Shown here: one piece after another, positions 1 to 64,000 of the stretch
Layout: each line of letters starts with the position of its first letter
Numbering within the stretch: the first letter of the stretch is position 1
Origin: Acinetobacter sp. C32I
Lineage (GTDB): Bacteria > Pseudomonadota > Gammaproteobacteria > Pseudomonadales > Moraxellaceae
DNA length: 64,000 nucleotides
Direction: 5' to 3'
NCBI RefSeq assembly: GCF_023702715.1
Contig: NZ_CP098480.1
Coordinates: 806,001 to 870,000 of the forward strand
Notes under the pieces: generated by a model
The model's database searches: none
What the model saw: only the letters and a program-made list of their open reading frames with translations
Told to the model about the DNA's origin: nothing
Made by a program: the position numbers and the translations under genes

Positions 1-936
1 TTGTCCTGCTTTGGTGGTCATTTCACAAAACACTTCACGTACAAACAGATCAACCGTGGCTTCATCTGCTTCAGGGCTGAGGATCGCACTATTCACTGAA
101 TCAGCTTCCATACTAAATGGAATTGAATATTTGTTCAGATGGGGATGGTTGCGAAGCTTTTGCCCAGTATAGGCAGAGCCAGTAAAGGTCACGCAGTCTT
201 GAGGGCCCAAGTAATCAAACAAATCGTCAATTTGTCCGCAAATCAGTTGTAGAGAACCTTTGGGTAGGATTCCAGTTGAGATAATGGCTGCAACCACGGC
301 TTGAGTCAGTTGAGCGCCATCAGTGGCTGGTTTGACGATACAAGGCACACCCGCCAATAACGTCGGTGCAATTTTTTCCAGCATGCCCCAAATCGGGAAG
401 TTAAAGGCATTGATATGAACTGCCACACCCGCTTTAGGGCTTAAAATATGCTTGGCGCCAAAAGTGCCATTTTTTGAAAGTTGAATCCAACTGTCTTCCG
501 TAATAATTTTTTCATCATTGAGTTCACGGCGTACCAGACTTGAATAAGCAAATAAGGTTTGAATACCGCCTTCGATATCAATCCATGCATCTTTTCGTGT
601 TGCACCCGTTGCATAGGCAAGCTGATAAAAATCTTCTTTGTGCTCAAGTAAATGCTGTGCGATTTGTTTTAAGGCATTGGCTCGTTGATGAAAAGTCCAG
701 TTTGCCAGCTCGGTACCATTCTGCTTGGCATATTTGACCACTTGCTGCATGTCGATGCCGTGACTGCTGACACTATAGATTGGCTCGCCAGTAATGGCAT
801 GTACAACCGTACGTCGATCTTGATGACTTGAGTGCCACGTTGCATAGACATAGGACGCTAGCTGTAGCAGTTGCTGACCCGAACCTTGGTCTTCATTGCC
901 CTTGGCGATTTCTTCTTGCTGTGCTTGTTCAAGCAT
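1..936 (-). CDS. paaZ: PaaZ, oxepin-CoA hydrolase / semialdehyde dehydrogenase (partial, 3' end off window)
   Basis: Translating the minus strand from the ATG at 934-936 gives 312 open codons running off the window edge. The visible part is the N-terminal aldehyde dehydrogenase half of PaaZ, with the segments AFNFPIWG, CIVKPATDGAQLTQ, TFTGSAYTGQ and SMEADSVN; the last codons read KAGQ, so the catalytic Cys expected right after them lies just outside the window. In the family, the C-terminal MaoC-like hydratase opens the oxepin-CoA ring and this domain oxidises the resulting semialdehyde. It is divergent from paaA, so both can share the control region 937-1202. Identity is secure; only the C-terminal half cannot be checked. 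Confidence 0.93.
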   Translation of the reverse strand, partial: MLEQAQQEEIAKGNEDQGSGQQLLQLASYVYATWHSSHQDRRTVVHAITGEPIYSVSSHGIDMQQVVKYAKQNGTELANWTFHQRANALKQIAQHLLEHKEDFYQLAYATGATRKDAWIDIEGGIQTLFAYSSLVRRELNDEKIITEDSWIQLSKNGTFGAKHILSPKAGVAVHINAFNFPIWGMLEKIAPTLLAGVPCIVKPATDGAQLTQAVVAAIISTGILPKGSLQLICGQIDDLFDYLGPQDCVTFTGSAYTGQKLRNHPHLNKYSIPFSMEADSVNSAILSPEADEATVDLFVREVFCEMTTKAGQ

Positions 937-1202
937 GATCAAACTCCATTTTTATGTGATACATCAATTATAAAAATATTTAAAATATGATTCATAATTT
1001 CATCCTGATTGGGCTAAAAGTCAATCTAAATTTGTTTTGAAAATCCAAATTAATTTTGATTAATTTTATTAAATATAATTAAAACAATTGCTTGGTTTGA
1101 GTTTGCTTGTTGATTTTAATTTGATACAAAAATATTGATTGACTTTATTTTTTGTGTATCGAAAAATAGATTCATGGATGGAATTCTCAAGGGAATCTAC
1201 AA
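937..1202. promoter_or_regulatory. Divergent paaZ/paaA promoter region
   Basis: This 266-bp AT-rich gap separates the divergent starts of paaZ and paaA. TTGATA (1121-1126) followed 17 bases later by TTTATT (1144-1149) is a possible but weak promoter for paaA. GATAC at 1123 and GTATC at 1156-1160 lie in an imperfect inverted arrangement that could bind the regulator PaaX. Both assignments are inferences from pattern only. AGGGA at about 1189 serves as the paaA ribosome binding site. Confidence 0.5.
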
Positions 1203-2141
1203 ATGGAAAATAAGTATCAGAAATTTGAGCACAATATCGCCAATGACATCACCATTGAAGCCAAAGATGAAATGCCGGAAGCGTATCGCAAGACCTTGAT
1301 TCGTCAGATTGGGCAACATGGTCATTCAGAAATTGTCGGTATGCTCCCAGAAGGTAACTGGATTACCCGTGCACCGACCTTGAAACGTAAAGCCGTGTTA
1401 TTGGCAAAAGTTCAGGATGAAGCAGGGCATGGTCTATATCTTTACAGTGCCGCAGAAACTTTGGGTGCGGATCGTGATGAGATGATGGAAAAATTGATTG
1501 ATGGAAAAATGAAATATTCATCGATTTTCAATTATCCAACCATGAGTTGGGCCGATGTCGCGGCGATTGGCTGGCTGGTTGATGGTGCTGCGATTGTGAA
1601 TCAAGTGGCTTTATGTCGTACTTCTTATGGTCCTTATGCACGTGCCATGGTGCGGATTTGTAAAGAAGAAAGTTTCCATCAACGTCAAGGTTTTGAAGCC
1701 ATGATGGCATTGGCGGCTGGTTCACCCGAACAAAAACAAATGGCACAAGATGCGGTGAATCGTTTCTGGTGGCCTGCATTGATGATGTTTGGTCCAAGTG
1801 ATGATCATTCTCCTAATAGTGCGCAAAGCATGGCATGGGGAATCAAACGCTTTAGTAATGATGAATTGCGCCAGAAGTTTGTCGATAACACGGTTCCTCA
1901 AGTATTGCAGCTTGGTTTAACCGTACCGGATGCTGACTTGCAGTGGAATGAAGCAGCCGGCCATTACAGCTATGGCGAGATTGACTGGCAGGAATTCAAT
2001 GAGGTGATTGCGGGTCGTGGGCCTTGTAATCATGAACGGATCGAAGCACGTCGTAAGGCTTGGGAAAATGGCAAGTGGGTGCGTGATGCCGCTGTGGTGT
2101 ATGCCAAAAAGCAGCAAGCCCAAGTCGGCAAAGTTGCTTAA
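1203..2141 (+). CDS. paaA: PaaA, phenylacetyl-CoA epoxidase catalytic subunit
   Basis: A 312-residue protein, the usual length for the catalytic subunit of the PaaABCE ring 1,2-phenylacetyl-CoA epoxidase. It is a ferritin-like helical protein with candidate di-iron ligands Glu43 (HSEIVGM), Glu73 and His76 (DEAGHG), and Glu156 and His159 (KEESFH). [20 protein letters not shown] near the N terminus is highly characteristic. It leads a rightward operon; paaB follows after 33 bases. In the family the complex acts in the cytosol using O2 and electrons delivered by PaaE. Confidence 0.97.
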
Positions 2142-2174
2142 GCAAAATTTAGGGAAAAATTTGAGGATAACGTA

Positions 2175-2465
2175 ATGGAAAATAATAACAACTGGTCGCT
2201 TTATGAAGTATTTGTGCGCAGTAAACAAGGTTTAAGTCACCGCCATGTCGGCAGTTTAAGAGCTCCAGATGACGAAATTGCACTGCAACATGCACGTGAT
2301 GTCTATACCCGCCGTAATGAAGGCATCAGCATTTGGGTGGTGCGTTCAGAACTGATCAAATCATCACAGCCTGATGAAAAATCGGAGTTTTTTGAACCCG
2401 CATTGGACAAAGTCTATCGTCATCCGACCTTCTATCATATTCCTGATGGCATTGAGCACATGTAA
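2175..2465 (+). CDS. paaB: PaaB, phenylacetyl-CoA epoxidase subunit
   Basis: A 96-residue protein matching PaaB in length and sequence (WSLYEVFVRSKQGLSHRHVG, VRSEL). It is a small non-catalytic subunit of the multicomponent epoxidase that helps assemble PaaA and PaaC. AGGATAA upstream serves as the ribosome binding site, and paaC begins 6 bases after its stop, which fits tight operon organisation. Confidence 0.95.
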   Translation: MENNNNWSLYEVFVRSKQGLSHRHVGSLRAPDDEIALQHARDVYTRRNEGISIWVVRSELIKSSQPDEKSEFFEPALDKVYRHPTFYHIPDGIEHM

Positions 2466-2471
2466 GGGAGT

Positions 2472-3233
2472 ATGCAAATGAATAATATCGCTTTGTCTAA
2501 ATTCTTATTACATATCGGTGATAGCCAACTGGTCTTGGCGCAACGTTTGGCTGAATGGTGCGGTCATGCGCCAGAGCTGGAAATTGATATTGCCTTGGCC
2601 AATATTGGTTTGGATTTACTGGGGCAATCCCGAAATTTTCTGACTTTGGCAGGACAATACGAAGCTGAAAAACGTGATGAAGATCAACTGGCTTATTTCC
2701 GCAACGAACGTGAGTTTTTCAATTTATTGCTATGTGAACAACCGAATGGTGATTTTGCACAGACCATCGTGCGTCAGTGGTTGATGGATCATTACCATGT
2801 GTTGTTATTAACCGCTTTAACTCAATCCTCAATGCCAGAAGGCGCTGCATTGGCGGTGAAATCTTTAAAAGAAGCTAAGTACCATATTCGTTTCTCCACC
2901 AGCTGGATGGAGCGTTTAAGCCTCAGTACAACCGAAGCGCATCAACGTGTGCAGCAGGCTTTGGACAGTTTATGGCGTTTTAGTGCTGAACTGTTTGAAC
3001 TCACTGCGGAAGAACAGACATTGGTTGGGCAAGGCATCATTGCTGATTTTTCCACTGAAAAAGCGCAATGGGAGCAAACCGTTACCGAGGAATTGAAGCG
3101 CTTTGAATTAACGATTCCTGAGAATGGTGCTTACCGCCGTGGCGCCAAACAAGGTTTGCATACCGAACACTTAGGATATTTGTTGGCTGAAATGCAATCC
3201 ATCCAGCGTAATTATCCTGAGATGACTTGGTAA
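2472..3233 (+). CDS. paaC: PaaC, phenylacetyl-CoA epoxidase structural subunit
   Basis: A 253-residue ferritin-like protein, normal for PaaC. It has the segments NIGLDLLGQSRNFL, YFRNEREFFNLLL and AKYHIRFSTSWM, typical of this subunit, which resembles PaaA in fold but lacks a working di-iron centre and acts as structural partner. Two in-frame ATGs (2472 and 2478) are close together; the second is an equally acceptable start. It sits between paaB and paaD in the standard order. Confidence 0.95.
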   Translation: MQMNNIALSKFLLHIGDSQLVLAQRLAEWCGHAPELEIDIALANIGLDLLGQSRNFLTLAGQYEAEKRDEDQLAYFRNEREFFNLLLCEQPNGDFAQTIVRQWLMDHYHVLLLTALTQSSMPEGAALAVKSLKEAKYHIRFSTSWMERLSLSTTEAHQRVQQALDSLWRFSAELFELTAEEQTLVGQGIIADFSTEKAQWEQTVTEELKRFELTIPENGAYRRGAKQGLHTEHLGYLLAEMQSIQRNYPEMTW

Positions 3234-3249
3234 CACAAGGAGTATCGCC

Positions 3250-3750
3250 ATGCAAATGATTCGCCACTGTATTGACCAATGCTGGGATGTTTTACAAAAC
3301 GTCAGTGATCCAGAAATTCCAGTATTGTCCGTTGTGGATCTGGGCATGATTCGCGGTGTGGAGTTGAATGAACAACAAGAAATTATTGTTCGATTGACCC
3401 CGACCTATAGCGGTTGTCCAGCCACTGACTTATTAAAAGCACAGATCGTCGAAGCATTGGCAGCGGAGGATTTGATCCCTGCAAGAGTCATGATTGATTT
3501 ATCAGAAGCATGGACCACGGACTGGATGTCAGATGCAGGTAAGCAGAAGCTGCAAGCCTATGGGATTGCACCACCAGAAGGGACTGCACAGCTATGCGGA
3601 ACGCATGTGCATCTGAGTGATGGTGTGGTCTGTCCACACTGTAAAAGCCGCGACACTCGATTGTTGACCGAGTTTAGTTCGACTGCCTGCAAAGCACTGT
3701 ACAAATGTCGGGACTGCCTTGAACCCTTTGATTATTTTAAATGTATTTAA
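3250..3750 (+). CDS. paaD: PaaD, Fe-S maturation protein for the epoxidase
   Basis: A 166-residue protein with an N-terminal MIP18/DUF59 domain (DPEIPVLSVVDLGMIRGV; Cys56 in PTYSGCPATD) and a C-terminal cysteine cluster (Cys116, Cys128, Cys131, Cys147, Cys153, Cys156) likely to bind zinc or an Fe-S cluster. Members of this family support Fe-S cluster assembly in the PaaE reductase. The 3' end overlaps the upstream extension of the paaE frame, but the likelier paaE start lies 24 bases after the stop. Confidence 0.94.
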   Translation: MQMIRHCIDQCWDVLQNVSDPEIPVLSVVDLGMIRGVELNEQQEIIVRLTPTYSGCPATDLLKAQIVEALAAEDLIPARVMIDLSEAWTTDWMSDAGKQKLQAYGIAPPEGTAQLCGTHVHLSDGVVCPHCKSRDTRLLTEFSSTACKALYKCRDCLEPFDYFKCI

Positions 3751-3773
3751 AGCCTTGGATAAGGAAATCAGCC

Positions 3774-4835
3774 ATGAGCCAATTTATTCCATTAAAAGTA
3801 AAAACAATTACACCTCAGACTGATCAGGCGATCTGTATTGCTTTTGATCTGGTCCCAGAACAACAGCAACAGTTCCAATTTCAGCCGGGCCAGCATCTGA
3901 CGATTCGCCATTTAACCGAGGCTGGGGAAATTCGCCGTTGCTATTCGATCTGTAGTTATGCGCCAAAAGAAGATATCAGTATTGCAGTCAAAAAGATTGA
4001 TCAGGGCCAGTTTTCCCATTGGGCCAATGAACATTTAAAAGTGGGTGATGTACTGGAAGTAATGCCACCACAAGGCGTTTTTTTTCAGAAAGCAGCCAGA
4101 ACAGGTGGGCAAGCTTATTTAGGTATTGCTGCTGGAAGTGGTATTACCCCGATTCTTTCCATCATAAAACAGGTGTTGTTTGAGCAAAACTCGGCAAACT
4201 TTACTTTGCTGTATGGCAATCGTTCTTGGAAACAAACCATGTTTGCTGAGCAGGTTATGGATTTAAAAGACCAGTTTAAAGAACGCTTTCAGCTGATTAA
4301 TATTTTCTCACGTGAATTCAATGACAGTGAGTTACTGAATGGCCGGATTGATGAAGACAAGCTCAAGCAGTTATTTGAATATGAGGTATTAGAACCCAAC
4401 TTTGATCATGTATTTGCCTGCGGCCCCGACGAAATGATGGACACGGTTGAACGCCTGTTTCCTGTGTATGGTGTGACTAAAGAGAAGATTCACACGGAAC
4501 GTTTTAATACGGGGCATGTCCGCAAACGTTCAGCGGAAGTTGATGCCAACCGTAAAGAAGAAAAAGTCAATATTGTGTTGGATGGGCGAGAGTTGATTGT
4601 TGCTGTGGGACATGAGGACGAAAGTATCCTAGATGCCGCATTACGTGCCGGTGCGGATTTGCCTTATGCCTGTAAGGGTGGGGTCTGTGCCACCTGTCGC
4701 TGCAAGGTGCTTTCAGGTGAAGTGGATATGTTCCTGAACTATAGCCTTGAAGATGATGAGGTGGAAAAAGGCTATGTGCTGAGCTGCCAGACTTTACCGA
4801 AAGGCGCAAATGTACGTTTAAGCTTTGATGAGTAG
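3774..4835 (+). CDS. paaE: PaaE, epoxidase reductase (FAD and 2Fe-2S)
   Basis: A 353-residue oxidoreductase. The frame is open from 3741, but the ATG at 3774 follows AAGGAAA at normal spacing and gives the family's usual start and length, so it is preferred. The N-terminal FAD domain has RRCYSICS, the NAD(P)H domain has GIAAGSGITPILSI and VFACGPDEMMD, and the C-terminal plant-type ferredoxin domain has the CKGGVCATCRC ligand motif with a fourth Cys in LSCQTLP. It passes electrons from NADPH to PaaA. Confidence 0.95.
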   Translation: MSQFIPLKVKTITPQTDQAICIAFDLVPEQQQQFQFQPGQHLTIRHLTEAGEIRRCYSICSYAPKEDISIAVKKIDQGQFSHWANEHLKVGDVLEVMPPQGVFFQKAARTGGQAYLGIAAGSGITPILSIIKQVLFEQNSANFTLLYGNRSWKQTMFAEQVMDLKDQFKERFQLINIFSREFNDSELLNGRIDEDKLKQLFEYEVLEPNFDHVFACGPDEMMDTVERLFPVYGVTKEKIHTERFNTGHVRKRSAEVDANRKEEKVNIVLDGRELIVAVGHEDESILDAALRAGADLPYACKGGVCATCRCKVLSGEVDMFLNYSLEDDEVEKGYVLSCQTLPKGANVRLSFDE

Positions 4836-4848
4836 AGGTGAGATCGTC

Positions 4849-5622
4849 ATGCAAACCTTGATTCAGGTTGAAAGGCCAATAGATGGGGTCATGCTGCTCA
4901 GCTTAAACCGTCCAGAAAAACGTAATGCGTTGAATAATGCCACTTTACAGGGTCTATGTGAGCTATTGGAACAAGCAGAACAGAATCCTGAGGTGAAAGT
5001 GGTTGTACTGACGGGCAATCGCAATTGCTTTGCTGCGGGTGCAGATCTGAACGAATTGGCAGAAATGGATGCCGTAGCTTTACAGCTCGATATCCGTCCA
5101 ACGCTATGGCAGAAGATTGACAGTTTTACTAAACCCATCATCGCTGCTGTGAATGGTTATGCCTTGGGTGCGGGCTTTGAGCTGGTGTTGCATTCGGATA
5201 TGGTGATTTGTGGTGACAATGCCAAATTTGCCTTGCCTGAGATTGGCCTAGGCATGTTACCCGGTGCAGGTGGTACTCAACGTTTAGCACGTCTGGTGGG
5301 GCAGCAATTGACCATGCGCTGGGCGATGACAGGGGTAATGATCTCAGCCAAGCAAGCACAGCAACATGGGATTTGTAGTGAAGTGGTGCCAACAGCACTG
5401 ACCGTGGAATATGCAGTCCAATTGGCAAGCAAAATTGCCAAACAAGCGCCTTTGGCAATTCGGGTGATCAAACAATCAATCAAAAGTATTCATGAAATCA
5501 CATTGAGTCAAGGACTGAAAGCAGAACGACAGAATTTTGTCTGGTTGGCAGCAACCAAAGATCGAAACGAAGGCATTCATGCATTCTTTGAAAAAAGAAA
5601 ACCAATCTTTAGAGGTGAGTAA
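4849..5622 (+). CDS. paaF: PaaF, 2,3-dehydroadipyl-CoA hydratase
   Basis: A 257-residue enoyl-CoA hydratase. The frame is open from 4825, but the ATG at 4849 follows AGAGGTGAG and gives the standard length. Crotonase-fold marks are SLNRPEKRNALN, the oxyanion segment FAAGADLNEL, and ALPEIGLGMLPGAGGTQRL. In the pathway it hydrates 2,3-dehydroadipyl-CoA to 3-hydroxyadipyl-CoA. Its stop TAA overlaps the paaG start by one base (TAATG), indicating translational coupling. Confidence 0.92.
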   Translation: MQTLIQVERPIDGVMLLSLNRPEKRNALNNATLQGLCELLEQAEQNPEVKVVVLTGNRNCFAAGADLNELAEMDAVALQLDIRPTLWQKIDSFTKPIIAAVNGYALGAGFELVLHSDMVICGDNAKFALPEIGLGMLPGAGGTQRLARLVGQQLTMRWAMTGVMISAKQAQQHGICSEVVPTALTVEYAVQLASKIAKQAPLAIRVIKQSIKSIHEITLSQGLKAERQNFVWLAATKDRNEGIHAFFEKRKPIFRGE

Positions 5623-6413
5623 TGGACTATAAAAATATTATCGTGGAAGAAAAAAATGCGGTGGGTTATTTAACCTTTAATCGTCCCCAAGCATTGAATA
5701 GCTTTAACGTCGAGATGCACCGTGAGGTGGCCGAAGTTCTGAATCTATGGGCTAAAAAACAAGAGGTTCGTTGTATCGTGATCAGTGGCGAAGGCCGTGG
5801 TTTCTGTGCAGGGCAAGATCTTGGCGATCGTGTGGTTGATCCAAATGCCGCAGCACCTGATTTAGGTTACTCGATTGAAACCTACTATAACCCGCTGATT
5901 AGAGCCATTGTGAATATGCCGAAGCCCGTGATTTGTGCGGTGAACGGAGTAGCTGCAGGCGCAGGTGCCAATATTGCCTTGGCCTGTGATCTGGTGATTG
6001 CAGCCAAATCTGCCAACTTTGTACAGGCCTTCTGTCGTTTAGGTTTAGTACCTGACTCAGGTGGAACTTGGTTCTTGCCACGTGCTGTAGGCCATGCGCG
6101 TGCCATGGGGCTCGCGTTGCTGGGTGATAAATTGCCTGCTGAAACCGCCAAAGAATGGGGCATGATCTGGGATGTGGCTGAAGATAGCGAATTAAAAACC
6201 AAGGTCACAGAACTGGCGGAACGTTTAGCTAAGCAACCGACTTTTGGCCTGTCGCTGATCAAAAAAGCCATGCATCAATCAAGTAATCATAGTTTTGACG
6301 AACAGATGCACTTGGAACGAGATTTTCAGCGTATTGCTGGGCGTTCGGAAGATTATCGTGAAGGCGTCCAAGCCTTTATGAATAAGCGTGAGCCAAATTT
6401 TCAGGGGCGTTAA
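5622..6413 (+). CDS. paaG: PaaG, 1,2-epoxyphenylacetyl-CoA isomerase
   Basis: A 263-residue crotonase-family enzyme, the normal length for PaaG. It contains NRPQALNSFN, the GRGFCAGQDLGDR segment and LVPDSGGTWFLPR, all characteristic of the isomerase that converts the ring epoxide to oxepin-CoA. The difference from PaaF in the FCAGQDLGDR region separates the two paralogues. It is followed after 2 bases by paaH. Confidence 0.94.
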   Translation: MDYKNIIVEEKNAVGYLTFNRPQALNSFNVEMHREVAEVLNLWAKKQEVRCIVISGEGRGFCAGQDLGDRVVDPNAAAPDLGYSIETYYNPLIRAIVNMPKPVICAVNGVAAGAGANIALACDLVIAAKSANFVQAFCRLGLVPDSGGTWFLPRAVGHARAMGLALLGDKLPAETAKEWGMIWDVAEDSELKTKVTELAERLAKQPTFGLSLIKKAMHQSSNHSFDEQMHLERDFQRIAGRSEDYREGVQAFMNKREPNFQGR

Positions 6414-6415
6414 GC

Positions 6416-7954
6416 ATGATCAGTTTCGATTTATCCCACGCCCAAATTGCCGTGATTGGCTCGGGCACCATGGGAATTGGGATTGCCCAATTGGCAATCA
6501 CCAATGGTCATTCTACGGTGCTCTATGATCTTGACCGTGAAAGGACCCAGCAGGCCGTTGAAGGATTGCATCAGACCTTCGCGAAGTTGACAGAAAAAGG
6601 CAAGATGACCTCTGAGCAGGCACAGCAAGCACTTTCACGTTTGAGCATTGCTGATCAAATCGAGACATTGGCAGGTGTCGATTTGGTGATAGAAGCGGTA
6701 GTTGAAAAGCTGGAAGTGAAACAGGCTTTGTTTAAGCAGTTGGCGACGATTTGTAACGACCAAACTATTTTAGCCACCAATACCTCATCTATTTCAGTGA
6801 CAGCAATTGCATCTACTGTTCCACATCCTGAGCGTATAGTTGGACTGCATTTCTTCAATCCTGCACCAGTGATGAAACTGGTGGAGATTGTACAAGGCTT
6901 AAAAACGCCAATTGATTTATGTCAGGCCTTAAAAGCCTTGATGCTGGCTTGGAACAAAATTCCTGTGTTAACCAAGTCAACACCAGGCTTTATCGTCAAT
7001 CGGATTGCCCGTCCTTTTTATGCAGAAGCATTTCGCGCCTTGCAAGAACAGGTCACTACATATGACCAGCTCGACTATGCCCTAAAGCAGTGCGGTGGTT
7101 TTGCGATGGGACCGTGTGAGTTAACCGATTTAATTGGGCAAGATGTTAATTTCTCAGTCACTCAAAGTGTTTATGAAGCCTTCTTTTATGAACCGCGTTA
7201 TCGTCCAAGCCTGATTCAGAAAGAATTGGTGGATGCGGGTACATGGGGACGTAAATCAAAGCAAGGCTTTTATCGCTATGATGAAAAAAATCAGTATGCG
7301 ACTTTTCAGCCTCAGCTTATTACTGCGCCGTCTTTTCATGCTGATGTTCAAGTCAAAGGTACATGGGCTCAATGTCCGCATGTATTAGAACGTCTGGGCC
7401 TAAGTCATGCTTTAACAAGCAATGAAAATATCATCCAAATTGATGATATTGATCTACGTTTAAGTCATGGAGAATCTGCCAATATCGATTATCCAAATCG
7501 TAAAACGGTATTGATGGATTGGCATCATCATTTTGAGCAGGCACAGGCGGTGGTGCTGAGTCATAACCATCTTTGCCAAGTTGAAGATTTGGGAAAAATC
7601 GAAGCGTTTTTTGCGCAACAACAGATCAAGGTACTTTGGATCAGCGATCATCCCGCACTGTTAACTTTACGTACCATTGTCTTGTTGATCAATGAAGCCT
7701 GTGAGGCCAGTCTGCATGGTGTTGCGAGTATGGAAGATATTGATAATGCGATGAGATATGGTGTCAATTATCCTAAGGGACCGTATCAATGGATGATGCA
7801 ATTGGGCGCTGAATATGTCTTGGCAACGTTAAACAATTTATATGCCATCTATGGCGAAGAAAAATATCGTGCAAGTCTTTATCTCAAGCAATACGTGGCA
7901 AAGCAGCAAAGTGTGATTGCTGACGATTCAAAAAATTTAACAGAATGTGCATAA
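6416..7954 (+). CDS. paaH: PaaH, 3-hydroxyadipyl-CoA dehydrogenase
   Basis: A 512-residue 3-hydroxyacyl-CoA dehydrogenase. The N-terminal NAD-binding motif is IGSGTMGIGIAQLAI; the catalytic region reads GLHFFNPAPVMKLVEIV and STPGFIVNRIARPFYAEA. A second 3HCDH C-terminal repeat (EACEASLHGVASMEDIDNAMRYGVNYPKGP) accounts for the extra length compared with single-repeat enzymes. It oxidises 3-hydroxyadipyl-CoA to 3-oxoadipyl-CoA. paaI, which lies between paaH and paaJ in Escherichia coli, is absent: only 12 bases separate these two genes here. Confidence 0.94.
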   Translation: MISFDLSHAQIAVIGSGTMGIGIAQLAITNGHSTVLYDLDRERTQQAVEGLHQTFAKLTEKGKMTSEQAQQALSRLSIADQIETLAGVDLVIEAVVEKLEVKQALFKQLATICNDQTILATNTSSISVTAIASTVPHPERIVGLHFFNPAPVMKLVEIVQGLKTPIDLCQALKALMLAWNKIPVLTKSTPGFIVNRIARPFYAEAFRALQEQVTTYDQLDYALKQCGGFAMGPCELTDLIGQDVNFSVTQSVYEAFFYEPRYRPSLIQKELVDAGTWGRKSKQGFYRYDEKNQYATFQPQLITAPSFHADVQVKGTWAQCPHVLERLGLSHALTSNENIIQIDDIDLRLSHGESANIDYPNRKTVLMDWHHHFEQAQAVVLSHNHLCQVEDLGKIEAFFAQQQIKVLWISDHPALLTLRTIVLLINEACEASLHGVASMEDIDNAMRYGVNYPKGPYQWMMQLGAEYVLATLNNLYAIYGEEKYRASLYLKQYVAKQQSVIADDSKNLTECA

Positions 7955-7966
7955 GCAGGAGCGATC

Positions 7967-9178
7967 ATGGAAGACGTTTTAATTTGTGATTTTATTCGTA
8001 CCCCAATTGGACGTTATGCAGGGTCATTGAGTTCGGTGCGTACTGATGATCTTGCGGCATTGCCAATCAAACATTTAAAAGAAAAACATGCGCATCTACC
8101 TTGGCAAGATTTAGATGAAGTCTATTTGGGCTGTGCCAATCAAGCGGGTGAAGATAACCGTAATGTGGCGCGTATGGCAACTTTATTGGCGGGTTTACCT
8201 GAGGCAGTTCCTGCAATGACGGTGAACCGTCTCTGTGCATCTGGTTTAGATGCTGTCGGATTGGCGGCACGTTCGATTAAGGCTGGCGAGTCACAATTTG
8301 TATTGGCGGGCGGGGTTGAGTCGATGAGTCGGGCACCCTTTGTTCAGGCCAAGCCAACCGAGGCTTTTGGTCGTAGCCCTGAAATTTTTGATACCACCAT
8401 TGGCTGGCGTTTCATCAATAAAAAAATGAAAGCCGACTATGGGACGGACAGCATGCCTGAAACAGCTGAAAATGTGGCTGAGAAATACCAGATTAGCCGA
8501 CAGGATCAGGATGCATTCGCGATTCGTAGTCAACAGAAAGTAGCAGCGGCACAACAAGCAGGTTTTTTTAAGGGTGAAATTCTGCCTGTCGAACTAGTTG
8601 ATCGTAAAAAGAATGTCACTGTCTTTTCACAGGATGAGCATCCACGTGCTGATACTAGTTTAGATAGCCTTGCAAAATTGAAAGCACCGTTCCGTAAAGA
8701 AGGTGGCTCGGTGACGGCGGGGAATGCTTCGGGAGTGAATGATGGCTCGGCTTGTGTGTTGCTGACCAATCGTCAGTTTGCCGATACCCATGGTTTAACC
8801 CCATTGGCCCGTGTAGTAGCGATTGCCAGTGCTGGGGTAGAACCGAAATATATGGGCATTGGCCCAGTGCCTGCGGTACAAAAACTATTAAAACAAACGG
8901 GTCTTAGTTTAGATCAAATGGATGTGATTGAGCTGAACGAAGCTTTTGCAGCACAGTCATTGGCCTGTATGCGTGAGTTAGGTCTTAAGGATGATGATGC
9001 ACGAGTCAACCCAAATGGTGGTGCAATTGCGTTGGGTCATCCACTGGGGATGAGTGGGACGCGTTTGGTGATGACTGCGACCAGAGAATTGAAAAGACGC
9101 CAAGGGAAATATGCACTGTGCACCATGTGTGTTGGTGTTGGGCAAGGTGTGGCCCTTATTTTAGAAAATTTAAATTGA
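7967..9178 (+). CDS. paaJ: PaaJ, 3-oxoadipyl-CoA / 3-oxo-5,6-dehydrosuberyl-CoA thiolase
   Basis: A 403-residue thiolase. The nucleophile Cys lies in NRLCASGLDAVGLAAR, the His motif in NPNGGAIALGHPLGMSGTR, and the second Cys in CTMCVGVGQG. RTPIGRYAGSLSSVRTDDL near the N terminus is typical of 3-oxoadipyl-CoA thiolases, including the beta-ketoadipate enzyme PcaF; position inside the paa operon favours PaaJ. It yields acetyl-CoA and succinyl-CoA in the last step. Confidence 0.92.
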   Translation: MEDVLICDFIRTPIGRYAGSLSSVRTDDLAALPIKHLKEKHAHLPWQDLDEVYLGCANQAGEDNRNVARMATLLAGLPEAVPAMTVNRLCASGLDAVGLAARSIKAGESQFVLAGGVESMSRAPFVQAKPTEAFGRSPEIFDTTIGWRFINKKMKADYGTDSMPETAENVAEKYQISRQDQDAFAIRSQQKVAAAQQAGFFKGEILPVELVDRKKNVTVFSQDEHPRADTSLDSLAKLKAPFRKEGGSVTAGNASGVNDGSACVLLTNRQFADTHGLTPLARVVAIASAGVEPKYMGIGPVPAVQKLLKQTGLSLDQMDVIELNEAFAAQSLACMRELGLKDDDARVNPNGGAIALGHPLGMSGTRLVMTATRELKRRQGKYALCTMCVGVGQGVALILENLN

Positions 9179-9220
9179 TTGAAACGGTTCGAATAATATA
9201 ACGACATAGGAGAGACGGCA

Positions 9221-10510
9221 GTGGATAGCCTGATAACACAAGATGTAGAAAAAATGACGCTTGCGGAGTTACGAGCGCTACAAACCAAACGCTTAAAAGA
9301 CACCTTGACATATGTTTATGCCAATAGCCCTGTCTATAAGAAAAAGTTTGACGATGCAGGTGTACATCCCGATGATTTCGTCAACTTGGATGATCTGGCC
9401 AAGTTTCCATTTACCACTAAACAGGATTTAAGAGATAACTATCCCTTTGGTATGTTTGCAGTGCCACAGGAGCAGATTGTTCGTTTACATGCCTCTTCAG
9501 GTACCACAGGGAAACCAACCGTCGTTGGCTATACCCAAAAAGATATCCATACTTGGTCGGATATCGTAGCGCGTTGCCTGCGTATGGCAGGTTTAAGCGC
9601 CAAAGATATGATTCAGGTTGCCTATGGTTATGGTCTGTTTACAGGCGGTTTAGGCGCACATTATGGCGCTGAACGCTTAGGTGCAACCGTGATTCCAATG
9701 TCAGGTGGGCAGACGGAGAAACAGGTGCAACTGATTCAGGATTTTAAACCGACGGCAATTATGGTCACGCCATCATATTGTGTCAGCATTATTGAAAAAC
9801 TGGAGCAGCAATTAGGTAGTGCCCGTAATACCTCGTTAAAAGTCGGGATTTTTGGTGCTGAGCCTTGGACCAACGAGTTACGTCGTGAAATCGAAGAACG
9901 TTTAAATATTAAAGCGCTGGATATTTATGGTTTATCGGAGATTATGGGGCCGGGAGTTGCGATGCAGTGTCTGGGCGAAGGTGAAGGTCTGACCATTTGG
10001 GAAGATCATTTTTATCCTGAGATCATTCATCCTGAAACAGGTGAAGTGTGTAAAGATGGTGAATTGGGCGAGCTGGTCTTCACCACCATTACCAAAGAAG
10101 GTTTGCCGATTATCCGCTATCGTACCCGCGATTTAACCCGTTTATTGGCAGGTCAGAACATGGCGATGCGCCGTATGGATAAAATTGTAGGGCGTAGTGA
10201 TGATATGTTGATTATTCGCGGTGTCAATGTATTCCCGACACAGATCGAAGAACAGATTTTACAAGTGCCGAGTCTGGTACCGAATTATGAAATTCTGGTG
10301 GCAAAGAAAGGGCATATGGATACTTTGCATATCCGTACCGAAATGTGCCATAACTGTGACAAGCAGGCGCAGCAATTGGCTCAACAGTTGATGCAACGGA
10401 TTAAAACCATGATTGGGATTTCTGTTACGGTGGAAGTAGTCAATGAATTGACCTTGCCACGTTCTGAAGGTAAAGCAAAACGCGTCATTGATATGCGTCA
10501 GATTGCTTAA
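9221..10510 (+). CDS. paaK: PaaK, phenylacetate-CoA ligase
   Basis: A 429-residue adenylate-forming ligase starting at a GTG (9221) preceded by TAGGAGAG. The ATP-binding loop is LHASSGTTGKPTV; other family marks are FGAEPWTNELRREIE, DIYGLSEIMGPG and the hinge region IVGRSDDMLIIRGVNVFPTQ. It activates phenylacetate with CoA and ATP as the committing step of the pathway. It is the last catabolic gene before the regulator paaX. Confidence 0.96.
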   Translation: MDSLITQDVEKMTLAELRALQTKRLKDTLTYVYANSPVYKKKFDDAGVHPDDFVNLDDLAKFPFTTKQDLRDNYPFGMFAVPQEQIVRLHASSGTTGKPTVVGYTQKDIHTWSDIVARCLRMAGLSAKDMIQVAYGYGLFTGGLGAHYGAERLGATVIPMSGGQTEKQVQLIQDFKPTAIMVTPSYCVSIIEKLEQQLGSARNTSLKVGIFGAEPWTNELRREIEERLNIKALDIYGLSEIMGPGVAMQCLGEGEGLTIWEDHFYPEIIHPETGEVCKDGELGELVFTTITKEGLPIIRYRTRDLTRLLAGQNMAMRRMDKIVGRSDDMLIIRGVNVFPTQIEEQILQVPSLVPNYEILVAKKGHMDTLHIRTEMCHNCDKQAQQLAQQLMQRIKTMIGISVTVEVVNELTLPRSEGKAKRVIDMRQIA

Positions 10511-10520
10511 CATTATAATC

Positions 10521-10552
10521 ATTCAGGGTATAGTATTCCCTATATCCTGAAT
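10521..10552 (+). other. Hairpin between paaK and paaX
   Basis: ATTCAGGGTATAG (10521-10533) can pair with CTATATCCTGAAT (10540-10552), giving 13 pairs including one G-U, around a six-base loop. No T-tract follows, so it is not a canonical intrinsic terminator. It may set relative expression of the catabolic genes and the regulator through RNA processing or partial termination. Confidence 0.55.
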
Positions 10553-10572
10553 CTAAATGCCAAGATAAAAGT

Positions 10573-11532
10573 ATGAGTGTAAAGTTACAGCAAATTATTG
10601 ATTCAATTATTCAGAATGAACCCTTAAGTGGTACCTCATTGATTTCGACTATTTTTGGCGATTCAGTGCTGCATCGAGGTGGAAATATCAGTCTTGCCAG
10701 CTTGATTCAGTTAATGGAGTTGTTTGATTTTAATGATCGTGCTGTACGAACTTCTGTTTTTCGTTTGGTTAAAAGTGATTGGCTTGGTTCAGATAAAATT
10801 GGCAGAACCAGTTTCTACCGCATTACCGATGCCAGTCGTTCCAAATATTTGCAGGCTGAGCAACGGATTTATAATGATCAGATGAAAGAGTGGGATCATT
10901 CTTGGGATCTGATTTTGATGTCGAGTCTGGATACAGACAATAAGGCATTTTTAAAGAAAGAACTGGAATGGTTGGGCTTTGCTAACATTTCCACCAATCT
11001 GATGGCTTATCCAGGTTCAAACCGCTTGCAGCTACAAAAACTGTTGGTTGACCTCAATATGAGTGAACAGGTGGTGGTGTTTAAGGCCGAGACCTTACAG
11101 CTGTTTAATAACTCAACCGAAACGATTGGCCGTATGTTAGAAACCAATTGGCCGATTGATGAGTTACGTCAACGTTATCTGCAATTTCTGGATATGTTTC
11201 GGGAGATTGGCGTGATTTTGATGCAGGATGACGAAAGTATTGAACCGATTCAAGCCTTCCAGATTCGGACCTTATTGATTCATTACTATCGTCGTATTTT
11301 ACTGAAAGATCCTGCATTGCCCTTAGAACTATTATCGGCGGATTGGCCTGCAGTCAATGCCCGTACATTATCCATGAACATTTACAAAAAAGTCTTTGAA
11401 GCGGCTGATGACTATTTCTTATCGGTTGCGGCAACATCGGAAGGTCCAATGCCGAATGCGACTGCACCATTCTGGCGTCGTTTTGGCGGCTTAACCCAAA
11501 GTAATGAGAGATTGAGTCATGCCTTGCTATAG
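10573..11532 (+). CDS. paaX: PaaX, phenylacetyl-CoA responsive repressor
   Basis: A 319-residue protein matching PaaX in length and sequence: N-terminal winged-helix region (RGGNISLASLIQLMELFDFNDRAVRTSVFRL), a central domain, and a C-terminal part with TLLIHYYRRILLKDPALP and LPLELL. The family represses paa operons and is released by phenylacetyl-CoA. The ribosome binding site is weak, and a hairpin lies just upstream. The 3' end overlaps paaY by 14 bases. Confidence 0.93.
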   Translation: MSVKLQQIIDSIIQNEPLSGTSLISTIFGDSVLHRGGNISLASLIQLMELFDFNDRAVRTSVFRLVKSDWLGSDKIGRTSFYRITDASRSKYLQAEQRIYNDQMKEWDHSWDLILMSSLDTDNKAFLKKELEWLGFANISTNLMAYPGSNRLQLQKLLVDLNMSEQVVVFKAETLQLFNNSTETIGRMLETNWPIDELRQRYLQFLDMFREIGVILMQDDESIEPIQAFQIRTLLIHYYRRILLKDPALPLELLSADWPAVNARTLSMNIYKKVFEAADDYFLSVAATSEGPMPNATAPFWRRFGGLTQSNERLSHALL

Positions 11533-12121
11533 CATTGATGGGGTGGTTCCTGTGGTTCACTCCAGTGCATTTGTTCATCCCACTGCGGTTTTAATTGGTG
11601 ATGTGATTATTGAAGCTGGGGCTTATATTGGGCCATTTGCCTCATTGCGTGCGGACTTTGGTCGTATCCATATCAAAGCAAATGCCAATGTACAGGACAG
11701 TTGCATCATTCATGGTTTTCCGCAAAGTATTACCCTTGTTGAAGAAATGGGACATATTGGTCATGCTGCGACGTTGCATGGTTGCCGTATCGGTAAAAAT
11801 GTGCTGATTGGTATGAATAGCGTCATTTTGGATTATGCTGAGATTGGTGAAAATAGCATTATCGGTGCAAATAGTTTGGTCAAAACCAAAGATCGAATTC
11901 CTGCCAATGTACTGGCAATGGGAAGCCCAGCAAAAGTTATGCGAGATTTAACAGAACAAGAACGCGCATGGAAAATCAAAGGGACCCAAGAATATATTCA
12001 CTTGGTGCAGCGTTGTTTAAACAGCATGATAGAAGTCCTGCCTTTGATTGAAAATTCACATGATCGTAAGACCTATCAAGATTTTCAGTCTGATCATCAA
12101 ATCAAGCCAACAACGGCATGA
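11519..12121 (+). CDS. paaY: PaaY, hexapeptide-repeat thioesterase
   Basis: A 200-residue left-handed beta-helix protein (gamma-carbonic-anhydrase-like). Repeated hexapeptides are visible (IGDVIIEAGAYIGPFASLRADFG; IGKNVLIGMNSVILDYAEIGENSIIGANSLV) with metal-site His residues in IIHGF, IGHAATLHGC. In other species PaaY hydrolyses CoA esters formed from dead-end paa intermediates and regulates the pathway. Overlap with paaX suggests coupled translation. Confidence 0.92.
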   Translation: MPCYSIDGVVPVVHSSAFVHPTAVLIGDVIIEAGAYIGPFASLRADFGRIHIKANANVQDSCIIHGFPQSITLVEEMGHIGHAATLHGCRIGKNVLIGMNSVILDYAEIGENSIIGANSLVKTKDRIPANVLAMGSPAKVMRDLTEQERAWKIKGTQEYIHLVQRCLNSMIEVLPLIENSHDRKTYQDFQSDHQIKPTTA

Positions 12122-12332
12122 ATAGGCCATTTGAGCTGATCAATTTCTTTTGAACATCGGCGATAACAAGACATCAAAAAGCAACAGTTTGTTTTTAAAT
12201 ATTAGTTGATGATGGAGTGTAAGTTTTTCTACTCCTTCGTCAGAAAAATGCAGGCAAGCATTTGCCAGTACATTTTTAGATATAAACCCGCCTAAAAGTG
12301 AATACTTTATTTAAGGAAATACAACGAGGTTA

Positions 12333-13790
12333 ATGATGTCTATTTTAACAAAAGAAATTTGGGATCAAAAATTATTTCGTGGTACATGGCAATCTGCCAA
12401 AAACGGTTATCAAGTGGTTGAAGTTGCGACTGGTGAGTCCTTAGGGCAGATTGGATATGCAGATACATCCGATGTGGTCGATGCAGCTCAGCAAGCCAAG
12501 ATTGCACAAAAGCAATGGTGGGCGCTCAGTTATCAAGAGCGTCAGGTGGTTTTTGAGCGCGCAGTACAGATCCTAACGGAGCATCAGGCTGAAATTATCG
12601 AGTGGCTGGTGAAAGAAAGTGGTTCGTTACAATTAAAAGCAGGTTTTGAGGTTAATATCTCGATACAGGTATTAAAGCATTGTATTGGATTACCAGCAGC
12701 TGATCAGGGCACATTATTGCCAACTACGGCAGGTAAACTGAGTTTAGCCAAGCGAGTGCCTTTAGGTGTCGTTGGAGCGATTTCGCCGTTTAATTTTCCT
12801 TTATATCTTGCGCTACGTGCGGTTGCACCAGCCTTAGCGCTTGGAAATGCGGTGGTCTTGAAACCTGATGAACGCACTGCAGTCTGTAGCGGTTATGCAA
12901 TTGCCCGTATTTTTGAATTGGCTGGTTTACCACAAGGACTATTACATGTACTGCCGGGTGGTGCTGAAGTGGGTGAAGCACTGACCTTGGATAAAAATAT
13001 TGCCAGTATCCAATTTACTGGCTCAACCCATGTTGGGCGTATTGTCGGCGCCAATGCGGCTAAAACACTGAAAAAAGTATCGCTTGAGTTAGGTGGCAAA
13101 AATTCACTGATTATTCTGGATGATGCCGATATTGAGCTTGCGGCAGAGAATATTGCGTGGGGTGCTTTTTTGCATTCGGGTCAAATCTGTATGACTTCTG
13201 GAAAAATCCTGATTCAGGAGAAGATTTATCCTCAAGTCAAACAACGTGTGCTTGAGAAGGTCAAAAAATTTGTCGTGGGTAATCCTTTGCAAAGTGACGT
13301 CACGATTGGCCCATTGATTAATGCCATGCAGTCGCAACGGGTCGAACAGCTGGTTAAGGATGCGATTGCGCATGGTGCAAAACTAGAAGTCGGTGGGCAG
13401 GCGAAAGGGGTTTTCTTTGAGCCAACGGTCTTAGCTGATGTAACACAAGACAATCCGATTTTTACAGAAGAGATTTTCGGTCCTGTTGCTGTTCTGATTC
13501 CTTTTAGCACCGATGAACAGGCAATTGAACTTGCAAATGATGGTGACTATGGGCTTTCAGCGGGGATTATTACTGCAAATGTTGGGCGCGGCATGCAGCT
13601 TGGTCAGCAATTGAATGTAGGTTTATTGCATATCAATGATCAAACCGTGAATGATGAAACAGTGAATCCTTTTGGTGGCTTTGGTGCATCAGGTAATGCT
13701 ACACGGATTGGTGGCCCTGCAAATGCGGATGAGTTTACCCAATGGCAATGGATGACCATTCAGGCGCAAGCGCCACATTATCCATTTTAA
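12333..13790 (+). CDS. NAD(P)-dependent aromatic aldehyde dehydrogenase
   Basis: A 485-residue aldehyde dehydrogenase. Catalytic Glu252 lies in LELGGKNS and catalytic Cys286 in GQICMTSG; SPFNFPLYLALRAVAPALALGNAVVLKPDE and FTGSTHVGR build the cofactor site. It resembles the benzaldehyde/vanillin dehydrogenase group (AreC, HcaB, Vdh) more than PaaZ-type enzymes, which is a judgement from overall pattern. Position between paa and pob genes also fits an aromatic aldehyde substrate, but the exact one cannot be read. The next in-frame ATG at 12336 is an alternative start. Confidence 0.85.
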   Translation: MMSILTKEIWDQKLFRGTWQSAKNGYQVVEVATGESLGQIGYADTSDVVDAAQQAKIAQKQWWALSYQERQVVFERAVQILTEHQAEIIEWLVKESGSLQLKAGFEVNISIQVLKHCIGLPAADQGTLLPTTAGKLSLAKRVPLGVVGAISPFNFPLYLALRAVAPALALGNAVVLKPDERTAVCSGYAIARIFELAGLPQGLLHVLPGGAEVGEALTLDKNIASIQFTGSTHVGRIVGANAAKTLKKVSLELGGKNSLIILDDADIELAAENIAWGAFLHSGQICMTSGKILIQEKIYPQVKQRVLEKVKKFVVGNPLQSDVTIGPLINAMQSQRVEQLVKDAIAHGAKLEVGGQAKGVFFEPTVLADVTQDNPIFTEEIFGPVAVLIPFSTDEQAIELANDGDYGLSAGIITANVGRGMQLGQQLNVGLLHINDQTVNDETVNPFGGFGASGNATRIGGPANADEFTQWQWMTIQAQAPHYPF

Positions 13791-13813
13791 CTAGGGTTAA
13801 CAAACTCCTTGTG

Positions 13814-13841
13814 ATTTGTCCCTAAAACCTTAGGGACAAAT
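13814..13841. terminator. Bidirectional terminator between aldehyde dehydrogenase gene and pobR
   Basis: ATTTGTCCCTAA (13814-13825) and TTAGGGACAAAT (13830-13841) form a perfect 12-bp stem with a four-base loop between two convergent genes. No long T-tract follows on either side, so efficiency is uncertain. Confidence 0.65.
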
Positions 13842-13845
13842 GCTG

Positions 13846-14661
13846 CTAAATCACATTACGCAGTTCATTGGCGGTGTTGCGTAGTAACGGTAAAATCTGT
13901 TGCACTAAATAATCCTCTTGTACACGATTGGTCTGTGACATGCAGTTTAGAGCGGCAATCGCTTTTCCTTGAGCATTAATCACAGGTACTGCAATTGCGA
14001 TGACACCGAGTTCATGTTCTTCTTTAGAAAGGCAATAATCTGCTTGTGAAATACCTTTTAGCACCTCAAAGAACTTATTTTCATCCGTTATTGTAAAAGG
14101 GGTTAAACGTTTTAAACCAAACCTTTTCACCCAGTCGTGTTGAGCTGCGTCTGATTGGGCAGCCAATAAGACTTTCCCTGTTGACGTTGCGTGTGCAGGT
14201 AGACGATTGCCTAAATGCATGCCATAAGGGCTCACCCTGAGATTATCCTGTTGGGGCAGATAACTACGGGCGATCGGCACCACCTCGTTATCATCTAAGA
14301 CCACCAGGGAAAAGGTTAATGAGGTTTGTGCAGATAAAAGATTAAGGAAGGATTGGGCAATTTTAGGCAAGTGTGCTGAACTTAAATAAGAACTTGAGAA
14401 ACGTAATACACGATGGGTGAGCCAATAATAATGTTCATCTGTGTCTAAATAGCCTAAGTATTTTAGAGTTTTAAGATAACGCCGTGCTGCTGTTCGGCTG
14501 ATCCCAGTTCGTTCAGCCACTTGAGTAACATTTAAACGTTGCCGATCAACCCCAAAAGCCTCCAGTAAAACTAAACCCTTTGCCAAACCTGCAATGTAGT
14601 CTTCCTGACGAATCTGTTCATATGAGCTGGGGTGCTCTAACACAGCATCGACCTTAACCAT
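13846..14661 (-). CDS. pobR: PobR, IclR-family activator of pobA
   Basis: A 271-residue IclR-family regulator. The helix-turn-helix lies at about residues 44-66 (NVTQVAERTGISRTAARRYL); the effector domain contains ARSYLPQQDNLRVSPYGMHLGNRLPAHATSTGKVLLA and a Cys near CLSKEEHELGVIAIAVPV. Sequence and divergent placement beside pobA match PobR of Acinetobacter, which activates pobA in response to p-hydroxybenzoate. The relative PcaU is similar, but the neighbour decides the call. Confidence 0.92.
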   Translation of the reverse strand: MVKVDAVLEHPSSYEQIRQEDYIAGLAKGLVLLEAFGVDRQRLNVTQVAERTGISRTAARRYLKTLKYLGYLDTDEHYYWLTHRVLRFSSSYLSSAHLPKIAQSFLNLLSAQTSLTFSLVVLDDNEVVPIARSYLPQQDNLRVSPYGMHLGNRLPAHATSTGKVLLAAQSDAAQHDWVKRFGLKRLTPFTITDENKFFEVLKGISQADYCLSKEEHELGVIAIAVPVINAQGKAIAALNCMSQTNRVQEDYLVQQILPLLRNTANELRNVI

Positions 14662-14686
14662 ACTTCCATTCCTGTTATTGTGATGT

Positions 14687-14707
14687 TTTGTCCGCTATTC
14701 GGACAAA
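14687..14707. promoter_or_regulatory. Dyad in the pobR-pobA intergenic region, candidate PobR operator
   Basis: TTTGTCCG (14687-14694), CTATT, then CGGACAAA (14700-14707) is a perfect 8-bp inverted repeat placed 26 bases upstream of pobR. A second weaker dyad, AGTCG (14717-14721) and CGACT (14730-14734), follows on the pobA side. PobR is known to bind this intergenic region in Acinetobacter; assigning it to these repeats is inference. Confidence 0.55.
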
Positions 14708-14773
14708 TGAAATGATAGTCGGTTCTTTTCGACTTGGCTATATCGTGCCCAAAACTTAAAAGCAGTAAGTTAA

Positions 14774-15985
<1,212 letters not shown>

Positions 15986-16097
15986 AGCACCATTCAAATT
16001 TTTTTTAGTACATTGCGTTGATAATGATTTTTAAAATTTACACAAGTTGATATGTGGCGTGTTGATCCACATTTATAAGAAAATAGAGAGATTTATC

Positions 16098-16826
16098 ATG
16101 GTTGATACTTATATTATCGTACACGGTGCATGGCACAACGGCCGCTTAATGGAACCAACAGCTGAGTATATCCGATCTCAAGGCCATATCGTTCATTGTC
16201 CAACTTTGGCAGGAAATCGCCCCAATGAAGATTGTAGTCAGATTGGTTTAGAAGATGCCATCAGCTCACTGATTCAATATATAGAGCAGCACGATTTAAA
16301 TGATATTCGTTTAGTAGGGCATAGTTATGCCGGTATGGTGATTTCTGCAGTTATTGATCGTATTCCACTGCGAATTCGCAGAGTTGTATATGCAAATGCC
16401 TTCGTACCATTTCCAAATGAATGTCTGAATGATATGGCCCCAGCACAATATAAGGCTTTGTTCGATCCAATGGCTAAAGCAAATCACAATGCTGTATCTT
16501 TACCATTTTCCGTTTGGCGTGAATGCTTTATGAATGATGCGGATGAGGCACTTGCTAAATCTACGTTTCAACGCTTAACACCACAACCTTATGGTTGCTT
16601 TCGTGATCCTATCGTACTGTCTAAACATATTGCGGCAATTGATATTGCAAAATCATATTTGAATTGCAGACTTGATACCGCCTTGCCACAAAGTTTATCT
16701 TGGCATCCGCGCTTATCTGAGCGCTTAGGTTTATTTCGTTATGTAGAGGCAAATGGAGGACATGAGACTTTATTTACCGATCCGATTGGTTTTGCCAAGG
16801 CGATTATGATGGCAGCACGGGATTAA
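16098..16826 (+). CDS. Alpha/beta hydrolase, esterase of the hydroxynitrile lyase/methylesterase type
   Basis: A 242-residue hydrolase. The frame is open from 16047, but the ATG at 16098 follows TAGAGAG and starts exactly at the first strand (MVDTYIIVHGAWHNG). The nucleophile is Ser76 in VGHSYAG and the catalytic His is His222 in NGGHETLF. Size and the HGAWH oxyanion region resemble the small plant-type methylesterase/hydroxynitrile lyase and EstC esterase group. The substrate is unknown; location beside pobA makes an aromatic ester possible. Confidence 0.8.
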   Translation: MVDTYIIVHGAWHNGRLMEPTAEYIRSQGHIVHCPTLAGNRPNEDCSQIGLEDAISSLIQYIEQHDLNDIRLVGHSYAGMVISAVIDRIPLRIRRVVYANAFVPFPNECLNDMAPAQYKALFDPMAKANHNAVSLPFSVWRECFMNDADEALAKSTFQRLTPQPYGCFRDPIVLSKHIAAIDIAKSYLNCRLDTALPQSLSWHPRLSERLGLFRYVEANGGHETLFTDPIGFAKAIMMAARD

Positions 16827-16893
16827 GTTTTACAGAAGAGATTCTTCAAGATTCGGAATTTGCTGTCGTCGAGCAGTCAATATCTAAATTTAT

Positions 16894-16930
16894 AAAAAAA
16901 GCTGTTCAAAAAATTGAACAGCTTTTTTAG
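16894..16930. terminator. Bidirectional intrinsic terminator
   Basis: AAAAAAGCTGTTCAA and TTGAACAGCTTTTTT form a perfect 15-bp stem around a short A loop, with U-tracts on both strands, between the convergent hydrolase and kinase genes. Confidence 0.9.
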
Positions 16931-16947
16931 ATACTTAATTGAGCAAT

Positions 16948-18324
16948 TTATTCAGCAAACTGCGGAATCATTTTCCGTACATTGGTCTTCGCTTCAATCA
17001 CGGTCATGAAAGTATAAGCACCAATAAATTTACGGCTAATGAACATAAACTCTTTTGGTGGAACCGAGAAATAGCGTGACGCCATTGATTGACCAGCCTG
17101 TTGCATCACACGATTATGCAATTGGCTCTTTTTCCAGTCATAGCGATTTTGATCATCCATAATACCAACAGGCATATCAGGATTGTTGCTTGGACAGCTA
17201 AAAGCCTCTGTTGCAATCAGGAAGACATCTGCCATACCTGGTTTAACACTTTCGGGCATGGCATCAAAGAAATCATAACCTGTCATGGCTTTGACCATAG
17301 CATTTTTATCATGGTCATACCCAGCATGAATCAGGTTGCGGGCAACACTAAGTAAGTTGTTATCAAATTGACGAATCGCACCAAAATCGAGTAACACGAT
17401 TTTATCTCTAACGTCATCACCATTACCTAAACGAACCAGGTAGTTACCAAAGTTCGGATCGGTTTGCATTTCACCCCATTCAAATAGCTCACGTACCGCA
17501 ATTTCTAAAGACGCTTCACCGAGTTGGTTACGACGTTCTTGAGGTAGGGAAAGCATCACTGGACTATTGACTGGTACGCCACGCTCAAAGGTCATGCACA
17601 ACACTTTTTCAGCGCAAAATTCCTCAATAATTTCAGGCACCACATAACGCGGATCATCTTTCAATCGCTCAGCAAAACGACGTGTGGTTGCCGCTTCAAT
17701 GCCATAATCGACTTCACGATGCATCATTTCACGAACTTCATCAAACCACTGATCAAACTCACGGGTTTGAGGCACCATACGTGTCAGTTTCAGCATGTTC
17801 TTAAACAGATTCATATCAGAATCAATCGCTTCAGCAACACCCGGATATTGGATTTTTAGGACTAACTCTAAGCCATCCGACTTGCGCGTTGCACGATGGA
17901 CTTGAGCAAGTGATGCTGTTCCAATCGGCTCATGATCAATCGTAAGCTCATCGAGTTTAGAGCCAAGTTGATCTTGTAAATGGGATTTAATTGCAGGCCA
18001 AGCCAAGGCAACGGTTTGATTGTTGAGGGTATTTAAAGCTTGTGTGATTTCTTCAGGCAAGAAATGCTCGCCATATAGCGCCATCATTTGTCCAATCTTG
18101 ACGATTGAACCTTTTAATTTCCCAATTTCAGAAACTAAATAGTGTGCCTGTTCAGCCATGGCTTTTTTACGTTTCTTCTCTTTTTCTTCTTCACTAGAAA
18201 ATAGGGAAGTGGCACTTGCTGTCGCCCAGCGTGTTCCAGCAAGTAAAGAAGCTTTTGCAATAGATAAGCGACGATCCACCGACGAGGTTTTTAGATTCTT
18301 AAGCTTATCGTTCTGATCTGACAT
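16948..18324 (-). CDS. AarF/ABC1/UbiB-family atypical kinase
   Basis: A 458-residue ABC1-family protein. The family's KxGQ signature is seen in LKGSIVKIGQMMALYGEH, the modified nucleotide loop in PIGTASLAQVHRATRKSDG, the lysine in LVLKIQYPGV and the metal-binding segment in LLDFGAIRQFD. Relatives assist ubiquinone biosynthesis or lipid handling in bacteria and mitochondria. There are no strong C-terminal membrane helices like those of classical UbiB, so a distinct paralogue is more likely than UbiB itself. Confidence 0.88.
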   Translation of the reverse strand: MSDQNDKLKNLKTSSVDRRLSIAKASLLAGTRWATASATSLFSSEEEKEKKRKKAMAEQAHYLVSEIGKLKGSIVKIGQMMALYGEHFLPEEITQALNTLNNQTVALAWPAIKSHLQDQLGSKLDELTIDHEPIGTASLAQVHRATRKSDGLELVLKIQYPGVAEAIDSDMNLFKNMLKLTRMVPQTREFDQWFDEVREMMHREVDYGIEAATTRRFAERLKDDPRYVVPEIIEEFCAEKVLCMTFERGVPVNSPVMLSLPQERRNQLGEASLEIAVRELFEWGEMQTDPNFGNYLVRLGNGDDVRDKIVLLDFGAIRQFDNNLLSVARNLIHAGYDHDKNAMVKAMTGYDFFDAMPESVKPGMADVFLIATEAFSCPSNNPDMPVGIMDDQNRYDWKKSQLHNRVMQQAGQSMASRYFSVPPKEFMFISRKFIGAYTFMTVIEAKTNVRKMIPQFAE

Positions 18325-18464
18325 GAAAGAAAAGTCCTATGCTGAAATCGGAGGGTTGAAAGCCGAGACTTGAATTGTAGCGAATATTACAGCTTTTGAA
18401 CGTATTAAAATAGTTCAATCTCTTGAATTATCAGTCTAAATTTGAGCAATAGGACACCTATTTT

Positions 18465-18483
18465 AAAAATAGCCTAAGTAAAT
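18465..18483 (+). repeat. Left copy of 19-bp direct repeat
   Basis: AAAAATAGCCTAAGTAAAT occurs here and again at 18905-18923 with one mismatch, in the same orientation, bracketing the unknown gene at 18520-18861. Outside the 19 bases the copies do not match. Confidence 0.8.
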
Positions 18484-18519
18484 ATTTCACATTGACACTA
18501 TCTTTACTATACATATGTC

Positions 18520-18861
18520 CTAAATTTTAAACTGAATTTTAAGTGACGACTTACACATTAAAGCCGCTCTGTTACTATGAATGTGCTTCACCAGCATTTG
18601 TTTGACCTGACTGTGGTGAAAGCCGACCGCATAGGCTTTAACGATAATGATACTGGGCAGCGTAAAGAAAAAATACTTGGTGTCGTCTAAAGTCGCATCT
18701 TTGAAAACGCCTTCTTCAACAAGTATCTCTCTGAGAAATTGTTTTTCCGCTTGTACTGTGCTGGATGATTCATCATCCCAATAATTCTGACGCATTGCCA
18801 TCAAATTATTATGCTTATAACTCATATAACCATTGAGCCTGTTTATTCCACTGTTATCCAA
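18520..18861 (-). CDS. Hypothetical 113-residue protein
   Basis: I do not recognise a family. The frame begins MDNSGINRLNGYMSYKHN; the internal Met at residue 13 (18825) is an alternative start. The protein has a charged N-terminal half with KQFLREILVEEGVFKDA, a short hydrophobic stretch FFTLPSIIIVKAYAVGF, and a basic, His-containing C terminus. No signal peptide is visible. It stands alone, is flanked by 19-bp direct repeats, and lies opposite ybaK, so a small independently acquired gene is possible. Confidence 0.5.
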   Translation of the reverse strand: MDNSGINRLNGYMSYKHNNLMAMRQNYWDDESSSTVQAEKQFLREILVEEGVFKDATLDDTKYFFFTLPSIIIVKAYAVGFHHSQVKQMLVKHIHSNRAALMCKSSLKIQFKI

Positions 18862-18904
18862 TATATGAGGTTGCTAGGGTATTTATCAAGAATAGATTTA
18901 TATC

Positions 18905-18923
18905 AAAAATAGCCTAAGCAAAT
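18905..18923 (+). repeat. Right copy of 19-bp direct repeat
   Basis: AAAAATAGCCTAAGCAAAT differs from the copy at 18465-18483 at a single position. It lies in the promoter region of ybaK. Confidence 0.8.
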
Positions 18924-18990
18924 TTAAACTTTTATTTAAAAATGCTACACTTATCACACGACCAACATTAAACAAAAATACTGAATTGTT

Positions 18991-19455
18991 ATGACACCTG
19001 CTTGTAAACTATTGGAAAAAAATAAAATACAATTCTCTATTCATGAATATGAACATGATGTGAATGCTAAAAGTTTCGGGTTAGAGGCTGCAGAAAAACT
19101 CAACTTAAAGGTGGAAGAAGTTTTTAAAACCTTAATGGTGACCGATGAAAAGAATTATTTCATTGCGATTTTGCCTGTGCACCATCAGCTCAATCTTAAA
19201 AAAGTCGCGACAGCAGTAGGTTGTAAGAAACTACAAATGGCCAATCCCAAAGATGCGGAGCGCTTGACCGGTTATCTTGTCGGAGGGATTAGTCCATTGG
19301 GGCAGAAGAAGCGACTAAAGACGGTTATTGATGCAACGGCTCAAACATTCGATAAAATTTATGTCAGTGGTGGGAAACGGGGACTGGATATTGGTCTGGA
19401 TCCACAGGACCTCGCAAAATTACTGAGTGCTGATTTTTTTGATGTTTTAGACTAG
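18991..19455 (+). CDS. ybaK: YbaK/EbsC-type Cys-tRNA(Pro) deacylase
   Basis: A 154-residue YbaK-family protein. Family marks are the N-terminal [27 protein letters not shown], the Lys-containing segment [31 protein letters not shown] and the C-terminal [15 protein letters not shown]. It hydrolyses mis-charged Cys-tRNA(Pro) in trans. It has its own promoter region and no operon partner. Confidence 0.93.
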
Positions 19456-19558
19456 AAAAATAATTTTTTCAGGCAATGTTTTTTATAAATTATTGTTATA
19501 TCTAATTTTTTAAGAATCTACAAAAGCAATTAGCAATTAAAAAGTTATCATTTTATTT

Positions 19559-19577
19559 AATGAGAATTATTATTATC
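19559..19577. promoter_or_regulatory. Candidate Fur box, distal
   Basis: AATGAGAATTATTATTATC resembles the 19-bp Fur consensus built from GATAAT repeats and lies 117 bp before the stronger proximal site. Confidence 0.5.
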
Positions 19578-19674
19578 TTTTTGTATCTTTATTAAGCTAA
19601 ATTAATATTTAAAACAAATTAATTCAATAAATTAGATCGAATTTTTCAGGTTCTTTTATGGAATTGAAATAGTA

Positions 19675-19693
19675 AATGATAATAATTATCATT
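19675..19693. promoter_or_regulatory. Fur box upstream of siderophore operon
   Basis: AATGATAATAATTATCATT is a perfect 19-bp palindrome built from the Fur hexamer GATAAT, located 101 bases before the first gene of the siderophore operon. The published acinetoferrin operon is iron-regulated through a Fur box before acbA, which this matches. Confidence 0.85.
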
Positions 19694-19793
19694 AGTTCCA
19701 TCTTAATCACAAACTCCCTTGTGTCTAAGATGTGTTTCAGGCCTAAAACATTTCGAAAAACAAATTAACTCTCTTGAAAGAGGATACCGTCAG

Positions 19794-21578
19794 ATGCAAT
19801 CACTTGCCAATCGGTTGGCGATGCAACATTTCGTCAATGCATATACGCAAGAAACTGGCAAAGGTCACTTGCTAGATAACAGTCAGCAAAGTCCACAACA
19901 ACAAGCGTTTAGCCAAGGTTTGACGCTGTTATCAATCCCTATCCATTCTATTCAAGCGCAATGTAATTTTCCTTTATCTTATGTCAGTCGAGTCGGGCGA
20001 CATCGTTTAGCAGATCTTCCACAAATTATTATCCATGGACAAGTCAAACCATTTAGTACAGTTGCAATCGTCGGGCTATTGCTTGAGGAGTTGGTTTTTG
20101 AATCCTCTATTCCATTAGATGCAGCTTCTTTGCTGGAGAAGTGGATTCAGAGCCGTGATGCATTACAGCAGTTTTTATTACAGCGTGAAGCTGATTTTGA
20201 TGATCTGGTTAAGGCAGGTCAGAGTTTTATTGAAACCGAACAGGCACTGATTCTGGGGCATAGCATGCACCCAGCACCGAAAAGTAGAACGGGTTTTGTG
20301 CATGAAGACTGGTTAAAGTTTTCACCTGAACATAAAGGCAAGACGCAACTACATTATTGGCTGGTGCATCAGGACTATATTTCAGAAGGCAGCGCTACGG
20401 ATGAAAGTATTTCAGCTCAATTAAAAACAGCGTTACAGTGGTATTTGTCTGAAAATGATCTCAATCTGCTCAAGACTCACACAGCATATAAATTACTCCC
20501 ATTACATCCTTGGCAAGCCCGCTATTTGCAAAGTAAGCCTTGGTTTGAGCGTTTAAAACAAACGGGGCAGTTAATTGATGTAGGCTTACGAGGCTGGCAA
20601 TTTTCTCCAACCACTTCGATCCGAACACTGGCGAGTTTTAATGCGCCATGGATGGTAAAACCATCACTTTCGGTGATGATCACCAACTCTATTCGAGTCA
20701 ATTTAGCGAAAGAATGCCACCGTGGTGAACTCACTCATCGTCTATGGCACAGCGAATTTGGTCAGAATATTTTAAAGCAGTGCCCAAGCTTAAAAGCAGT
20801 GAATGATCCAGCATGGATTGCTTTGAAAATTGATGATGAGGTGGTGAATGAAAGTATCTGTATTTTCCGCGATCAGCCATTCCATCCTCAACAGCAAGTT
20901 ACTTGTATTGCATCCTTATGTCAGGATCATCCAAATAAACCTCTAAATCGTTTTAATGCTTTATTCGCAAAAATTGCAAAAGCACATCACGGAACCGATT
21001 TCTCAGAAATTGCTTTGGATTGGTTTAATCGTTTCCTTGAAGTCAGTTTGCAACCGTTGATGTATGTCTATCATCGCCATGGCATGGCATTTGAATCACA
21101 TCAGCAGAATGTGCTGTTAGAACTAGAGAATCATTTCCCCAAAACCTTATGGCTACGTGATAACCAAGGTTTTTATTATATCGAAGAGTTTGCCACTGAA
21201 ATTCTGCAAGCGCTGCCTGAGCTAAAAGAAAAAGCGTTTGCCGTCGGGCCTAAAGATTTCGTGGATGAACGTTTTAGTTATTATTTCTTTGGCAATACCT
21301 TGTTCGGCATTATCAATGCGATTGGTGCAACAGGCTATATTACTGAGGATGAATTACTTGGGCATCTAACAAGTTTCTTGCAGGAACAATTGCAGCAATA
21401 TCCAGACAGTACTTTATTACAGGGATTATTGTTTAATGCAACATTGCCTTATAAAGGTAATTTGCTCACACGTTTACATGAATTAGATGAGCTGATTGCG
21501 CCTGTCGAGAACCAATCTGTCTATGTCGAACTGCCAAATCCGTTGCGTATTTCACAGAAGGATGTCAGTTATGCTTGA
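19794..21578 (+). CDS. acbA: NIS siderophore synthetase, AcbA-like (IucA/IucC family)
   Basis: A 594-residue IucA/IucC-family synthetase. The frame is open from 19719, but the ATG at 19794 follows AGAGGA and is preferred. NIS motifs are ILGHSMHPAPKSRTGF (ATP/substrate site), LLPLHPWQARYL, SPTTSIRTLASF and RHGMAFESHQQNVLLE. In acinetoferrin assembly two such enzymes condense citrate with N-hydroxylated, acylated 1,3-diaminopropane. It opens the eight-gene operon under Fur-box control. The assignment rests on motifs plus gene order acbABCD-actBCAD. Confidence 0.88.
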   Translation: MQSLANRLAMQHFVNAYTQETGKGHLLDNSQQSPQQQAFSQGLTLLSIPIHSIQAQCNFPLSYVSRVGRHRLADLPQIIIHGQVKPFSTVAIVGLLLEELVFESSIPLDAASLLEKWIQSRDALQQFLLQREADFDDLVKAGQSFIETEQALILGHSMHPAPKSRTGFVHEDWLKFSPEHKGKTQLHYWLVHQDYISEGSATDESISAQLKTALQWYLSENDLNLLKTHTAYKLLPLHPWQARYLQSKPWFERLKQTGQLIDVGLRGWQFSPTTSIRTLASFNAPWMVKPSLSVMITNSIRVNLAKECHRGELTHRLWHSEFGQNILKQCPSLKAVNDPAWIALKIDDEVVNESICIFRDQPFHPQQQVTCIASLCQDHPNKPLNRFNALFAKIAKAHHGTDFSEIALDWFNRFLEVSLQPLMYVYHRHGMAFESHQQNVLLELENHFPKTLWLRDNQGFYYIEEFATEILQALPELKEKAFAVGPKDFVDERFSYYFFGNTLFGIINAIGATGYITEDELLGHLTSFLQEQLQQYPDSTLLQGLLFNATLPYKGNLLTRLHELDELIAPVENQSVYVELPNPLRISQKDVSYA

Positions 21579-23052
21579 TTTTATTGGAATTGGTCTAGGG
21601 CCATTTAATCTGAGTCTGGCCAGCCTGCTGCATAATAAAAGCACACTGAACTATGCAATTTTCGAACAGAAAGCCCAGTTTGACTGGCATGCAGGGATGC
21701 AGTTACCCAATACGGTATTGCAAGTGCCGTTTATGGCAGATCTGGTCTCAATGGTTGATCCAACTAGCCCATTTAGCTTTTTGAATTATCTACGTCATCA
21801 GCAACGTTTATATAAATTTTACTTTTTAGAACAGCCGCATATTCCACGTTGTGAGTATAACCATTACTGTCAATGGGTTGCAGAACAACTTGATTGTATC
21901 GAATATCAATCTCGTGTTTTGAAGATCGAGCCTCAAACCATTGGTTTTAAAGTTGTGGTGGAATCGGAGGGTGTTCAGCACAGTTATTTATGCCGTCATC
22001 TGGTCATCGGAAGCGGTAATGTACCTTACTTGCCTGAATGCTTGGCCAAAGTGCAGCAACAGCAACCACAAAAATGTCTGCATTCTGCACAATATATGAC
22101 GCATGCTGATACAGATTTACACGGCGATGTTGTGGTACTTGGTTCAGGGCAATCCGCGGCTGAAGTCTTTATTGATCTGTTTGATGAGCAGCAAGATACA
22201 GCCAATCATCAGTTCGACTTACACTGGTTTACTCGTTCTCAGGGCTTCTTCCCAATGGAATATGCACCATTGGGGCTGGAACATTTTAGCCCAGACTATG
22301 CACAGCATTTTTATGCTTTGCCAGCTGAAAAGAAAGAGCAACAATTGCAGCAGCAGTCTTTGCTATACAAGGGCATCAGTGCAAAGACCATCCGTGAAAT
22401 CTATCAAAAACTTTATCACCGTAGCATTGCGGGTCAAAGTTTGCAGACACATTTGCATAGCCAATGTGATTTGAAAGATGCAGAAGTCTTAGATACGCAA
22501 AAAATTCGACTGCATTTCCAACATCGTGCTACGACACAGGCTTTCCATTTAGATTGTGATTTTCTGGTTGCTGCAACAGGTTACTTCACCCCTGATTTTG
22601 GTTTTATGCAGTTGCTGAAACCTTATATTGAATTTGATCATAAACAGCGTTGGCAAATCACTGAAGACTATCGTGTTGTACATCATCTAAATGGTCATAT
22701 TTTTGTCCAGAATCAGGAAATGCATAGCCATGGGGTCGGTACACCTGACTTAGGGCTTGGCGCTTATCGTGCAGCGACGATTATTAACCAGTTGCTTGGT
22801 GAGTCGCTTTATGAACTTGATCAGCAGGCGCAGACCTTCCAGCATTTTGAGCTCACTCAGAATCCTAAAATCCAAATGGCAGATGACCAAGCACTTTCAG
22901 TCGAGGGTGTTTCTGAAAAAGCTGTGAGCCAAAACCAGTCTATTTTAAAGAAAACAGAACAGAGCACGATTACAACGCATGCAGGTAGTCGTTGTGCAAA
23001 TACACGTACACAAACTGTGTCTGTACATTCAACTTATGAGAAATTGATATGA
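21571..23052 (+). CDS. acbB: Diamine/lysine N-monooxygenase, AcbB-like
   Basis: A 493-residue flavin N-hydroxylase of the IucD/SidA type. The start ATG at 21571 follows AGAAGGA and overlaps the acbA stop by 8 bases. FAD motif GIGLGPFNLSLA is at the N terminus, the NADPH motif is VLGSGQSAAEVFIDL, and the ATGY segment (VAATGYFTPDF) is present. By family it hydroxylates a primary amine; in this cluster 1,3-diaminopropane is the expected substrate. The last 80 residues after the catalytic core are variable and of unclear use. Confidence 0.88.
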   Translation: MLDFIGIGLGPFNLSLASLLHNKSTLNYAIFEQKAQFDWHAGMQLPNTVLQVPFMADLVSMVDPTSPFSFLNYLRHQQRLYKFYFLEQPHIPRCEYNHYCQWVAEQLDCIEYQSRVLKIEPQTIGFKVVVESEGVQHSYLCRHLVIGSGNVPYLPECLAKVQQQQPQKCLHSAQYMTHADTDLHGDVVVLGSGQSAAEVFIDLFDEQQDTANHQFDLHWFTRSQGFFPMEYAPLGLEHFSPDYAQHFYALPAEKKEQQLQQQSLLYKGISAKTIREIYQKLYHRSIAGQSLQTHLHSQCDLKDAEVLDTQKIRLHFQHRATTQAFHLDCDFLVAATGYFTPDFGFMQLLKPYIEFDHKQRWQITEDYRVVHHLNGHIFVQNQEMHSHGVGTPDLGLGAYRAATIINQLLGESLYELDQQAQTFQHFELTQNPKIQMADDQALSVEGVSEKAVSQNQSILKKTEQSTITTHAGSRCANTRTQTVSVHSTYEKLI

Positions 23053-24866
23053 ACTTTGCAACTTTAAAAATTAATCAGCAGCAATGGCGTGCCGCTGGAC
23101 AGCGTCTCATTGAAATGGCGATTGCAGAGTTTCTATATGAAGAAATTATTGAAGTTAAAGCCTTATCAGCAGGACGTTATCAGTTAGATTTAGGCAATCG
23201 TCATTATGAATTCCAAGGTCACCCATATTTACTTGGACACTGGAATATTCAGGAAGGCTCAGTACGTGATGTAAGCAATGGTCAGCACAGTGATCAGCCT
23301 GCTTGGAATTTACATGAGTTTATCGTCGCAATGTCTGACAAGGCGAATGTAAAGCCATTCACCAAGGCATATTTGATTAAGGAAATGAATAATACCTGGT
23401 TGGCAGAAGCGCATCTATTTAATGAAGCGCGTTTACCAAGCACAGCGGTGCTGACTGAACCGCACTATAAAGTTGAAGGCATGTTACGTGGTCACCCTTG
23501 GCTGATTATGAGCAAAGGCCGCATGGGCTTTGGTTATGATGATTATTTAAGTGCTGCACCAGAGCTATCACCAGAAGTCAAAGTATTATGGTTGGCCGTA
23601 CATCGTGATTTGGCTGAGTTCCGCAGTACAGAGCATTGGGATGCCTGTGGTTTATATCAACATGAATTTGATGCCAATGAGCTGCAACAGTTCATCCAAA
23701 TTTTGAAAGAAAAGAATTTAGATCCGCAAAATTACTTTTTGATTCCTGTACATGCTTGGCAATGGCATCAGTGGCTGGTTCCAACTTACGCCAATGAAAT
23801 TGTCGACCAAAAAATTATTGAGCTGAACATTAGCCAAGATAGCTATGTGCCAATGCAGTCTATCCGGACATTATGCAACACATCAAACCTACAACGTCAT
23901 TACATTAAGCTGCCGGTCAGTATTTTCAATACCGCTGTTTATCGTGGACTCCCATCAAAACGTAACCTTGCAGCGCCAGCTGTAACTGCATGGTTAAAGC
24001 AAATCCATCAGCAAGATCAAGACCTACAAAAAACTGGCGTGATTTTCTTGGGTGAAGTGGCAACCTTAACCATTCACCAACCTTGTTTTGACCGAATTGA
24101 AGGTGCACCTTATCAATTTAAAGAATTGTTTGGTTGCTTGTGGCGTGAAAGTGTCGATCGCTATGTTGATCCATCACAACAAGTGCTTTCTCAAGCAGCA
24201 CTATTACACCGAGATATTTCAGGTCAATCGATTCTAAGCGTGTTGATTCAAGCTTCTGGTCTAAGTCCTTTGGCATGGTTAGCACAATTTGCCCAAGTCT
24301 GCCTCAGTCCGTTACTGCTTTGCCTGTATCGCTACGGCTTAGCTTTTTCACCGCATGGCGAAAACACCATGTTGGTACATGAAAATGGTGTGCCAAAAGC
24401 CTTGGTATTAAAAGACTTCATTGATGACATCAATTTAGTGGATGAGGATTTCCCTGAATTGGCTCACTTGCCATCTGAAGGCGGTTTGTTATTACGTCAT
24501 GAAGCAACAGATTTAAGTCATTTCATTTTCACTGGGCTGTTCATGGTGCATTACCGTTATATCTGTAATGTGTTCTTACAAGATTATCCAGAATATTCAG
24601 AACTTGATTTCTGGCAGACCATTTCCAACACCATTGTTGCGTTTAACCAACAGCATCCAGAATTGGCTGAACGAGCTGAAAAATTTGCCATGCTGCGCCC
24701 AACGTACACCAAAATTTGTTTAAACCGTGTTCGTTTATTTACCACCAGTTATAACGATGAAGCAGAGCGTCCTGTGCCTGTTTTCCTTGATCCAATTGCA
24801 AATCCAGTTAGCCCTGAAACATTGGCTGAATGGTCAGCTCAACAAGCTGAATCGAAAGCGGGTTAA
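23049..24866 (+). CDS. acbC: NIS siderophore synthetase, AcbC-like (IucC type)
   Basis: A 605-residue second IucA/IucC synthetase. Its ATG overlaps the acbB stop (ATGA), indicating translational coupling. Motifs are LRGHPWLIMSKGRMGFGYDDY, IPVHAWQWHQWLVP, SIRTLCNTSNLQRHYIKLPV, HRDISGQSIL and RYGLAFSPHGENTMLV. It likely performs the second amide-forming condensation onto the citrate half-product. Similar in length to AcbA but clearly diverged from it. Confidence 0.88.
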   Translation: MNFATLKINQQQWRAAGQRLIEMAIAEFLYEEIIEVKALSAGRYQLDLGNRHYEFQGHPYLLGHWNIQEGSVRDVSNGQHSDQPAWNLHEFIVAMSDKANVKPFTKAYLIKEMNNTWLAEAHLFNEARLPSTAVLTEPHYKVEGMLRGHPWLIMSKGRMGFGYDDYLSAAPELSPEVKVLWLAVHRDLAEFRSTEHWDACGLYQHEFDANELQQFIQILKEKNLDPQNYFLIPVHAWQWHQWLVPTYANEIVDQKIIELNISQDSYVPMQSIRTLCNTSNLQRHYIKLPVSIFNTAVYRGLPSKRNLAAPAVTAWLKQIHQQDQDLQKTGVIFLGEVATLTIHQPCFDRIEGAPYQFKELFGCLWRESVDRYVDPSQQVLSQAALLHRDISGQSILSVLIQASGLSPLAWLAQFAQVCLSPLLLCLYRYGLAFSPHGENTMLVHENGVPKALVLKDFIDDINLVDEDFPELAHLPSEGGLLLRHEATDLSHFIFTGLFMVHYRYICNVFLQDYPEYSELDFWQTISNTIVAFNQQHPELAERAEKFAMLRPTYTKICLNRVRLFTTSYNDEAERPVPVFLDPIANPVSPETLAEWSAQQAESKAG

Positions 24867-24895
24867 GTCTTTTTCTAAATTTATAAAGGTTCGAT

Positions 24896-25534
24896 ATGAA
24901 AACTATTTCTCAGCAATTACCAGATTATTTTGAATACCACGAAGATGGCACACAATACTACTTACGCCAAGTGCAATACCCACAAGATATTCCTTTGCTA
25001 CATCAATGGATGCATGAGCCACATGTCATTCCACAGTGGCAATTGAATAAGTCAGAATTGGATTTACAGGTTTACTTCGACAAGATGCTGGCAGATGACC
25101 ATCAACGTTTATTGATTGTGGGTGTGGATGGCAAAGATGTGGGCTATACCGAGATCTATGAAGGTAAGCGTGATCGTTTAGGTCGTTATTACGAAGGTGA
25201 TGACAATGATCTCGGTTGGCATTTGCTATTTGGTGATAAATCTGTGTTTGGTAAGGGCTTTTTACGTCCAACCATTCGTTTGCTCAGCTTCTATATTTTT
25301 GAACATTCACAAGCGAAAAAAATTGTGGGTGAGCCTGATCATACTGTTAAACCTTATGCCGCTGTGGTTGCAGAACTCTGCTACGAAACTCAACGTTTAA
25401 TTCCTATGCCAGAAAAAACGGCAATGTTGTATTACTGCTTTAGAGAAACTTTTTATAACAAGTTTGGTGAATATTACCAAACGTCACAACAACAGCTAGC
25501 CAATCAGCCAGCCAAAATCCTGAGTGTTACATGA
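24896..25534 (+). CDS. acbD: Siderophore N-acyltransferase, AcbD-like (GNAT, IucB type)
   Basis: A 212-residue GNAT-fold enzyme. The IucB-like core includes YLRQVQYPQDIPLLHQWMHEPHV near the N terminus, DNDLGWHLLFGDKSVFGKGF, and VGEPDHTVKPYAAVVAELC. It starts after AAAGGT. In acinetoferrin biosynthesis an enzyme of this type transfers an octenoyl chain to the hydroxylamine; the acyl chain used here cannot be read from sequence. It overlaps the next gene by 4 bases. Confidence 0.85.
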   Translation: MKTISQQLPDYFEYHEDGTQYYLRQVQYPQDIPLLHQWMHEPHVIPQWQLNKSELDLQVYFDKMLADDHQRLLIVGVDGKDVGYTEIYEGKRDRLGRYYEGDDNDLGWHLLFGDKSVFGKGFLRPTIRLLSFYIFEHSQAKKIVGEPDHTVKPYAAVVAELCYETQRLIPMPEKTAMLYYCFRETFYNKFGEYYQTSQQQLANQPAKILSVT

Positions 25535-25902
25535 GCCTATCTATCAATGAGATGCACATCTTGGATATGCGCTTTGCTGCGCATGTCTCAGTGGCAGAAT
25601 TTGAGCAATGGTTAATACATATTCAACAATATTTCGAACAAAAAAGAAGTTTTGTGCTGATTATGCAAACCGAGCCGAACACTGAATTTCCCGAAGAATA
25701 TCGGGTGATTCAGGGGAAATGGTACAAACAATATAAACAAGATTTTTACCAGTATTGTTTAGGCCTTGCCCGAATTGCCCAAGATGAAGCAGATCGTATT
25801 CGATTAGACACGCCAGCTTTGCAAAAAGCCTGGCATGTTCCTTATTTTGTCAGTTTAGAAAAGACCGCTGCCGTGCAATGGGCGATGCAGAGGTACTTAT
25901 GA
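25531..25902 (+). CDS. actB: ActB-like small siderophore-cluster protein
   Basis: A 123-residue protein of unknown function, at the position of actB in the acinetoferrin operon. It has no signal peptide or membrane helix; sequence marks are DMRFAAHVSVAEFEQWL, LIMQTEPNTEFPEEYR and VPYFVSLEKTAAVQWAM. It overlaps both neighbours by ATGA junctions, so it is strictly coupled to the acyltransferase and the importer. The name rests on position more than on sequence recognition. Confidence 0.7.
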   Translation: MSLSINEMHILDMRFAAHVSVAEFEQWLIHIQQYFEQKRSFVLIMQTEPNTEFPEEYRVIQGKWYKQYKQDFYQYCLGLARIAQDEADRIRLDTPALQKAWHVPYFVSLEKTAAVQWAMQRYL

Positions 25903-27149
25903 ATCAACAAATAAAACCTGACCAAGATTTTCCAATCAAAACAGTCTCTGCACTGAGCTTATCTGTGGTGGTGGTGTTGTACCTTGCACATGCATTGCCG
26001 CTGTACTTTTACAATGTTGCCTTACCTGCGATTCTACGTCATCAAGGGGTCGATCTACGCTGGATTGGCATGTTGTCGCTGCTGTATATCCCTTGGGCAT
26101 TTAAGTTTTTTTGGGCACCCTTAATTGATCGTTTTTATTTTAAGGCACTTGGAAAACGCAAAACTTGGCTTTTATTCACCCAAGTAGCCTTGGTATTAGG
26201 TGTCGTTGCCTTGGCTTTGACACAATTCGATTATGGTCTAAGTGTATTTGTTATTGTCGGTTTATGGATTTCAACCTTTGCCGCAACCCAAGATATTGCG
26301 ATTGATGGTTATACCGTTGAAACCTTTTCTGAATCCGAATACCGATTAGGCAGTATGGCGCAAAGTATTGGCGTGGCACTGGGCAGTATGATTGGTGGTG
26401 CTGCAACTTTGTGGCTTTATCAATTGTATGGTTGGCAAACAGCGCTGATTTGTTTAGCTGCAATGACAGCATTGACCATGCTTGCAGTGTTTCAAATCAA
26501 AGAAAAAACCAATACTGAAAAAATTGCCAAACAAGCGCCGAGTCTGATTCGAGCCTTTAAGCGCCCTGAGATGCTATGGGCCTTGGCTTTGATTGTCTGT
26601 TATCGCGTAGTCGAAGCGCCAGCAATGGCCATGCTGAATCCGATGTTGATTGATCAAAAATGGTCATTGGCAGAGATTGGTGTACTGATGTCTGTGATTG
26701 GCGCGGGCATCGGGTTATTGGCAGCAGTGACAGCTGCGTTCCTGCTAAAAAAAATAGCAGCAACACAATTACTGATTTGGGCTGGTTGGGCACGCAGTTT
26801 GGTGTATGCCTTACTGGGCATCGCGGTCTTACTCAGCTGGTTTAATCAGTGGCAAATGTTATTGGGGCTATTTGTTGTGGTTATTTTGGCGATTCGCTAT
26901 ATCGCTATGACTGCTTTATATGCGCACTTCATGCATACCAGCTCTAAGGAACAAGCTGGAACAGACTTCACCATTTTGGTCTGTTTTGAACTCCTGGTTT
27001 ATTTCATTGGTGGTGCAATGTCTGGTTTCTTGGCCAAAGCATTTGGTTATGGAAATTTCTATCTCATTCTCGCAGCAGCATCTGTGTTGAGCGTCTTGCT
27101 CAGCCAAGTGTTAATCCACAAAGCAAAACAAACGGAACAACTCACCTAG
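25899..27149 (+). CDS. actC: Ferric siderophore importer, RhtX/FptX-type MFS (ActC-like)
   Basis: A 416-residue 12-helix permease. The frame is open from 25878, but the ATG at 25899 overlaps the previous stop (ATGA) and is preferred. The segment LRWIGMLSLLYIPWAFKFFWAPLIDR and the AmpG-like TQDIAIDGYTVE are typical of RhtX/FptX inner-membrane importers of ferric siderophores. It sits upstream of the outer-membrane receptor gene, completing a two-membrane import route. Confidence 0.87.
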   Translation: MNQQIKPDQDFPIKTVSALSLSVVVVLYLAHALPLYFYNVALPAILRHQGVDLRWIGMLSLLYIPWAFKFFWAPLIDRFYFKALGKRKTWLLFTQVALVLGVVALALTQFDYGLSVFVIVGLWISTFAATQDIAIDGYTVETFSESEYRLGSMAQSIGVALGSMIGGAATLWLYQLYGWQTALICLAAMTALTMLAVFQIKEKTNTEKIAKQAPSLIRAFKRPEMLWALALIVCYRVVEAPAMAMLNPMLIDQKWSLAEIGVLMSVIGAGIGLLAAVTAAFLLKKIAATQLLIWAGWARSLVYALLGIAVLLSWFNQWQMLLGLFVVVILAIRYIAMTALYAHFMHTSSKEQAGTDFTILVCFELLVYFIGGAMSGFLAKAFGYGNFYLILAAASVLSVLLSQVLIHKAKQTEQLT

Positions 27150-27158
27150 GGGTAATTT

Positions 27159-29426
27159 ATGAAAGTACGTTCACTTTCGACATCATTAACGCTGTTAAGC
27201 TTAGCAATCAGTACTCAGCTATATGCTCAAACAGTTGAAACAGATGCATCTGTTCAAACGACTGCTGCTGTAACAAGTCAAAAACCAACCCAACTTGCAC
27301 CTATTGTAGTGACAGCGTCGCGTTCAGCACAAAGTATTGCTGAAATTGCAGGTACGGTGTATCGCATTGAACAAGAAGATATTGCAAAACAAGCCGCTGC
27401 GGGTAAAAGTACAGCAGATATTTTAGGTTTACTTGTTCCATCGCTAACTCCAAGTTCTGGTACAACCAGTAACTATGGAATGACCATGCGTGGCCGTACA
27501 GTGCAATATATGATTGATGGTGTGCCACAAACGGGTTCGCGTGATAGCTCACGACAATTAAATAGTATTAGCCCAGATATGATTGAGCGTGTTGAAGTAG
27601 TCTCTGGTGCAAGTAGTATTTATGGTTCTGGTGCAACAGGTGGGATCATCAATATCATTACTAAAAAAGGGTCGACCGAGGGTGTTCATTTTGAGTCAAA
27701 ACTCGGTGTAACTTCAGGCGATAACTTTAAAAATGATGCCTTGGCTTATGAAGCATATCAATCTGCTGCATTTAAACAAGGGGACTGGAATGGTTTTCTC
27801 GGGGCAAGCTATACCAAACGCGGTGAGATTCAAGACAGTCATGGCGATCGAATTGGGCCTGAAGTTGCTCAGACTGACCGTCAAGATACGGAAACCATCG
27901 ATGTCAATGGTCGCTTGGGATGGCAGTTTGCTGATAAGCAAAGTATTAGCATTGGTGCACAATATTATAACGATGAACAAGATAGCGACTATGGTGCAGA
28001 CTATGGACCAGGCTTAGCTGTTTTACTTAGAGGTGCAAAACCAAGCCAGAAAGCTGTTAAAGGTTTGGAACTAGACAGTCAGCCAAGAACAAAACGTGCA
28101 GCTGTAAATGCGCAATATGAAAACCAAGATTTCTTTGGTCAGACTTTAAATGCAGAAGCTTACTATCGTACTGAAAAAGGTCGGTTTTATCCAAGTGCAA
28201 ACTATTTAGCACATGCAGCCCATCCTCAAAAAGGGATGTACATTGTTACTCAATCAGAAACTGATATTGATGTATTTGGAGCGCGTTTAGCTTTACAAAG
28301 CAAATTAAACCTTGCGGAACGCGCTTTACATCTCACTTATGGTGTCGATTATGACAAAGAAAAAGGCAAGCAAACCGCACAGCTTTATGATCTAAATACT
28401 TTTATGAGTAGTAATGGTCTGAAGTTCAAACCATTAAATAATTATGCTTTTGGTCCTGATGTAGATACTGAGAAGCTCGGTTTCTTCTTACAGAGTCAAT
28501 TTGAAGTCACTGATCGCTTAAATTTACAGGCAGGTGTTCGCCATGAACGAATAGATAGCCAAGTACAGGATTCTGTTCCATATTCGGAAGCGATGATTGC
28601 AGATTTTATTCCAACATATAATCCAATAACTTTAAAAGGTGGATCCGTAAAGCATGATGCAACACTTTTTAATGTTGGTGCACTTTATCATTTAACAGAT
28701 GCTCAACAAGTCTTTGCCAATTTCTCTCAAGGGGCAAACTTACCAGACGTACAACGTATGCTCAGAGACGTTCCTGCAAACTTTGTTGTAAGCAATCAAA
28801 CGATTGATCCAATTAAAGTGAATAGTTTTGAGCTAGGTTGGCGTCTACAAGACAATGCTTTAACCACGGGACTTACTGCGTTCTATAACAAATCGGATAA
28901 ATCTTTGAAATTTGGTCCACCAAATTTTGCAATCGAAGTGATTGATACCGATGAACGTGTTTATGGCCTAGAAGGTAATGTGAAGTATGCGGTGACTGAT
29001 GCATGGAATGTTGGTGGTACTTTGGCTTATACACGTGGTCAATTTAAAAATACCAGTGGTAAATGGCAAGAGTTAGATGCGATTCGTGTTGCACCGTTAA
29101 AAGGTACCGTTTATTCAGATTGGCAATTTAATGATGGTCTAGGTTTGCGTGTTCAAACTCTGGCTGTTGGGGGTACGGATAAAGCGCGTAAAGATGCAAT
29201 TGAGTATGGAAGCCGTCCACCAGCAGAAATTAAAGGTTTTGCAGTGATGGATGTGATTGCCAATGCGAAAGCGGGCCCTGGTACATTAGGATTTGGTGTT
29301 TATAACGTTTGGAATACCGATTATAAGTCTGTATATAGCCAAGCAGTTTCAACAGTGTATGGCGAAATTTCTAGCCTAGCTGCACAAGGTCGTACTTATG
29401 GTTTGAGCTATACCCTCAAATACTAA
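27159..29426 (+). CDS. actA: TonB-dependent ferric siderophore receptor (ActA-like)
   Basis: A 755-residue outer-membrane receptor. A signal peptide ending at QLYA (residues 1-23) is followed by a TonB-box-like APIVVTASRS, the plug domain (PDMIERVEVVSGASSIYGSGATGGIINIITKKG) and a beta-barrel ending in an aromatic-rich YGLSYTLKY. It is placed between importer and exporter as in actBCAD. Ferric acinetoferrin or a close relative is the expected ligand. Confidence 0.9.
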   Translation: MKVRSLSTSLTLLSLAISTQLYAQTVETDASVQTTAAVTSQKPTQLAPIVVTASRSAQSIAEIAGTVYRIEQEDIAKQAAAGKSTADILGLLVPSLTPSSGTTSNYGMTMRGRTVQYMIDGVPQTGSRDSSRQLNSISPDMIERVEVVSGASSIYGSGATGGIINIITKKGSTEGVHFESKLGVTSGDNFKNDALAYEAYQSAAFKQGDWNGFLGASYTKRGEIQDSHGDRIGPEVAQTDRQDTETIDVNGRLGWQFADKQSISIGAQYYNDEQDSDYGADYGPGLAVLLRGAKPSQKAVKGLELDSQPRTKRAAVNAQYENQDFFGQTLNAEAYYRTEKGRFYPSANYLAHAAHPQKGMYIVTQSETDIDVFGARLALQSKLNLAERALHLTYGVDYDKEKGKQTAQLYDLNTFMSSNGLKFKPLNNYAFGPDVDTEKLGFFLQSQFEVTDRLNLQAGVRHERIDSQVQDSVPYSEAMIADFIPTYNPITLKGGSVKHDATLFNVGALYHLTDAQQVFANFSQGANLPDVQRMLRDVPANFVVSNQTIDPIKVNSFELGWRLQDNALTTGLTAFYNKSDKSLKFGPPNFAIEVIDTDERVYGLEGNVKYAVTDAWNVGGTLAYTRGQFKNTSGKWQELDAIRVAPLKGTVYSDWQFNDGLGLRVQTLAVGGTDKARKDAIEYGSRPPAEIKGFAVMDVIANAKAGPGTLGFGVYNVWNTDYKSVYSQAVSTVYGEISSLAAQGRTYGLSYTLKY

Positions 29427-29433
29427 TCTAATC

Positions 29434-29465
29434 AAAAAGGCATCTGTTTAGATGCCTTTTCTTTT
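29434..29465 (+). terminator. Intrinsic terminator inside the siderophore operon
   Basis: AAAAGGCATCT (29435-29445) and AGATGCCTTTT (29450-29460) form a perfect 11-bp stem with a GTTT loop, followed by CTTTT. It lies between the receptor and exporter genes, so it should lower transcription of the exporter relative to the receptor. Confidence 0.8.
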
Positions 29466-29475
29466 GATGATTTTC

Positions 29476-30708
29476 ATGATGAACAATAATTTAAAGTTTT
29501 TAGCACTGGCTGCTTTGATCAATGGAACATGTTTTTCCATGATTCTCCCTTTACTTGCTCCATTGACACGACAATTGCATTTATCTGAATTTCAAGGTGG
29601 TGTGATTGTTTCCGCAGGGGCAATTTGTATGGCAATTGCATCGATCTGGATTGCGAAAAAGAAAAGTCAGCTATCTCCCAACCAACTCGTCAATTATGGT
29701 TTTTGGGGAATGACCTTTACTTGGGCTATTTTTACCTTGATTCTGTATTTTGGAACACAAGCGATTTTACCCACGTTATTGATTTTTATCTTACTGGTAT
29801 TGAGTCGTGCTTCTACAGGTATTTTTATGGCTTTGCCACAAATTGGTCTGCAAAGCTATGTAATGACACATGCGAGTGAAGCCGCTGATCGTAGCAAGCA
29901 AATGGCTATGTTTGGTGCGATGAATAGTTTTGGGATGATTATCGGCCCGTTTGCAACCTCAGTTTTATTGTTTGGTGGTTTGCTTTTCCCGATGTGGATT
30001 GCTGTGGCTTTACTTGGCTTAGTCAGTATTGCACTCGGCATTTTGTTTAGTAAAAGTCCGCAAGTTCAGGCTGAGTCATTCAATCCGCAACAAGATAAAG
30101 ATAATACACCAGCGAATGAGCCGATTCTGAAGCAAAGTCTGATCTGGTTAACTCTAGGTTTTGTCACTTATGTTGCAATTGTGACTTTAAATATGACGGC
30201 AGGTTTTTATATTCAGGATAAGTTTTATCTCAGTAGCCAACAGAGTGCAGTTTATTTTTCTCAATGCATGTTGGTTGTCGGGGTCTGTTTGGTGCTGACC
30301 CAACTTTTAATCGTGAAAGTGTTTAAACTCAAATTAAATAGTTTGGTGATTATTGGTTTAGTCACAATGTGTTTTGGTCTATTACTTTCACTCTACGCAC
30401 CTACAATTTTTGTGTTTCAGGCCAGTTATATTTTTTATGGTATTTCTGTGGCGTGCTTATTACCTGCATTTACCACAGGCGCTGCTCAAGCCGTATCCCA
30501 GCAATCACAGGTTAAAATGGCAAGTTTTTGTACGGCGACACAGGCATTGGGTTTAATTGTTGGCCCCTTACTCAGTACATTCCTGTACCGTTTTAATGCC
30601 CATTTCCCATTCTATTTATTACTGTTCTTAACCCTATCGATTGGCCTTTATTTTAGTTGGATGTTGATTCGAAAAGAAGGTGAAACTGCATTGCTACTTG
30701 ATGAATAA
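29476..30708 (+). CDS. actD: MFS siderophore exporter (ActD-like)
   Basis: A 410-residue 12-helix MFS protein. The frame is open from 29452, inside the terminator hairpin, so ATG 29476 or 29479 (MNNNLKFLALAAL) is more plausible; the ribosome binding site is poor. Sequence resembles drug-efflux type MFS (GGVIVSAGAICMAIAS, STGIFMALPQIGLQSYVM). In the acinetoferrin operon the last gene, actD, encodes a MFS protein linked to siderophore secretion. A terminator just upstream may make its expression lower or separate. Confidence 0.82.
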   Translation: MMNNNLKFLALAALINGTCFSMILPLLAPLTRQLHLSEFQGGVIVSAGAICMAIASIWIAKKKSQLSPNQLVNYGFWGMTFTWAIFTLILYFGTQAILPTLLIFILLVLSRASTGIFMALPQIGLQSYVMTHASEAADRSKQMAMFGAMNSFGMIIGPFATSVLLFGGLLFPMWIAVALLGLVSIALGILFSKSPQVQAESFNPQQDKDNTPANEPILKQSLIWLTLGFVTYVAIVTLNMTAGFYIQDKFYLSSQQSAVYFSQCMLVVGVCLVLTQLLIVKVFKLKLNSLVIIGLVTMCFGLLLSLYAPTIFVFQASYIFYGISVACLLPAFTTGAAQAVSQQSQVKMASFCTATQALGLIVGPLLSTFLYRFNAHFPFYLLLFLTLSIGLYFSWMLIRKEGETALLLDE

Positions 30709-30908
30709 AAGGGATTTTGGTTAAAAATGACTCATCTTTTTCCTCATAATGCAAGTATTCCGACTGTTTCAGTCATAGATTGCTATGATGAGTCGTCTTT
30801 ATGTTTATTTTTTAACCAGATTTATTTCATTTATTGACGTTTTGGAATTTAACGGGATTTTTTATGTACCCTATAAAACGTCATAACAAGATAGATAAAG
30901 GAGTAAAG

Positions 30909-33032
30909 ATGCTTATTTTTCATGATTATCCTGTTCAAGGCGCACTTTTTGACATGGATGGAACAATGTTTGATACCGAGCGCCTGCGCTTCCAGACATT
31001 GAAACAGGCATCAAAAGAGCTGATTGGACAGGAATTTTCAGATGAATATTTGATGCAGTGTCTCGGCTTAAGTGCGAAAGCATCTGAACAACTGGCACAA
31101 AAGTTTTATGGTACAGATGTTCCTTATACTGCCATTCGCAACCGTGCAGATGAGGTGGAATTAGAGTCTGTGCGTAAAAATGGTGTACCGATTAAAAAAG
31201 GACTGATTCAAGTTCTGGAACGTTTAAGAAAATCAGGTTTGAAAATGGCAGTTGCGACTTCAAGTCGTCGAGCAATTGCAGAAGAATATTTAATTAATGC
31301 CAATGTCTATAAGTTTTTTGATCTGTTGGTCTGTGGGGATGAAGTTGAAAAGGGTAAACCACATCCAGAAATCTTTTTAAAAGCGGCACAAAAACTAAAC
31401 CTACAACCGCAACAATGTTTAATGTTTGAAGATTCGGAAAATGGGATTTGTTCAGCCTATGATGCGGGCGGTATCACGATTTTATTCAAAGATATTAAAG
31501 AACCTAATGATCATATGCTCTCTAAAGCAAATTTCTATTATCAGGACATGTACGACTGTCTGAATGCTTTAGATCAATATATTCCTGAAATAGGTATGCC
31601 ACAGTTGCAGGAGTTATTTCCGCAAAGCATCAATCAATTGACTGTTGGGATTCATGGCTTTGGTGCCATTGGTGGGGGATATGTGGCACAGATATTGTCC
31701 TATTGGGATGGATACACACGCCCAAAACGGATTCTGGCCTCAACCCGAAATCGTCTATATTTAGAATCAGTGAACAGTTTTGGCAGCTATAGTATTCGAT
31801 ATGGCCAGTCTTCATATGATGAGCGTATTGATAATCTCACCGTAATTGATGCTGACAATGAACAGCAGATGTTAGAGATGTATATGCAATCCAGCCTGAT
31901 TGCACTGTGTTTACCAGAACAGGCGATTGAGTCCGAGGCGAAAACGATTGCGAAGGGACTATTAGCCCGTTTTATGTCCGCAGATGCAGATAATAATCAG
32001 CCGATTACCTTTTTGATTATTCTGAATAAAGTGTGCGCAAAATATTTGGTCTTAAAACATATCCGTGAGGCCTTACTGAGCATAACGGATGAAGATATTG
32101 CAGAACATATTTTAAGTGAACACTATTTTTGCGATACCGTGGTCAATCGAATGGTGTCAAAACTGACGGATCAAGCTTTATATCGTCAGCTCAATATCAA
32201 GCATAACTTATTGAAACAATATCAGAATGATCTCAATCCGGAAACGATTGAACTTTCAGATGAAACCGCTCTGACTGAAAAGCAGGAGCAGCAGGTCACA
32301 CATTGTTTAGAAGATATGCGTGGGCAGTTTCAAACAGGGCAATTCCTGCAAAATATGGATCTGATCCTGTTCCACAGTGAAACGGATATGCCGATTTATG
32401 TGGAAAATCGCAGCCCACTATTAAGCAAAATGCGCCAAATGATTTTGGTGGATCAGATTTCTGAGATTCAAATCATTAAAAATCGACTATGGAATGGCTG
32501 TCATGCCATGTTAGCTTGGTATGCCAGTGCACTTGGACATGACACCATTGGTATCGCCATGGCCGATCCAAAAGTCATGAAATATGCAGAGCAGTTGGTC
32601 AACGAAGTTAAATTGGGTTTGGCTAATATGATTCCCAACCAAGCCAAAGAACTGGATCGGATGGCGGAAAGTTTTCTGCATTCTTGCCGAGCTGCCTATA
32701 AAGATCCATGTGAGCGTGTAGCCCGTGATCCGCTTAGAAAACTCAATCTGAATGAGCGTGTTTTAGGCAGTTTAGAGTCTCATGTGCAGCAACAACTTCC
32801 TTACCAGAAGTTAATGCAAGGTGCAATTTATGGCTATGCCTATGCGCTGAAAATGCTTGGGCTGGACGAAATTAAGATTGTAAAACATGTCCAGACCAAT
32901 ATTGAGCATATGGACATTACTGAAAATCAGAAAAAAGCCTTATTAAACCAGCTCTATCACGGGATTCAGGCGCAACTCAATGATAATGCATTCATGGCAC
33001 AGTTGGATGAGTTGAAACCTCTAACTGTATAA
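30909..33032 (+). CDS. mtlD: MtlD, bifunctional mannitol-1-phosphate dehydrogenase/phosphatase
   Basis: A 707-residue fusion. The ATG at 30909 follows AAGGAG, so it is preferred over the upstream frame opening at 30834. Residues 1 to about 220 are a HAD phosphatase: DMDGT with nucleophile Asp15 and Asp17, TSSRR, KGKPHPE and FEDSENGI. The remaining part is a mannitol-1-phosphate dehydrogenase with NAD site GIHGFGAIGGGYVA. This architecture is known from Acinetobacter, where the enzyme reduces fructose-6-phosphate and dephosphorylates the product to make mannitol as an osmoprotectant under salt stress. It is monocistronic. Confidence 0.93.
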   Translation: MLIFHDYPVQGALFDMDGTMFDTERLRFQTLKQASKELIGQEFSDEYLMQCLGLSAKASEQLAQKFYGTDVPYTAIRNRADEVELESVRKNGVPIKKGLIQVLERLRKSGLKMAVATSSRRAIAEEYLINANVYKFFDLLVCGDEVEKGKPHPEIFLKAAQKLNLQPQQCLMFEDSENGICSAYDAGGITILFKDIKEPNDHMLSKANFYYQDMYDCLNALDQYIPEIGMPQLQELFPQSINQLTVGIHGFGAIGGGYVAQILSYWDGYTRPKRILASTRNRLYLESVNSFGSYSIRYGQSSYDERIDNLTVIDADNEQQMLEMYMQSSLIALCLPEQAIESEAKTIAKGLLARFMSADADNNQPITFLIILNKVCAKYLVLKHIREALLSITDEDIAEHILSEHYFCDTVVNRMVSKLTDQALYRQLNIKHNLLKQYQNDLNPETIELSDETALTEKQEQQVTHCLEDMRGQFQTGQFLQNMDLILFHSETDMPIYVENRSPLLSKMRQMILVDQISEIQIIKNRLWNGCHAMLAWYASALGHDTIGIAMADPKVMKYAEQLVNEVKLGLANMIPNQAKELDRMAESFLHSCRAAYKDPCERVARDPLRKLNLNERVLGSLESHVQQQLPYQKLMQGAIYGYAYALKMLGLDEIKIVKHVQTNIEHMDITENQKKALLNQLYHGIQAQLNDNAFMAQLDELKPLTV

Positions 33033-33084
33033 ACGTCTGTACTGACGGTGAATGCGCCTTAACATCTACCTGAGTTTATGTTTG

Positions 33085-33124
33085 AATAACACAACTTTAT
33101 CTATGATGCTGAAGTTGTGTTATT
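33085..33124 (+). other. 13-bp perfect inverted repeat over the 2H phosphoesterase start
   Basis: AATAACACAACTT (33085-33097) and AAGTTGTGTTATT (33112-33124) pair perfectly around a 14-base loop. The right arm contains the apparent GTG start (33117). No T-tract follows, so a terminator is unlikely; an RNA hairpin that masks the start is one possibility. Confidence 0.7.
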
Positions 33125-33740
33125 ACAAGCAGACGCCCAGTTGATTGCGACCGCAATACGCGGTTATCCTGAATGGCATAAGGGACGTTCAGATTATGGG
33201 CTTTGGTATATTGAGATTGATCAACCTGAATTAATTCAATATTTAGATGAAATCCAGGCACAATTTTCTAATCTATTGCTTCCTGCACAGCAACGCCAAT
33301 ATCACATTACTTTATTTGTTTGCGGTTTCTTGCAGCCTACTGTTAAGCAATACGACGATGATTTTCAAATTCAACAATTACAGCAGCAGATCAAGCTAAT
33401 TGAAGCATTACAGCTCAAACCTTTTGAGTTGGAAATCACACAAATTGACAGTTTTAGCAGTGCTTTGTTTCTACAGATTCAAGATCAGCAGGGTGTACTG
33501 GCCCAAATTCGTCAGCAATTTGCTCGTATATCTGAAGAGATCGCAGCACTTGAATATTGTCCACATATTACTTTAGGTTTGTATGGTGAAGCTTGGCCAA
33601 GTGATAGGGTATTACAGCGGATACAACAGCTTTCGTTAAAAACTATGAAGATTCAGGTCAAAAAACTGACTTTCGGCTATTATAAGGCACAGATTTTACA
33701 AGGATTACTGTATCCTTATCAGCAAATTGAACTAGGTTAG
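33117..33740 (+). CDS. 2H phosphoesterase superfamily protein (2'-5' RNA ligase-like)
   Basis: A 207-residue protein with the two His motifs of the 2H superfamily: YHITLFVCG and, about 90 residues later, PHITLGLYG. Relatives hydrolyse or ligate cyclic phosphodiester ends of RNA or nucleotides. The start is uncertain: GTG at 33117 is the most upstream candidate but has no clear ribosome binding site and lies in a hairpin arm; TTG at 33141 is an alternative. Only 2 bases separate its stop from cobU, suggesting coupling to cobalamin nucleotide-loop synthesis, though no such role is known to me. Confidence 0.78.
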   Translation: MLLQADAQLIATAIRGYPEWHKGRSDYGLWYIEIDQPELIQYLDEIQAQFSNLLLPAQQRQYHITLFVCGFLQPTVKQYDDDFQIQQLQQQIKLIEALQLKPFELEITQIDSFSSALFLQIQDQQGVLAQIRQQFARISEEIAALEYCPHITLGLYGEAWPSDRVLQRIQQLSLKTMKIQVKKLTFGYYKAQILQGLLYPYQQIELG

Positions 33741-33742
33741 AT

Positions 33743-34261
33743 ATGTTGCAACTGATTTTAGGTGGGGCGCGCTCAGGTAAAAGTCGTTTGGCAGAACAAA
33801 CCGCCAAAGAGACGGGTTTATCCGTCATTTATATTGCAACGGCGCAGGCCTTAGATGCAGAAATGCAGCAACGTATTGCACATCATCAACAGCAACGTCC
33901 AGCCCATTGGCAAGTGCTTGAAGAACCGATTTATCTGGCAGATCGACTCTTGCAATGCGATCAAGCCAATCAGCTGATTTTGGTCGATTGCCTGACCTTG
34001 TGGCTGACTAATCTTTTATTGGCTGAAGATCCAGCCTTGCAGCAACAACAAATGCAAAAACTATTCGAGGTATTACCGCAACTGCAGTCTCAAATTATTC
34101 TGGTCAGTAATGAAACTGGACTTGGAGTGGTACCGATGGGAGAAATCAGCCGTCGTTTTGTGGATGAAGCAGGGCGTTTGCATCAGACCTTGGGGCAACT
34201 TGCCAATAAAGTCATGTTTTGTGTAGCAGGCTTTCCAATGATTTTAAAAGATGAGAAATAA
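33743..34261 (+). CDS. cobU: CobU, adenosylcobinamide kinase / guanylyltransferase
   Basis: A 172-residue protein. The P-loop GARSGKSR (residues 8-15), IATAQALDAEMQQRIAHHQQQRP with the His pair used for guanylylation, and LILVDCLTLWLTNLL and VSNETGLGVVPMGEISR are standard CobU features. It phosphorylates adenosylcobinamide and attaches GMP, preparing it for CobS. It is followed by cobT with almost no gap. Confidence 0.95.
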   Translation: MLQLILGGARSGKSRLAEQTAKETGLSVIYIATAQALDAEMQQRIAHHQQQRPAHWQVLEEPIYLADRLLQCDQANQLILVDCLTLWLTNLLLAEDPALQQQQMQKLFEVLPQLQSQIILVSNETGLGVVPMGEISRRFVDEAGRLHQTLGQLANKVMFCVAGFPMILKDEK

Positions 34262-34262
34262 C

Positions 34263-35333
34263 ATGACTGAACAAGGACAATGGTTTTTAGCTGCACTACA
34301 ACAACCCGATTTAGATGCCAAACAACAAGCTGAACAACGTCAACTTCAGTTGACCAAACCTACAGGGGCTTTAGGGCAACTTGAGCAGCTTGCCATTCAA
34401 TTGGCGAGCTTACAGGGCACAGTACATCCACAGATTCAACAGCCTTGGATTACGATTTTTGCAGGCGATCATGGGGTGGTTGCAGAAAATATTTCGGCTT
34501 ATCCTCAAGCTGTGACCCGTCAGATGCTGCAAAATTTTGCCTCAGGCGGTGCAGCCATCAGTGTCATTGCCAAACATCATCATGCACATTTACAAGTGGT
34601 GGATTGTGGAACTGTAGGTGAGGCCTATGATTATGTAGGGGTTGAGCGTCATTGCATTCGTGCTGGTACAGCCAATTTCGCTCAACAAGCCGCAATGACG
34701 GAACAAGAATGCTTAGCAGCTTTACAGCTGGGTAAAGACAGCGTTGATCGTGCCAAAGCTCAAGCTGCTGATATTTTTATTGCAGGTGAAATGGGGATTG
34801 GCAATACCTGTTCAGCTTCAGCACTGGCGTGTTTATTATTGAATGAAGGTGCCGCACAACTGACGGGTGTGGGAACAGGAATTAATAATCAACAGCTGCA
34901 ACACAAGATCTCTGTTATTGATCAAGCAGTAAAACGACATCAAGCAGCTGTTGCTGACGATGCTTTAAAAATCTTGGCTGCGGTTGGTGGTTTGGAAATT
35001 GCTGCAATGACGGGTGCCTATATTCGCTGTGCACAACTTGGTTTGCCAATCGTGGTGGATGGTTTTATTAGCTCGGTTGCCGCTTTATGTGCGGTACGCA
35101 TTCAGCCACACAGTCGTGAATGGATGCTGTTTGGACATCAATCGGCTGAATATGGCCATCAGCGTGTGCTAAAAGCCTTAGAAGCTCAGCCTATTTTAAA
35201 TATGAATTTGCGTCTTGGCGAAGGCAGTGGTGCAGGAGCTGCACTGTCGATGCTGCAACTGGCTTGCGTGTTGCATAACCAAATGGCCACCTTTGCTGAA
35301 GCTGCTGTGACAGGTGATAAAGTTGCACCTTGA
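34263..35333 (+). CDS. cobT: CobT, nicotinate-nucleotide-dimethylbenzimidazole phosphoribosyltransferase
   Basis: A 356-residue enzyme with start ATG at 34263; the frame opens 12 bases earlier at 34251, inside cobU. Marks are LTKPTGALGQLEQLA, IFAGDHGVVAENISAYPQAVT, IAGEMGIGNTCSASALA, VGTGINN, and the C-terminal LGEGSGAGAAL with the catalytic Glu. It activates the lower base as alpha-ribazole phosphate. It overlaps cobC by 20 bases. Confidence 0.95.
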   Translation: MTEQGQWFLAALQQPDLDAKQQAEQRQLQLTKPTGALGQLEQLAIQLASLQGTVHPQIQQPWITIFAGDHGVVAENISAYPQAVTRQMLQNFASGGAAISVIAKHHHAHLQVVDCGTVGEAYDYVGVERHCIRAGTANFAQQAAMTEQECLAALQLGKDSVDRAKAQAADIFIAGEMGIGNTCSASALACLLLNEGAAQLTGVGTGINNQQLQHKISVIDQAVKRHQAAVADDALKILAAVGGLEIAAMTGAYIRCAQLGLPIVVDGFISSVAALCAVRIQPHSREWMLFGHQSAEYGHQRVLKALEAQPILNMNLRLGEGSGAGAALSMLQLACVLHNQMATFAEAAVTGDKVAP

Positions 35334-35928
35334 TTTGCTGCGGCATGGTGAAACCACACTCAGCCATACTTTGCGTGGACATCTTGATGATGCCTTGACT
35401 GAACATGGTTGGTTGCAAATGCAATCCACCATTCAGCAGCAGCTTGATGCTCAGGTACAGTGGGATGTGATTATCAGCTCGCCCTTGCAACGCTGCCAAA
35501 AGTTTGCGGCAGCATTAGCCAAACAACTCGAATTGCCCTTACTACTCAATACAGAAATCAAGGAAATGTATTTTGGTGATTGGGAAGGCATGTCTACTCA
35601 AACCATTTATGAAAATGAGCCCGAGTTATTGGCAAATTTCTGGCAATTTCCAACACAATATCATGCCCCGAATGGGGAGTCGTTGCATCAATTCCAACAA
35701 CGTGTCATGCATGGTTTTACTGAAATTTATGTTCAAATGCAGCAACACAACTGGAATAGAGCATTGATTGTGACGCATGGTGGGGTGATTAAGTTGCTGA
35801 CCTGTTTAGCACGTCAGCAAAAGCTGGATGAACTATTAACCATGCCCGCAGAGTTAGGAAAGTTATATGCTTTAAAGCTAACTCAAGTTGACAATCAAAT
35901 TCACTGTTCTGAAAAGACAAAAATCTAG
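35314..35928 (+). CDS. cobC: CobC, alpha-ribazole phosphatase
   Basis: A 204-residue histidine phosphatase. The catalytic motif RHGE is at residues 10-13 (LDLLRHGETTLS), followed by ISSPLQRCQKFA, MYFGDWEGMS and the second His in IVTHGGVIKLL. Position in a cobU-cobT-cobC series supports alpha-ribazole phosphatase over other phosphoglycerate-mutase-like enzymes. Confidence 0.9.
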   Translation: MIKLHLDLLRHGETTLSHTLRGHLDDALTEHGWLQMQSTIQQQLDAQVQWDVIISSPLQRCQKFAAALAKQLELPLLLNTEIKEMYFGDWEGMSTQTIYENEPELLANFWQFPTQYHAPNGESLHQFQQRVMHGFTEIYVQMQQHNWNRALIVTHGGVIKLLTCLARQQKLDELLTMPAELGKLYALKLTQVDNQIHCSEKTKI

Positions 35929-36038
35929 CAGCGATAAAATCATATTCTGTTTCCAGTATTTGCTTGCTTGATGTAATCGAATTGTCATTGCGACTGCCTA
36001 TGATACATGGTATTTCTTGACCTATAAGCAAATCATTC

Positions 36039-37622
36039 ATGAATATATTATTGAAAAGCAGTGTGTTATGCGCAAGCATTGTATTAGCGGCATGTAATAA
36101 CGACGATCACTCAGAATCGAAAACACCACCAGAAAATAACACTGCATCAAAATATTATCAGACCAAAACTCCGTACCAACCGCAACAAGATCTCAAACAA
36201 TATGAAGCCATTCCGCAAGGCTTTCAGCCTGTATTTACAGAACTGGTGGCTCGTCATGGCTCTCGCGGTTTATCCAGTATTAAATATGATTTAGCGCTGT
36301 ATAACCTTTGGAAACAAGCCAAAGCTGAAAATGCACTCACACCTTTAGGCGAAAAGCTGGGAGCAGATTTAGAAAGCATGATGAAAGCCAATATTCTTTT
36401 GGGCTATGGTGTGGATGGCATCCGTCAGTTTGGCTATGGCAATGAAACCATGCAAGGGATTCAGGAGCATCGTGGTATTGCTGATCGCTTATTACAACGC
36501 TTACCAAATCTGTTTAAAACCGCCGTACAACAACCGGCATCAATTTTAGTGCAAAGTTCGGGTGTAGACCGTGCGGTAGATAGCGCCAAGTTTTTTACTG
36601 CTGAATTGATTCAACAGCAACCGCAATTAAAGGCACACATCACCCCAATTTCATACACCAGTTTAGCCAGTAGTAGTGTGCCAACGATTGAAGATGGTGG
36701 GGTGGATCGTTTTAAGCTTTATTTTCATAGTTTGAATAAAGATCAAGATTTAGCACAGCCTTTATCAGGACAACAACAGGCAATTTACGATGCCAGCCAA
36801 GCCTATCAGCATTTTGAAGAAGAGGATGCAGATCTGGTCAATAAGTTAAATGAACTTGCGAAAAATAGTCGTGCTGAACAAGTGGCAAAGAGTGTATTGA
36901 ATCCATTGTTCAAAGCAGAGTTTATTCAAAAGTTGGGAAGCACAGGCTATGTATTTAGCAATACAGGTTCATATAGCGTCACTTCACCTAAAGGTGAGAT
37001 CATCACTGAAAAAGGTAAGGGTAAAAACAGTATAGCCAGTGCTGTGGATGCCGCGGCCTATGTCTATGAGTTATATTCAATATCAGGCGGTATGAAAACT
37101 GAATTGAAAGGTGTTGATTTTGATCAGTATATGCCTGTAGATGCAGCAAAATTTTATGCTGAATTTAACGATGCCAATGATTTTTATAGTAAAGGGCCAA
37201 GTTTTACCGAATCGAAGAACGTCACCAGTGCAATTGCTCAGGGTCTAAAGCAGGACTTATTTAAACAAGTCGATGCGATTGTAGATCATCAGCAAGCACA
37301 TCGTGCGGTATTACGTTTTGCCCATGCCGAAATTATCATTCCATTGGCGACCAGTTTAGAGTTGCACAATATGATGCAACCTTTGCCTTTACGTCAAACC
37401 TATAGCTACAGCAGCAGCGCTTGGCGAGGTGAGGTGGTGTCACCCATGGCAGCGAATCTACAATGGGATATCTATCAAGACAAGCAAGGCACAACCTTGG
37501 TAAAAATGTTCTATAACGAGAAAGAAACGTTGTTTAAGTCGAGTTGTAACTACGCACGTTATAGTACGAACAGTTTTTATTATGACTATTTAAAGCTTAA
37601 ACAATGTTATCAAATTCAATAA
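36039..37622 (+). CDS. Histidine acid phosphatase family lipoprotein (phytase-like)
   Basis: A 527-residue protein with a lipoprotein signal ending LAAC (Cys19), so it is probably membrane-anchored facing the periplasm. The branch-2 histidine phosphatase motif RHGSRG is at residues 72-77, and the distal proton-donor region reads RFAHAEIIIPLA, a HAE form as in multiple-inositol-polyphosphate-phosphatase-like enzymes. It interrupts the cob gene series between cobC and cobS and is followed by its own terminator. The substrate is unknown; a role in phosphate release from sugar or inositol phosphates is a guess from family. Confidence 0.82.
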   Translation: MNILLKSSVLCASIVLAACNNDDHSESKTPPENNTASKYYQTKTPYQPQQDLKQYEAIPQGFQPVFTELVARHGSRGLSSIKYDLALYNLWKQAKAENALTPLGEKLGADLESMMKANILLGYGVDGIRQFGYGNETMQGIQEHRGIADRLLQRLPNLFKTAVQQPASILVQSSGVDRAVDSAKFFTAELIQQQPQLKAHITPISYTSLASSSVPTIEDGGVDRFKLYFHSLNKDQDLAQPLSGQQQAIYDASQAYQHFEEEDADLVNKLNELAKNSRAEQVAKSVLNPLFKAEFIQKLGSTGYVFSNTGSYSVTSPKGEIITEKGKGKNSIASAVDAAAYVYELYSISGGMKTELKGVDFDQYMPVDAAKFYAEFNDANDFYSKGPSFTESKNVTSAIAQGLKQDLFKQVDAIVDHQQAHRAVLRFAHAEIIIPLATSLELHNMMQPLPLRQTYSYSSSAWRGEVVSPMAANLQWDIYQDKQGTTLVKMFYNEKETLFKSSCNYARYSTNSFYYDYLKLKQCYQIQ

Positions 37623-37645
37623 TCTAAGATATTCAGCCTTTTCAT

Positions 37646-37680
37646 TTGGGAATAGCTTGCTATTCCCAATTTTATTTCTT
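37646..37680 (+). terminator. Terminator after the histidine acid phosphatase gene
   Basis: TTGGGAATAG (37646-37655) and CTATTCCCAA (37660-37669) form a perfect 10-bp stem with a CTTG loop, followed by the T-rich TTTTATTTCTT. Confidence 0.85.
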
Positions 37681-37686
37681 CATAAT
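37657..37686 (+). promoter_or_regulatory. Possible cobS promoter overlapping the terminator
   Basis: TTGCTA (37657-37662), an 18-base spacer and CATAAT (37681-37686) form a moderate promoter match 37 bases before cobS. The -35 lies within the terminator stem; this is a weak inference made because cobS otherwise lacks a transcript source. Confidence 0.35.
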
Positions 37687-37722
37687 CCATGCATGATGAA
37701 CCTGATGTGATTGAGAGGTTGC

Positions 37723-38466
37723 ATGACACCTTTTTGGATTGCCTTGCAGTTTTTGACCATTTTACCAATTGAACTCAAAACGATGCCAAGCGCAAAGCAG
37801 AATGGTCAGGCCATGCTGTTTTATCCTTTGGTGGGTTTATTGCTTGGGCTGATTTTGTTTGCATCTGCCATGTTATTGGCAAAGCTTCCGATCATCTTGA
37901 GTGCAGCACTGATTCTCGTACTCTGGATTTGGCTGACGGGTGGATTACATCTGGATGGTTTAGCGGATACAGCCGATGCATGGGTCGGTGGATTTGGTGA
38001 TCCTGAACGAACCTTGAAAATCATGAAAGACCCTGCATGTGGTCCAATCGGGGTGCTGAGTTTAGTTGCCGTCTGCTTGCTGAAATTTGTGGCTTTATAC
38101 GTTTTGCTTGAACAACAAATGGCTGTTTTTTTAATCTTCTTGCCTATGCTTGGGCGTAGTGTGCCACTGTTTTTATTCCTTACTACGCCTTATGTACGTG
38201 CTCAAGGCTTAGGCCGTTCTATGGCAGATTTTATGCCCAAAAAACAACTTTGGATGGTTTTTGTCATTACAATAGCATTGCTTTGTGTGTTTAAATGGCT
38301 TGGGTTAATTGCTTTACTGGTTTTTTTAGTGCTACTTTTTTATATGCGATCATTATTCATTAAACGAATCGGCGGGATGACTGGAGATACAGTAGGCGCT
38401 GCAATTGAGCTGGCTGAAACGGGTGTGCTCCTTAGTGCTGTGATTGCTTCGTTCTATATCATTTAA
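37723..38466 (+). CDS. cobS: CobS, adenosylcobinamide-GDP ribazoletransferase
   Basis: A 247-residue integral membrane protein; the ATG at 37723 follows GAGAGG, so it is preferred over the upstream frame opening at 37711. Family marks are FLTILPI, FYPLVGLLLG, GGLHLDGLADTADAWVGG, KDPACGPIGVL and GGMTGDTVGAAIELAE. It joins activated cobinamide and alpha-ribazole in the membrane to complete cobalamin. With cobU, cobT and cobC nearby, the set is consistent with salvage and lower-loop assembly; no corrin-ring genes are in the window. Confidence 0.95.
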   Translation: MTPFWIALQFLTILPIELKTMPSAKQNGQAMLFYPLVGLLLGLILFASAMLLAKLPIILSAALILVLWIWLTGGLHLDGLADTADAWVGGFGDPERTLKIMKDPACGPIGVLSLVAVCLLKFVALYVLLEQQMAVFLIFLPMLGRSVPLFLFLTTPYVRAQGLGRSMADFMPKKQLWMVFVITIALLCVFKWLGLIALLVFLVLLFYMRSLFIKRIGGMTGDTVGAAIELAETGVLLSAVIASFYII

Positions 38467-38489
38467 AAAAATTGATCACTTGGGTTGGT

Positions 38490-38517
38490 GTGATCCTTCT
38501 GAACGAAGAAGGATCAC
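38490..38517. terminator. Inverted repeat between convergent cobS and PepSY gene
   Basis: GTGATCCTTCT (38490-38500) and AGAAGGATCAC (38507-38517) form a perfect 11-bp stem with a six-base loop. The T-tract is short (CTTT), so it is a probable but not ideal terminator. Confidence 0.65.
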
Positions 38518-38528
38518 TTTGAATGATG

Positions 38529-39992
38529 TTAGCGTTTATGCAGTTGAACCCAGAAACCCAACACAGCGAGTAAGGCAATCAGTGCTGCAATTGTCGCTAG
38601 AATGATATCTCGAAGCGTTTTATCTATCGGCAACCATGTCCATTTATGCAAATAAGCAAAACTAAATCCTTCTAAGGCATCTTGTTGCGTGACCTGAGCT
38701 GCAATCACACCGCTGCTCGGTTCTATATACAGTCTGAGTTGATTCTCTAACTGGGTCTCAACCTTGATCACGGGTAAGCGTTTGTTGATAAATCCATATT
38801 CTCCTCCAAAATTTGTCACCCATGAGGATTGTTTAATCTGCTCTGGCTTTAAATCTAAGTAGCTAGCAGCTAATTGTTTGCTTTGTTCGAGAATATCAAG
38901 CGCTTTACCATTACCCGCATCTATAAACTGAATCGTGGGAGCTACTGTTTGGGTCGCGTGATGATCATGTGCTTTGCTTGCCGCCGTCATGCTGCCTTGT
39001 AAAGGAGCTTGTCCGACGGCTTGAATCATCCATGCAGCACGAGTATGTGTCTGGCTAAAGGTGGTTGGAGCCAGATCCAGACGCTGAATGGGCTGCTGAG
39101 TGACCTGCTGCCATGCTTTGGTACTTAGATCAGCCGTATGGAAAACAGGTTGAATATTTTTTATATCGGGCTTTTTTTGCCAGATATGATAGAAACCACT
39201 GAACGCCCAGAGCAGAATAAAGACACTTAAACTGATACCTAAATAGCGATGTAGAAATCGGATCGGTTTTTGCCCTAGACGGTGATTGCGCCGATTATGT
39301 ATCTTAAAGAATAAGCCAATCCCTATAAAAAGCATGCACAGTATGCTAATCAAAGCCATTTGCATGAGAATAGTTTGACCTGTCCAAGCTTGATCACCCC
39401 ATGTCCAGGTATGACCTAAGCGGAAGATTCTTGCCATCCACATCTTTTGATCATTAGACAGCGTGGCCAGTCGTGCTTGTGAAGGATCGACATAGGCACG
39501 CAAACCATTTTGAAAATCAACACGCCAAACTGGTAGTAAACGATTGACGCTCGGATAATCATCACTGAATGCGGTGATGATTTGACTGGATACAACTTCC
39601 TGTTGAGAAAGACCCGTGTACCAGCGCGCCAAACGCTCGGCATCCTGTTGTTCGGCATTCATCAGCAATTGACTGGTCTGACTATCATAGTATTCAGCAA
39701 TCTTTTGGTTGGGCTGTAATATGCGATAGGCAATCTGCTGATTTTCTAATTCAATCACCTGTAAGGCTGAAAATTGCGCGATTTGATGTCGCTTCAGAAC
39801 ATCCGTTGCTGCTAAGGCTTGTGTTAAATCCAATTGTTGAGCTGGTGGTATTCGTTTCACAGGCTGAGGTTGTGTTGCACTCATCATCGGATGCAACACA
39901 CCTGTTAAAGACCAAAGTAAAACGAGAACGCCCAACACCATCCCAAAACTACGGTGCAATGACAATAGTCTTTTCAGTTGTTTGGCATTCAT
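38529..39992 (-). CDS. PepSY-domain membrane protein
   Basis: A 487-residue protein with four strongly hydrophobic helices (about residues 15-33, 205-230, 250-268 and the C terminus) and large periplasmic segments carrying PepSY-like repeats, the family known as PepSY-associated transmembrane proteins. A His-containing stretch (KAHDHHATQT) is in the second periplasmic part. It lies 3 bases after the TonB receptor stop on the same strand. Relatives beside TonB receptors are proposed to reduce iron or copper complexes after uptake. Confidence 0.82.
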   Translation of the reverse strand: MNAKQLKRLLSLHRSFGMVLGVLVLLWSLTGVLHPMMSATQPQPVKRIPPAQQLDLTQALAATDVLKRHQIAQFSALQVIELENQQIAYRILQPNQKIAEYYDSQTSQLLMNAEQQDAERLARWYTGLSQQEVVSSQIITAFSDDYPSVNRLLPVWRVDFQNGLRAYVDPSQARLATLSNDQKMWMARIFRLGHTWTWGDQAWTGQTILMQMALISILCMLFIGIGLFFKIHNRRNHRLGQKPIRFLHRYLGISLSVFILLWAFSGFYHIWQKKPDIKNIQPVFHTADLSTKAWQQVTQQPIQRLDLAPTTFSQTHTRAAWMIQAVGQAPLQGSMTAASKAHDHHATQTVAPTIQFIDAGNGKALDILEQSKQLAASYLDLKPEQIKQSSWVTNFGGEYGFINKRLPVIKVETQLENQLRLYIEPSSGVIAAQVTQQDALEGFSFAYLHKWTWLPIDKTLRDIILATIAALIALLAVLGFWVQLHKR

Positions 39993-39995
39993 TGC

Positions 39996-42107
39996 TTATT
40001 TCCCAAAATGATAACGTAAACCTAATAAATAGGTACGTGGTGCAGCGGGGGTATAACTGACTTGGTTATTACTAAATGAGGTACTTTCCGCATAATGCTG
40101 ATCTGAGGCATTCAGGATTTGCCCATAGATTTCATAAGCATTTTTACGGTAGTTAGCACGTAGATTCAGCAAAGTATGGCCATCATACTTTTCCGTATTG
40201 GCATCGTTAATCCAGTAAGAACCGGCATAAACTGCTTCTGCAGAAAGTAATAGCTCAGGTATTGGCTTAATTTGGTATTCAAGCGTACCAAATGTTTTAG
40301 GCGCACTTGGCATGGTGTTGCCGCTATAATCTAAAACACTCGACGGTTGAAACTGCTGATATTCATGTTTGGCCACACTGCCTGAGAGTTTTAAGCGCTG
40401 ATCATATAAATCACTGAGTTTCCATGTTCCCCCAATTTCAATTCCCTGATGTAATGTTTTGCCTGCATTGCGTGGCTCGCGTGTGTTATCTGGCTTGGTA
40501 TAGCTCATCACTTCATCTTCGCCTTCTAAGCGATATAGGGTGATTTCACCATCTAAGCGATCATCGAATAATTTAAAGCGCAGACCTGCATCAATATTAT
40601 TAAATGTGGCTTCTTTCAAGTCTGGTGTCACCAGATTTGCCCCGTATAAACTGCTCACCTCTGGCGGTACAAAACCCTGTGACCAATTGCTATAAAGATC
40701 AATTGCTGGCGTCACATTCCAGACAAAACCGACTTGAGGGCTGGCTTTATGAAAATCACGTTTTTCATTCGGTGCGCCTGTGGTTTTTGATGGGGTTAAT
40801 TTGTTTTCATAGTCATAACTAATCCAGTCATAGCGTGCACCACCAACTAAATTTAAAGTCGGTAACACTTGCCAATTGGCTTGAGCATAGAGGGCTTGGT
40901 TATTGACGTCTACATTAAAGTCGCGTAAGCGCTGGCGTTGTTGATAACCGGTATAGACCAAGGTATTCGGGTCTCGGAACACCTGAATATCATTGGTTTT
41001 GGCTTGGTTAGGAGAATGGTCAGCCATCGCCCCAACAATCAGTTTGACCTGATCAAATGCCGCTGAATGCTGCGCATTTAAGCCATAGGACTGAAAGGCG
41101 TTATAGGTAGTTTGTCCACTATAAGTACCCGTCGGTGTACCATTTTTAACATCAGTACGGATGTTATAACTTGGATTTTGTTCGGTAGTATTGTCACGAT
41201 AATATAAGGTGACTTGGCTTTGTTGCTGATCATTCCATTGATGGCTAATTTGAGAAGAAAGCCGTGTGGCATCAACTTCACGATAGGTAAAGGTTTGGTA
41301 GCTGTATCCAGGACGTTTGCGATAATCATCCAGATTTAAGCTACCGGTCATATCCGCTTTTAAATGGTTATAGCTGAGGATATTTTTGATTTGGGTGGCA
41401 TCAGAGATATGCCAGTCGTGTCTGAGCGTCACACTTTGCTTATCACTTTCAGCATGGTCTTGCCAGCTATCACCACGATCACTGGCATAGGCTGAAAGTC
41501 TTAACCCATGCTCACCCCATTCGCTATCAAAGCTATCCGATGCACCGACATCGACACGGCGATATCCTTCAGAACTGGCACTGATGCCAAGGTCGGCTGT
41601 GGGTGTAGTACTCGGTGCTTTGGTGAGAAAATTAACAGTTCCACCAATCGCATTGCTGCCATATAAGCTACTGGCAGGGCCACGTAAAATTTCAATGCTA
41701 TCAATACCCGCCAAATTCACTTCATATAAGGCATTGTGGTTAAACACACCCACGGGACGAATCGAAACACCATCTTCTAAATATTGATAAACGGCTGCTG
41801 TGGTCATCGGTTGGCGAATCGACATCATATGCTGTTCATTACCCAAGTCATTCATTAATACGCCTGGGGTTTGATTCAGCACCTGTCCAATAAAGGTTGC
41901 ATGTTCATCTTCAATGTCCTTGCTGTTAATTTTACTAATCGCAGCAGGGGTATTGTTAATCGATTCACCTTCACGACTGGCAGTCACAACAATGGTGGCT
42001 AAGGTTTTGGTCGTATCAGAAGGTGCAGTTTCAGCAAAAGTAGCAGAACTATAGCTAACAGACAGGCACGCAGCCGTTAATACAGACAAACGGAATTGAG
42101 TATTCAT
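39996..42107 (-). CDS. TonB-dependent outer-membrane receptor
   Basis: A 703-residue receptor; the frame opens at 42128, but ATG 42107 gives a normal signal peptide (MNTQFRLSVLTAACLSVS ... TFA). A TonB-box-like LATIVVTASREG is followed by the plug (IDSIEILRGPASSLYGSNAIGGTVNFLTK) and a barrel ending LLGLRYHFGK with terminal aromatic residues. The ligand is unknown. Neighbouring DUF2946-like and PepSY genes point to a metal or metallophore, copper or iron, rather than vitamin B12. No Fur box is evident upstream. Confidence 0.85.
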   Translation of the reverse strand: MNTQFRLSVLTAACLSVSYSSATFAETAPSDTTKTLATIVVTASREGESINNTPAAISKINSKDIEDEHATFIGQVLNQTPGVLMNDLGNEQHMMSIRQPMTTAAVYQYLEDGVSIRPVGVFNHNALYEVNLAGIDSIEILRGPASSLYGSNAIGGTVNFLTKAPSTTPTADLGISASSEGYRRVDVGASDSFDSEWGEHGLRLSAYASDRGDSWQDHAESDKQSVTLRHDWHISDATQIKNILSYNHLKADMTGSLNLDDYRKRPGYSYQTFTYREVDATRLSSQISHQWNDQQQSQVTLYYRDNTTEQNPSYNIRTDVKNGTPTGTYSGQTTYNAFQSYGLNAQHSAAFDQVKLIVGAMADHSPNQAKTNDIQVFRDPNTLVYTGYQQRQRLRDFNVDVNNQALYAQANWQVLPTLNLVGGARYDWISYDYENKLTPSKTTGAPNEKRDFHKASPQVGFVWNVTPAIDLYSNWSQGFVPPEVSSLYGANLVTPDLKEATFNNIDAGLRFKLFDDRLDGEITLYRLEGEDEVMSYTKPDNTREPRNAGKTLHQGIEIGGTWKLSDLYDQRLKLSGSVAKHEYQQFQPSSVLDYSGNTMPSAPKTFGTLEYQIKPIPELLLSAEAVYAGSYWINDANTEKYDGHTLLNLRANYRKNAYEIYGQILNASDQHYAESTSFSNNQVSYTPAAPRTYLLGLRYHFGK

Positions 42108-42180
42108 TTTGAACTCTATAAAAAGCAAGAACTAAGGACATACCAACGTTATTTACGGGGCACGAAGTAAAATTTGCGAT

Positions 42181-42684
42181 TTATAAAGCCAGTGGCGGGG
42201 CTTGTTTGATTGGAAAAATATAGAAGATGCGGGCGATGTGCAGATCTTCTGTCCACGTATGGCACAGGCAGCGAACGCGACTGAACCAAGCCAGTAGAAA
42301 TATAATAATGAATGCAATCAGCGGGACAATCGCAGCGGCATCTAAACCATGTGAGCATAAAGGACAATGCTTCATGATTTGGCTCGCCAGTGCATACACG
42401 TGTTGAGCATATTCACTGAGCTGGGCATGTTTGGCATGTTGTAGCTGCGGTGCGTGATGCATGTCGTGCATGCTATGTTGATGATGACCTGAATGTGTCT
42501 GTGACATCAACGAGACATTTTGAATTTCTGTGACTTGGCAATGGCTTGGCATTGCATAAAGTGCAGGTACGACGCCTGTATTGACCATCGTTGGTAAGAA
42601 GATATGCCAGAGTAAACATAGCAAAGTAATCGCGCCGAAACTGGCACGCCACTTAAGCAAATGTTGACGAAAACTGGACTTCAT
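42181..42684 (-). CDS. DUF2946-like His-rich membrane protein
   Basis: A 167-residue protein. The frame is open back to 43089, but the region beyond 42684 is antisense to the AraC gene and ATG 42684 starts MKSSFRQHLLKW directly before an N-terminal membrane helix, so that start is chosen. A Met/His-rich periplasmic segment (SGHHQHSMHDMHH) is followed by CPLCSHG and a second hydrophobic helix, then an APPLAL tail. These traits resemble DUF2946 proteins, often found near copper genes. It is the first gene of the TonB receptor operon. Confidence 0.72.
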   Translation of the reverse strand: MKSSFRQHLLKWRASFGAITLLCLLWHIFLPTMVNTGVVPALYAMPSHCQVTEIQNVSLMSQTHSGHHQHSMHDMHHAPQLQHAKHAQLSEYAQHVYALASQIMKHCPLCSHGLDAAAIVPLIAFIIIFLLAWFSRVRCLCHTWTEDLHIARIFYIFPIKQAPPLAL

Positions 42685-42803
42685 ATCAGCGATACGTCGT
42701 AGGAGAAATGTGGCAGCAGTATAATCAAAAAATGACTTATAGATCAAAGCAAAATTAAGGTATTCTGAGACTGCTGAATTCAATAATTTATAGGCAGATC
42801 GGC

Positions 42804-43622
42804 ATGTCAAAAATGGCAAATCATTCCGATTGGATTGTTCGGGCTTCTGAGAGTGATCGCTTGGAAAGGATTGAAGCTTTCTTTTCTGATCATGCATATG
42901 AACCACACCAACATGATACCTTTGCGATTGGTCGAACCTTGTCTGGTGTACAAAGTTTTCATTATCGTGGTGAAGTCCGACATAGTCAGCATGGCATGAC
43001 CATGGTATTGCATCCAGATGAAAAACATGATGGCAGTGCGGGGACTCAAGACGGCTTTCACTACAGAATGATGTACGTTGAACCTGCATTGATTCAAAAG
43101 ATCATGAAAGGCAAGCCGCTGCCTTTTTTCAAACATGGACTGAGTGATGATCCACGGCTTTATCGTGTTACCCATACACTTTTGCAAAATATGCAGGACT
43201 CATTGGATCTTTTAGAAGAAGAAGATGCTTTGTATGATTTGGCGACAACCTTGTATGAAGTTGCAGGTCAGCCAGCACGCTCGCGGCAACGCTATGATTA
43301 TATTGCGGCAGAGCGAGCCAGAGAGTTTATTCACGCTTCACTGGATCAGAACATCAGTCTGGATGATTTAGAACAGAATATCCAACGTGATCGTTGGAGT
43401 CTTTCTCGTGATTTTAGACTGCTATTTGGCACTAGCCCGCATCGTTATATGACCATGCGTCGGCTAGATATCGTGAAAAGGTGTTTGATGTATGGAGAGT
43501 CGCTGACACAGGCTGCCATCATTGCTGGTTTTTTTGACCAAAGCCATATGACTCGGCATTTTAGCAAAGCTTTTGGAATTACCCCAGCAAAATGGAAAGA
43601 GATTTATACACATCAGCAATAA
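42804..43622 (+). CDS. AraC-family regulator with cupin-like N terminus
   Basis: A 272-residue regulator. The N-terminal ligand domain begins HAYEPHQHDTFAIGRTLSGVQSFHYRG and includes the family-typical VLHPDEKHDG; the C-terminal two-helix-turn-helix domain includes SLSRDFRLLFGTSPHRYMTMRRLD and AAIIAGFFDQSHMTRHFSKAFGITP. Regulators of this type often lie beside LysE exporters, as here (convergent, 24 bases apart), but it is also divergent from the metal-uptake operon. Either or both may be targets. Confidence 0.88.
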   Translation: MSKMANHSDWIVRASESDRLERIEAFFSDHAYEPHQHDTFAIGRTLSGVQSFHYRGEVRHSQHGMTMVLHPDEKHDGSAGTQDGFHYRMMYVEPALIQKIMKGKPLPFFKHGLSDDPRLYRVTHTLLQNMQDSLDLLEEEDALYDLATTLYEVAGQPARSRQRYDYIAAERAREFIHASLDQNISLDDLEQNIQRDRWSLSRDFRLLFGTSPHRYMTMRRLDIVKRCLMYGESLTQAAIIAGFFDQSHMTRHFSKAFGITPAKWKEIYTHQQ

Positions 43623-43646
43623 GCTGTGCTTGCGACGAAAAAAGCT

Positions 43647-44255
43647 TTAAATAAGATGCATAGCTTTTAAGAAATCACTCAACATAAATAGACCTGAAAT
43701 AATTAAGAAGATACCCAGTATTTTATTTAGATGATTGAGCCAAATTGGATTACTCAATTTTTTGCCAATTACTGATCCAGCAAATGAATAAAGCAATGGA
43801 GCACCCGCTGCTCCGAGAGAAATGAGTAATGAAACAATCAGAATCAAGCTACCAGTGATATGTGCAGCAGGGTACATAATGGTGGTCACAGGTAAAATCA
43901 CCAAAATCGCTTTCGGATTCAGGCTTTGAATCCAGAAACCATTCCAAAAGCTGAGGCTTTGGTGTTGGGTTTGATCTGTTTTTAATTCGGTATGCGCTGT
44001 CATCATTTTATAGGCGATATAAAAGGTATAAAGCGCCCCGATCAAGGCAATAAAATGTAAATACGCATGGGGAATCAATGCTGCACCGGCATAACCAAAT
44101 ACAACAAATAGCATCAGCATAGAACAACCTACACCAGCAAAAAAGCCCAATGTTCGGGAGAACTGTCCTGTTAGCCCAGCATTTAATCCCATAAAGTTCA
44201 CAGGACCAGGGCTGTACATCACACTTAAGGTATAAAGAAAAATTTCCATGACCAA
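43647..44255 (-). CDS. LysE-family amino acid exporter
   Basis: A 202-residue membrane protein with about six hydrophobic helices. Family marks are the N-terminal YSPGPVNFMGLNAGLTGQFSRTLGFFAG and the central FWNGFWIQSLNPKAILVILP. LysE/RhtB proteins export amino acids or related metabolites. It converges with the AraC-type regulator, a frequent pairing for this family. Confidence 0.88.
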   Translation of the reverse strand: MVMEIFLYTLSVMYSPGPVNFMGLNAGLTGQFSRTLGFFAGVGCSMLMLFVVFGYAGAALIPHAYLHFIALIGALYTFYIAYKMMTAHTELKTDQTQHQSLSFWNGFWIQSLNPKAILVILPVTTIMYPAAHITGSLILIVSLLISLGAAGAPLLYSFAGSVIGKKLSNPIWLNHLNKILGIFLIISGLFMLSDFLKAMHLI

Positions 44256-44350
44256 CCTAAATGAATCAATAACAAAGGATGATCAAAATAGGGCAAAGTG
44301 CCATGGGCTGTATTGTACGTTTGTGCAAGTTAGCTGAATTGACGAACAAA

Positions 44351-44376
44351 AAAACAGGCTCATAAGAGCCTGTTTT
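44351..44376. terminator. Terminator after DAHP synthase gene
   Basis: AAAACAGGCTC (44351-44361) and GAGCCTGTTTT (44366-44376) form a perfect 11-bp stem with an ATAA loop and U-tracts on both strands, 22 bases past the stop of the minus-strand gene. Confidence 0.9.
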
Positions 44377-44397
44377 CATCGCAGTTAAAAGATCGAA

Positions 44398-45498
44398 TTA
44401 ACGCGTTGGTAATACGTCTTTCAATGCTTCATGCATTTCGAGTAATGCTTTTTCAGTAGTTTCCCAATCAATACAGCCATCAGTTACTGATTTACCGTAT
44501 TCAAGATCGCATAGATTTTCAGGAATATCCTGACGACCACCTTTTAAGTGACTCTCCACCATAATCCCAACGATTGATTTGTTACCATCAAGGATTTGTT
44601 CCGTGATGTTTTTCAAAACCAAAGGTTGTAAGTACGGGTCTTTGTTTGAGTTGGCATGACTGGTATCAATCATGATCTTGTTGCTGACTTTAGCTTTTGC
44701 CAAAGCTGCTTCAGCTTCTGCAACTGAAGTCGCATCATAGTTAGGCTTGCCATTACCACCACGTAATACCACGTGTGCATAAGGGTTGCCTTTGGTATTG
44801 ATAATCGCAACTTGACCGCTTTCATTCAGGCCCAAGAAGCTGTGACCATGTTTAACAGATTGCATCGCATTGGTCGCAACGGTTAAACCACCATCGGTAC
44901 CGTTTTTAAAGCCAACAGGAGAAGATAAGCCTGATGACATTTCACGGTGAGTTTGGCTTTCCGTAGTACGTGCACCAATCGCAGACCATGAAATCAAATC
45001 TTGATAGTATTGTGGTGAGTTTGGATCAAGTGCTTCAGTGGCACATGGCAAACCTTTTTCATTCAAATCAATCAATAATCCACGGCCGATATGCAAGCCT
45101 TTTTCAATATTGAAAGAGTCATTCATGTCAGGGTCGTTGATTAAACCTTTCCAACCAACTGTGGTACGTGGTTTTTCAAAATAAACACGCATGACTAGAT
45201 ATAAAGTGTCTTTTACTTTTTCGCTGAGAACCTTGAGGCGATCAGCATATTCATGTGCAGCTTTAGGATCGTGAATCGAACAAGGGCCAATCACCACAAA
45301 CAAGCGTTTGTCGTTGCCATCTAAAATGTTACGTACAGTTGCACGTCCTTGTAACACAGTTTGAGAAGCAGCATCAGATAAAGGGAGGTCAGCTTTCAGT
45401 TCTGCTGGGGTAATCAAAGTTTGAATGCTTTTAATATTAACGTCGTCGATATCTGGCTGAGAAACTGGATTTGACTGTAGAGTATTCATTGCTGTCAC
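44398..45498 (-). CDS. 3-deoxy-7-phosphoheptulonate (DAHP) synthase, AroF/AroG type
   Basis: A 366-residue class I DAHP synthase. Signature segments are VVIGPCSIHDPKAAHEYA, MRVYFEKPRTTVGWKGLINDP, SWSAIGARTTESQTHREM, GFKNGTDG and IMVESHLKGGRQD. It condenses PEP and erythrose-4-phosphate at the entry of the shikimate pathway. Which aromatic amino acid inhibits it cannot be decided safely from sequence. Start may be Met1 or Met4 (45489). Convergent direction and a clear terminator show it is transcribed alone. Confidence 0.95.
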   Translation of the reverse strand: MTAMNTLQSNPVSQPDIDDVNIKSIQTLITPAELKADLPLSDAASQTVLQGRATVRNILDGNDKRLFVVIGPCSIHDPKAAHEYADRLKVLSEKVKDTLYLVMRVYFEKPRTTVGWKGLINDPDMNDSFNIEKGLHIGRGLLIDLNEKGLPCATEALDPNSPQYYQDLISWSAIGARTTESQTHREMSSGLSSPVGFKNGTDGGLTVATNAMQSVKHGHSFLGLNESGQVAIINTKGNPYAHVVLRGGNGKPNYDATSVAEAEAALAKAKVSNKIMIDTSHANSNKDPYLQPLVLKNITEQILDGNKSIVGIMVESHLKGGRQDIPENLCDLEYGKSVTDGCIDWETTEKALLEMHEALKDVLPTR

Positions 45499-45545
45499 AA
45501 ATTCAATCGAAAGAAAAGGTTATTTTGTCTACGAATATAGCATGA

Positions 45546-45600
45546 AATGCCGATTGATTAACTAGCGAAAAGCATAATTTATGTAGAAATAATCGGCATT
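45546..45600. repeat. Inverted repeat upstream of DAHP synthase gene
   Basis: AATGCCGATT (45546-45555) and AATCGGCATT (45591-45600) are perfect 10-bp inverted arms 35 bases apart, between the TauE/SafE stop and the DAHP synthase start. It could be an operator pair or a weak RNA stem; no match to the TyrR consensus is seen. Confidence 0.45.
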
Positions 45601-45607
45601 ACAACGC

Positions 45608-46501
45608 TTAAACAGTTGTTGTTACGTGCTTTGTTTGCTGAATCACAACCGCTTGATGTGTTTCAACTGGCTTTGGTTTCGCCTTAATTGGGTTCACCAT
45701 GAAGTTCACACCCAAAGCAAATAGGGTAATGCCTAGAATTTTACGGATCAGACGTTCTGGCATACGTGAGCTGATGAGTGTACCGACAATAATGGCTGGA
45801 ATTGAACCCACCAACAACCACATTAACAGGGTAAAGTCGACATTACCGGAAGACATATGGCTTAGGCCAGCAACTGCTGTCAGTAATACCGCATGTACTA
45901 CGTCTGAACCAATGATACGAATCATAGGAAGATTCGGGAACATTAGCACTAAGGCCATGATACCGAAAGCACCTGCACCCACAGAAGACAAGGTTACAAA
46001 GATACCGAGCACAATACCCATAATCACAATGTAATGACGTTTGTGTTGCAATGCATGCTGTTCACTTTCCATATCCGCTTGTTCACGGTTACGAAACTTG
46101 TCAAAGAACTTTTCAATTTGTGCACGGAACACAATTGAGATACCGGTCAGGGTCAACATAAAGCCCAAGACCATCGTCAATACCGCTTTATAATGGGTGG
46201 ACTGACTGAGATAATGTTCAAGTACCCAAGAGGTTGCAAAAGAGGCTGGAATACTGCCTAACGCGAGCCAAAGTACAATTGGCCAGACAATATTCAGTTT
46301 TTTGGCATGAACCACTGAACCACAGAATTTTGAGATTGAGGCATAAAGTAGATCAGTACCAATGGCAATATGCGGTTCGATCTTAAATAGGCTAATCAGG
46401 ATTGGGGTCATCAATGAACCACCACCGACACCTGTGATACCGACACAGAAGCCAACCAATACCCCAGCCATAATAAATTCTATAGGACCAAACATCGACA
46501 A
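45608..46501 (-). CDS. TauE/SafE-family permease
   Basis: A 297-residue membrane protein with about eight helices. The N-terminal segment GPIEFIMAGVLVGFCVGITGVGGGSLMTPILI and the second repeat LGIFVTLSSVGAGAFGIMAL show the two-fold TauE/SafE repeat. The family exports sulfite or other organosulfur anions; nothing nearby fixes the substrate. Met3 (46495) is an alternative start. A hydrophilic linker near RNREQADMESEQHALQHK separates the halves. Confidence 0.87.
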   Translation of the reverse strand: MSMFGPIEFIMAGVLVGFCVGITGVGGGSLMTPILISLFKIEPHIAIGTDLLYASISKFCGSVVHAKKLNIVWPIVLWLALGSIPASFATSWVLEHYLSQSTHYKAVLTMVLGFMLTLTGISIVFRAQIEKFFDKFRNREQADMESEQHALQHKRHYIVIMGIVLGIFVTLSSVGAGAFGIMALVLMFPNLPMIRIIGSDVVHAVLLTAVAGLSHMSSGNVDFTLLMWLLVGSIPAIIVGTLISSRMPERLIRKILGITLFALGVNFMVNPIKAKPKPVETHQAVVIQQTKHVTTTV

Positions 46502-46954
46502 TATGCCTAATTATGCAAAAATCAGCATATCTTATGCTTTTTTTAGATAACTCGTTGTGATGAATAATGATTTGCTTATGCAAAAAAAAGCTAAAGAACT
46601 CGGTTCAGTGTCGATTTATTTTCGTTAGGAATAAAGGATGGGTAAGTCAGAAATTTATGCACATAAAAACATAATTATTAACGGATTGTGCCAAAAAATG
46701 GTGTCTTAAATTCAACTTTAAATTGCCATTTTTGTTTTTAATGCATTGTTTTATATCAATAAAATATGAGAATGCTTTATGAGAAAGACGTGTCGGATAG
46801 CTCCCTGAAATCCAAAATTGATTGTTCTTCGCATGAATTGATTTAAAATTATTTAAATAGAGTTGGTCTAAATTTCGACTGATTCGAAATGATGTTTTGA
46901 ATATAAGTATTTGTTTATTTTTAAATATTTTTGAATTGTGTAAGGAACTCAGCA
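46502..46954. other. AT-rich intergenic region without a supported gene
   Basis: This 453-bp gap separates the TauE/SafE gene from the first DUF4189 gene. I see only stop-rich AT sequence and short unsupported frames on both strands. It presumably holds the promoters of both neighbours; a TTAATAA-rich area occurs near 46676. Confidence 0.6.
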
Positions 46955-47019
46955 ATGAATAAATATCTAAAGCATTTATTGTGGCTGGGTTTATTGGGGC
47001 TAAGTGGTTCAGCTTATGC
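46941..47019 (+). repeat. First copy of a 79-bp ribosome-binding-site plus signal-peptide repeat
   Basis: The stretch from TAAGGAACTC through the end of the signal peptide is nearly identical to 47508-47586 (four differences by eye). Downstream, the two genes diverge strongly. Confidence 0.85.
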
Positions 47020-47494
47020 GCAAGCACCGCATGTATGTGGCGGAGGGCCTGGGCCAAATGAAGTCATGGCAGGTATGAATCCAGGTGGTCATGGTGTTGG
47101 ACCTACGCCGCTGTGCTATTGGAAACAGCAGTCACAACATGGTGGTTCACAACAATCTGCACCACAACCGACAGGCTATTGGGTAAAGACTTGGGGAGCG
47201 ATGGCAGCAGATGGTAAAAAGGGAATATTAGGTACTTTTACTGGAGCTAATTCAAAGCAACAAGCTGAATCTAAAGCACTTAACGAATGTCAAAGTAAAG
47301 GTGGGAGTTGCCAAGTATTTTCTTATTTTAATCAATGTGCTGCTCTTGTTTCTGGTGATAATCATTATGTTATACAAGGTGCAGAAAATATTGATGTAGC
47401 ATCAAAAGTTGGAATGACTGATTGTCAGAAAAAAGATAAGGGGTGTCGCGTCCATTACTCTGCTTGTACTGAACCCTATTTTGTTAAGCATTAA
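46955..47494 (+). CDS. Secreted DUF4189-domain protein, copy 1
   Basis: A 179-residue exported protein; the frame opens at 46931, but ATG 46955 follows AAGGAACT and begins a clean signal peptide (MNKYLKHLLWLGLLGLSGSAYA). A Gly/Pro-rich N-terminal part (CGGGPGPNEVMAGMNPGG) precedes a DUF4189-type domain: YWVKTWGAMAADGKKG, ALNECQSKGGSCQVFSYFNQCAAL, and YSACTEPYFV. Cys residues are frequent, suggesting disulfides. Function unknown. It is in tandem with a paralogue 27 bases downstream. Confidence 0.82.
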   Translation: MNKYLKHLLWLGLLGLSGSAYAQAPHVCGGGPGPNEVMAGMNPGGHGVGPTPLCYWKQQSQHGGSQQSAPQPTGYWVKTWGAMAADGKKGILGTFTGANSKQQAESKALNECQSKGGSCQVFSYFNQCAALVSGDNHYVIQGAENIDVASKVGMTDCQKKDKGCRVHYSACTEPYFVKH

Positions 47495-47507
47495 TGGCTT
47501 TGAAATA

Positions 47508-47586
47508 TAAGGAACTCAGCAATGAATAAATATCTAAAGCATTTATTGTGGTTGGGTTTATTGGGGCTATGTGGTTCAGTTTATGC
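47508..47586 (+). repeat. Second copy of the 79-bp repeat
   Basis: Matches 46941-47019 from the ribosome binding site through the signal peptide; the first 40 or more bases are identical. Confidence 0.85.
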
Positions 47587-48031
47587 AGAAGGTGGTTGTC
47601 CAAATGGTATGACACCAGTCAATAATGGACAGAACTGGACATGTATTCCTGGGGGAAATGATTCACCAACACAACAACAAGCCGCGCCATTGTCGCAACG
47701 CCCTACAGGTCATTGGGTAAAAACTTGGGGTGCGATTGCAACAAATGGCGTAAAGGGTACATTAGGTACTGCGGTTGGAGCTAAAACAGAGAATGAAGCA
47801 AAAAAGATTGCAATGAAAGAGTGTAATGATAAAGGGGGTGGCTGTGAGCTTGAATTTACTTATCATAATCAATGCGCTGTTCTAGTTACAGGAAATAAGA
47901 TTTTCAATACTGCACATGCTGGTTCAATAGAGAGAGCTTCGGAGATTGGAATTTCTCAATGTAAAAAAGAAGACACCAACTGCCGCGTTTACTACTCCGC
48001 CTGTACCGAACCACGTTTCGTTAAGTACTAA
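47522..48031 (+). CDS. Secreted DUF4189-domain protein, copy 2
   Basis: A 169-residue exported paralogue of the preceding gene. The signal peptide MNKYLKHLLWLGLLGLCGSVYA is nearly the same, but the mature part is only partly conserved (HWVKTWGAIATNGVKG, AMKECNDKGGGCELEFTYHNQCAVL, YYSACTEPRFVKY). The segment between signal and domain (GGCPNGMTPVNNGQNWTCIP) is unrelated to that of copy 1. No promoter or terminator separates the copies, so they are probably co-transcribed. Confidence 0.82.
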   Translation: MNKYLKHLLWLGLLGLCGSVYAEGGCPNGMTPVNNGQNWTCIPGGNDSPTQQQAAPLSQRPTGHWVKTWGAIATNGVKGTLGTAVGAKTENEAKKIAMKECNDKGGGCELEFTYHNQCAVLVTGNKIFNTAHAGSIERASEIGISQCKKEDTNCRVYYSACTEPRFVKY

Positions 48032-48170
48032 TAGCTTTGAAGTACAAATACTATTTATGTGGGATCGCTTAAAAGCTAAATGACTTTCATACTAATTTTA
48101 GTTGCATTCACCTATACAATTCATTTATTTTGAATACATACACGGATTGTATGTTTGATCATTTCGCTTT

Positions 48171-48539
48171 ATGTCTATTTTCATTCGAAGCCTCATTTCA
48201 TTGCTGATTGCTATGTGTTTTATCACTAATAGCTATGCAATGGCTGTGTCTGAAGTGAGTCAACCAGCTGTAGAGCACGTCATTTCAAATCATGCTGCAA
48301 TGTCAGATTGTGGAATGTCTGCGATGACGAAGTATGACTCTATGGACAGTGGCAAAATGGATACATCACACTGTCAAAAGAGTCTGTGCTGTGTTGCTGC
48401 AACATTTGAACACAGTCATCATTCCATTGAGCGAAGCATACAATCCATTAAAACAGCAAATTCAGCTTATCTAGATCAACTGACTTTAGGCATTTATCAG
48501 TTACCTTATCGTCCTCCAAATCATGTCCTGTTTTTATAA
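48171..48539 (+). CDS. Exported Met/Cys/His-rich protein, possibly CopL-like
   Basis: A 122-residue protein with a signal peptide ending near SYA (residue 23). The mature part has Cys47, Cys68, Cys73 and Cys74, several Met residues (M44, M49, M52, M58, M63) and the His run EHSHHS, followed by a tail with PYRPPNH. This pattern, DCGM ... HCQKSLCC ... RPP, resembles small copper-associated proteins such as CopL and DUF2946 members, but I cannot fix the family. It is followed by another Cys-rich gene. Confidence 0.7.
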   Translation: MSIFIRSLISLLIAMCFITNSYAMAVSEVSQPAVEHVISNHAAMSDCGMSAMTKYDSMDSGKMDTSHCQKSLCCVAATFEHSHHSIERSIQSIKTANSAYLDQLTLGIYQLPYRPPNHVLFL

Positions 48540-48569
48540 ATGTAAATTTCTTATTTTTATTTCAAGGAC

Positions 48570-48767
48570 ATGATGATGTTTAATATTAAAACCGTATTGC
48601 TTTCAACACTCTTATTGGCCACGACTGTACCTGCTTTTGCTGCAAGTGATTGCTGTAAGGAAAAAGAGGCTGCTAATAAAAAAGAGTGCTGTGAAAAAAA
48701 GATGAAATGTTGTGATGACAAAGATAAAACTGCTTCTCAAGAAGATCATAGCCATCACGGGCATTAA
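48570..48767 (+). CDS. Small Cys/His-rich exported protein, probable metal binder
   Basis: A 65-residue protein with a signal peptide (LLLATTVPAFAA) and a mature part rich in Lys and Cys pairs: DCCKEKE, KECCEKK and KCCDDKD, ending HSHHGH. Three CC pairs and a His tail strongly suggest metal binding in the periplasm. Three consecutive ATGs (48570, 48573, 48576) follow AAGGA; the third has the best spacing. It is 30 bases after the CopL-like gene and probably in the same transcript. Confidence 0.78.
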   Translation: MMMFNIKTVLLSTLLLATTVPAFAASDCCKEKEAANKKECCEKKMKCCDDKDKTASQEDHSHHGH

Positions 48768-48781
48768 TTTCTAATTAATAA

Positions 48782-48811
48782 AGCTATCCTTGACAGAAGT
48801 TAAGGATAGCT
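48782..48811. terminator. Probable terminator between convergent genes
   Basis: AGCTATCCTT (48782-48791) and AAGGATAGCT (48802-48811) form a 10-bp stem with a ten-base loop between the Cys-rich gene and the DUF3325-like gene. The following T-tract is weak. Confidence 0.6.
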
Positions 48812-48823
48812 GTTGTAGCAAAA

Positions 48824-49102
48824 TCATTTTAGTTTTTTAGTGGGTTTAAGCTCATTCACAGATACCACCAACACAAAGGTCACAGGTGTGGCGAAGATCC
48901 ACCAACTGATAAAGCCAATGGAACTACCATACTCTAAACAAAGCAGGCTACCTGCAATTAAGAAGCAGATATAAGCTAAAACTCTCAACTGGGTCTTATA
49001 GCGAATAAAAGCTTGTTGTTTGGTTTTGCTGATTTGCTTGGCACTACATTTATACAGCAACAACATCCCGATGAGGGTTAATATTAGGCTCAACAGAATC
49101 AT
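48824..49102 (-). CDS. DUF3325-like small membrane protein
   Basis: A 92-residue protein with three hydrophobic helices (MILLSLILTLIGMLLLY, VLAYICFLIAGSLL, WWIFATPVTFVLVV). Its size and place after a PepSY gene match DUF3325 proteins, commonly found in the order DUF3649, PepSY, DUF3325. Its start overlaps the PepSY stop by 4 bases (ATGA). Function unknown, presumably accessory to the PepSY protein. Confidence 0.72.
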   Translation of the reverse strand: MILLSLILTLIGMLLLYKCSAKQISKTKQQAFIRYKTQLRVLAYICFLIAGSLLCLEYGSSIGFISWWIFATPVTFVLVVSVNELKPTKKLK

Positions 49103-50658
49103 GCGTTGACCTCTTGTTGTTTCGCTAACTTGGTTTTGATTTTTTGAGTAGATTTCGCTTGAATCGGCTGGATATTTCTAAAAATAAACACAGCAAATAG
49201 GGCACAGACCAGCAGGAACAAATCAATTCGCAAGAATATCCAATAGCTGTGTAAATCAGTGATGAGCTGATGTTGAATCAAATATATCAAGTTATAGACA
49301 GGTAGAACCAAAGCAATCAAGCCGAAAATGCAGATCTGTGATTTCCATAAGTATTGTTTTTTGGTCAATAAAGCGATGATAAAGCTCAGTCCCCATACGC
49401 TGAAAAAGGTATAAATTTCATAGTTGGGTGTAGTTTCAGTGATATGGACCAATCGATTGGCGAATAGATAGCCGAGCATTGCAGTCGGAAGGCCGACAAA
49501 GGCTGCAACATTTAAACGATCCACCAAATAATAGCCAAAATGAAATTGATTCGATTTATTTTGAATCTGGCGTTTTAAGCTCCAGAGCAATAGGCCAGAC
49601 GCAATCATTAAACACCCCAAAATACCTGAGCAGAAGAAAGCGAAGCGCAGTATCGGTTGGGCAAAAGTCGCCATATGTAGGCCATAAACACCCGCATTTA
49701 AGGTTGCAACAGCACTTTCATTTCGAGTATTAGCCAATACATGACCTTGTCCATTAAAGGTGATTTGTGCCTGATTTAAGGTAATCGAACGATCTTCTAA
49801 TTGCTTAAAGGTAATGATAGCTTGGTCTGTATTGGGATTTTTGACCTCAATCGATGCTAAGGCTTGATCTCCCCATTGTTGTTTTACTTTTTCTAATAAG
49901 CTGCCAATCGGCAACATTTCTGCTTTTTTAGGTTCAGCTTGATGCGTTGTGCTTTTTTCAGTGGTTCTGATCTCAGTAAAATATTGAAACGGATTCTCTG
50001 GATAAAGCTTTTGCATGCCCCAAGGCAAGTACAGATAGAAGAAAATCGCCAATCCTGTAAAAGTAATGGTCAGGAAAAAAGGCAAGGCCAGTACAGAGGA
50101 GACATTATGGAAGTCCAACCATGAGCGTTGCGATTTAAAGGTTCTCAGGGTAAAGAAATCGGTAAAGATCTTCTTATGCGTAATAATCCCAGAGACCAAA
50201 GCAATCAGCATAATAAAGGCCGCGAGACAGGCAATCAACCGTCCGACCATGATAGGAACACCATAGAGCTGAAAGTGGAAGTTATAAAAGAAATCTCCAC
50301 CTTGGGTCGCTGAGAGTTTTAGCTCTTGCCCCGTATTGGCATCTAAACTACGGCTTTCATAGCCACCGCTGGCTTGTTGCCAGTACATTTTATTGACGGG
50401 TTCTTCATGATTGGCAATATTGAGATACCAAGATTTGGCATCAGTCGCATTTTTAGCTAAATAATCCGTTGCTGTACGAATAGCAGTATCTTGATTAACT
50501 TGATATTGCGCTAGCTGTGGTTGCATCCATAGATTAATCTGATGTCGATAATAGGAACTGGTACCCATCAAGAAAATGGCAAATAAAAGCCAGCCAAAAA
50601 TTAAGCCTGTCCACGCATGCAACCATGCCATTGATTGGCGAACGCCTTTATTTTGCAT
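49099..50658 (-). CDS. PepSY-domain membrane protein, iron/metal reductase-like
   Basis: A 519-residue protein. The frame is open to 50745, but ATG 50658 (MQNKGVRQSMAWLHAWTG) begins right at the family's typical N-terminal helix and leaves 2 bases to the previous stop. It has about seven hydrophobic helices and a periplasmic PepSY-type region. Helix-embedded His residues, such as in WLHAWTGLIFGW and DFHNVSSVLALPFF, are typical of the group often called iron-regulated or ferric-reductase-like membrane proteins. It shares little apparent sequence with the PepSY gene at 38529. Confidence 0.82.
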   Translation of the reverse strand: MQNKGVRQSMAWLHAWTGLIFGWLLFAIFLMGTSSYYRHQINLWMQPQLAQYQVNQDTAIRTATDYLAKNATDAKSWYLNIANHEEPVNKMYWQQASGGYESRSLDANTGQELKLSATQGGDFFYNFHFQLYGVPIMVGRLIACLAAFIMLIALVSGIITHKKIFTDFFTLRTFKSQRSWLDFHNVSSVLALPFFLTITFTGLAIFFYLYLPWGMQKLYPENPFQYFTEIRTTEKSTTHQAEPKKAEMLPIGSLLEKVKQQWGDQALASIEVKNPNTDQAIITFKQLEDRSITLNQAQITFNGQGHVLANTRNESAVATLNAGVYGLHMATFAQPILRFAFFCSGILGCLMIASGLLLWSLKRQIQNKSNQFHFGYYLVDRLNVAAFVGLPTAMLGYLFANRLVHITETTPNYEIYTFFSVWGLSFIIALLTKKQYLWKSQICIFGLIALVLPVYNLIYLIQHQLITDLHSYWIFLRIDLFLLVCALFAVFIFRNIQPIQAKSTQKIKTKLAKQQEVNA

Positions 50659-50660
50659 TT

Positions 50661-50954
50661 TTAATTTAAACCCACAGATAAGCCAAACAATACGCCGGTC
50701 AAAACCAGACTGATCAAGCTGAGTTTCCACAGTGAATGTGCACAAAAACTTAAAATGATAAAGGCCAGATAAAATAGAATTGAAATAAATGCTGCAAGAT
50801 AGATTGCCTCTGCCTTATCTAATAGATGGCTAAACAATGAACCGAGTCCAAGGCTCAAATACATCATGCACACGTAGCCAACAACAAAGCTCAACACAAA
50901 GCGATAGAAAATGCTCAGTCGATAGACAAGCGAAATAGATGCAGATTTAGCCAT
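50661..50954 (-). CDS. DUF3649-like small membrane protein
   Basis: A 97-residue protein with three hydrophobic helices (VLSFVVGYVCMMYLSLGLG, IYLAAFISILFYLAFIILSF, LISLVLTGVLFGLSVG). Length and location first in a trio with PepSY and DUF3325-like genes support DUF3649. Such trios usually follow a TonB receptor; none is present here. Confidence 0.72.
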   Translation of the reverse strand: MAKSASISLVYRLSIFYRFVLSFVVGYVCMMYLSLGLGSLFSHLLDKAEAIYLAAFISILFYLAFIILSFCAHSLWKLSLISLVLTGVLFGLSVGLN

Positions 50955-50997
50955 AAAGGGTCTTGAAGCAAAAGAAGGGAGAAATAGATCACATATG

Positions 50998-51016
50998 GAA
51001 ATGATTCTTGTTTATA
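50998..51016. promoter_or_regulatory. Weak Fur-box-like site upstream of the PepSY trio
   Basis: On the minus strand the sequence reads ATAAACAAGAATCATTTCC, agreeing with the Fur consensus at 11 of 19 positions, mainly in one half-site. It lies 44 bases before the DUF3649-like start. Support is marginal. Confidence 0.3.
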
Positions 51017-51202
51017 TTAAATCTTAGCAGAATCTCAATCAATTCTTCATTCATCGTAAATCTAGATTGTATTTTGAATAATAAATGTCATCTTAGATCA
51101 GAACTAATATTCACCAATCATGAACAATTTGCACGGTATAGTGTGATTCGATGTAAAATCATTCTGTTAGAATCATTTAAACATTTCTGTGGGGCGTGGG
51201 TC

Positions 51203-52381
51203 TTGTTAAAGCAAAAACTAAAAATTGGTATCGTGGTGGGGGAAGTTTCTGGAGATACTCTAGGAGTGAAACTCATGCGCAGTTTTCGCGAACAAGGCAT
51301 TGATGCTGAATTTGAAGGGATTGGTGGCCCACAAATGATCGCAGAGGGATTTCACAGTTATTATCCGATGGAAATTCTTTCGGTGATGGGAATTGTTGAA
51401 GTCCTTAAAGATTTAAAAAAGCTGTTTGCTGTACGTGATGGTCTAGTTGAACGTTGGACCGAACATCCCGTTGATATCTTTATTGGTATTGATGCACCCG
51501 ATTTTAATTTGCGCCTCTCCAAAACCATTAAAGAAAAACAGTTACCTATAAAAACCGTACAATATGTCAGCCCGTCGGTGTGGGCGTGGCGCCAAGGTCG
51601 TGTTCATGGTATTAAACGCAGTATCGATTTGGTTCTGTGTTTATTTCCATTTGAAAAAACCTTTTATGAAAATTATGAGGTTGCCGCTGCCTTTGTTGGG
51701 CATCCATTGGCAAAGCAACTACCGTTAAAAAATCCAATTACTGAAGCCAAGCATCAATTAGGCCTGTCTGCACATAAAACCCATATTGCGTTATTACCTG
51801 GAAGTCGCCGTGGTGAAATTGAACGATTGCTGCCACTGCTCACGGGTGCTGCTGAAATTCTTCATCGGAAGTATCCTGATCTGGAGTTTTTAATCCCCGC
51901 AATTAATGATGCGCGCAAGCATCAGATTGAACAGGGCATTCAAAATCTAGATACCAGCCTGAAATCTAAAATTCATATACTGGAAAATAGCGATGCCGAG
52001 TCAAAAATTGGCCGTATGGTGATGAATGCCAGTGATATTGTGGCTTTGGCTTCTGGTACGGCGACCCTTGAAGCAATGTTATTGCATCGTCCAATGGTGA
52101 CTTTTTATAAGTTGAACTGGTTGACCTATCTGATTGCGAAATTCATGGTCAAAATTCCATACTACTCATTACCAAATATTATTGCTGGTAAAAAAGTGAT
52201 TGAGGAATTGATTCAGGCCGATGCAACGCCTCAACATTTAGCCACTGAAATTGAAAAATTAATGGATCATGAAACGGCGCATATCCAAATGATGCAACAT
52301 TTGAGCATGCATAAACAGTTGATCTCGGGTAATACCGAAGATCCCGTACAGGCGATTCTCAATTGTCTGAATGCAGGCTAA
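51203..52381 (+). CDS. lpxB: LpxB, lipid-A-disaccharide synthase
   Basis: A 392-residue glycosyltransferase (family GT19). The frame is open from 51008, but the conserved region starts at KLKIGIVVGEVSGDTLG, so the TTG at 51203 is preferred. Marks are FEGIGGPQMIAEGF, IGIDAPDFNLRL, YVSPSVWAWRQGR, FVGHPLA, LLPGSRRGEIERLLP and ASGTATLEAML. It makes the disaccharide lipid A precursor at the inner face of the membrane. It stands alone, not next to lpxA or lpxD. Confidence 0.94.
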   Translation: MLKQKLKIGIVVGEVSGDTLGVKLMRSFREQGIDAEFEGIGGPQMIAEGFHSYYPMEILSVMGIVEVLKDLKKLFAVRDGLVERWTEHPVDIFIGIDAPDFNLRLSKTIKEKQLPIKTVQYVSPSVWAWRQGRVHGIKRSIDLVLCLFPFEKTFYENYEVAAAFVGHPLAKQLPLKNPITEAKHQLGLSAHKTHIALLPGSRRGEIERLLPLLTGAAEILHRKYPDLEFLIPAINDARKHQIEQGIQNLDTSLKSKIHILENSDAESKIGRMVMNASDIVALASGTATLEAMLLHRPMVTFYKLNWLTYLIAKFMVKIPYYSLPNIIAGKKVIEELIQADATPQHLATEIEKLMDHETAHIQMMQHLSMHKQLISGNTEDPVQAILNCLNAG

Positions 52382-52384
52382 ATA

Positions 52385-52415
52385 AAAAAGGTGGCGATTA
52401 GGCCACCTTTTTTTA
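52385..52415. terminator. Terminator after lpxB
   Basis: AAAAAAGGTGGC and GCCACCTTTTTTT pair around a short loop, with T-tracts on both strands; it can serve lpxB and the convergent DUF2797 gene. Confidence 0.9.
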
Positions 52416-52425
52416 TACATATCAT

Positions 52426-53295
52426 TCAGGCACGAAGGATTAGTTCATAACCTGTATATTTACGAATATTGATCACACCAATATCAAATAATAAGTATTG
52501 ACCTTTAATCCCTTGCAACACACCGCGAATTTTTGGGGTTTTATCCAAATTCAGCGATTTAATCTTTTCAGGATAATGCTCAACTGGATAGATAAATTCA
52601 CGTGGCGTTTCATCTTCCAAGAATTCCAAGCTTTCGTTAAATTCAAGGTTCTGATTGAATTCTTCACGAATGCTTTGAATTTTCGGAGCGAATTCTTCAA
52701 GAATTTGATCACGTTGCTCAAGCAGATTTAAAGGTTCAGCTTCACCTTTTAGCAATTTGCGCCAGTCGGTTTTATCTGCGATTTGTGTACCAATTAACGT
52801 TTCCAAATGCCCAGACAAACGACGTGAGCCGACTTTCATAATGGGTAAAGCTTGGGTTGCCCCTTGATCTAACCAACGGGTTGGCATATTGACGATACGG
52901 GTAATCCCGATCTTTAAGGCACTTGAGTTGGCTAAATACACAATATGTGGCTGGAAACAAACATCATGTGCGAACTGGTCTTCACGACAGGTTCCCAAGT
53001 GATAATGGCAGGTTTCAGGTTTCATAATGCACAGGTCACATTCGGCCTTGGTTTTAAAACATTTAAAACAATGACCCTGCGAATAAGACTTCGGTGTTTT
53101 TGCGCCACAAGAGGTACAAAAGATATTGCCAGTCCATTCGATCTCAATTTCTTGACCTAAAACAAAAGGAAGGTCAGTTTCTGAACGATCTAATATAAAT
53201 TTATATTCAACATTTGCCTTGCTTGTTGATTGATCAGTTACACTATGCGTTTTGAGCGCTGCATGCATTTTATGACAAATGCCTTGTAGTTCCAT
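52426..53295 (-). CDS. DUF2797-domain protein with zinc-finger and GIY-YIG-like segment
   Basis: A 289-residue protein. A Cys-rich part (CTSCGAKTPKSYSQGHCFKCF, ECDLCIMKPETCHYHLGTCRE) probably binds zinc. It is followed by HIVYLANSSALKIGITR and RWLDQGATQALP, a pattern reminiscent of the GIY-YIG nuclease fold, and a later Glu in LETLIGTQIADKTDWR. Family members are uncharacterised. The gene starts 38 bases from the divergent DUF6231-like gene. Confidence 0.8.
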   Translation of the reverse strand: MELQGICHKMHAALKTHSVTDQSTSKANVEYKFILDRSETDLPFVLGQEIEIEWTGNIFCTSCGAKTPKSYSQGHCFKCFKTKAECDLCIMKPETCHYHLGTCREDQFAHDVCFQPHIVYLANSSALKIGITRIVNMPTRWLDQGATQALPIMKVGSRRLSGHLETLIGTQIADKTDWRKLLKGEAEPLNLLEQRDQILEEFAPKIQSIREEFNQNLEFNESLEFLEDETPREFIYPVEHYPEKIKSLNLDKTPKIRGVLQGIKGQYLLFDIGVINIRKYTGYELILRA

Positions 53296-53332
53296 TAATA
53301 AACTCTCATCTTTTCAATCAAGGGTTGCAGTT

Positions 53333-53794
53333 ATGGCTGAACAAAATGTCATCACTTCTATGCTAGACGATTTATCTCAAGAACAGCCCATTCATACTGC
53401 ACTTTGTATAGGTCAGCAGATTGACCAAAATGCTTCAATTCAATGGCATTATTTTAACGTAACTGACTTTTTAAGTCTGCCATTTACGCAGCGTTATGAT
53501 TTAGGTTTTGTATTATTTGATACAGAAGAAATGCAAAATATCACCGAAACGCAAAAATCACAGCTGTTGGTGAAGTTACGTGACCTGATGGCCAAACGAA
53601 TTGTCGTGGTCAGTAAACTGGGCGATGAAAAATTATTGCGTTCGCTTGGCTTTACTCAATTGATTGATAAAACCACACACGGCAGTGATTTTGCTTTATG
53701 GCAATTTAATATCTTGACTTATAAGCATGTACCTGACTGGTTTAACTCCAAGTTCTGGGCGAATCCTGAGAATTGGAATAAATTCCGCTGGTAA
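53333..53794 (+). CDS. DUF6231-like protein
   Basis: A 153-residue cytosolic protein; ATG 53333 after AAGGG is preferred to the frame opening at 53279. It has a Rossmann-like pattern (YDLGFVLFDTEEM, AKRIVVVSKLGDEKLLRSLGFTQL) but lacks a visible SAM-binding motif, then ends NPENWNKFRW, which fits DUF6231. Function unknown. Confidence 0.65.
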   Translation: MAEQNVITSMLDDLSQEQPIHTALCIGQQIDQNASIQWHYFNVTDFLSLPFTQRYDLGFVLFDTEEMQNITETQKSQLLVKLRDLMAKRIVVVSKLGDEKLLRSLGFTQLIDKTTHGSDFALWQFNILTYKHVPDWFNSKFWANPENWNKFRW

Positions 53795-53912
53795 AATAAT
53801 CAGGCTGGAAAGAGTTGCAAGTTCTTGCAAAATTTAACAATTTAACTTTGTTTTGTGCTTTCAAAGCAGCGTATGCTTTTTGCATAAATAATTCCAAAGG
53901 AAAGTTTAAGTC

Positions 53913-54527
53913 ATGACTGATTTAACCAACATTGTTGAAATTTTAGCAAAGCAAGCTTTAGGCGGTCAGCAACAATCAGGCCAAGCGGGTGGTTTAGGTG
54001 GAATTTTAGGTTCTGTTTTAGGTCAACTTGGTGGTCAACAGCAAAATACCCAAAGCCAGCAAGGTGGCTTGGGTGGTATCTTGGGTTCAGTTTTAGGGCA
54101 ATTGGGTGGTGGAAATACTTCAACCCAAAGTAATGCAACTGGTGGTAATACCGCACAAACTTTATTGATTGCAGTTTTACCATTGGTGTTAGCTTGGATT
54201 CAAAAACAAGGCGGTTTACAAGGTGCATTGGATAAACTAAAAAATGCCGGTTTATCGAATCAAGTGCAAAGCTGGGTAGATCCACAGCAACAAAATGCAC
54301 AAGATGTGCCAGAGCAAAATATTCAAAGTTTATTTGATGACCAAGATGTAGAACAAGTTGCACAACAAACTCAAGCACCGAAACAAGCGATTTATGGTGC
54401 AATTGCTTCAGTTTTACCGCAAGTGATTGATTCTTTAACACCGCAAGGTAGCAGTACCAATCCACAAGAAGCCAACCAAGATATTCAGCAAGTTTTGAAT
54501 TTGGTGAGTGGCTTCCTTAAAAAGTAA
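53913..54527 (+). CDS. YidB/DUF937-family protein with internal repeat
   Basis: A 204-residue Gln/Gly-rich protein. GGLGGILGSVLGQLGG occurs twice, at residues 26-41 and 51-66, separated by a Gln-rich linker, followed by a helix (AQTLLIAVLPLVLAWIQ) and the YidB-like GGLQGALDKLKNAGLSNQVQSWV. The C-terminal half contains a conserved-looking QAPKQAIYGAIASVLPQVIDSLTPQG. Function of the family is unknown. The AAAGGAAAG ribosome binding site is clear. Confidence 0.82.
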   Translation: MTDLTNIVEILAKQALGGQQQSGQAGGLGGILGSVLGQLGGQQQNTQSQQGGLGGILGSVLGQLGGGNTSTQSNATGGNTAQTLLIAVLPLVLAWIQKQGGLQGALDKLKNAGLSNQVQSWVDPQQQNAQDVPEQNIQSLFDDQDVEQVAQQTQAPKQAIYGAIASVLPQVIDSLTPQGSSTNPQEANQDIQQVLNLVSGFLKK

Positions 54528-54540
54528 AAAATCCGATGCG

Positions 54541-54571
54541 AAAAAGCCTGTTCTCTTGAGCAGGCTTTTTT
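54541..54571 (+). terminator. Terminator after the YidB-like gene
   Basis: AAAAAGCCTG and CAGGCTTTTTT form a 10-bp stem with a ten-base loop, with T-tracts on both sides, so it may also serve the convergent NCS1 gene. Confidence 0.88.
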
Positions 54572-54589
54572 CTAAGTTATATATCTACA

Positions 54590-56101
54590 TCATTGCGATT
54601 CTGACACCAATGATCGATTACATTGCTGCTTGGTCTTTTTCGCGCTAGATGTTGCTTTATATACATTACTTGGCTCAGGGAACAGTTTGAGCAGTGAAAT
54701 ATAAAGCAATGCTGCAAGTGTAATGCTGATCGGTAAACTCAAATCAAGACCGTTGAATAAATGTCCCCAGATACCAATAAACTGATCTGGTAAATGCACA
54801 AAGCAAAGGCCGATAAGCGCACTGGGTATCCATGCGATGATGCCACGCCAATTCCAACCATGATGAAACCAGTAAGCGCCGCCTTTTAGGCCATTTGCAA
54901 ACACCTGTAAATCATCATTTTTATAGTAACCTTTACGGGTGATAAATCCGATAATCATAATGATGATCCATGGACTGGTGCACACCACTATTAGAGTGGC
55001 AAAAGTCATGACGCTTTGAGTTAGATTCGCTGCAAAACGACCTAGAAAAATAAACAGGATGGACAATAGGCCAACCCAGATCGTGGCTTTAACACGTGTG
55101 AGTGATTTTGGAAAAAGACTCGACATGTCCAAACCCGTACCGTACAAGGCTGTAGTTCCAGTAGATAAACCACCAATCAGTGCAATTAAACACAATGGAA
55201 TAAAGTACCAAGCTGGCGCAATTTGAATCAGTCCAGCGATGTAATTATTTTGTTCAATAAACATGGGAGCACTACGAGCAACAATGCTGGCGGTGACTAG
55301 ACCAAACAGAAAGGGAATTAAGGTTGCAAGCTGTGAAGCAAATACGGCTGCCATGATTTTATGGGAGGCTGTTTCTTTAGGAATATAGCGCGACCAGCCC
55401 CCTAAGAAAGTACCAAAGGAAATTGGGTTACTGAATGCAATTAAGGCTGCACCTGTGAAAGCTGCCCAAAATCCAGCTTGTCCGAGTTGAATTTGTCCTG
55501 CGTAAGTTGAATCAAATTGCTTGGAAAAAGCAAACAGACCTAAAAAGAATAATAGACTTGATGCAATCACTGCCACTCGGTTCACCAGTAGCATAAAGCG
55601 AAAGCCATAGATACAAATCGTAAGCACCAATAAGGCAAAGCCACTATAGACCAATCCATATAGCCAGTTACTTTGATAAGAACTGTCAAATAGACGTTGG
55701 GTTGCACCAATCAGTGCATCGCCAGAACTCCACACGGAGAGCGAAAAAAATGCGATAGCGGTAAGTAAGGATAAAAATGAGCCGACAACTCTGCCATGCA
55801 CGCCAAAATGGGCGCCAGAAGCCACGGCGTTGTTGGTTCCCGTACGTGCACCAAAAATTCCCATTGGCGCTAAGATACAGGCCCCCAAGATAACCCCACA
55901 CAAGATTGCCCAGAATCCAGCTTGAAAAGAAAGGCCAAATACAATTGGGAAGCTGCCTAAGACACAGGTCGAAAAGGTATTAGCGCCACCAAAACTTAAA
56001 CGAAATAGATCAAAAGGGCTTGCTGTACGGGCATGTGCAGGTATTTCTTCGATACCATAACTTTCGATTGTTGTAATCTGTTTAGAACGATCTCTATGCA
56101 T
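54590..56101 (-). CDS. NCS1-family permease (cytosine/purine type)
   Basis: A 503-residue protein with 12 hydrophobic helices. Family marks are the N-terminal GIEEIPAHARTASPFDLFRLSFGGANTFST and the central FSNPISFGTFLGGWSRYIP. NCS1 permeases import cytosine, purines, hydantoins or similar nitrogen compounds. Here it is third in line after gbuA and an MFS gene with gaps near 55 bases, so a guanidino compound is a plausible substrate by context. A similar permease neighbours gbuA in Pseudomonas aeruginosa to my knowledge. Confidence 0.87.
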   Translation of the reverse strand: MHRDRSKQITTIESYGIEEIPAHARTASPFDLFRLSFGGANTFSTCVLGSFPIVFGLSFQAGFWAILCGVILGACILAPMGIFGARTGTNNAVASGAHFGVHGRVVGSFLSLLTAIAFFSLSVWSSGDALIGATQRLFDSSYQSNWLYGLVYSGFALLVLTICIYGFRFMLLVNRVAVIASSLLFFLGLFAFSKQFDSTYAGQIQLGQAGFWAAFTGAALIAFSNPISFGTFLGGWSRYIPKETASHKIMAAVFASQLATLIPFLFGLVTASIVARSAPMFIEQNNYIAGLIQIAPAWYFIPLCLIALIGGLSTGTTALYGTGLDMSSLFPKSLTRVKATIWVGLLSILFIFLGRFAANLTQSVMTFATLIVVCTSPWIIIMIIGFITRKGYYKNDDLQVFANGLKGGAYWFHHGWNWRGIIAWIPSALIGLCFVHLPDQFIGIWGHLFNGLDLSLPISITLAALLYISLLKLFPEPSNVYKATSSAKKTKQQCNRSLVSESQ

Positions 56102-56158
56102 AATGCGCTACTCTTAATATCCATTTATTAGGTTCAGGTTTGCTTGTTGGTTCATCCA

Positions 56159-57475
56159 TTAAGCGGCTTGTTTGGGGCTGACATGCTTTTGTTCAGCCTG
56201 TTCCTGAGAAAGTTGCTTTTTTCTTAGTCGGGTAATGCCACAAATGCCAATAAGGGACAGCAGCGAGAGAAAACTAAATAAGAACGCCAAAGGTAGCCAT
56301 TGGCCTGCATAATGTTGAGCCAACAAAGTGCCAATGATGGGTGTGGTTCCACTGGTGATTGCCGCAATCATTTGATAGGAAATGGAAATCCCTGAATAAC
56401 GGACATGTGCAGGAAAAGCTTCCGCCATAAAGCCAGCGACAACTGCATATAAAGAAGACAGCGCAATGACCGCAAGCGTAATCCCCAACACGATGTAATA
56501 AATATTTTGGGTACTCACCAGCATAAACATTGGATATGGAATGGCGATACAGAGGATTGCAGCCCAGAACAGAAAACGATGTGTCCCCACTTTACTGGCA
56601 TACCAAGCTGCAATTGGCATGGCTAAAAATTCAAATAGAGTGACCCAAAACAAAGCATCTAAAATCGTGGGGCGGCTGATCCCCATATATTGAGTGACAT
56701 AGCTAATCATAAAGGTATTGGTGAAAAAGAAACCCGCTGTCCCAATGGTAATCGCCAGGCCAGCAAAAACCACTTGTGGCCAATAGTTTTTAAGCAACTC
56801 TTTTACAGGGTATTTGGCTATTTCTTGTTTGGCTTGCATCTGTTTAAATTCAGGGGATTCCTCTACGCCTAGACGGATAGCAAGGCCAATGAGCATAAAT
56901 ACAAAGCTGAGTAAAAAGGGCACACGCCAGCCCCAGTTGAGTAAGGCTTGTTCATCCAAAGAGGTAATGCCTTTAAAGACCAAAAGGCACAAAATCAGAC
57001 CTGCTGGGCTGCCCATTTGGGCAAAAGAGGCGAAAAAAGTTTTTTTATGGGCAGGAGCATGTTCGCTGGCCATGAGTACTGCGCCACCCCATTCACCACC
57101 GACTGACAAGCCTTGCAAAAAGCGTAGTACGATGAGAAGAACAGGGGCCCAAATCCCAATATGCGCATAGCTGGGAATCAAGCCAATGCCAGTGGTGGCC
57201 AGTCCCATCAGCAGCATGGTAAATAACAACATTTTTTTGCGACCTAATTTATCGCCTAAATGCCCGAAAATAACGGCAGCGATTGGTCTGGCAATAAAAC
57301 CGACAGCAAAGGTTGCAAATGCCGCTAATGTCCCTGTTACAGGATTGGTTTCAGGGAAAAATACCAAGCCGAGAACAAGAGCTGCAGCTGTGGCGTAAAC
57401 ATAGAAGTCATAAAATTCGATTGTTGTTCCAACGAAGGCCGCGGCAGCAGCCCGTTTTGATTGATCTTTTTTCAT
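56159..57475 (-). CDS. MFS transporter of the metabolite:H+ symporter family
   Basis: A 438-residue protein with 12 helices. Signatures are TTIEFYDFYVYATAAALVLG, GHLGDKLGRKKMLLFTM, RFLQGLSVGGEWGGAVLMASEHAP and RLGVEESPEF, typical of the MHS group that includes ShiA, KgtP and ProP. The substrate is not clear; being 52 bases after gbuA in the same direction suggests 4-guanidinobutyrate or another basic metabolite. Confidence 0.87.
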   Translation of the reverse strand: MKKDQSKRAAAAAFVGTTIEFYDFYVYATAAALVLGLVFFPETNPVTGTLAAFATFAVGFIARPIAAVIFGHLGDKLGRKKMLLFTMLLMGLATTGIGLIPSYAHIGIWAPVLLIVLRFLQGLSVGGEWGGAVLMASEHAPAHKKTFFASFAQMGSPAGLILCLLVFKGITSLDEQALLNWGWRVPFLLSFVFMLIGLAIRLGVEESPEFKQMQAKQEIAKYPVKELLKNYWPQVVFAGLAITIGTAGFFFTNTFMISYVTQYMGISRPTILDALFWVTLFEFLAMPIAAWYASKVGTHRFLFWAAILCIAIPYPMFMLVSTQNIYYIVLGITLAVIALSSLYAVVAGFMAEAFPAHVRYSGISISYQMIAAITSGTTPIIGTLLAQHYAGQWLPLAFLFSFLSLLSLIGICGITRLRKKQLSQEQAEQKHVSPKQAA

Positions 57476-57527
57476 TCCATCTCGACCTATTTTTATCCAT
57501 GTATTTTTCTTGTTTTATCGTGGGACG

Positions 57528-58490
57528 TTATTTACGTATTTTTACCCCTGGGAGGACGCATAACATTTCATACAGCAGATTCGCACCAAGCAATGAGGTA
57601 TTGCCTGTGGTGTCATAAGGCGGTGAGACTTCAACCAAATCACAGCCGATCAGATCTAGACCCTGACAGCCGCGGATAATTTCCATGGCTTGAATCGTGG
57701 TCAAACCACCAATTTCAGGGGTTCCTGTACCTGGCGCCCAAGCAGGATCAATACCATCAATATCAAAGGATAAATACACAGGCCCGCCAGCAACTTGTGC
57801 TCTTACTTCCTGCATTAAGGGAGCGAGTGATTTATGCCAGCATTCTTCAGCTTGAACCACGCGAAAGCCTTGTCGCCGACTCCAATTGAAGTCATCTGCA
57901 CTATAGCCTTGAGCCCGTAAACCAATTTGTACAACGCGCTGACAATCAAGTAGTCCTTCTTCAGCAGCACGTCGAAAGGTGGTGCCATGTGCAACTTTTT
58001 CACCAAACATCTCATCATTGACGTCTGCATGCGCATCGATATGAACCAAACCAACAGGCCCATGTTTTTTATGGATCGCACGCAGGATTGGAAGGGTCAG
58101 CGTGTGATCACCACCAATCGTGAGCGGAATAATCGGATGAGCCAGTACGCGATCATAATGTTCTTCGATAATGCGCACTGCTTCTGTCAAATTAAAGGTG
58201 TTGATCGGGACATCACCAATATCAGCCACATTGAGTGAATCAAAGGGTGCTGCGCCTGTTGCCATGTTATATGGGCGAATCATGACCGATTCGGCACGAA
58301 TTTGCCGCGGGCCAAAACGCGTGCCTGAGCGTAATGATGTACCAATATCTAGAGGAATCCCAATAAAAGCCGCATCCAGTTCGGCCAAACCTGCATCATT
58401 ATCGACAACTGGTAGTCGTAACATGGAGGCAATGCCACCAAAACGCGGCATTTCATTACCACCGAGCGGTTGATTTAAGCGTTTGTTCAT
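57528..58490 (-). CDS. gbuA: GbuA, guanidinobutyrase (agmatinase/arginase family)
   Basis: A 320-residue ureohydrolase. Metal-site motifs are GGDHT (His129), HIDAHADVN (Asp152, His154, Asp156) and SFDIDGIDP (Asp243, Asp245). Long identical-looking segments (LNQPLGGNEMPRFGGIASM, SGTRFGPRQIRAESVMIRPYNMATGAAPFDSLN) match GbuA of Pseudomonas from memory and distinguish it from agmatinase. It splits 4-guanidinobutyrate to 4-aminobutyrate and urea. It heads a leftward set with two transporters. Confidence 0.92.
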   Translation of the reverse strand: MNKRLNQPLGGNEMPRFGGIASMLRLPVVDNDAGLAELDAAFIGIPLDIGTSLRSGTRFGPRQIRAESVMIRPYNMATGAAPFDSLNVADIGDVPINTFNLTEAVRIIEEHYDRVLAHPIIPLTIGGDHTLTLPILRAIHKKHGPVGLVHIDAHADVNDEMFGEKVAHGTTFRRAAEEGLLDCQRVVQIGLRAQGYSADDFNWSRRQGFRVVQAEECWHKSLAPLMQEVRAQVAGGPVYLSFDIDGIDPAWAPGTGTPEIGGLTTIQAMEIIRGCQGLDLIGCDLVEVSPPYDTTGNTSLLGANLLYEMLCVLPGVKIRK

Positions 58491-58550
58491 TTGCTTCTCC
58501 TTTTTCTTATTTATTGATCAGCTCGGAACAGGGTTAAATCCTATTTTTTA

Positions 58551-58584
58551 AAAACTTAGTTTTGATTTTTCTAAACTAAGTTTT
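58551..58584. promoter_or_regulatory. Perfect 12-bp inverted repeat, candidate LysR operator
   Basis: AAAACTTAGTTT (58551-58562) and AAACTAAGTTTT (58573-58584) are perfect inverted arms 10 bases apart, centred between the divergent gbuA and LysR genes. Placement is right for a LysR-type regulatory box controlling both; assignment is inference. Confidence 0.7.
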
Positions 58585-58636
58585 ACAAGAATGTTTTAAG
58601 ATGAAGTGAGGCAGAGGGAAAATTGAGATAAAAGCC

Positions 58637-59515
58637 ATGACGCATATGGATATCAAGTTAGTTCGAATTTTTGTCAGTATTGTAAAGAATCAAGGGTTTG
58701 CCAATGCCCAGCAAGAGCTCAACCTATCAACCTCGGCCATCAGTACCTATATGAATCAATTGGAGCATATGGTCGGTTTCAAATTATGTGAACGTGGACG
58801 TGGTGGTTTTGCATTAACTCAAAAAGGTGAAATGTTTTTTCAGGAAGCCAAGCGCATACTCAATGAGTTAGAAAATTTTTCCAGACATACTGCTCAGATC
58901 AAAGGCGAACTGACGGGTACCATTAAAATAGGGATGCTGGATTCGATGGTGACAGATCGAAATATCCCTTTAGATCAAATCATCCAACAGTTTTCAGAAC
59001 AGAATCCAAATGTTTATATTAAATTGCAGGTGCAACCTCCCTATGAGTTGCAGATGGGGATTTTGGAAAATCGTTTTGATGTTGCGATTGGATCTTTTTT
59101 TCTAAAGATGAATGGCGTGATGTATCAAGCCTTGCACAAAGAACAGCAGTGGTTGTTTTGCAGTGACACACATCGTTTATATAAGCAGCAAGGTCTAACG
59201 GCAGAAATTATTCGGCGTGAAAAAATGGTCAGTCGTGGTTATTGGAGTCATACCGAATTGGCCAAACAAGGATTTAAGCATTCTTTTGCTACAGTTGATT
59301 CGATGGAAGCACAATTAGTGCTTATTTTATCAGGACAATATATTGGTTATTTACCAGAGCATTTTGCCCAATATTGGGTGGAACAGCAACGCTTAAAAGT
59401 GTTACTTCCAGCAACATTTGGCTATACAGCACCATTTTCGCTTATTTTTAGACGAGGCAGAACCAAAGAGCCTGTTATTCAGAGTTTCCGTAAAATTATC
59501 AAAGACTTTTTTTGA
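58637..59515 (+). CDS. LysR-family regulator, probable gbu regulator
   Basis: A 292-residue LysR protein. The N-terminal helix-turn-helix is in MDIKLVRIFVSIVKNQGFANAQQELNLSTSAISTYMNQLE, with the typical FKLCERGRGGFALTQKG wing region and a periplasmic-binding-like effector domain (GTIKIGMLDSMVTDRN). Divergent from gbuA, so it likely senses 4-guanidinobutyrate, as GbuR does in Pseudomonas; the symbol is withheld because ligand data cannot be seen. Confidence 0.87.
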   Translation: MTHMDIKLVRIFVSIVKNQGFANAQQELNLSTSAISTYMNQLEHMVGFKLCERGRGGFALTQKGEMFFQEAKRILNELENFSRHTAQIKGELTGTIKIGMLDSMVTDRNIPLDQIIQQFSEQNPNVYIKLQVQPPYELQMGILENRFDVAIGSFFLKMNGVMYQALHKEQQWLFCSDTHRLYKQQGLTAEIIRREKMVSRGYWSHTELAKQGFKHSFATVDSMEAQLVLILSGQYIGYLPEHFAQYWVEQQRLKVLLPATFGYTAPFSLIFRRGRTKEPVIQSFRKIIKDFF

Positions 59516-59565
59516 TGGGAGCTTCCGAGTTAAGAAATATCGAAGTATTGTGAGTGCAATACAAA

Positions 59566-59600
59566 AAGAAAAAGGGCTGATCAAGATCGCCCTTTTTCTT
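59566..59600. terminator. Bidirectional terminator between LysR gene and porin
   Basis: AAGAAAAAGGGC (59566-59577) and GCCCTTTTTCTT (59589-59600) form a perfect 12-bp stem with an 11-base loop between two convergent genes, with T-rich stems on both strands. Confidence 0.88.
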
Positions 59601-59623
59601 ATAAGATAGGAAGTAGCTTCAAA

Positions 59624-60727
59624 TTAGAAGTTATATTCCATACCAAAACCGATGGTTGTTTTCTTATCATCTTTCACTAACCAATCACGTTTTTGTTGAC
59701 CTACAACACCGTAGAAACGTGTTTGTTTGTTGATTTGATAATCAGCACCTACACCGTAAAGATCTTGTTTACGATCTTCACGACCATTCACTTCAGTTGT
59801 AGAAGAGATATATTCTGCTTTTAACTTCACAGGAGTAGAAGGGATTACGTATGCAGCTGTTACGCCATAAGCATCTTCTTGCAAGCCTTTATAAGATGTT
59901 ACAACAGCTGGAGTACCGCTTGTTACCGCAACAGTGTCATCTGTTGGTTGAGCTGTTTGCCATAATGCACCAAACACTAGACCATCAACACCTGCAGGCG
60001 TTAAATCCAAAGAACCTGTTACACGGATGGCATCTGAATAAACGCTATTATCACCGCTTAAGTCACTATAAGCATTATATTTAGAAGCGACGCCAAAGTT
60101 ACCTGCAACAGCTGCTGCTAAGCCCCAATCTTTATTTTCATAAGTAAGAGAGGTAGAAACACCATCACCAAAACCATCACGGCTGCCTTTTTGGCCTTTT
60201 GCATTATTTTTAACAGCTGATGATTCTTCACCTTGTTGGAACATGATGTTGAATGCTAGACCGCCAAGTAATTTTTTATCTGTTTCAAAGCCAATCACGT
60301 TCTTTAAACGATCTTCACCCACTAAAACTTTAGTCATATCCAGTTCATTGTGGTCGTTGAAAATATCTTGGTTGTTACCCGCAGCATTTTTAAAGTAAGA
60401 ATCGAACTGACCTACTTTTAAAGTACCGATACCATCAGATTTAATACCGACATAACGGTTACGGTTACTGAATACATCACCGTCACCATCTGCACTAATT
60501 TGCCATTCGATCAAGTAAACTGCAGAAAGGTTATCAGTCAGTTTTTCTTCACCTTTCACACCAATACGAGAAGCGTTAGAGTTTACTTTTGTTACGCTTT
60601 CATCTTTAAAGCCATTTTTATCGATTTGATCTAAAGTCACATTGAGCTTACCATACAATGTTGGTGCTGCTTGTGCTGCATTCATGGCTAAAGTTGCTAC
60701 AGTAGCAGCAAGAAGCAATTTTTTCAT
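59624..60727 (-). CDS. Gram-negative porin
   Basis: A 367-residue outer-membrane protein. It has the signal peptide MKKLLLAATVATLAMNAAQA, then APTLYGKLNVTLDQID and SRIGVKGEEKLTDNLSAVYLIEW, the N-terminal pattern of Gram-negative porins, and ends with GFGMEYNF, a terminal Phe as expected for beta-barrels. Acidic loops (DGDGDVFSNRNRY, DNSVYSD) may line the pore. Substrate unknown; location beside a guanidino-compound locus may be coincidental. Confidence 0.9.
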   Translation of the reverse strand: MKKLLLAATVATLAMNAAQAAPTLYGKLNVTLDQIDKNGFKDESVTKVNSNASRIGVKGEEKLTDNLSAVYLIEWQISADGDGDVFSNRNRYVGIKSDGIGTLKVGQFDSYFKNAAGNNQDIFNDHNELDMTKVLVGEDRLKNVIGFETDKKLLGGLAFNIMFQQGEESSAVKNNAKGQKGSRDGFGDGVSTSLTYENKDWGLAAAVAGNFGVASKYNAYSDLSGDNSVYSDAIRVTGSLDLTPAGVDGLVFGALWQTAQPTDDTVAVTSGTPAVVTSYKGLQEDAYGVTAAYVIPSTPVKLKAEYISSTTEVNGREDRKQDLYGVGADYQINKQTRFYGVVGQQKRDWLVKDDKKTTIGFGMEYNF

Positions 60728-60940
60728 TGAGATTTCTCCAAAACACTTTTTTGTAAATGGCTGATGCCTTAGTTACTGTTATAAGCTTGCTTATGTACAT
60801 AAAGTTACATAGCTCACTGACTTGTATGCAGTATCGGTAAACTTTGTGACAGAGAAGTGAAAGAAAAATGACAGTTTGATGACGATTCATATTTAGTAAT
60901 AATTATATTTCTTCTTGTTTTTTATATAATTAGAAAACAA

Positions 60941-60966
60941 AAAAACGGAGTAATCACTCCGTTTTT
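60941..60966 (-). terminator. Terminator after HIT gene
   Basis: AAAAACGGAGT (60941-60951) and ACTCCGTTTTT (60956-60966) form a perfect 11-bp stem with a four-base loop; on the minus strand a long T-tract follows. Confidence 0.9.
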
Positions 60967-60980
60967 ATAAAAATCAGTGC

Positions 60981-61394
60981 TTAAAGTGCAGCTTTGATTT
61001 TTTCAGCGAGCGCTGTAATTTTGTCTTGATCACCCATTTTTGCGGCATGACGACCAAGTTCATGTACTGAACTTGGAATTAGATGGAAATGCACATGAGG
61101 GACGGTTTGTCCCGCTGCTACACCTGAAAGCTGCATAAGGACGATACCTTTGGCATCTAAAGCAGTTTCCATTGCCTTGGCAATTTTCTGCACGATTTGA
61201 ATGGTATATGCAGCTGCATCGGCAGGGAGGTCCAATAAGGTAACAGCTGGACTCTTTGGAATCACTAAAGCATGACCATCTGCTTGGGGCATGATATCCA
61301 TAAAAGCGAGAACCTGATCGTCTTCATAGATTTTGATTGCAGGTAATTCACCACGTAGGATTCGTGCAAAAATATTTTGGTCATCGTATGCCAT
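60981..61394 (-). CDS. HIT-family nucleotide hydrolase
   Basis: A 137-residue protein with the triad motif HVHFHLIP (His100, His102, His104) and the N-terminal [41 protein letters not shown], typical of the Hint branch that cleaves adenosine phosphoramidates. Length is normal. It is transcribed alone, with a clear terminator. Confidence 0.93.
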
Positions 61395-61431
61395 GATTCA
61401 TCCTTTAGATAGGCTTATTTTTCAATAATTG

Positions 61432-61459
61432 AATTCACTCTCTGATTCGAGAGTGAATT
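61432..61459. terminator. Hairpin after the YARHG-like gene
   Basis: AATTCACTCTC (61432-61442) and GAGAGTGAATT (61449-61459) form a perfect 11-bp stem with a six-base loop between two minus-strand genes. There is no strong T-tract, so it may be a weak terminator. Confidence 0.55.
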
Positions 61460-61488
61460 GACGCGTTTAAAACACGATATTTGGTTGC

Positions 61489-61758
61489 TTATTTGCAGTT
61501 AAGCTCTTTTTGACGAGCTTTGATTTCATCAAGACGTTGTTGTTCTTTATCAGAAAACTTTGGCTTAGTCGTATGGCAATTTTCGTTACCAAACTTCGCT
61601 TTAGCATCAGCGTCTTTAAAACAGAATCCTTTAGATGCATAGATCAGGTTCGAGTCATCCTGTAACTTTTTACATTCTTGTTCTGGTGTTGCAGCTTGTA
61701 CACTAAAACCTGTTAGGGTAATTAAGCCAGCAAAAACCGCAACCATTAACTTATTCAT
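61489..61758 (-). CDS. Small exported protein, YARHG-like
   Basis: An 89-residue protein with a signal peptide (MNKLMVAVFAGLITLTGFSVQAA). The mature part reads LIYASKGFCFKDADAKAKFGNENC, close to the YARHG domain pattern (YARHGYCF ... F.N..C), with four Cys that could form two disulfides (CKK, CFK, CHT, NCK). Function unknown. The gene has an ordinary GAGGTG-type ribosome binding site. Confidence 0.8.
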   Translation of the reverse strand: MNKLMVAVFAGLITLTGFSVQAATPEQECKKLQDDSNLIYASKGFCFKDADAKAKFGNENCHTTKPKFSDKEQQRLDEIKARQKELNCK

Positions 61759-62220
61759 GAGGTGTTCCTCTAATCAAAAAAGTATAAATCAATGCTGTAT
61801 GAAGTTAGATCCATATGGCGCTTGATCGCTACGCATATACCAATATAAGGTTTATTAATGAAATTTCAATGAAACTGTATGGTACGAGTGTAAGTTTACT
61901 CCATAATTTATCCTTATAATATGGAAAAGCCTTATATATCAAGAACTTTGTTGTAATTTTATATAAAACAACTGATTAAGATGATTTTTATTGTGCATTA
62001 AATTGCTTGTTTTATGGTATTTCGCTCTTTTTAAAGGTTTATTTATATATTGATTACTGCCATATACGTTTTAACAAAATAAAATGTAAATGATATTTGA
62101 GATTGTATTAGTTCAATTGCAGAATAAACAATGAAGATTGTAAATGGATTTGAAATCATAAAAATTGGATCGTGAATGCTTTATTCAAAATATTTAGAAT
62201 GAATAAGAGTCAACGCGGAT
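61759..62220. other. AT-rich intergenic region without a supported gene
   Basis: 462 bp of AT-rich sequence upstream of the YARHG-like gene, presumably holding its promoter. No frame of useful length or recognisable motif is visible on either strand. Confidence 0.55.
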
Positions 62221-62259
62221 TAAAAAATAAAGGCTCACTAAACTAAATAGTGAGCCTTT
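62221..62259 (-). terminator. Intrinsic terminator of the candidate RNA
   Basis: AAAGGCTCACTA (62229-62240) and TAGTGAGCCTTT (62248-62259) form a perfect 12-bp stem. A run of six T follows on the minus strand only, so it ends leftward transcription; no coding gene lies upstream of it on that strand. Confidence 0.85.
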
Positions 62260-62424
62260 GGGGTGGCGTCCTTCGTTCTTTCGATTGACTACGGGCTTAT
62301 CTTAATCAATTTAAATAATTGTTAATTACCGCTTGTGTCAATGGGAGTAAAATTACTGACCCAACGGCAGGAACCCTGTGAAGTATCAACACAACCATCG
62401 GGAAGTCCTTGCTCCTGCACCGCT
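62221..62424 (-). ncRNA. Candidate structured small RNA, about 200 nt
   Basis: On the minus strand TATAAT (62425-62430) is followed by a non-coding segment and an intrinsic terminator (stem at 62229-62240 and 62248-62259, then six T). The expected transcript starts near 62418 and can fold into three hairpin domains: GCAGGA with TCCTGC enclosing CCC/GGG and TGTG/CACA; GGG-AGTA with TACT-CCC; and ATTGAC with GTCAAT enclosing an AATT-rich stem. AAGGAC occurs twice in predicted unpaired positions. No frame is convincing. The -35 is weak. I do not recognise the family; 6S RNA is a possibility by length only. Confidence 0.5.
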
Positions 62425-62592
62425 ATTATAGTGAATACTGGACTTGCATTGGAAGTAATCCTAATCTTTTGATTGCGATGTGTCTGAGATTTAAATATAA
62501 TTAATTGATATTTATTTGGTTTTATAAATTAAATTTCTAATTTATTACCTAAGCGCCATTGAAATTTAAGCTTTTTAACAAGAATATGAAAA

Positions 62593-62874
62593 ATGCTGAA
62601 ATATATTAAAAGCAACCTTCCCATCCTTATCTTGATCATTATTGTTATAGGGGGACTCGGCTATCCCCTTTACTCAGGTAAATGGATTATGGCTCCCCGA
62701 CTAAGCGAAATTGACAGTAAATGTTATGGGGTAGATGTACCAAGCAGCATTGAGCATAACAAAGTACTACTTTTTTGTTCATGTGTTCATACGGTCGGTA
62801 TTGAAAATAAAGAAGAGAAATATAAGTATTGTACCAATAGAATGGATAAAATTACTTACCGACAAGATTCTTGA
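62593..62874 (+). CDS. Hypothetical single-pass membrane protein
   Basis: A 93-residue protein with one N-terminal hydrophobic helix (LPILILIIIVIGGLGYPLY) and a hydrophilic remainder with Cys in CYGVD, LFCSCVH and KYCTN. It probably sits in the inner membrane with the Cys-containing part outside. No recognised family. AAGAATATGAAA is only a weak ribosome binding site. Confidence 0.55.
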   Translation: MLKYIKSNLPILILIIIVIGGLGYPLYSGKWIMAPRLSEIDSKCYGVDVPSSIEHNKVLLFCSCVHTVGIENKEEKYKYCTNRMDKITYRQDS

Positions 62875-62966
62875 TGATTTGGTCTTTAGTGTTTAAATTT
62901 GAAAGAATTGTGTAGAAATTATAAAATATATCCTTGTCTTTCTTTATTTTATATTGAGTATACTTA

Positions 62967-63387
62967 ATGAAAAAAATATTAATATTTCTAATAAATTCAG
63001 TTGTGACTGTTTCTGTGTATAGTGCTGATGATTTGTTTAATAAGCCTCCATCACTTTTAATCTTAAAAAAATGACACACCCGAATATGAAATCAAAAGTC
63101 GTGAACATGTTGATTTCTTTGAGTCAGCAAAGCAACAAGAACAAGATCGTCTAAATCAGCATGATGTAAATGCGGCGAAGATGTATGAAACTCGGTCAAA
63201 TACATCTAATATGAGCCCATTTGAACGATCTCAATATCTTCTAAAAAACAATGATACTCGTGCTTTAAATGCGTATGAATATGAGCAACAATTAAATTCA
63301 TTGCAGAAGGCTCGAAATAGAGGCGTCATTTCAGACCGAGATTATAATTACCCAGCAAAATCATATGCCTTTAGAGCAAAAGAATAA
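62967..63387 (+). pseudogene. Frameshifted exported-protein gene
   Basis: ATG 62967 begins a clear signal peptide (MKKILIFLINSVVTVSVYSA) and reads on as DDLFNKPPSLLILKK before a TGA at 63072. The break is a run of seven A (63065-63071). With one A fewer, the frame continues without a stop as NDTPEYEIKSREHVDFFESA and on to the stop at 63387, for 139 residues. The second part, rich in Gln, Arg and Asn (AKQQEQDRLNQ, NAYEYEQQLNSLQKARNRG), is also open from the internal ATG 63181 but lacks a signal there. Family unknown. It may be a real mutation, a sequencing error or a slippage site. Confidence 0.7.
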
Positions 63388-63512
63388 TCAGCTTAAATTA
63401 TCAGTTCCAGTTGGAGAATAAATTCAGTTCGTTTAAATGCTCATCGAAAGGTGGGATTTTTCAGTTTTATCGCTTATGATAGATAATACTTTATTTTAAT
63501 TAGAATTTTTAT

Positions 63513-63587
63513 ATGAACATTGTTTTTATCATTTTGTCTATATTTTTTATTTTCGCGCTTATAGCCAAGTTCAGCAAGAAGAAATAA
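63513..63587 (+). CDS. Possible 24-residue membrane microprotein
   Basis: The frame encodes a single hydrophobic helix followed by a basic tail (begins MNIVFIILSIFFIFALIA, ends KFSKKK), the layout of known small bacterial membrane proteins. The ribosome binding site is weak and AT-rich DNA can give such frames by chance. Confidence 0.3.
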   Translation: MNIVFIILSIFFIFALIAKFSKKK

Positions 63588-63674
63588 GCTTTTGTCGATA
63601 CGATGTTCTGATACTCTACAGCTCATCATTATTTAGTTGATCTTTAAAATTTAATCAAAATAAGCATAATTTTG

Positions 63675-63703
63675 TTGATTTGCGTCACACTTTTATCTAT
63701 ATT
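63675..63703 (+). promoter_or_regulatory. Promoter of candidate small RNA
   Basis: TTGATT (63675-63680), a 17-base spacer and TATATT (63698-63703) make a good sigma-70 promoter match, predicting a start near 63710. Confidence 0.55.
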
Positions 63704-63709
63704 TGCCAT

Positions 63710-63796
63710 GTTGTTTGACAATAACTAAACAACAATAACCTTCATTCAGCGCAAAAAGAATTAAGGGGAAGCCCACTCATCGAGTGGGCTTTTTAA
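63710..63796 (+). ncRNA. Candidate small RNA, about 87 nt
   Basis: A promoter match ends at 63703 and an intrinsic terminator follows 65 bases later. The predicted transcript opens with a hairpin, GTTGTTT (63710-63716) pairing with AAACAAC (63727-63733), then a single-stranded A-rich linker (about 63734-63768) and the terminator stem AAGCCCACTC / GAGTGGGCTT with trailing T. No frame longer than a few codons is inside. This layout fits a trans-acting regulatory RNA. Family not recognised. Confidence 0.5.
63769..63795 (+). terminator. Intrinsic terminator of the candidate small RNA
   Basis: AAGCCCACTC (63769-63778) and GAGTGGGCTT (63782-63791) form a perfect 10-bp stem with a three-base loop followed by T residues on the plus strand. 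Confidence 0.88.
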
Positions 63797-63904
63797 TTGT
63801 ATATAACCCTGAATTTACTATGCAGCTTAAAGTATGGAAAGTGGAGCTACAAGGGCGAGTCTGTTGCCTCAAATTGAATGATAAAGCAAAATTATTAAGG
63901 ATTA

Positions 63905-63930
63905 CAAAATAAAAGCCCATAGTTTGGGCT
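63905..63930 (-). terminator. Leftward terminator at the right edge
   Basis: AGCCCA (63914-63919) and TGGGCT (63925-63930) form a short stem that on the minus strand is followed by TTTATTTTG, so it probably ends a leftward gene entering from the right. Confidence 0.6.
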
Positions 63931-63968
63931 CTTAATAAAGACTTCACTGTGACCATGATTCTTTTATC

Positions 63969-64000
63969 CTACTCAGCTTCAAAGGAAACTGTTAGGGGCG
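63969..64000 (-). CDS. Possible 3' end of a leftward gene (partial)
   Basis: One minus-strand frame reads PLTVSFEAE and stops at TAG (63969-63971), 39 bases before a leftward terminator. Other frames stop too soon to judge. The fragment is too short to identify. Confidence 0.35.
   Translation of the reverse strand, partial: PLTVSFEAE

Follow-up and report, generated by a model that had tools for sequence, protein, structure and literature searches.

A structured RNA gene family shared by Acinetobacter chromosomes and viral contigs

Results and discussion

The DNA analysed here, a stretch of 64,000 nucleotides from the genome of Acinetobacter sp. C32I (hereafter the window), carries on its minus strand, at 62430-62222, an RNA gene in which a folded body lies between a -10 box and a terminator. 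Judged by comparison with its relatives, this RNA is one copy of a family without a match in Rfam, with members of about 160-220 nt that share the -10 box, a conserved nested first domain, central hairpins that are exchangeable and a conserved tail; the copies scanned for a terminator have one too. Members occur in phage contigs, where the neighbouring phage genes lie on the other strand, and also in a few Acinetobacter chromosomes, at sites that retain few phage genes. The reading that we favour, with moderate confidence, is that of a prophage-borne 'moron' RNA gene that acts in trans through two conserved AGGAC segments.

Signals and consensus fold

The gene opens with a perfect TATAAT (62425..62430, minus strand, as are all parts of the gene), and the first transcribed base probably lies near 62418. 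The -35 region of this copy is poor, and the hexamer at 62430-62425 was not listed by a promoter scan of the window. A TAWAAT is present at the equivalent place in 22/23 copies, beginning 11-12 nt ahead of the first conserved base, which is a match to the consensus and not a measure of activity. The body of approximately 160 nt between TATAAT and terminator is followed by an intrinsic terminator found by a terminator scan (62222..62259), with a stem of 12 pairs (62259-62229) and then the T-rich tail ATTTTTTAAT. Terminators were found in both copies scanned (2/2), and a T-run of at least four occurs within 110 nt after the conserved tail in 22/23 copies; the exception, L084, diverges just past the tail, beside what appears by eye to be an insertion sequence.

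Taken alone, the window offers modest evidence for an RNA gene: its single terminator-like site compares with a shuffle mean of 0.8 (sd 0.8), and the fold z-score of the RNA is -2.65, with 2/200 shuffles equally good. It is the comparison of copies that makes the case firm, because TAWAAT recurs in 22 of the 23 and the helices covary. The initial annotation, which had proposed an unassigned structured RNA gene from the TATAAT and the minus-strand terminator, is thereby upheld in both signals and in its overall assignment.

The copies fall into two classes, class A (the window type) and class B, which is longer and has extra hairpins ahead of the terminator. The consensus is nested. Domain 1 (62367..62418 in the window copy) comprises P1 (62418-62412 with 62373-62367), a 9-nt bulge CRAGGACUU, which holds the first AAGGAC (62405..62410), a CCC/GGG helix (62402-62400 with 62376-62374) and a small hairpin, P3. 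In domain 2, placed at 62274..62366 by the comparative consensus, a CGUU/AACG closing helix (62366-62363 with 62277-62274) surrounds P4 and P5/P6, and P5 of the window copy reads AUUGAC/GUCAAU (62342-62337 with 62289-62284). The 3' end consists of a single-stranded tail, AAGGACGCCACCC, ahead of the terminator; in the window copy this conserved tail is AAGGACGCCACCCC (62260..62273), including the second AAGGAC (62273-62268).

Aligning the stems across copies, as the initial annotation had proposed, revealed the paired substitutions expected of a conserved fold. Both sides had changed in 10/35 pairs of class A (11 of 13 copies), compared to 1-3 when the partners were slid, and in 7/36 pairs of class B (8 of 10 copies), compared to 0-2; the fold was drawn from the same sequences as those tested, which biases the comparison in its favour over the slid versions. 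The near-duplicates L010, L011 and L021 and the damaged L055 were left out of the pair counts, and L012 contributed only its 5' domain. In either class, 0/500 shuffles had as many doubly changed cells; as many doubly changed pairs were seen in 14/500 (class A) and 1/500 (class B), and as many pair types in 54/500 and 56/500, respectively. Support is uneven along the fold: P1 has both-side changes in 3/7 pairs of class B and in none of class A, its pair 5-51 is unpaired in 2/8 class B copies, and P3 is poorly aligned and poorly supported (79% and 48% of cells paired). One-sided changes stay paired as G-U on the RNA strand, while the opposite strand would have A-C mismatches, which favours the RNA strand. 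Altogether, the paired substitutions among the aligned copies argue for the nested fold.

A pseudoknot pairing CCCGAUGG with CCGUUGGG was also considered. It looked good on 12 copies, but on 23 (20 distinct) pair 20-63 was broken in three and pair 18-65 in one; since the nested P4 also explains the same changes, the pseudoknot was not retained as the main fold. Both of its helices still contain one doubly changed pair each.

Coding potential

The initial annotation had described the segment as lacking coding potential, which holds in part. Nearly all copies have AAGGA, a 7-nt spacer and ATG, and in the window copy this start opens 30 codons. The shared frame is broken in 5/24 copies, however, which makes the RNA the likelier product than a peptide; coding was accordingly rejected as the main reading, and the family RNA is probably non-coding. 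A short mRNA or dual-function RNA, encoding a peptide that starts MVVxxLHRVPAVG, is a slender prospect: in addition to the conserved start, at least 13 codons can be read in the shared frame in 19/24 copies, but a stop follows the second codon in L080, L081, L082 and L123, a 4-nt insertion shifts the frame in L011, and beyond codon 13-15 it is the RNA pairs that are conserved and not the peptide.

Relation to known RNAs

The covariance search suggested by the initial annotation returned no family for the RNA, 6S and Csr/Rsm included. In Rfam 15, nothing in the window matched at gathering scores; within 61900-62800 the lowest E was 2.4, and the sole match overlapping the RNA had E = 9.1 (17.1 bits, compared to a gathering score of 44.2). 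For class B, no likeness to RNase P or another Rfam family was found, the best match of its copies having E = 1.3. No description of the RNA family was recognised from titles and abstracts in a full-text search of an open library, and a prior description elsewhere, as in supplementary files or subscription journals, is possible.

The suggestion that the RNA might be 6S RNA, which was based on size, did not survive. The size is similar, but there is no covariance match to RF00013 at the RNA, and three 6S genes stand in tandem at another place in the genome (G000 C1:6439-6620, 6755-6943 and 7082-7270, minus strand; 110, 101.4 and 56.9 bits, all above the Rfam cut-off), so that the chance of a 6S identity is practically nil. 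Mimicry of a type I-F repeat by the RNA, as an anti-CRISPR, is very improbable as well. It was considered since many copies contain GTTC.CTGCCGT, like the start of I-F-like repeats, and such repeats (at most 2 mismatches to the pattern used) occur in 18/60 genomes of the genus. The partner GGCAG and the repeat end are nevertheless absent from the aligned copies, CTGCC covaries instead with the 5' strand of P1, and the genome of strain C32I has no such repeat. In some of the 18 Acinetobacter genomes the I-F-like repeats number more than 100.

The two AGGAC segments raise the question of a Csr/Rsm-type sponge, the other hypothesis of the initial annotation. At the 5' site AGGAC is kept in 22/23 copies, and the tail is kept in 22/23, with GGACG in 21/23 and GGATG in one; one copy lacks the tail. 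Both AAGGAC are unpaired in the comparative consensus, as had been proposed from the window copy, although energy folding does not single them out: over 22 copies the mean unpaired probability of AGGAC was 0.37 at the 5' site and 0.45 at the 3' site, compared to 0.42 for all positions, and minimum-energy folding of the window copy leaves both partly paired. Titration of CsrA by these segments has a small chance of being their role. CsrA is encoded in the genome, AGGA persists at the 5' site in 22 of the 23 copies, and the RNA resembles RsmY/CsrB-type sponges as a small RNA of the same host with GGA unpaired in the consensus. Those sponges, in contrast, have many GGA in loops, while only two conserved GGA are unpaired in the consensus here. 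No GacA-type box (at most 2 mismatches) lies within 300 nt upstream of any of the 23 copies, by a pattern that matches once in the whole 64 kb window, by chance or otherwise; the invariant bases continue beyond GGA (CUU, CGCC), and the family matches none of the Csr/Rsm families of Rfam.

Better Csr candidates exist in the same genome. Two RsmY-like RNAs on the minus strand, C1:2920125-2920254 (L164) and C1:2921545-2921674 (L165), contain 5 and 6 GGA and each have a GacA-type box (1 mismatch) at -70 (2/2), and owing to this combination of box and GGA repeats they are likely, by sequence, to be the Csr sponge RNAs of this Acinetobacter. Their scores of 32.3 and 26.6 bits fall below the Rfam cut-off of 57, and the score alone proves little, as the RsmY search also gives sub-cut-off matches in the control genomes of Thermotoga maritima and Lactococcus lactis. 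According to one report, csrA is essential if A. baumannii is to grow on rich medium (PMC12802169).

Distribution of the family

The genome of strain C32I (G000) contains two further copies, as found by BLASTN. The second (C1:869992-870125, minus strand) lies directly beside the window copy, at the window end. It belongs to class B and starts beyond the window (G000 C1:870125), so that its 3' part occupies 63905..64000 on the minus strand, the exact 3' end being placed from a hairpin and T-run. The third is at C1:1093902-1094047 on the plus strand.

Within the genus, BLASTN matches at E <= 0.01, some of them short, were obtained in 12/149 genomes. Searched with a covariance model built on the 5' domain (R1), 12/175 genomes matched at E <= 0.1, of which nine, with 15 copies, scored at E <= 1.8e-16, and the three weak ones (E 0.077-0.082) were dropped. 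A model of the class B core (R2) matched 10/175 genomes with 16 copies, including G125 at E = 1e-7, where the copy (L178) is a decayed relic near a lysozyme-like ORF. Beyond the genus, a search of 293 genomes of the order gave a strong score in strain C32I only, the other eight of nine matched genomes (E 0.0056-0.099) being dropped, and a class A core model (R3) matched at E <= 0.05 only this genome among 369 of the class and none of the 368 others; both of these wider searches used stricter filters, which lose weak matches.

A pattern scan of GTDB yielded 13 stretches, eight of them supported by R1, and these eight come from Acinetobacter sp. Ac_5812, genomosp. 15BJ, sp. ANC 3929, A. modestus, A. 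higginsii, A. proteolyticus and sp. MB5. The five dropped were L072 (22 bits with R1), L070 (15.3 bits), and L064, L069 and L074, which gave nothing at E <= 1. In IMG/VR, nine viral contigs with ten copies were confirmed by R1, while 40/48 candidate viral contigs in one search and 33/42 in another (<= 20.1 bits) were dropped. The GenBank phages, PLSDB plasmids and E. coli genomes searched contained no match to the family.

Copies appear to come and go: the lysozyme-side locus in G125 (L178) and, with less clarity, the locus of the window copy in G120 (L016) retain remnants of the RNA. Three copies are damaged (L012, L055 and L178), so some strains can evidently do without the RNA.

Conservation at the orthologous site

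Where the site of the window copy could be compared between genomes, the RNA had changed less than its intergenic flanks in two of three cases, with 1/186 substitutions compared to 31/621 for G024 (p = 0.004) and 2/186 compared to 36/622 for G071 (p = 0.005). For G162 the direction was reversed (22/152 in the RNA and 51/622 in the flanks, p = 0.03), because the central P5 segment at this chromosomal site is there another version than in G000, still able to pair. Such an exchange could fit a phage RNA of modular build, with central hairpins that can be swapped between constant ends. Specificity would then reside in the centre, and a shared host factor would be contacted by the AGGAC ends, making an RNA-only device for competition or immunity between prophages; we consider this distinctly unlikely.

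Genomic context and possible function

Seven of the ten IMG/VR copies lie between phage genes, adjoining terminase (terS, four copies), ninB (two) or portal (one) genes. A divergent terS lies 36-51 nt from the RNA start in L081, L082, L084 and L123, and a divergent ninB at 47 nt in two copies, L078 (assigned by PHROG and Pfam) and the second copy of L083 (assigned by eye). The viral contig L083 (35.9 kb) contains two RNA copies 5.3 kb apart, the one beside ninB and a first one between the head-protease and portal genes. In L077, L079 and L080, neither terS, ninB nor portal is a direct neighbour. Outside the RNA, the ORFs closest to the ten IMG/VR copies lie on the opposite strand, with the exception of a 69-aa ORF upstream in L080.

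In Acinetobacter sp. MB5 (L076), the RNA is convergent with a gene matching a PHROG of Hdf-like antirestriction proteins (E = 4.6e-30), a gene whose best PHROG is one without known function and whose Pfam match is below the cut-off. In strain C32I, the second copy adjoins an endolysin gene and the third a phage metallopeptidase gene. Around the window copy no phage gene was recognised, terS and ninB included, and neither PHROG nor Pfam gave a match for the ORF at 62593, so that this copy does not lie between phage genes; we infer that the surrounding stretch is a prophage remnant. At window 62968-63387 (plus strand) lies an ORF that looks interrupted by eye, whereas in L065 it runs to 154 codons. 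R2 matched neither two A. baumannii phage records nor a further Acinetobacter phage with related flanks, and no exact empty site was defined.

In six of the ten IMG/VR copies, 36-51 nt separate the RNA start from the start codon of the divergent gene (terS or ninB), which raises the possibility of a cis-antisense RNA. Such an RNA would pair with the terS or ninB leader of a middle or late phage transcript and keep these genes down in the lysogen, and incoming phages that carry the same cassette could be affected by the copies as well. This mode of action is possible but unlikely, since other copies sit beside the portal gene (L083) or convergent with the antirestriction-like gene (L076), three have no such neighbour (L077, L079 and L080), and the window copy has neither terS nor ninB beside it. 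The phage antisense RNAs OOP of lambda and sar of P22 likewise have their own promoter and are transcribed against phage genes; unlike them, the RNA of this family is longer, has a conserved covarying fold and differs in its neighbours from phage to phage.

As the copies adjoin different genes, and one is conserved without terS or ninB, a role in trans is the best explanation, and it is the one contained in the favoured reading of a prophage-borne moron RNA. The RNA would be transcribed in the lysogen and, as a non-coding regulator, would act in trans. Its fold may present one AGGAC in the bulge of domain 1 and the other just past the closing helix of domain 2, and these segments would be putative contact sites for an RNA or protein partner, to the benefit of the prophage. 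Complementarity of the conserved segments to the RNase P, 6S and RsmY-like RNAs of the genome did not exceed 6 nt. The nested covariation, the TAWAAT, the conservation of AGGAC and tail, the IMG/VR contigs, the broken frame and two of the three flank comparisons are consistent with the moron reading; the comparison with G162, the extent to which shuffles reached the numbers of pairs and pair types, the energy folding of AGGAC and the three damaged copies argue against it.

Phage moron RNAs and the sRNAs of enterobacterial prophages have their own promoter and terminator, lie between phage genes and are apparently independent of the late programme, and the Acinetobacter family appears to be like them in all three respects. 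It differs in that no sequence or Rfam relation to them was found, in its elaborate conserved fold with an exchangeable centre, and in its restriction, among the genomes searched, to Acinetobacter, in addition to the viral contigs.

Conclusions

The analysis describes an RNA family with covariation support that was found neither in Rfam 15 nor in the open full-text literature search. Its fold and the two defined AGGAC sites are directly testable. The results further suggest that conservation of a phage RNA can persist even at a chromosomal site that has kept little else of a prophage.
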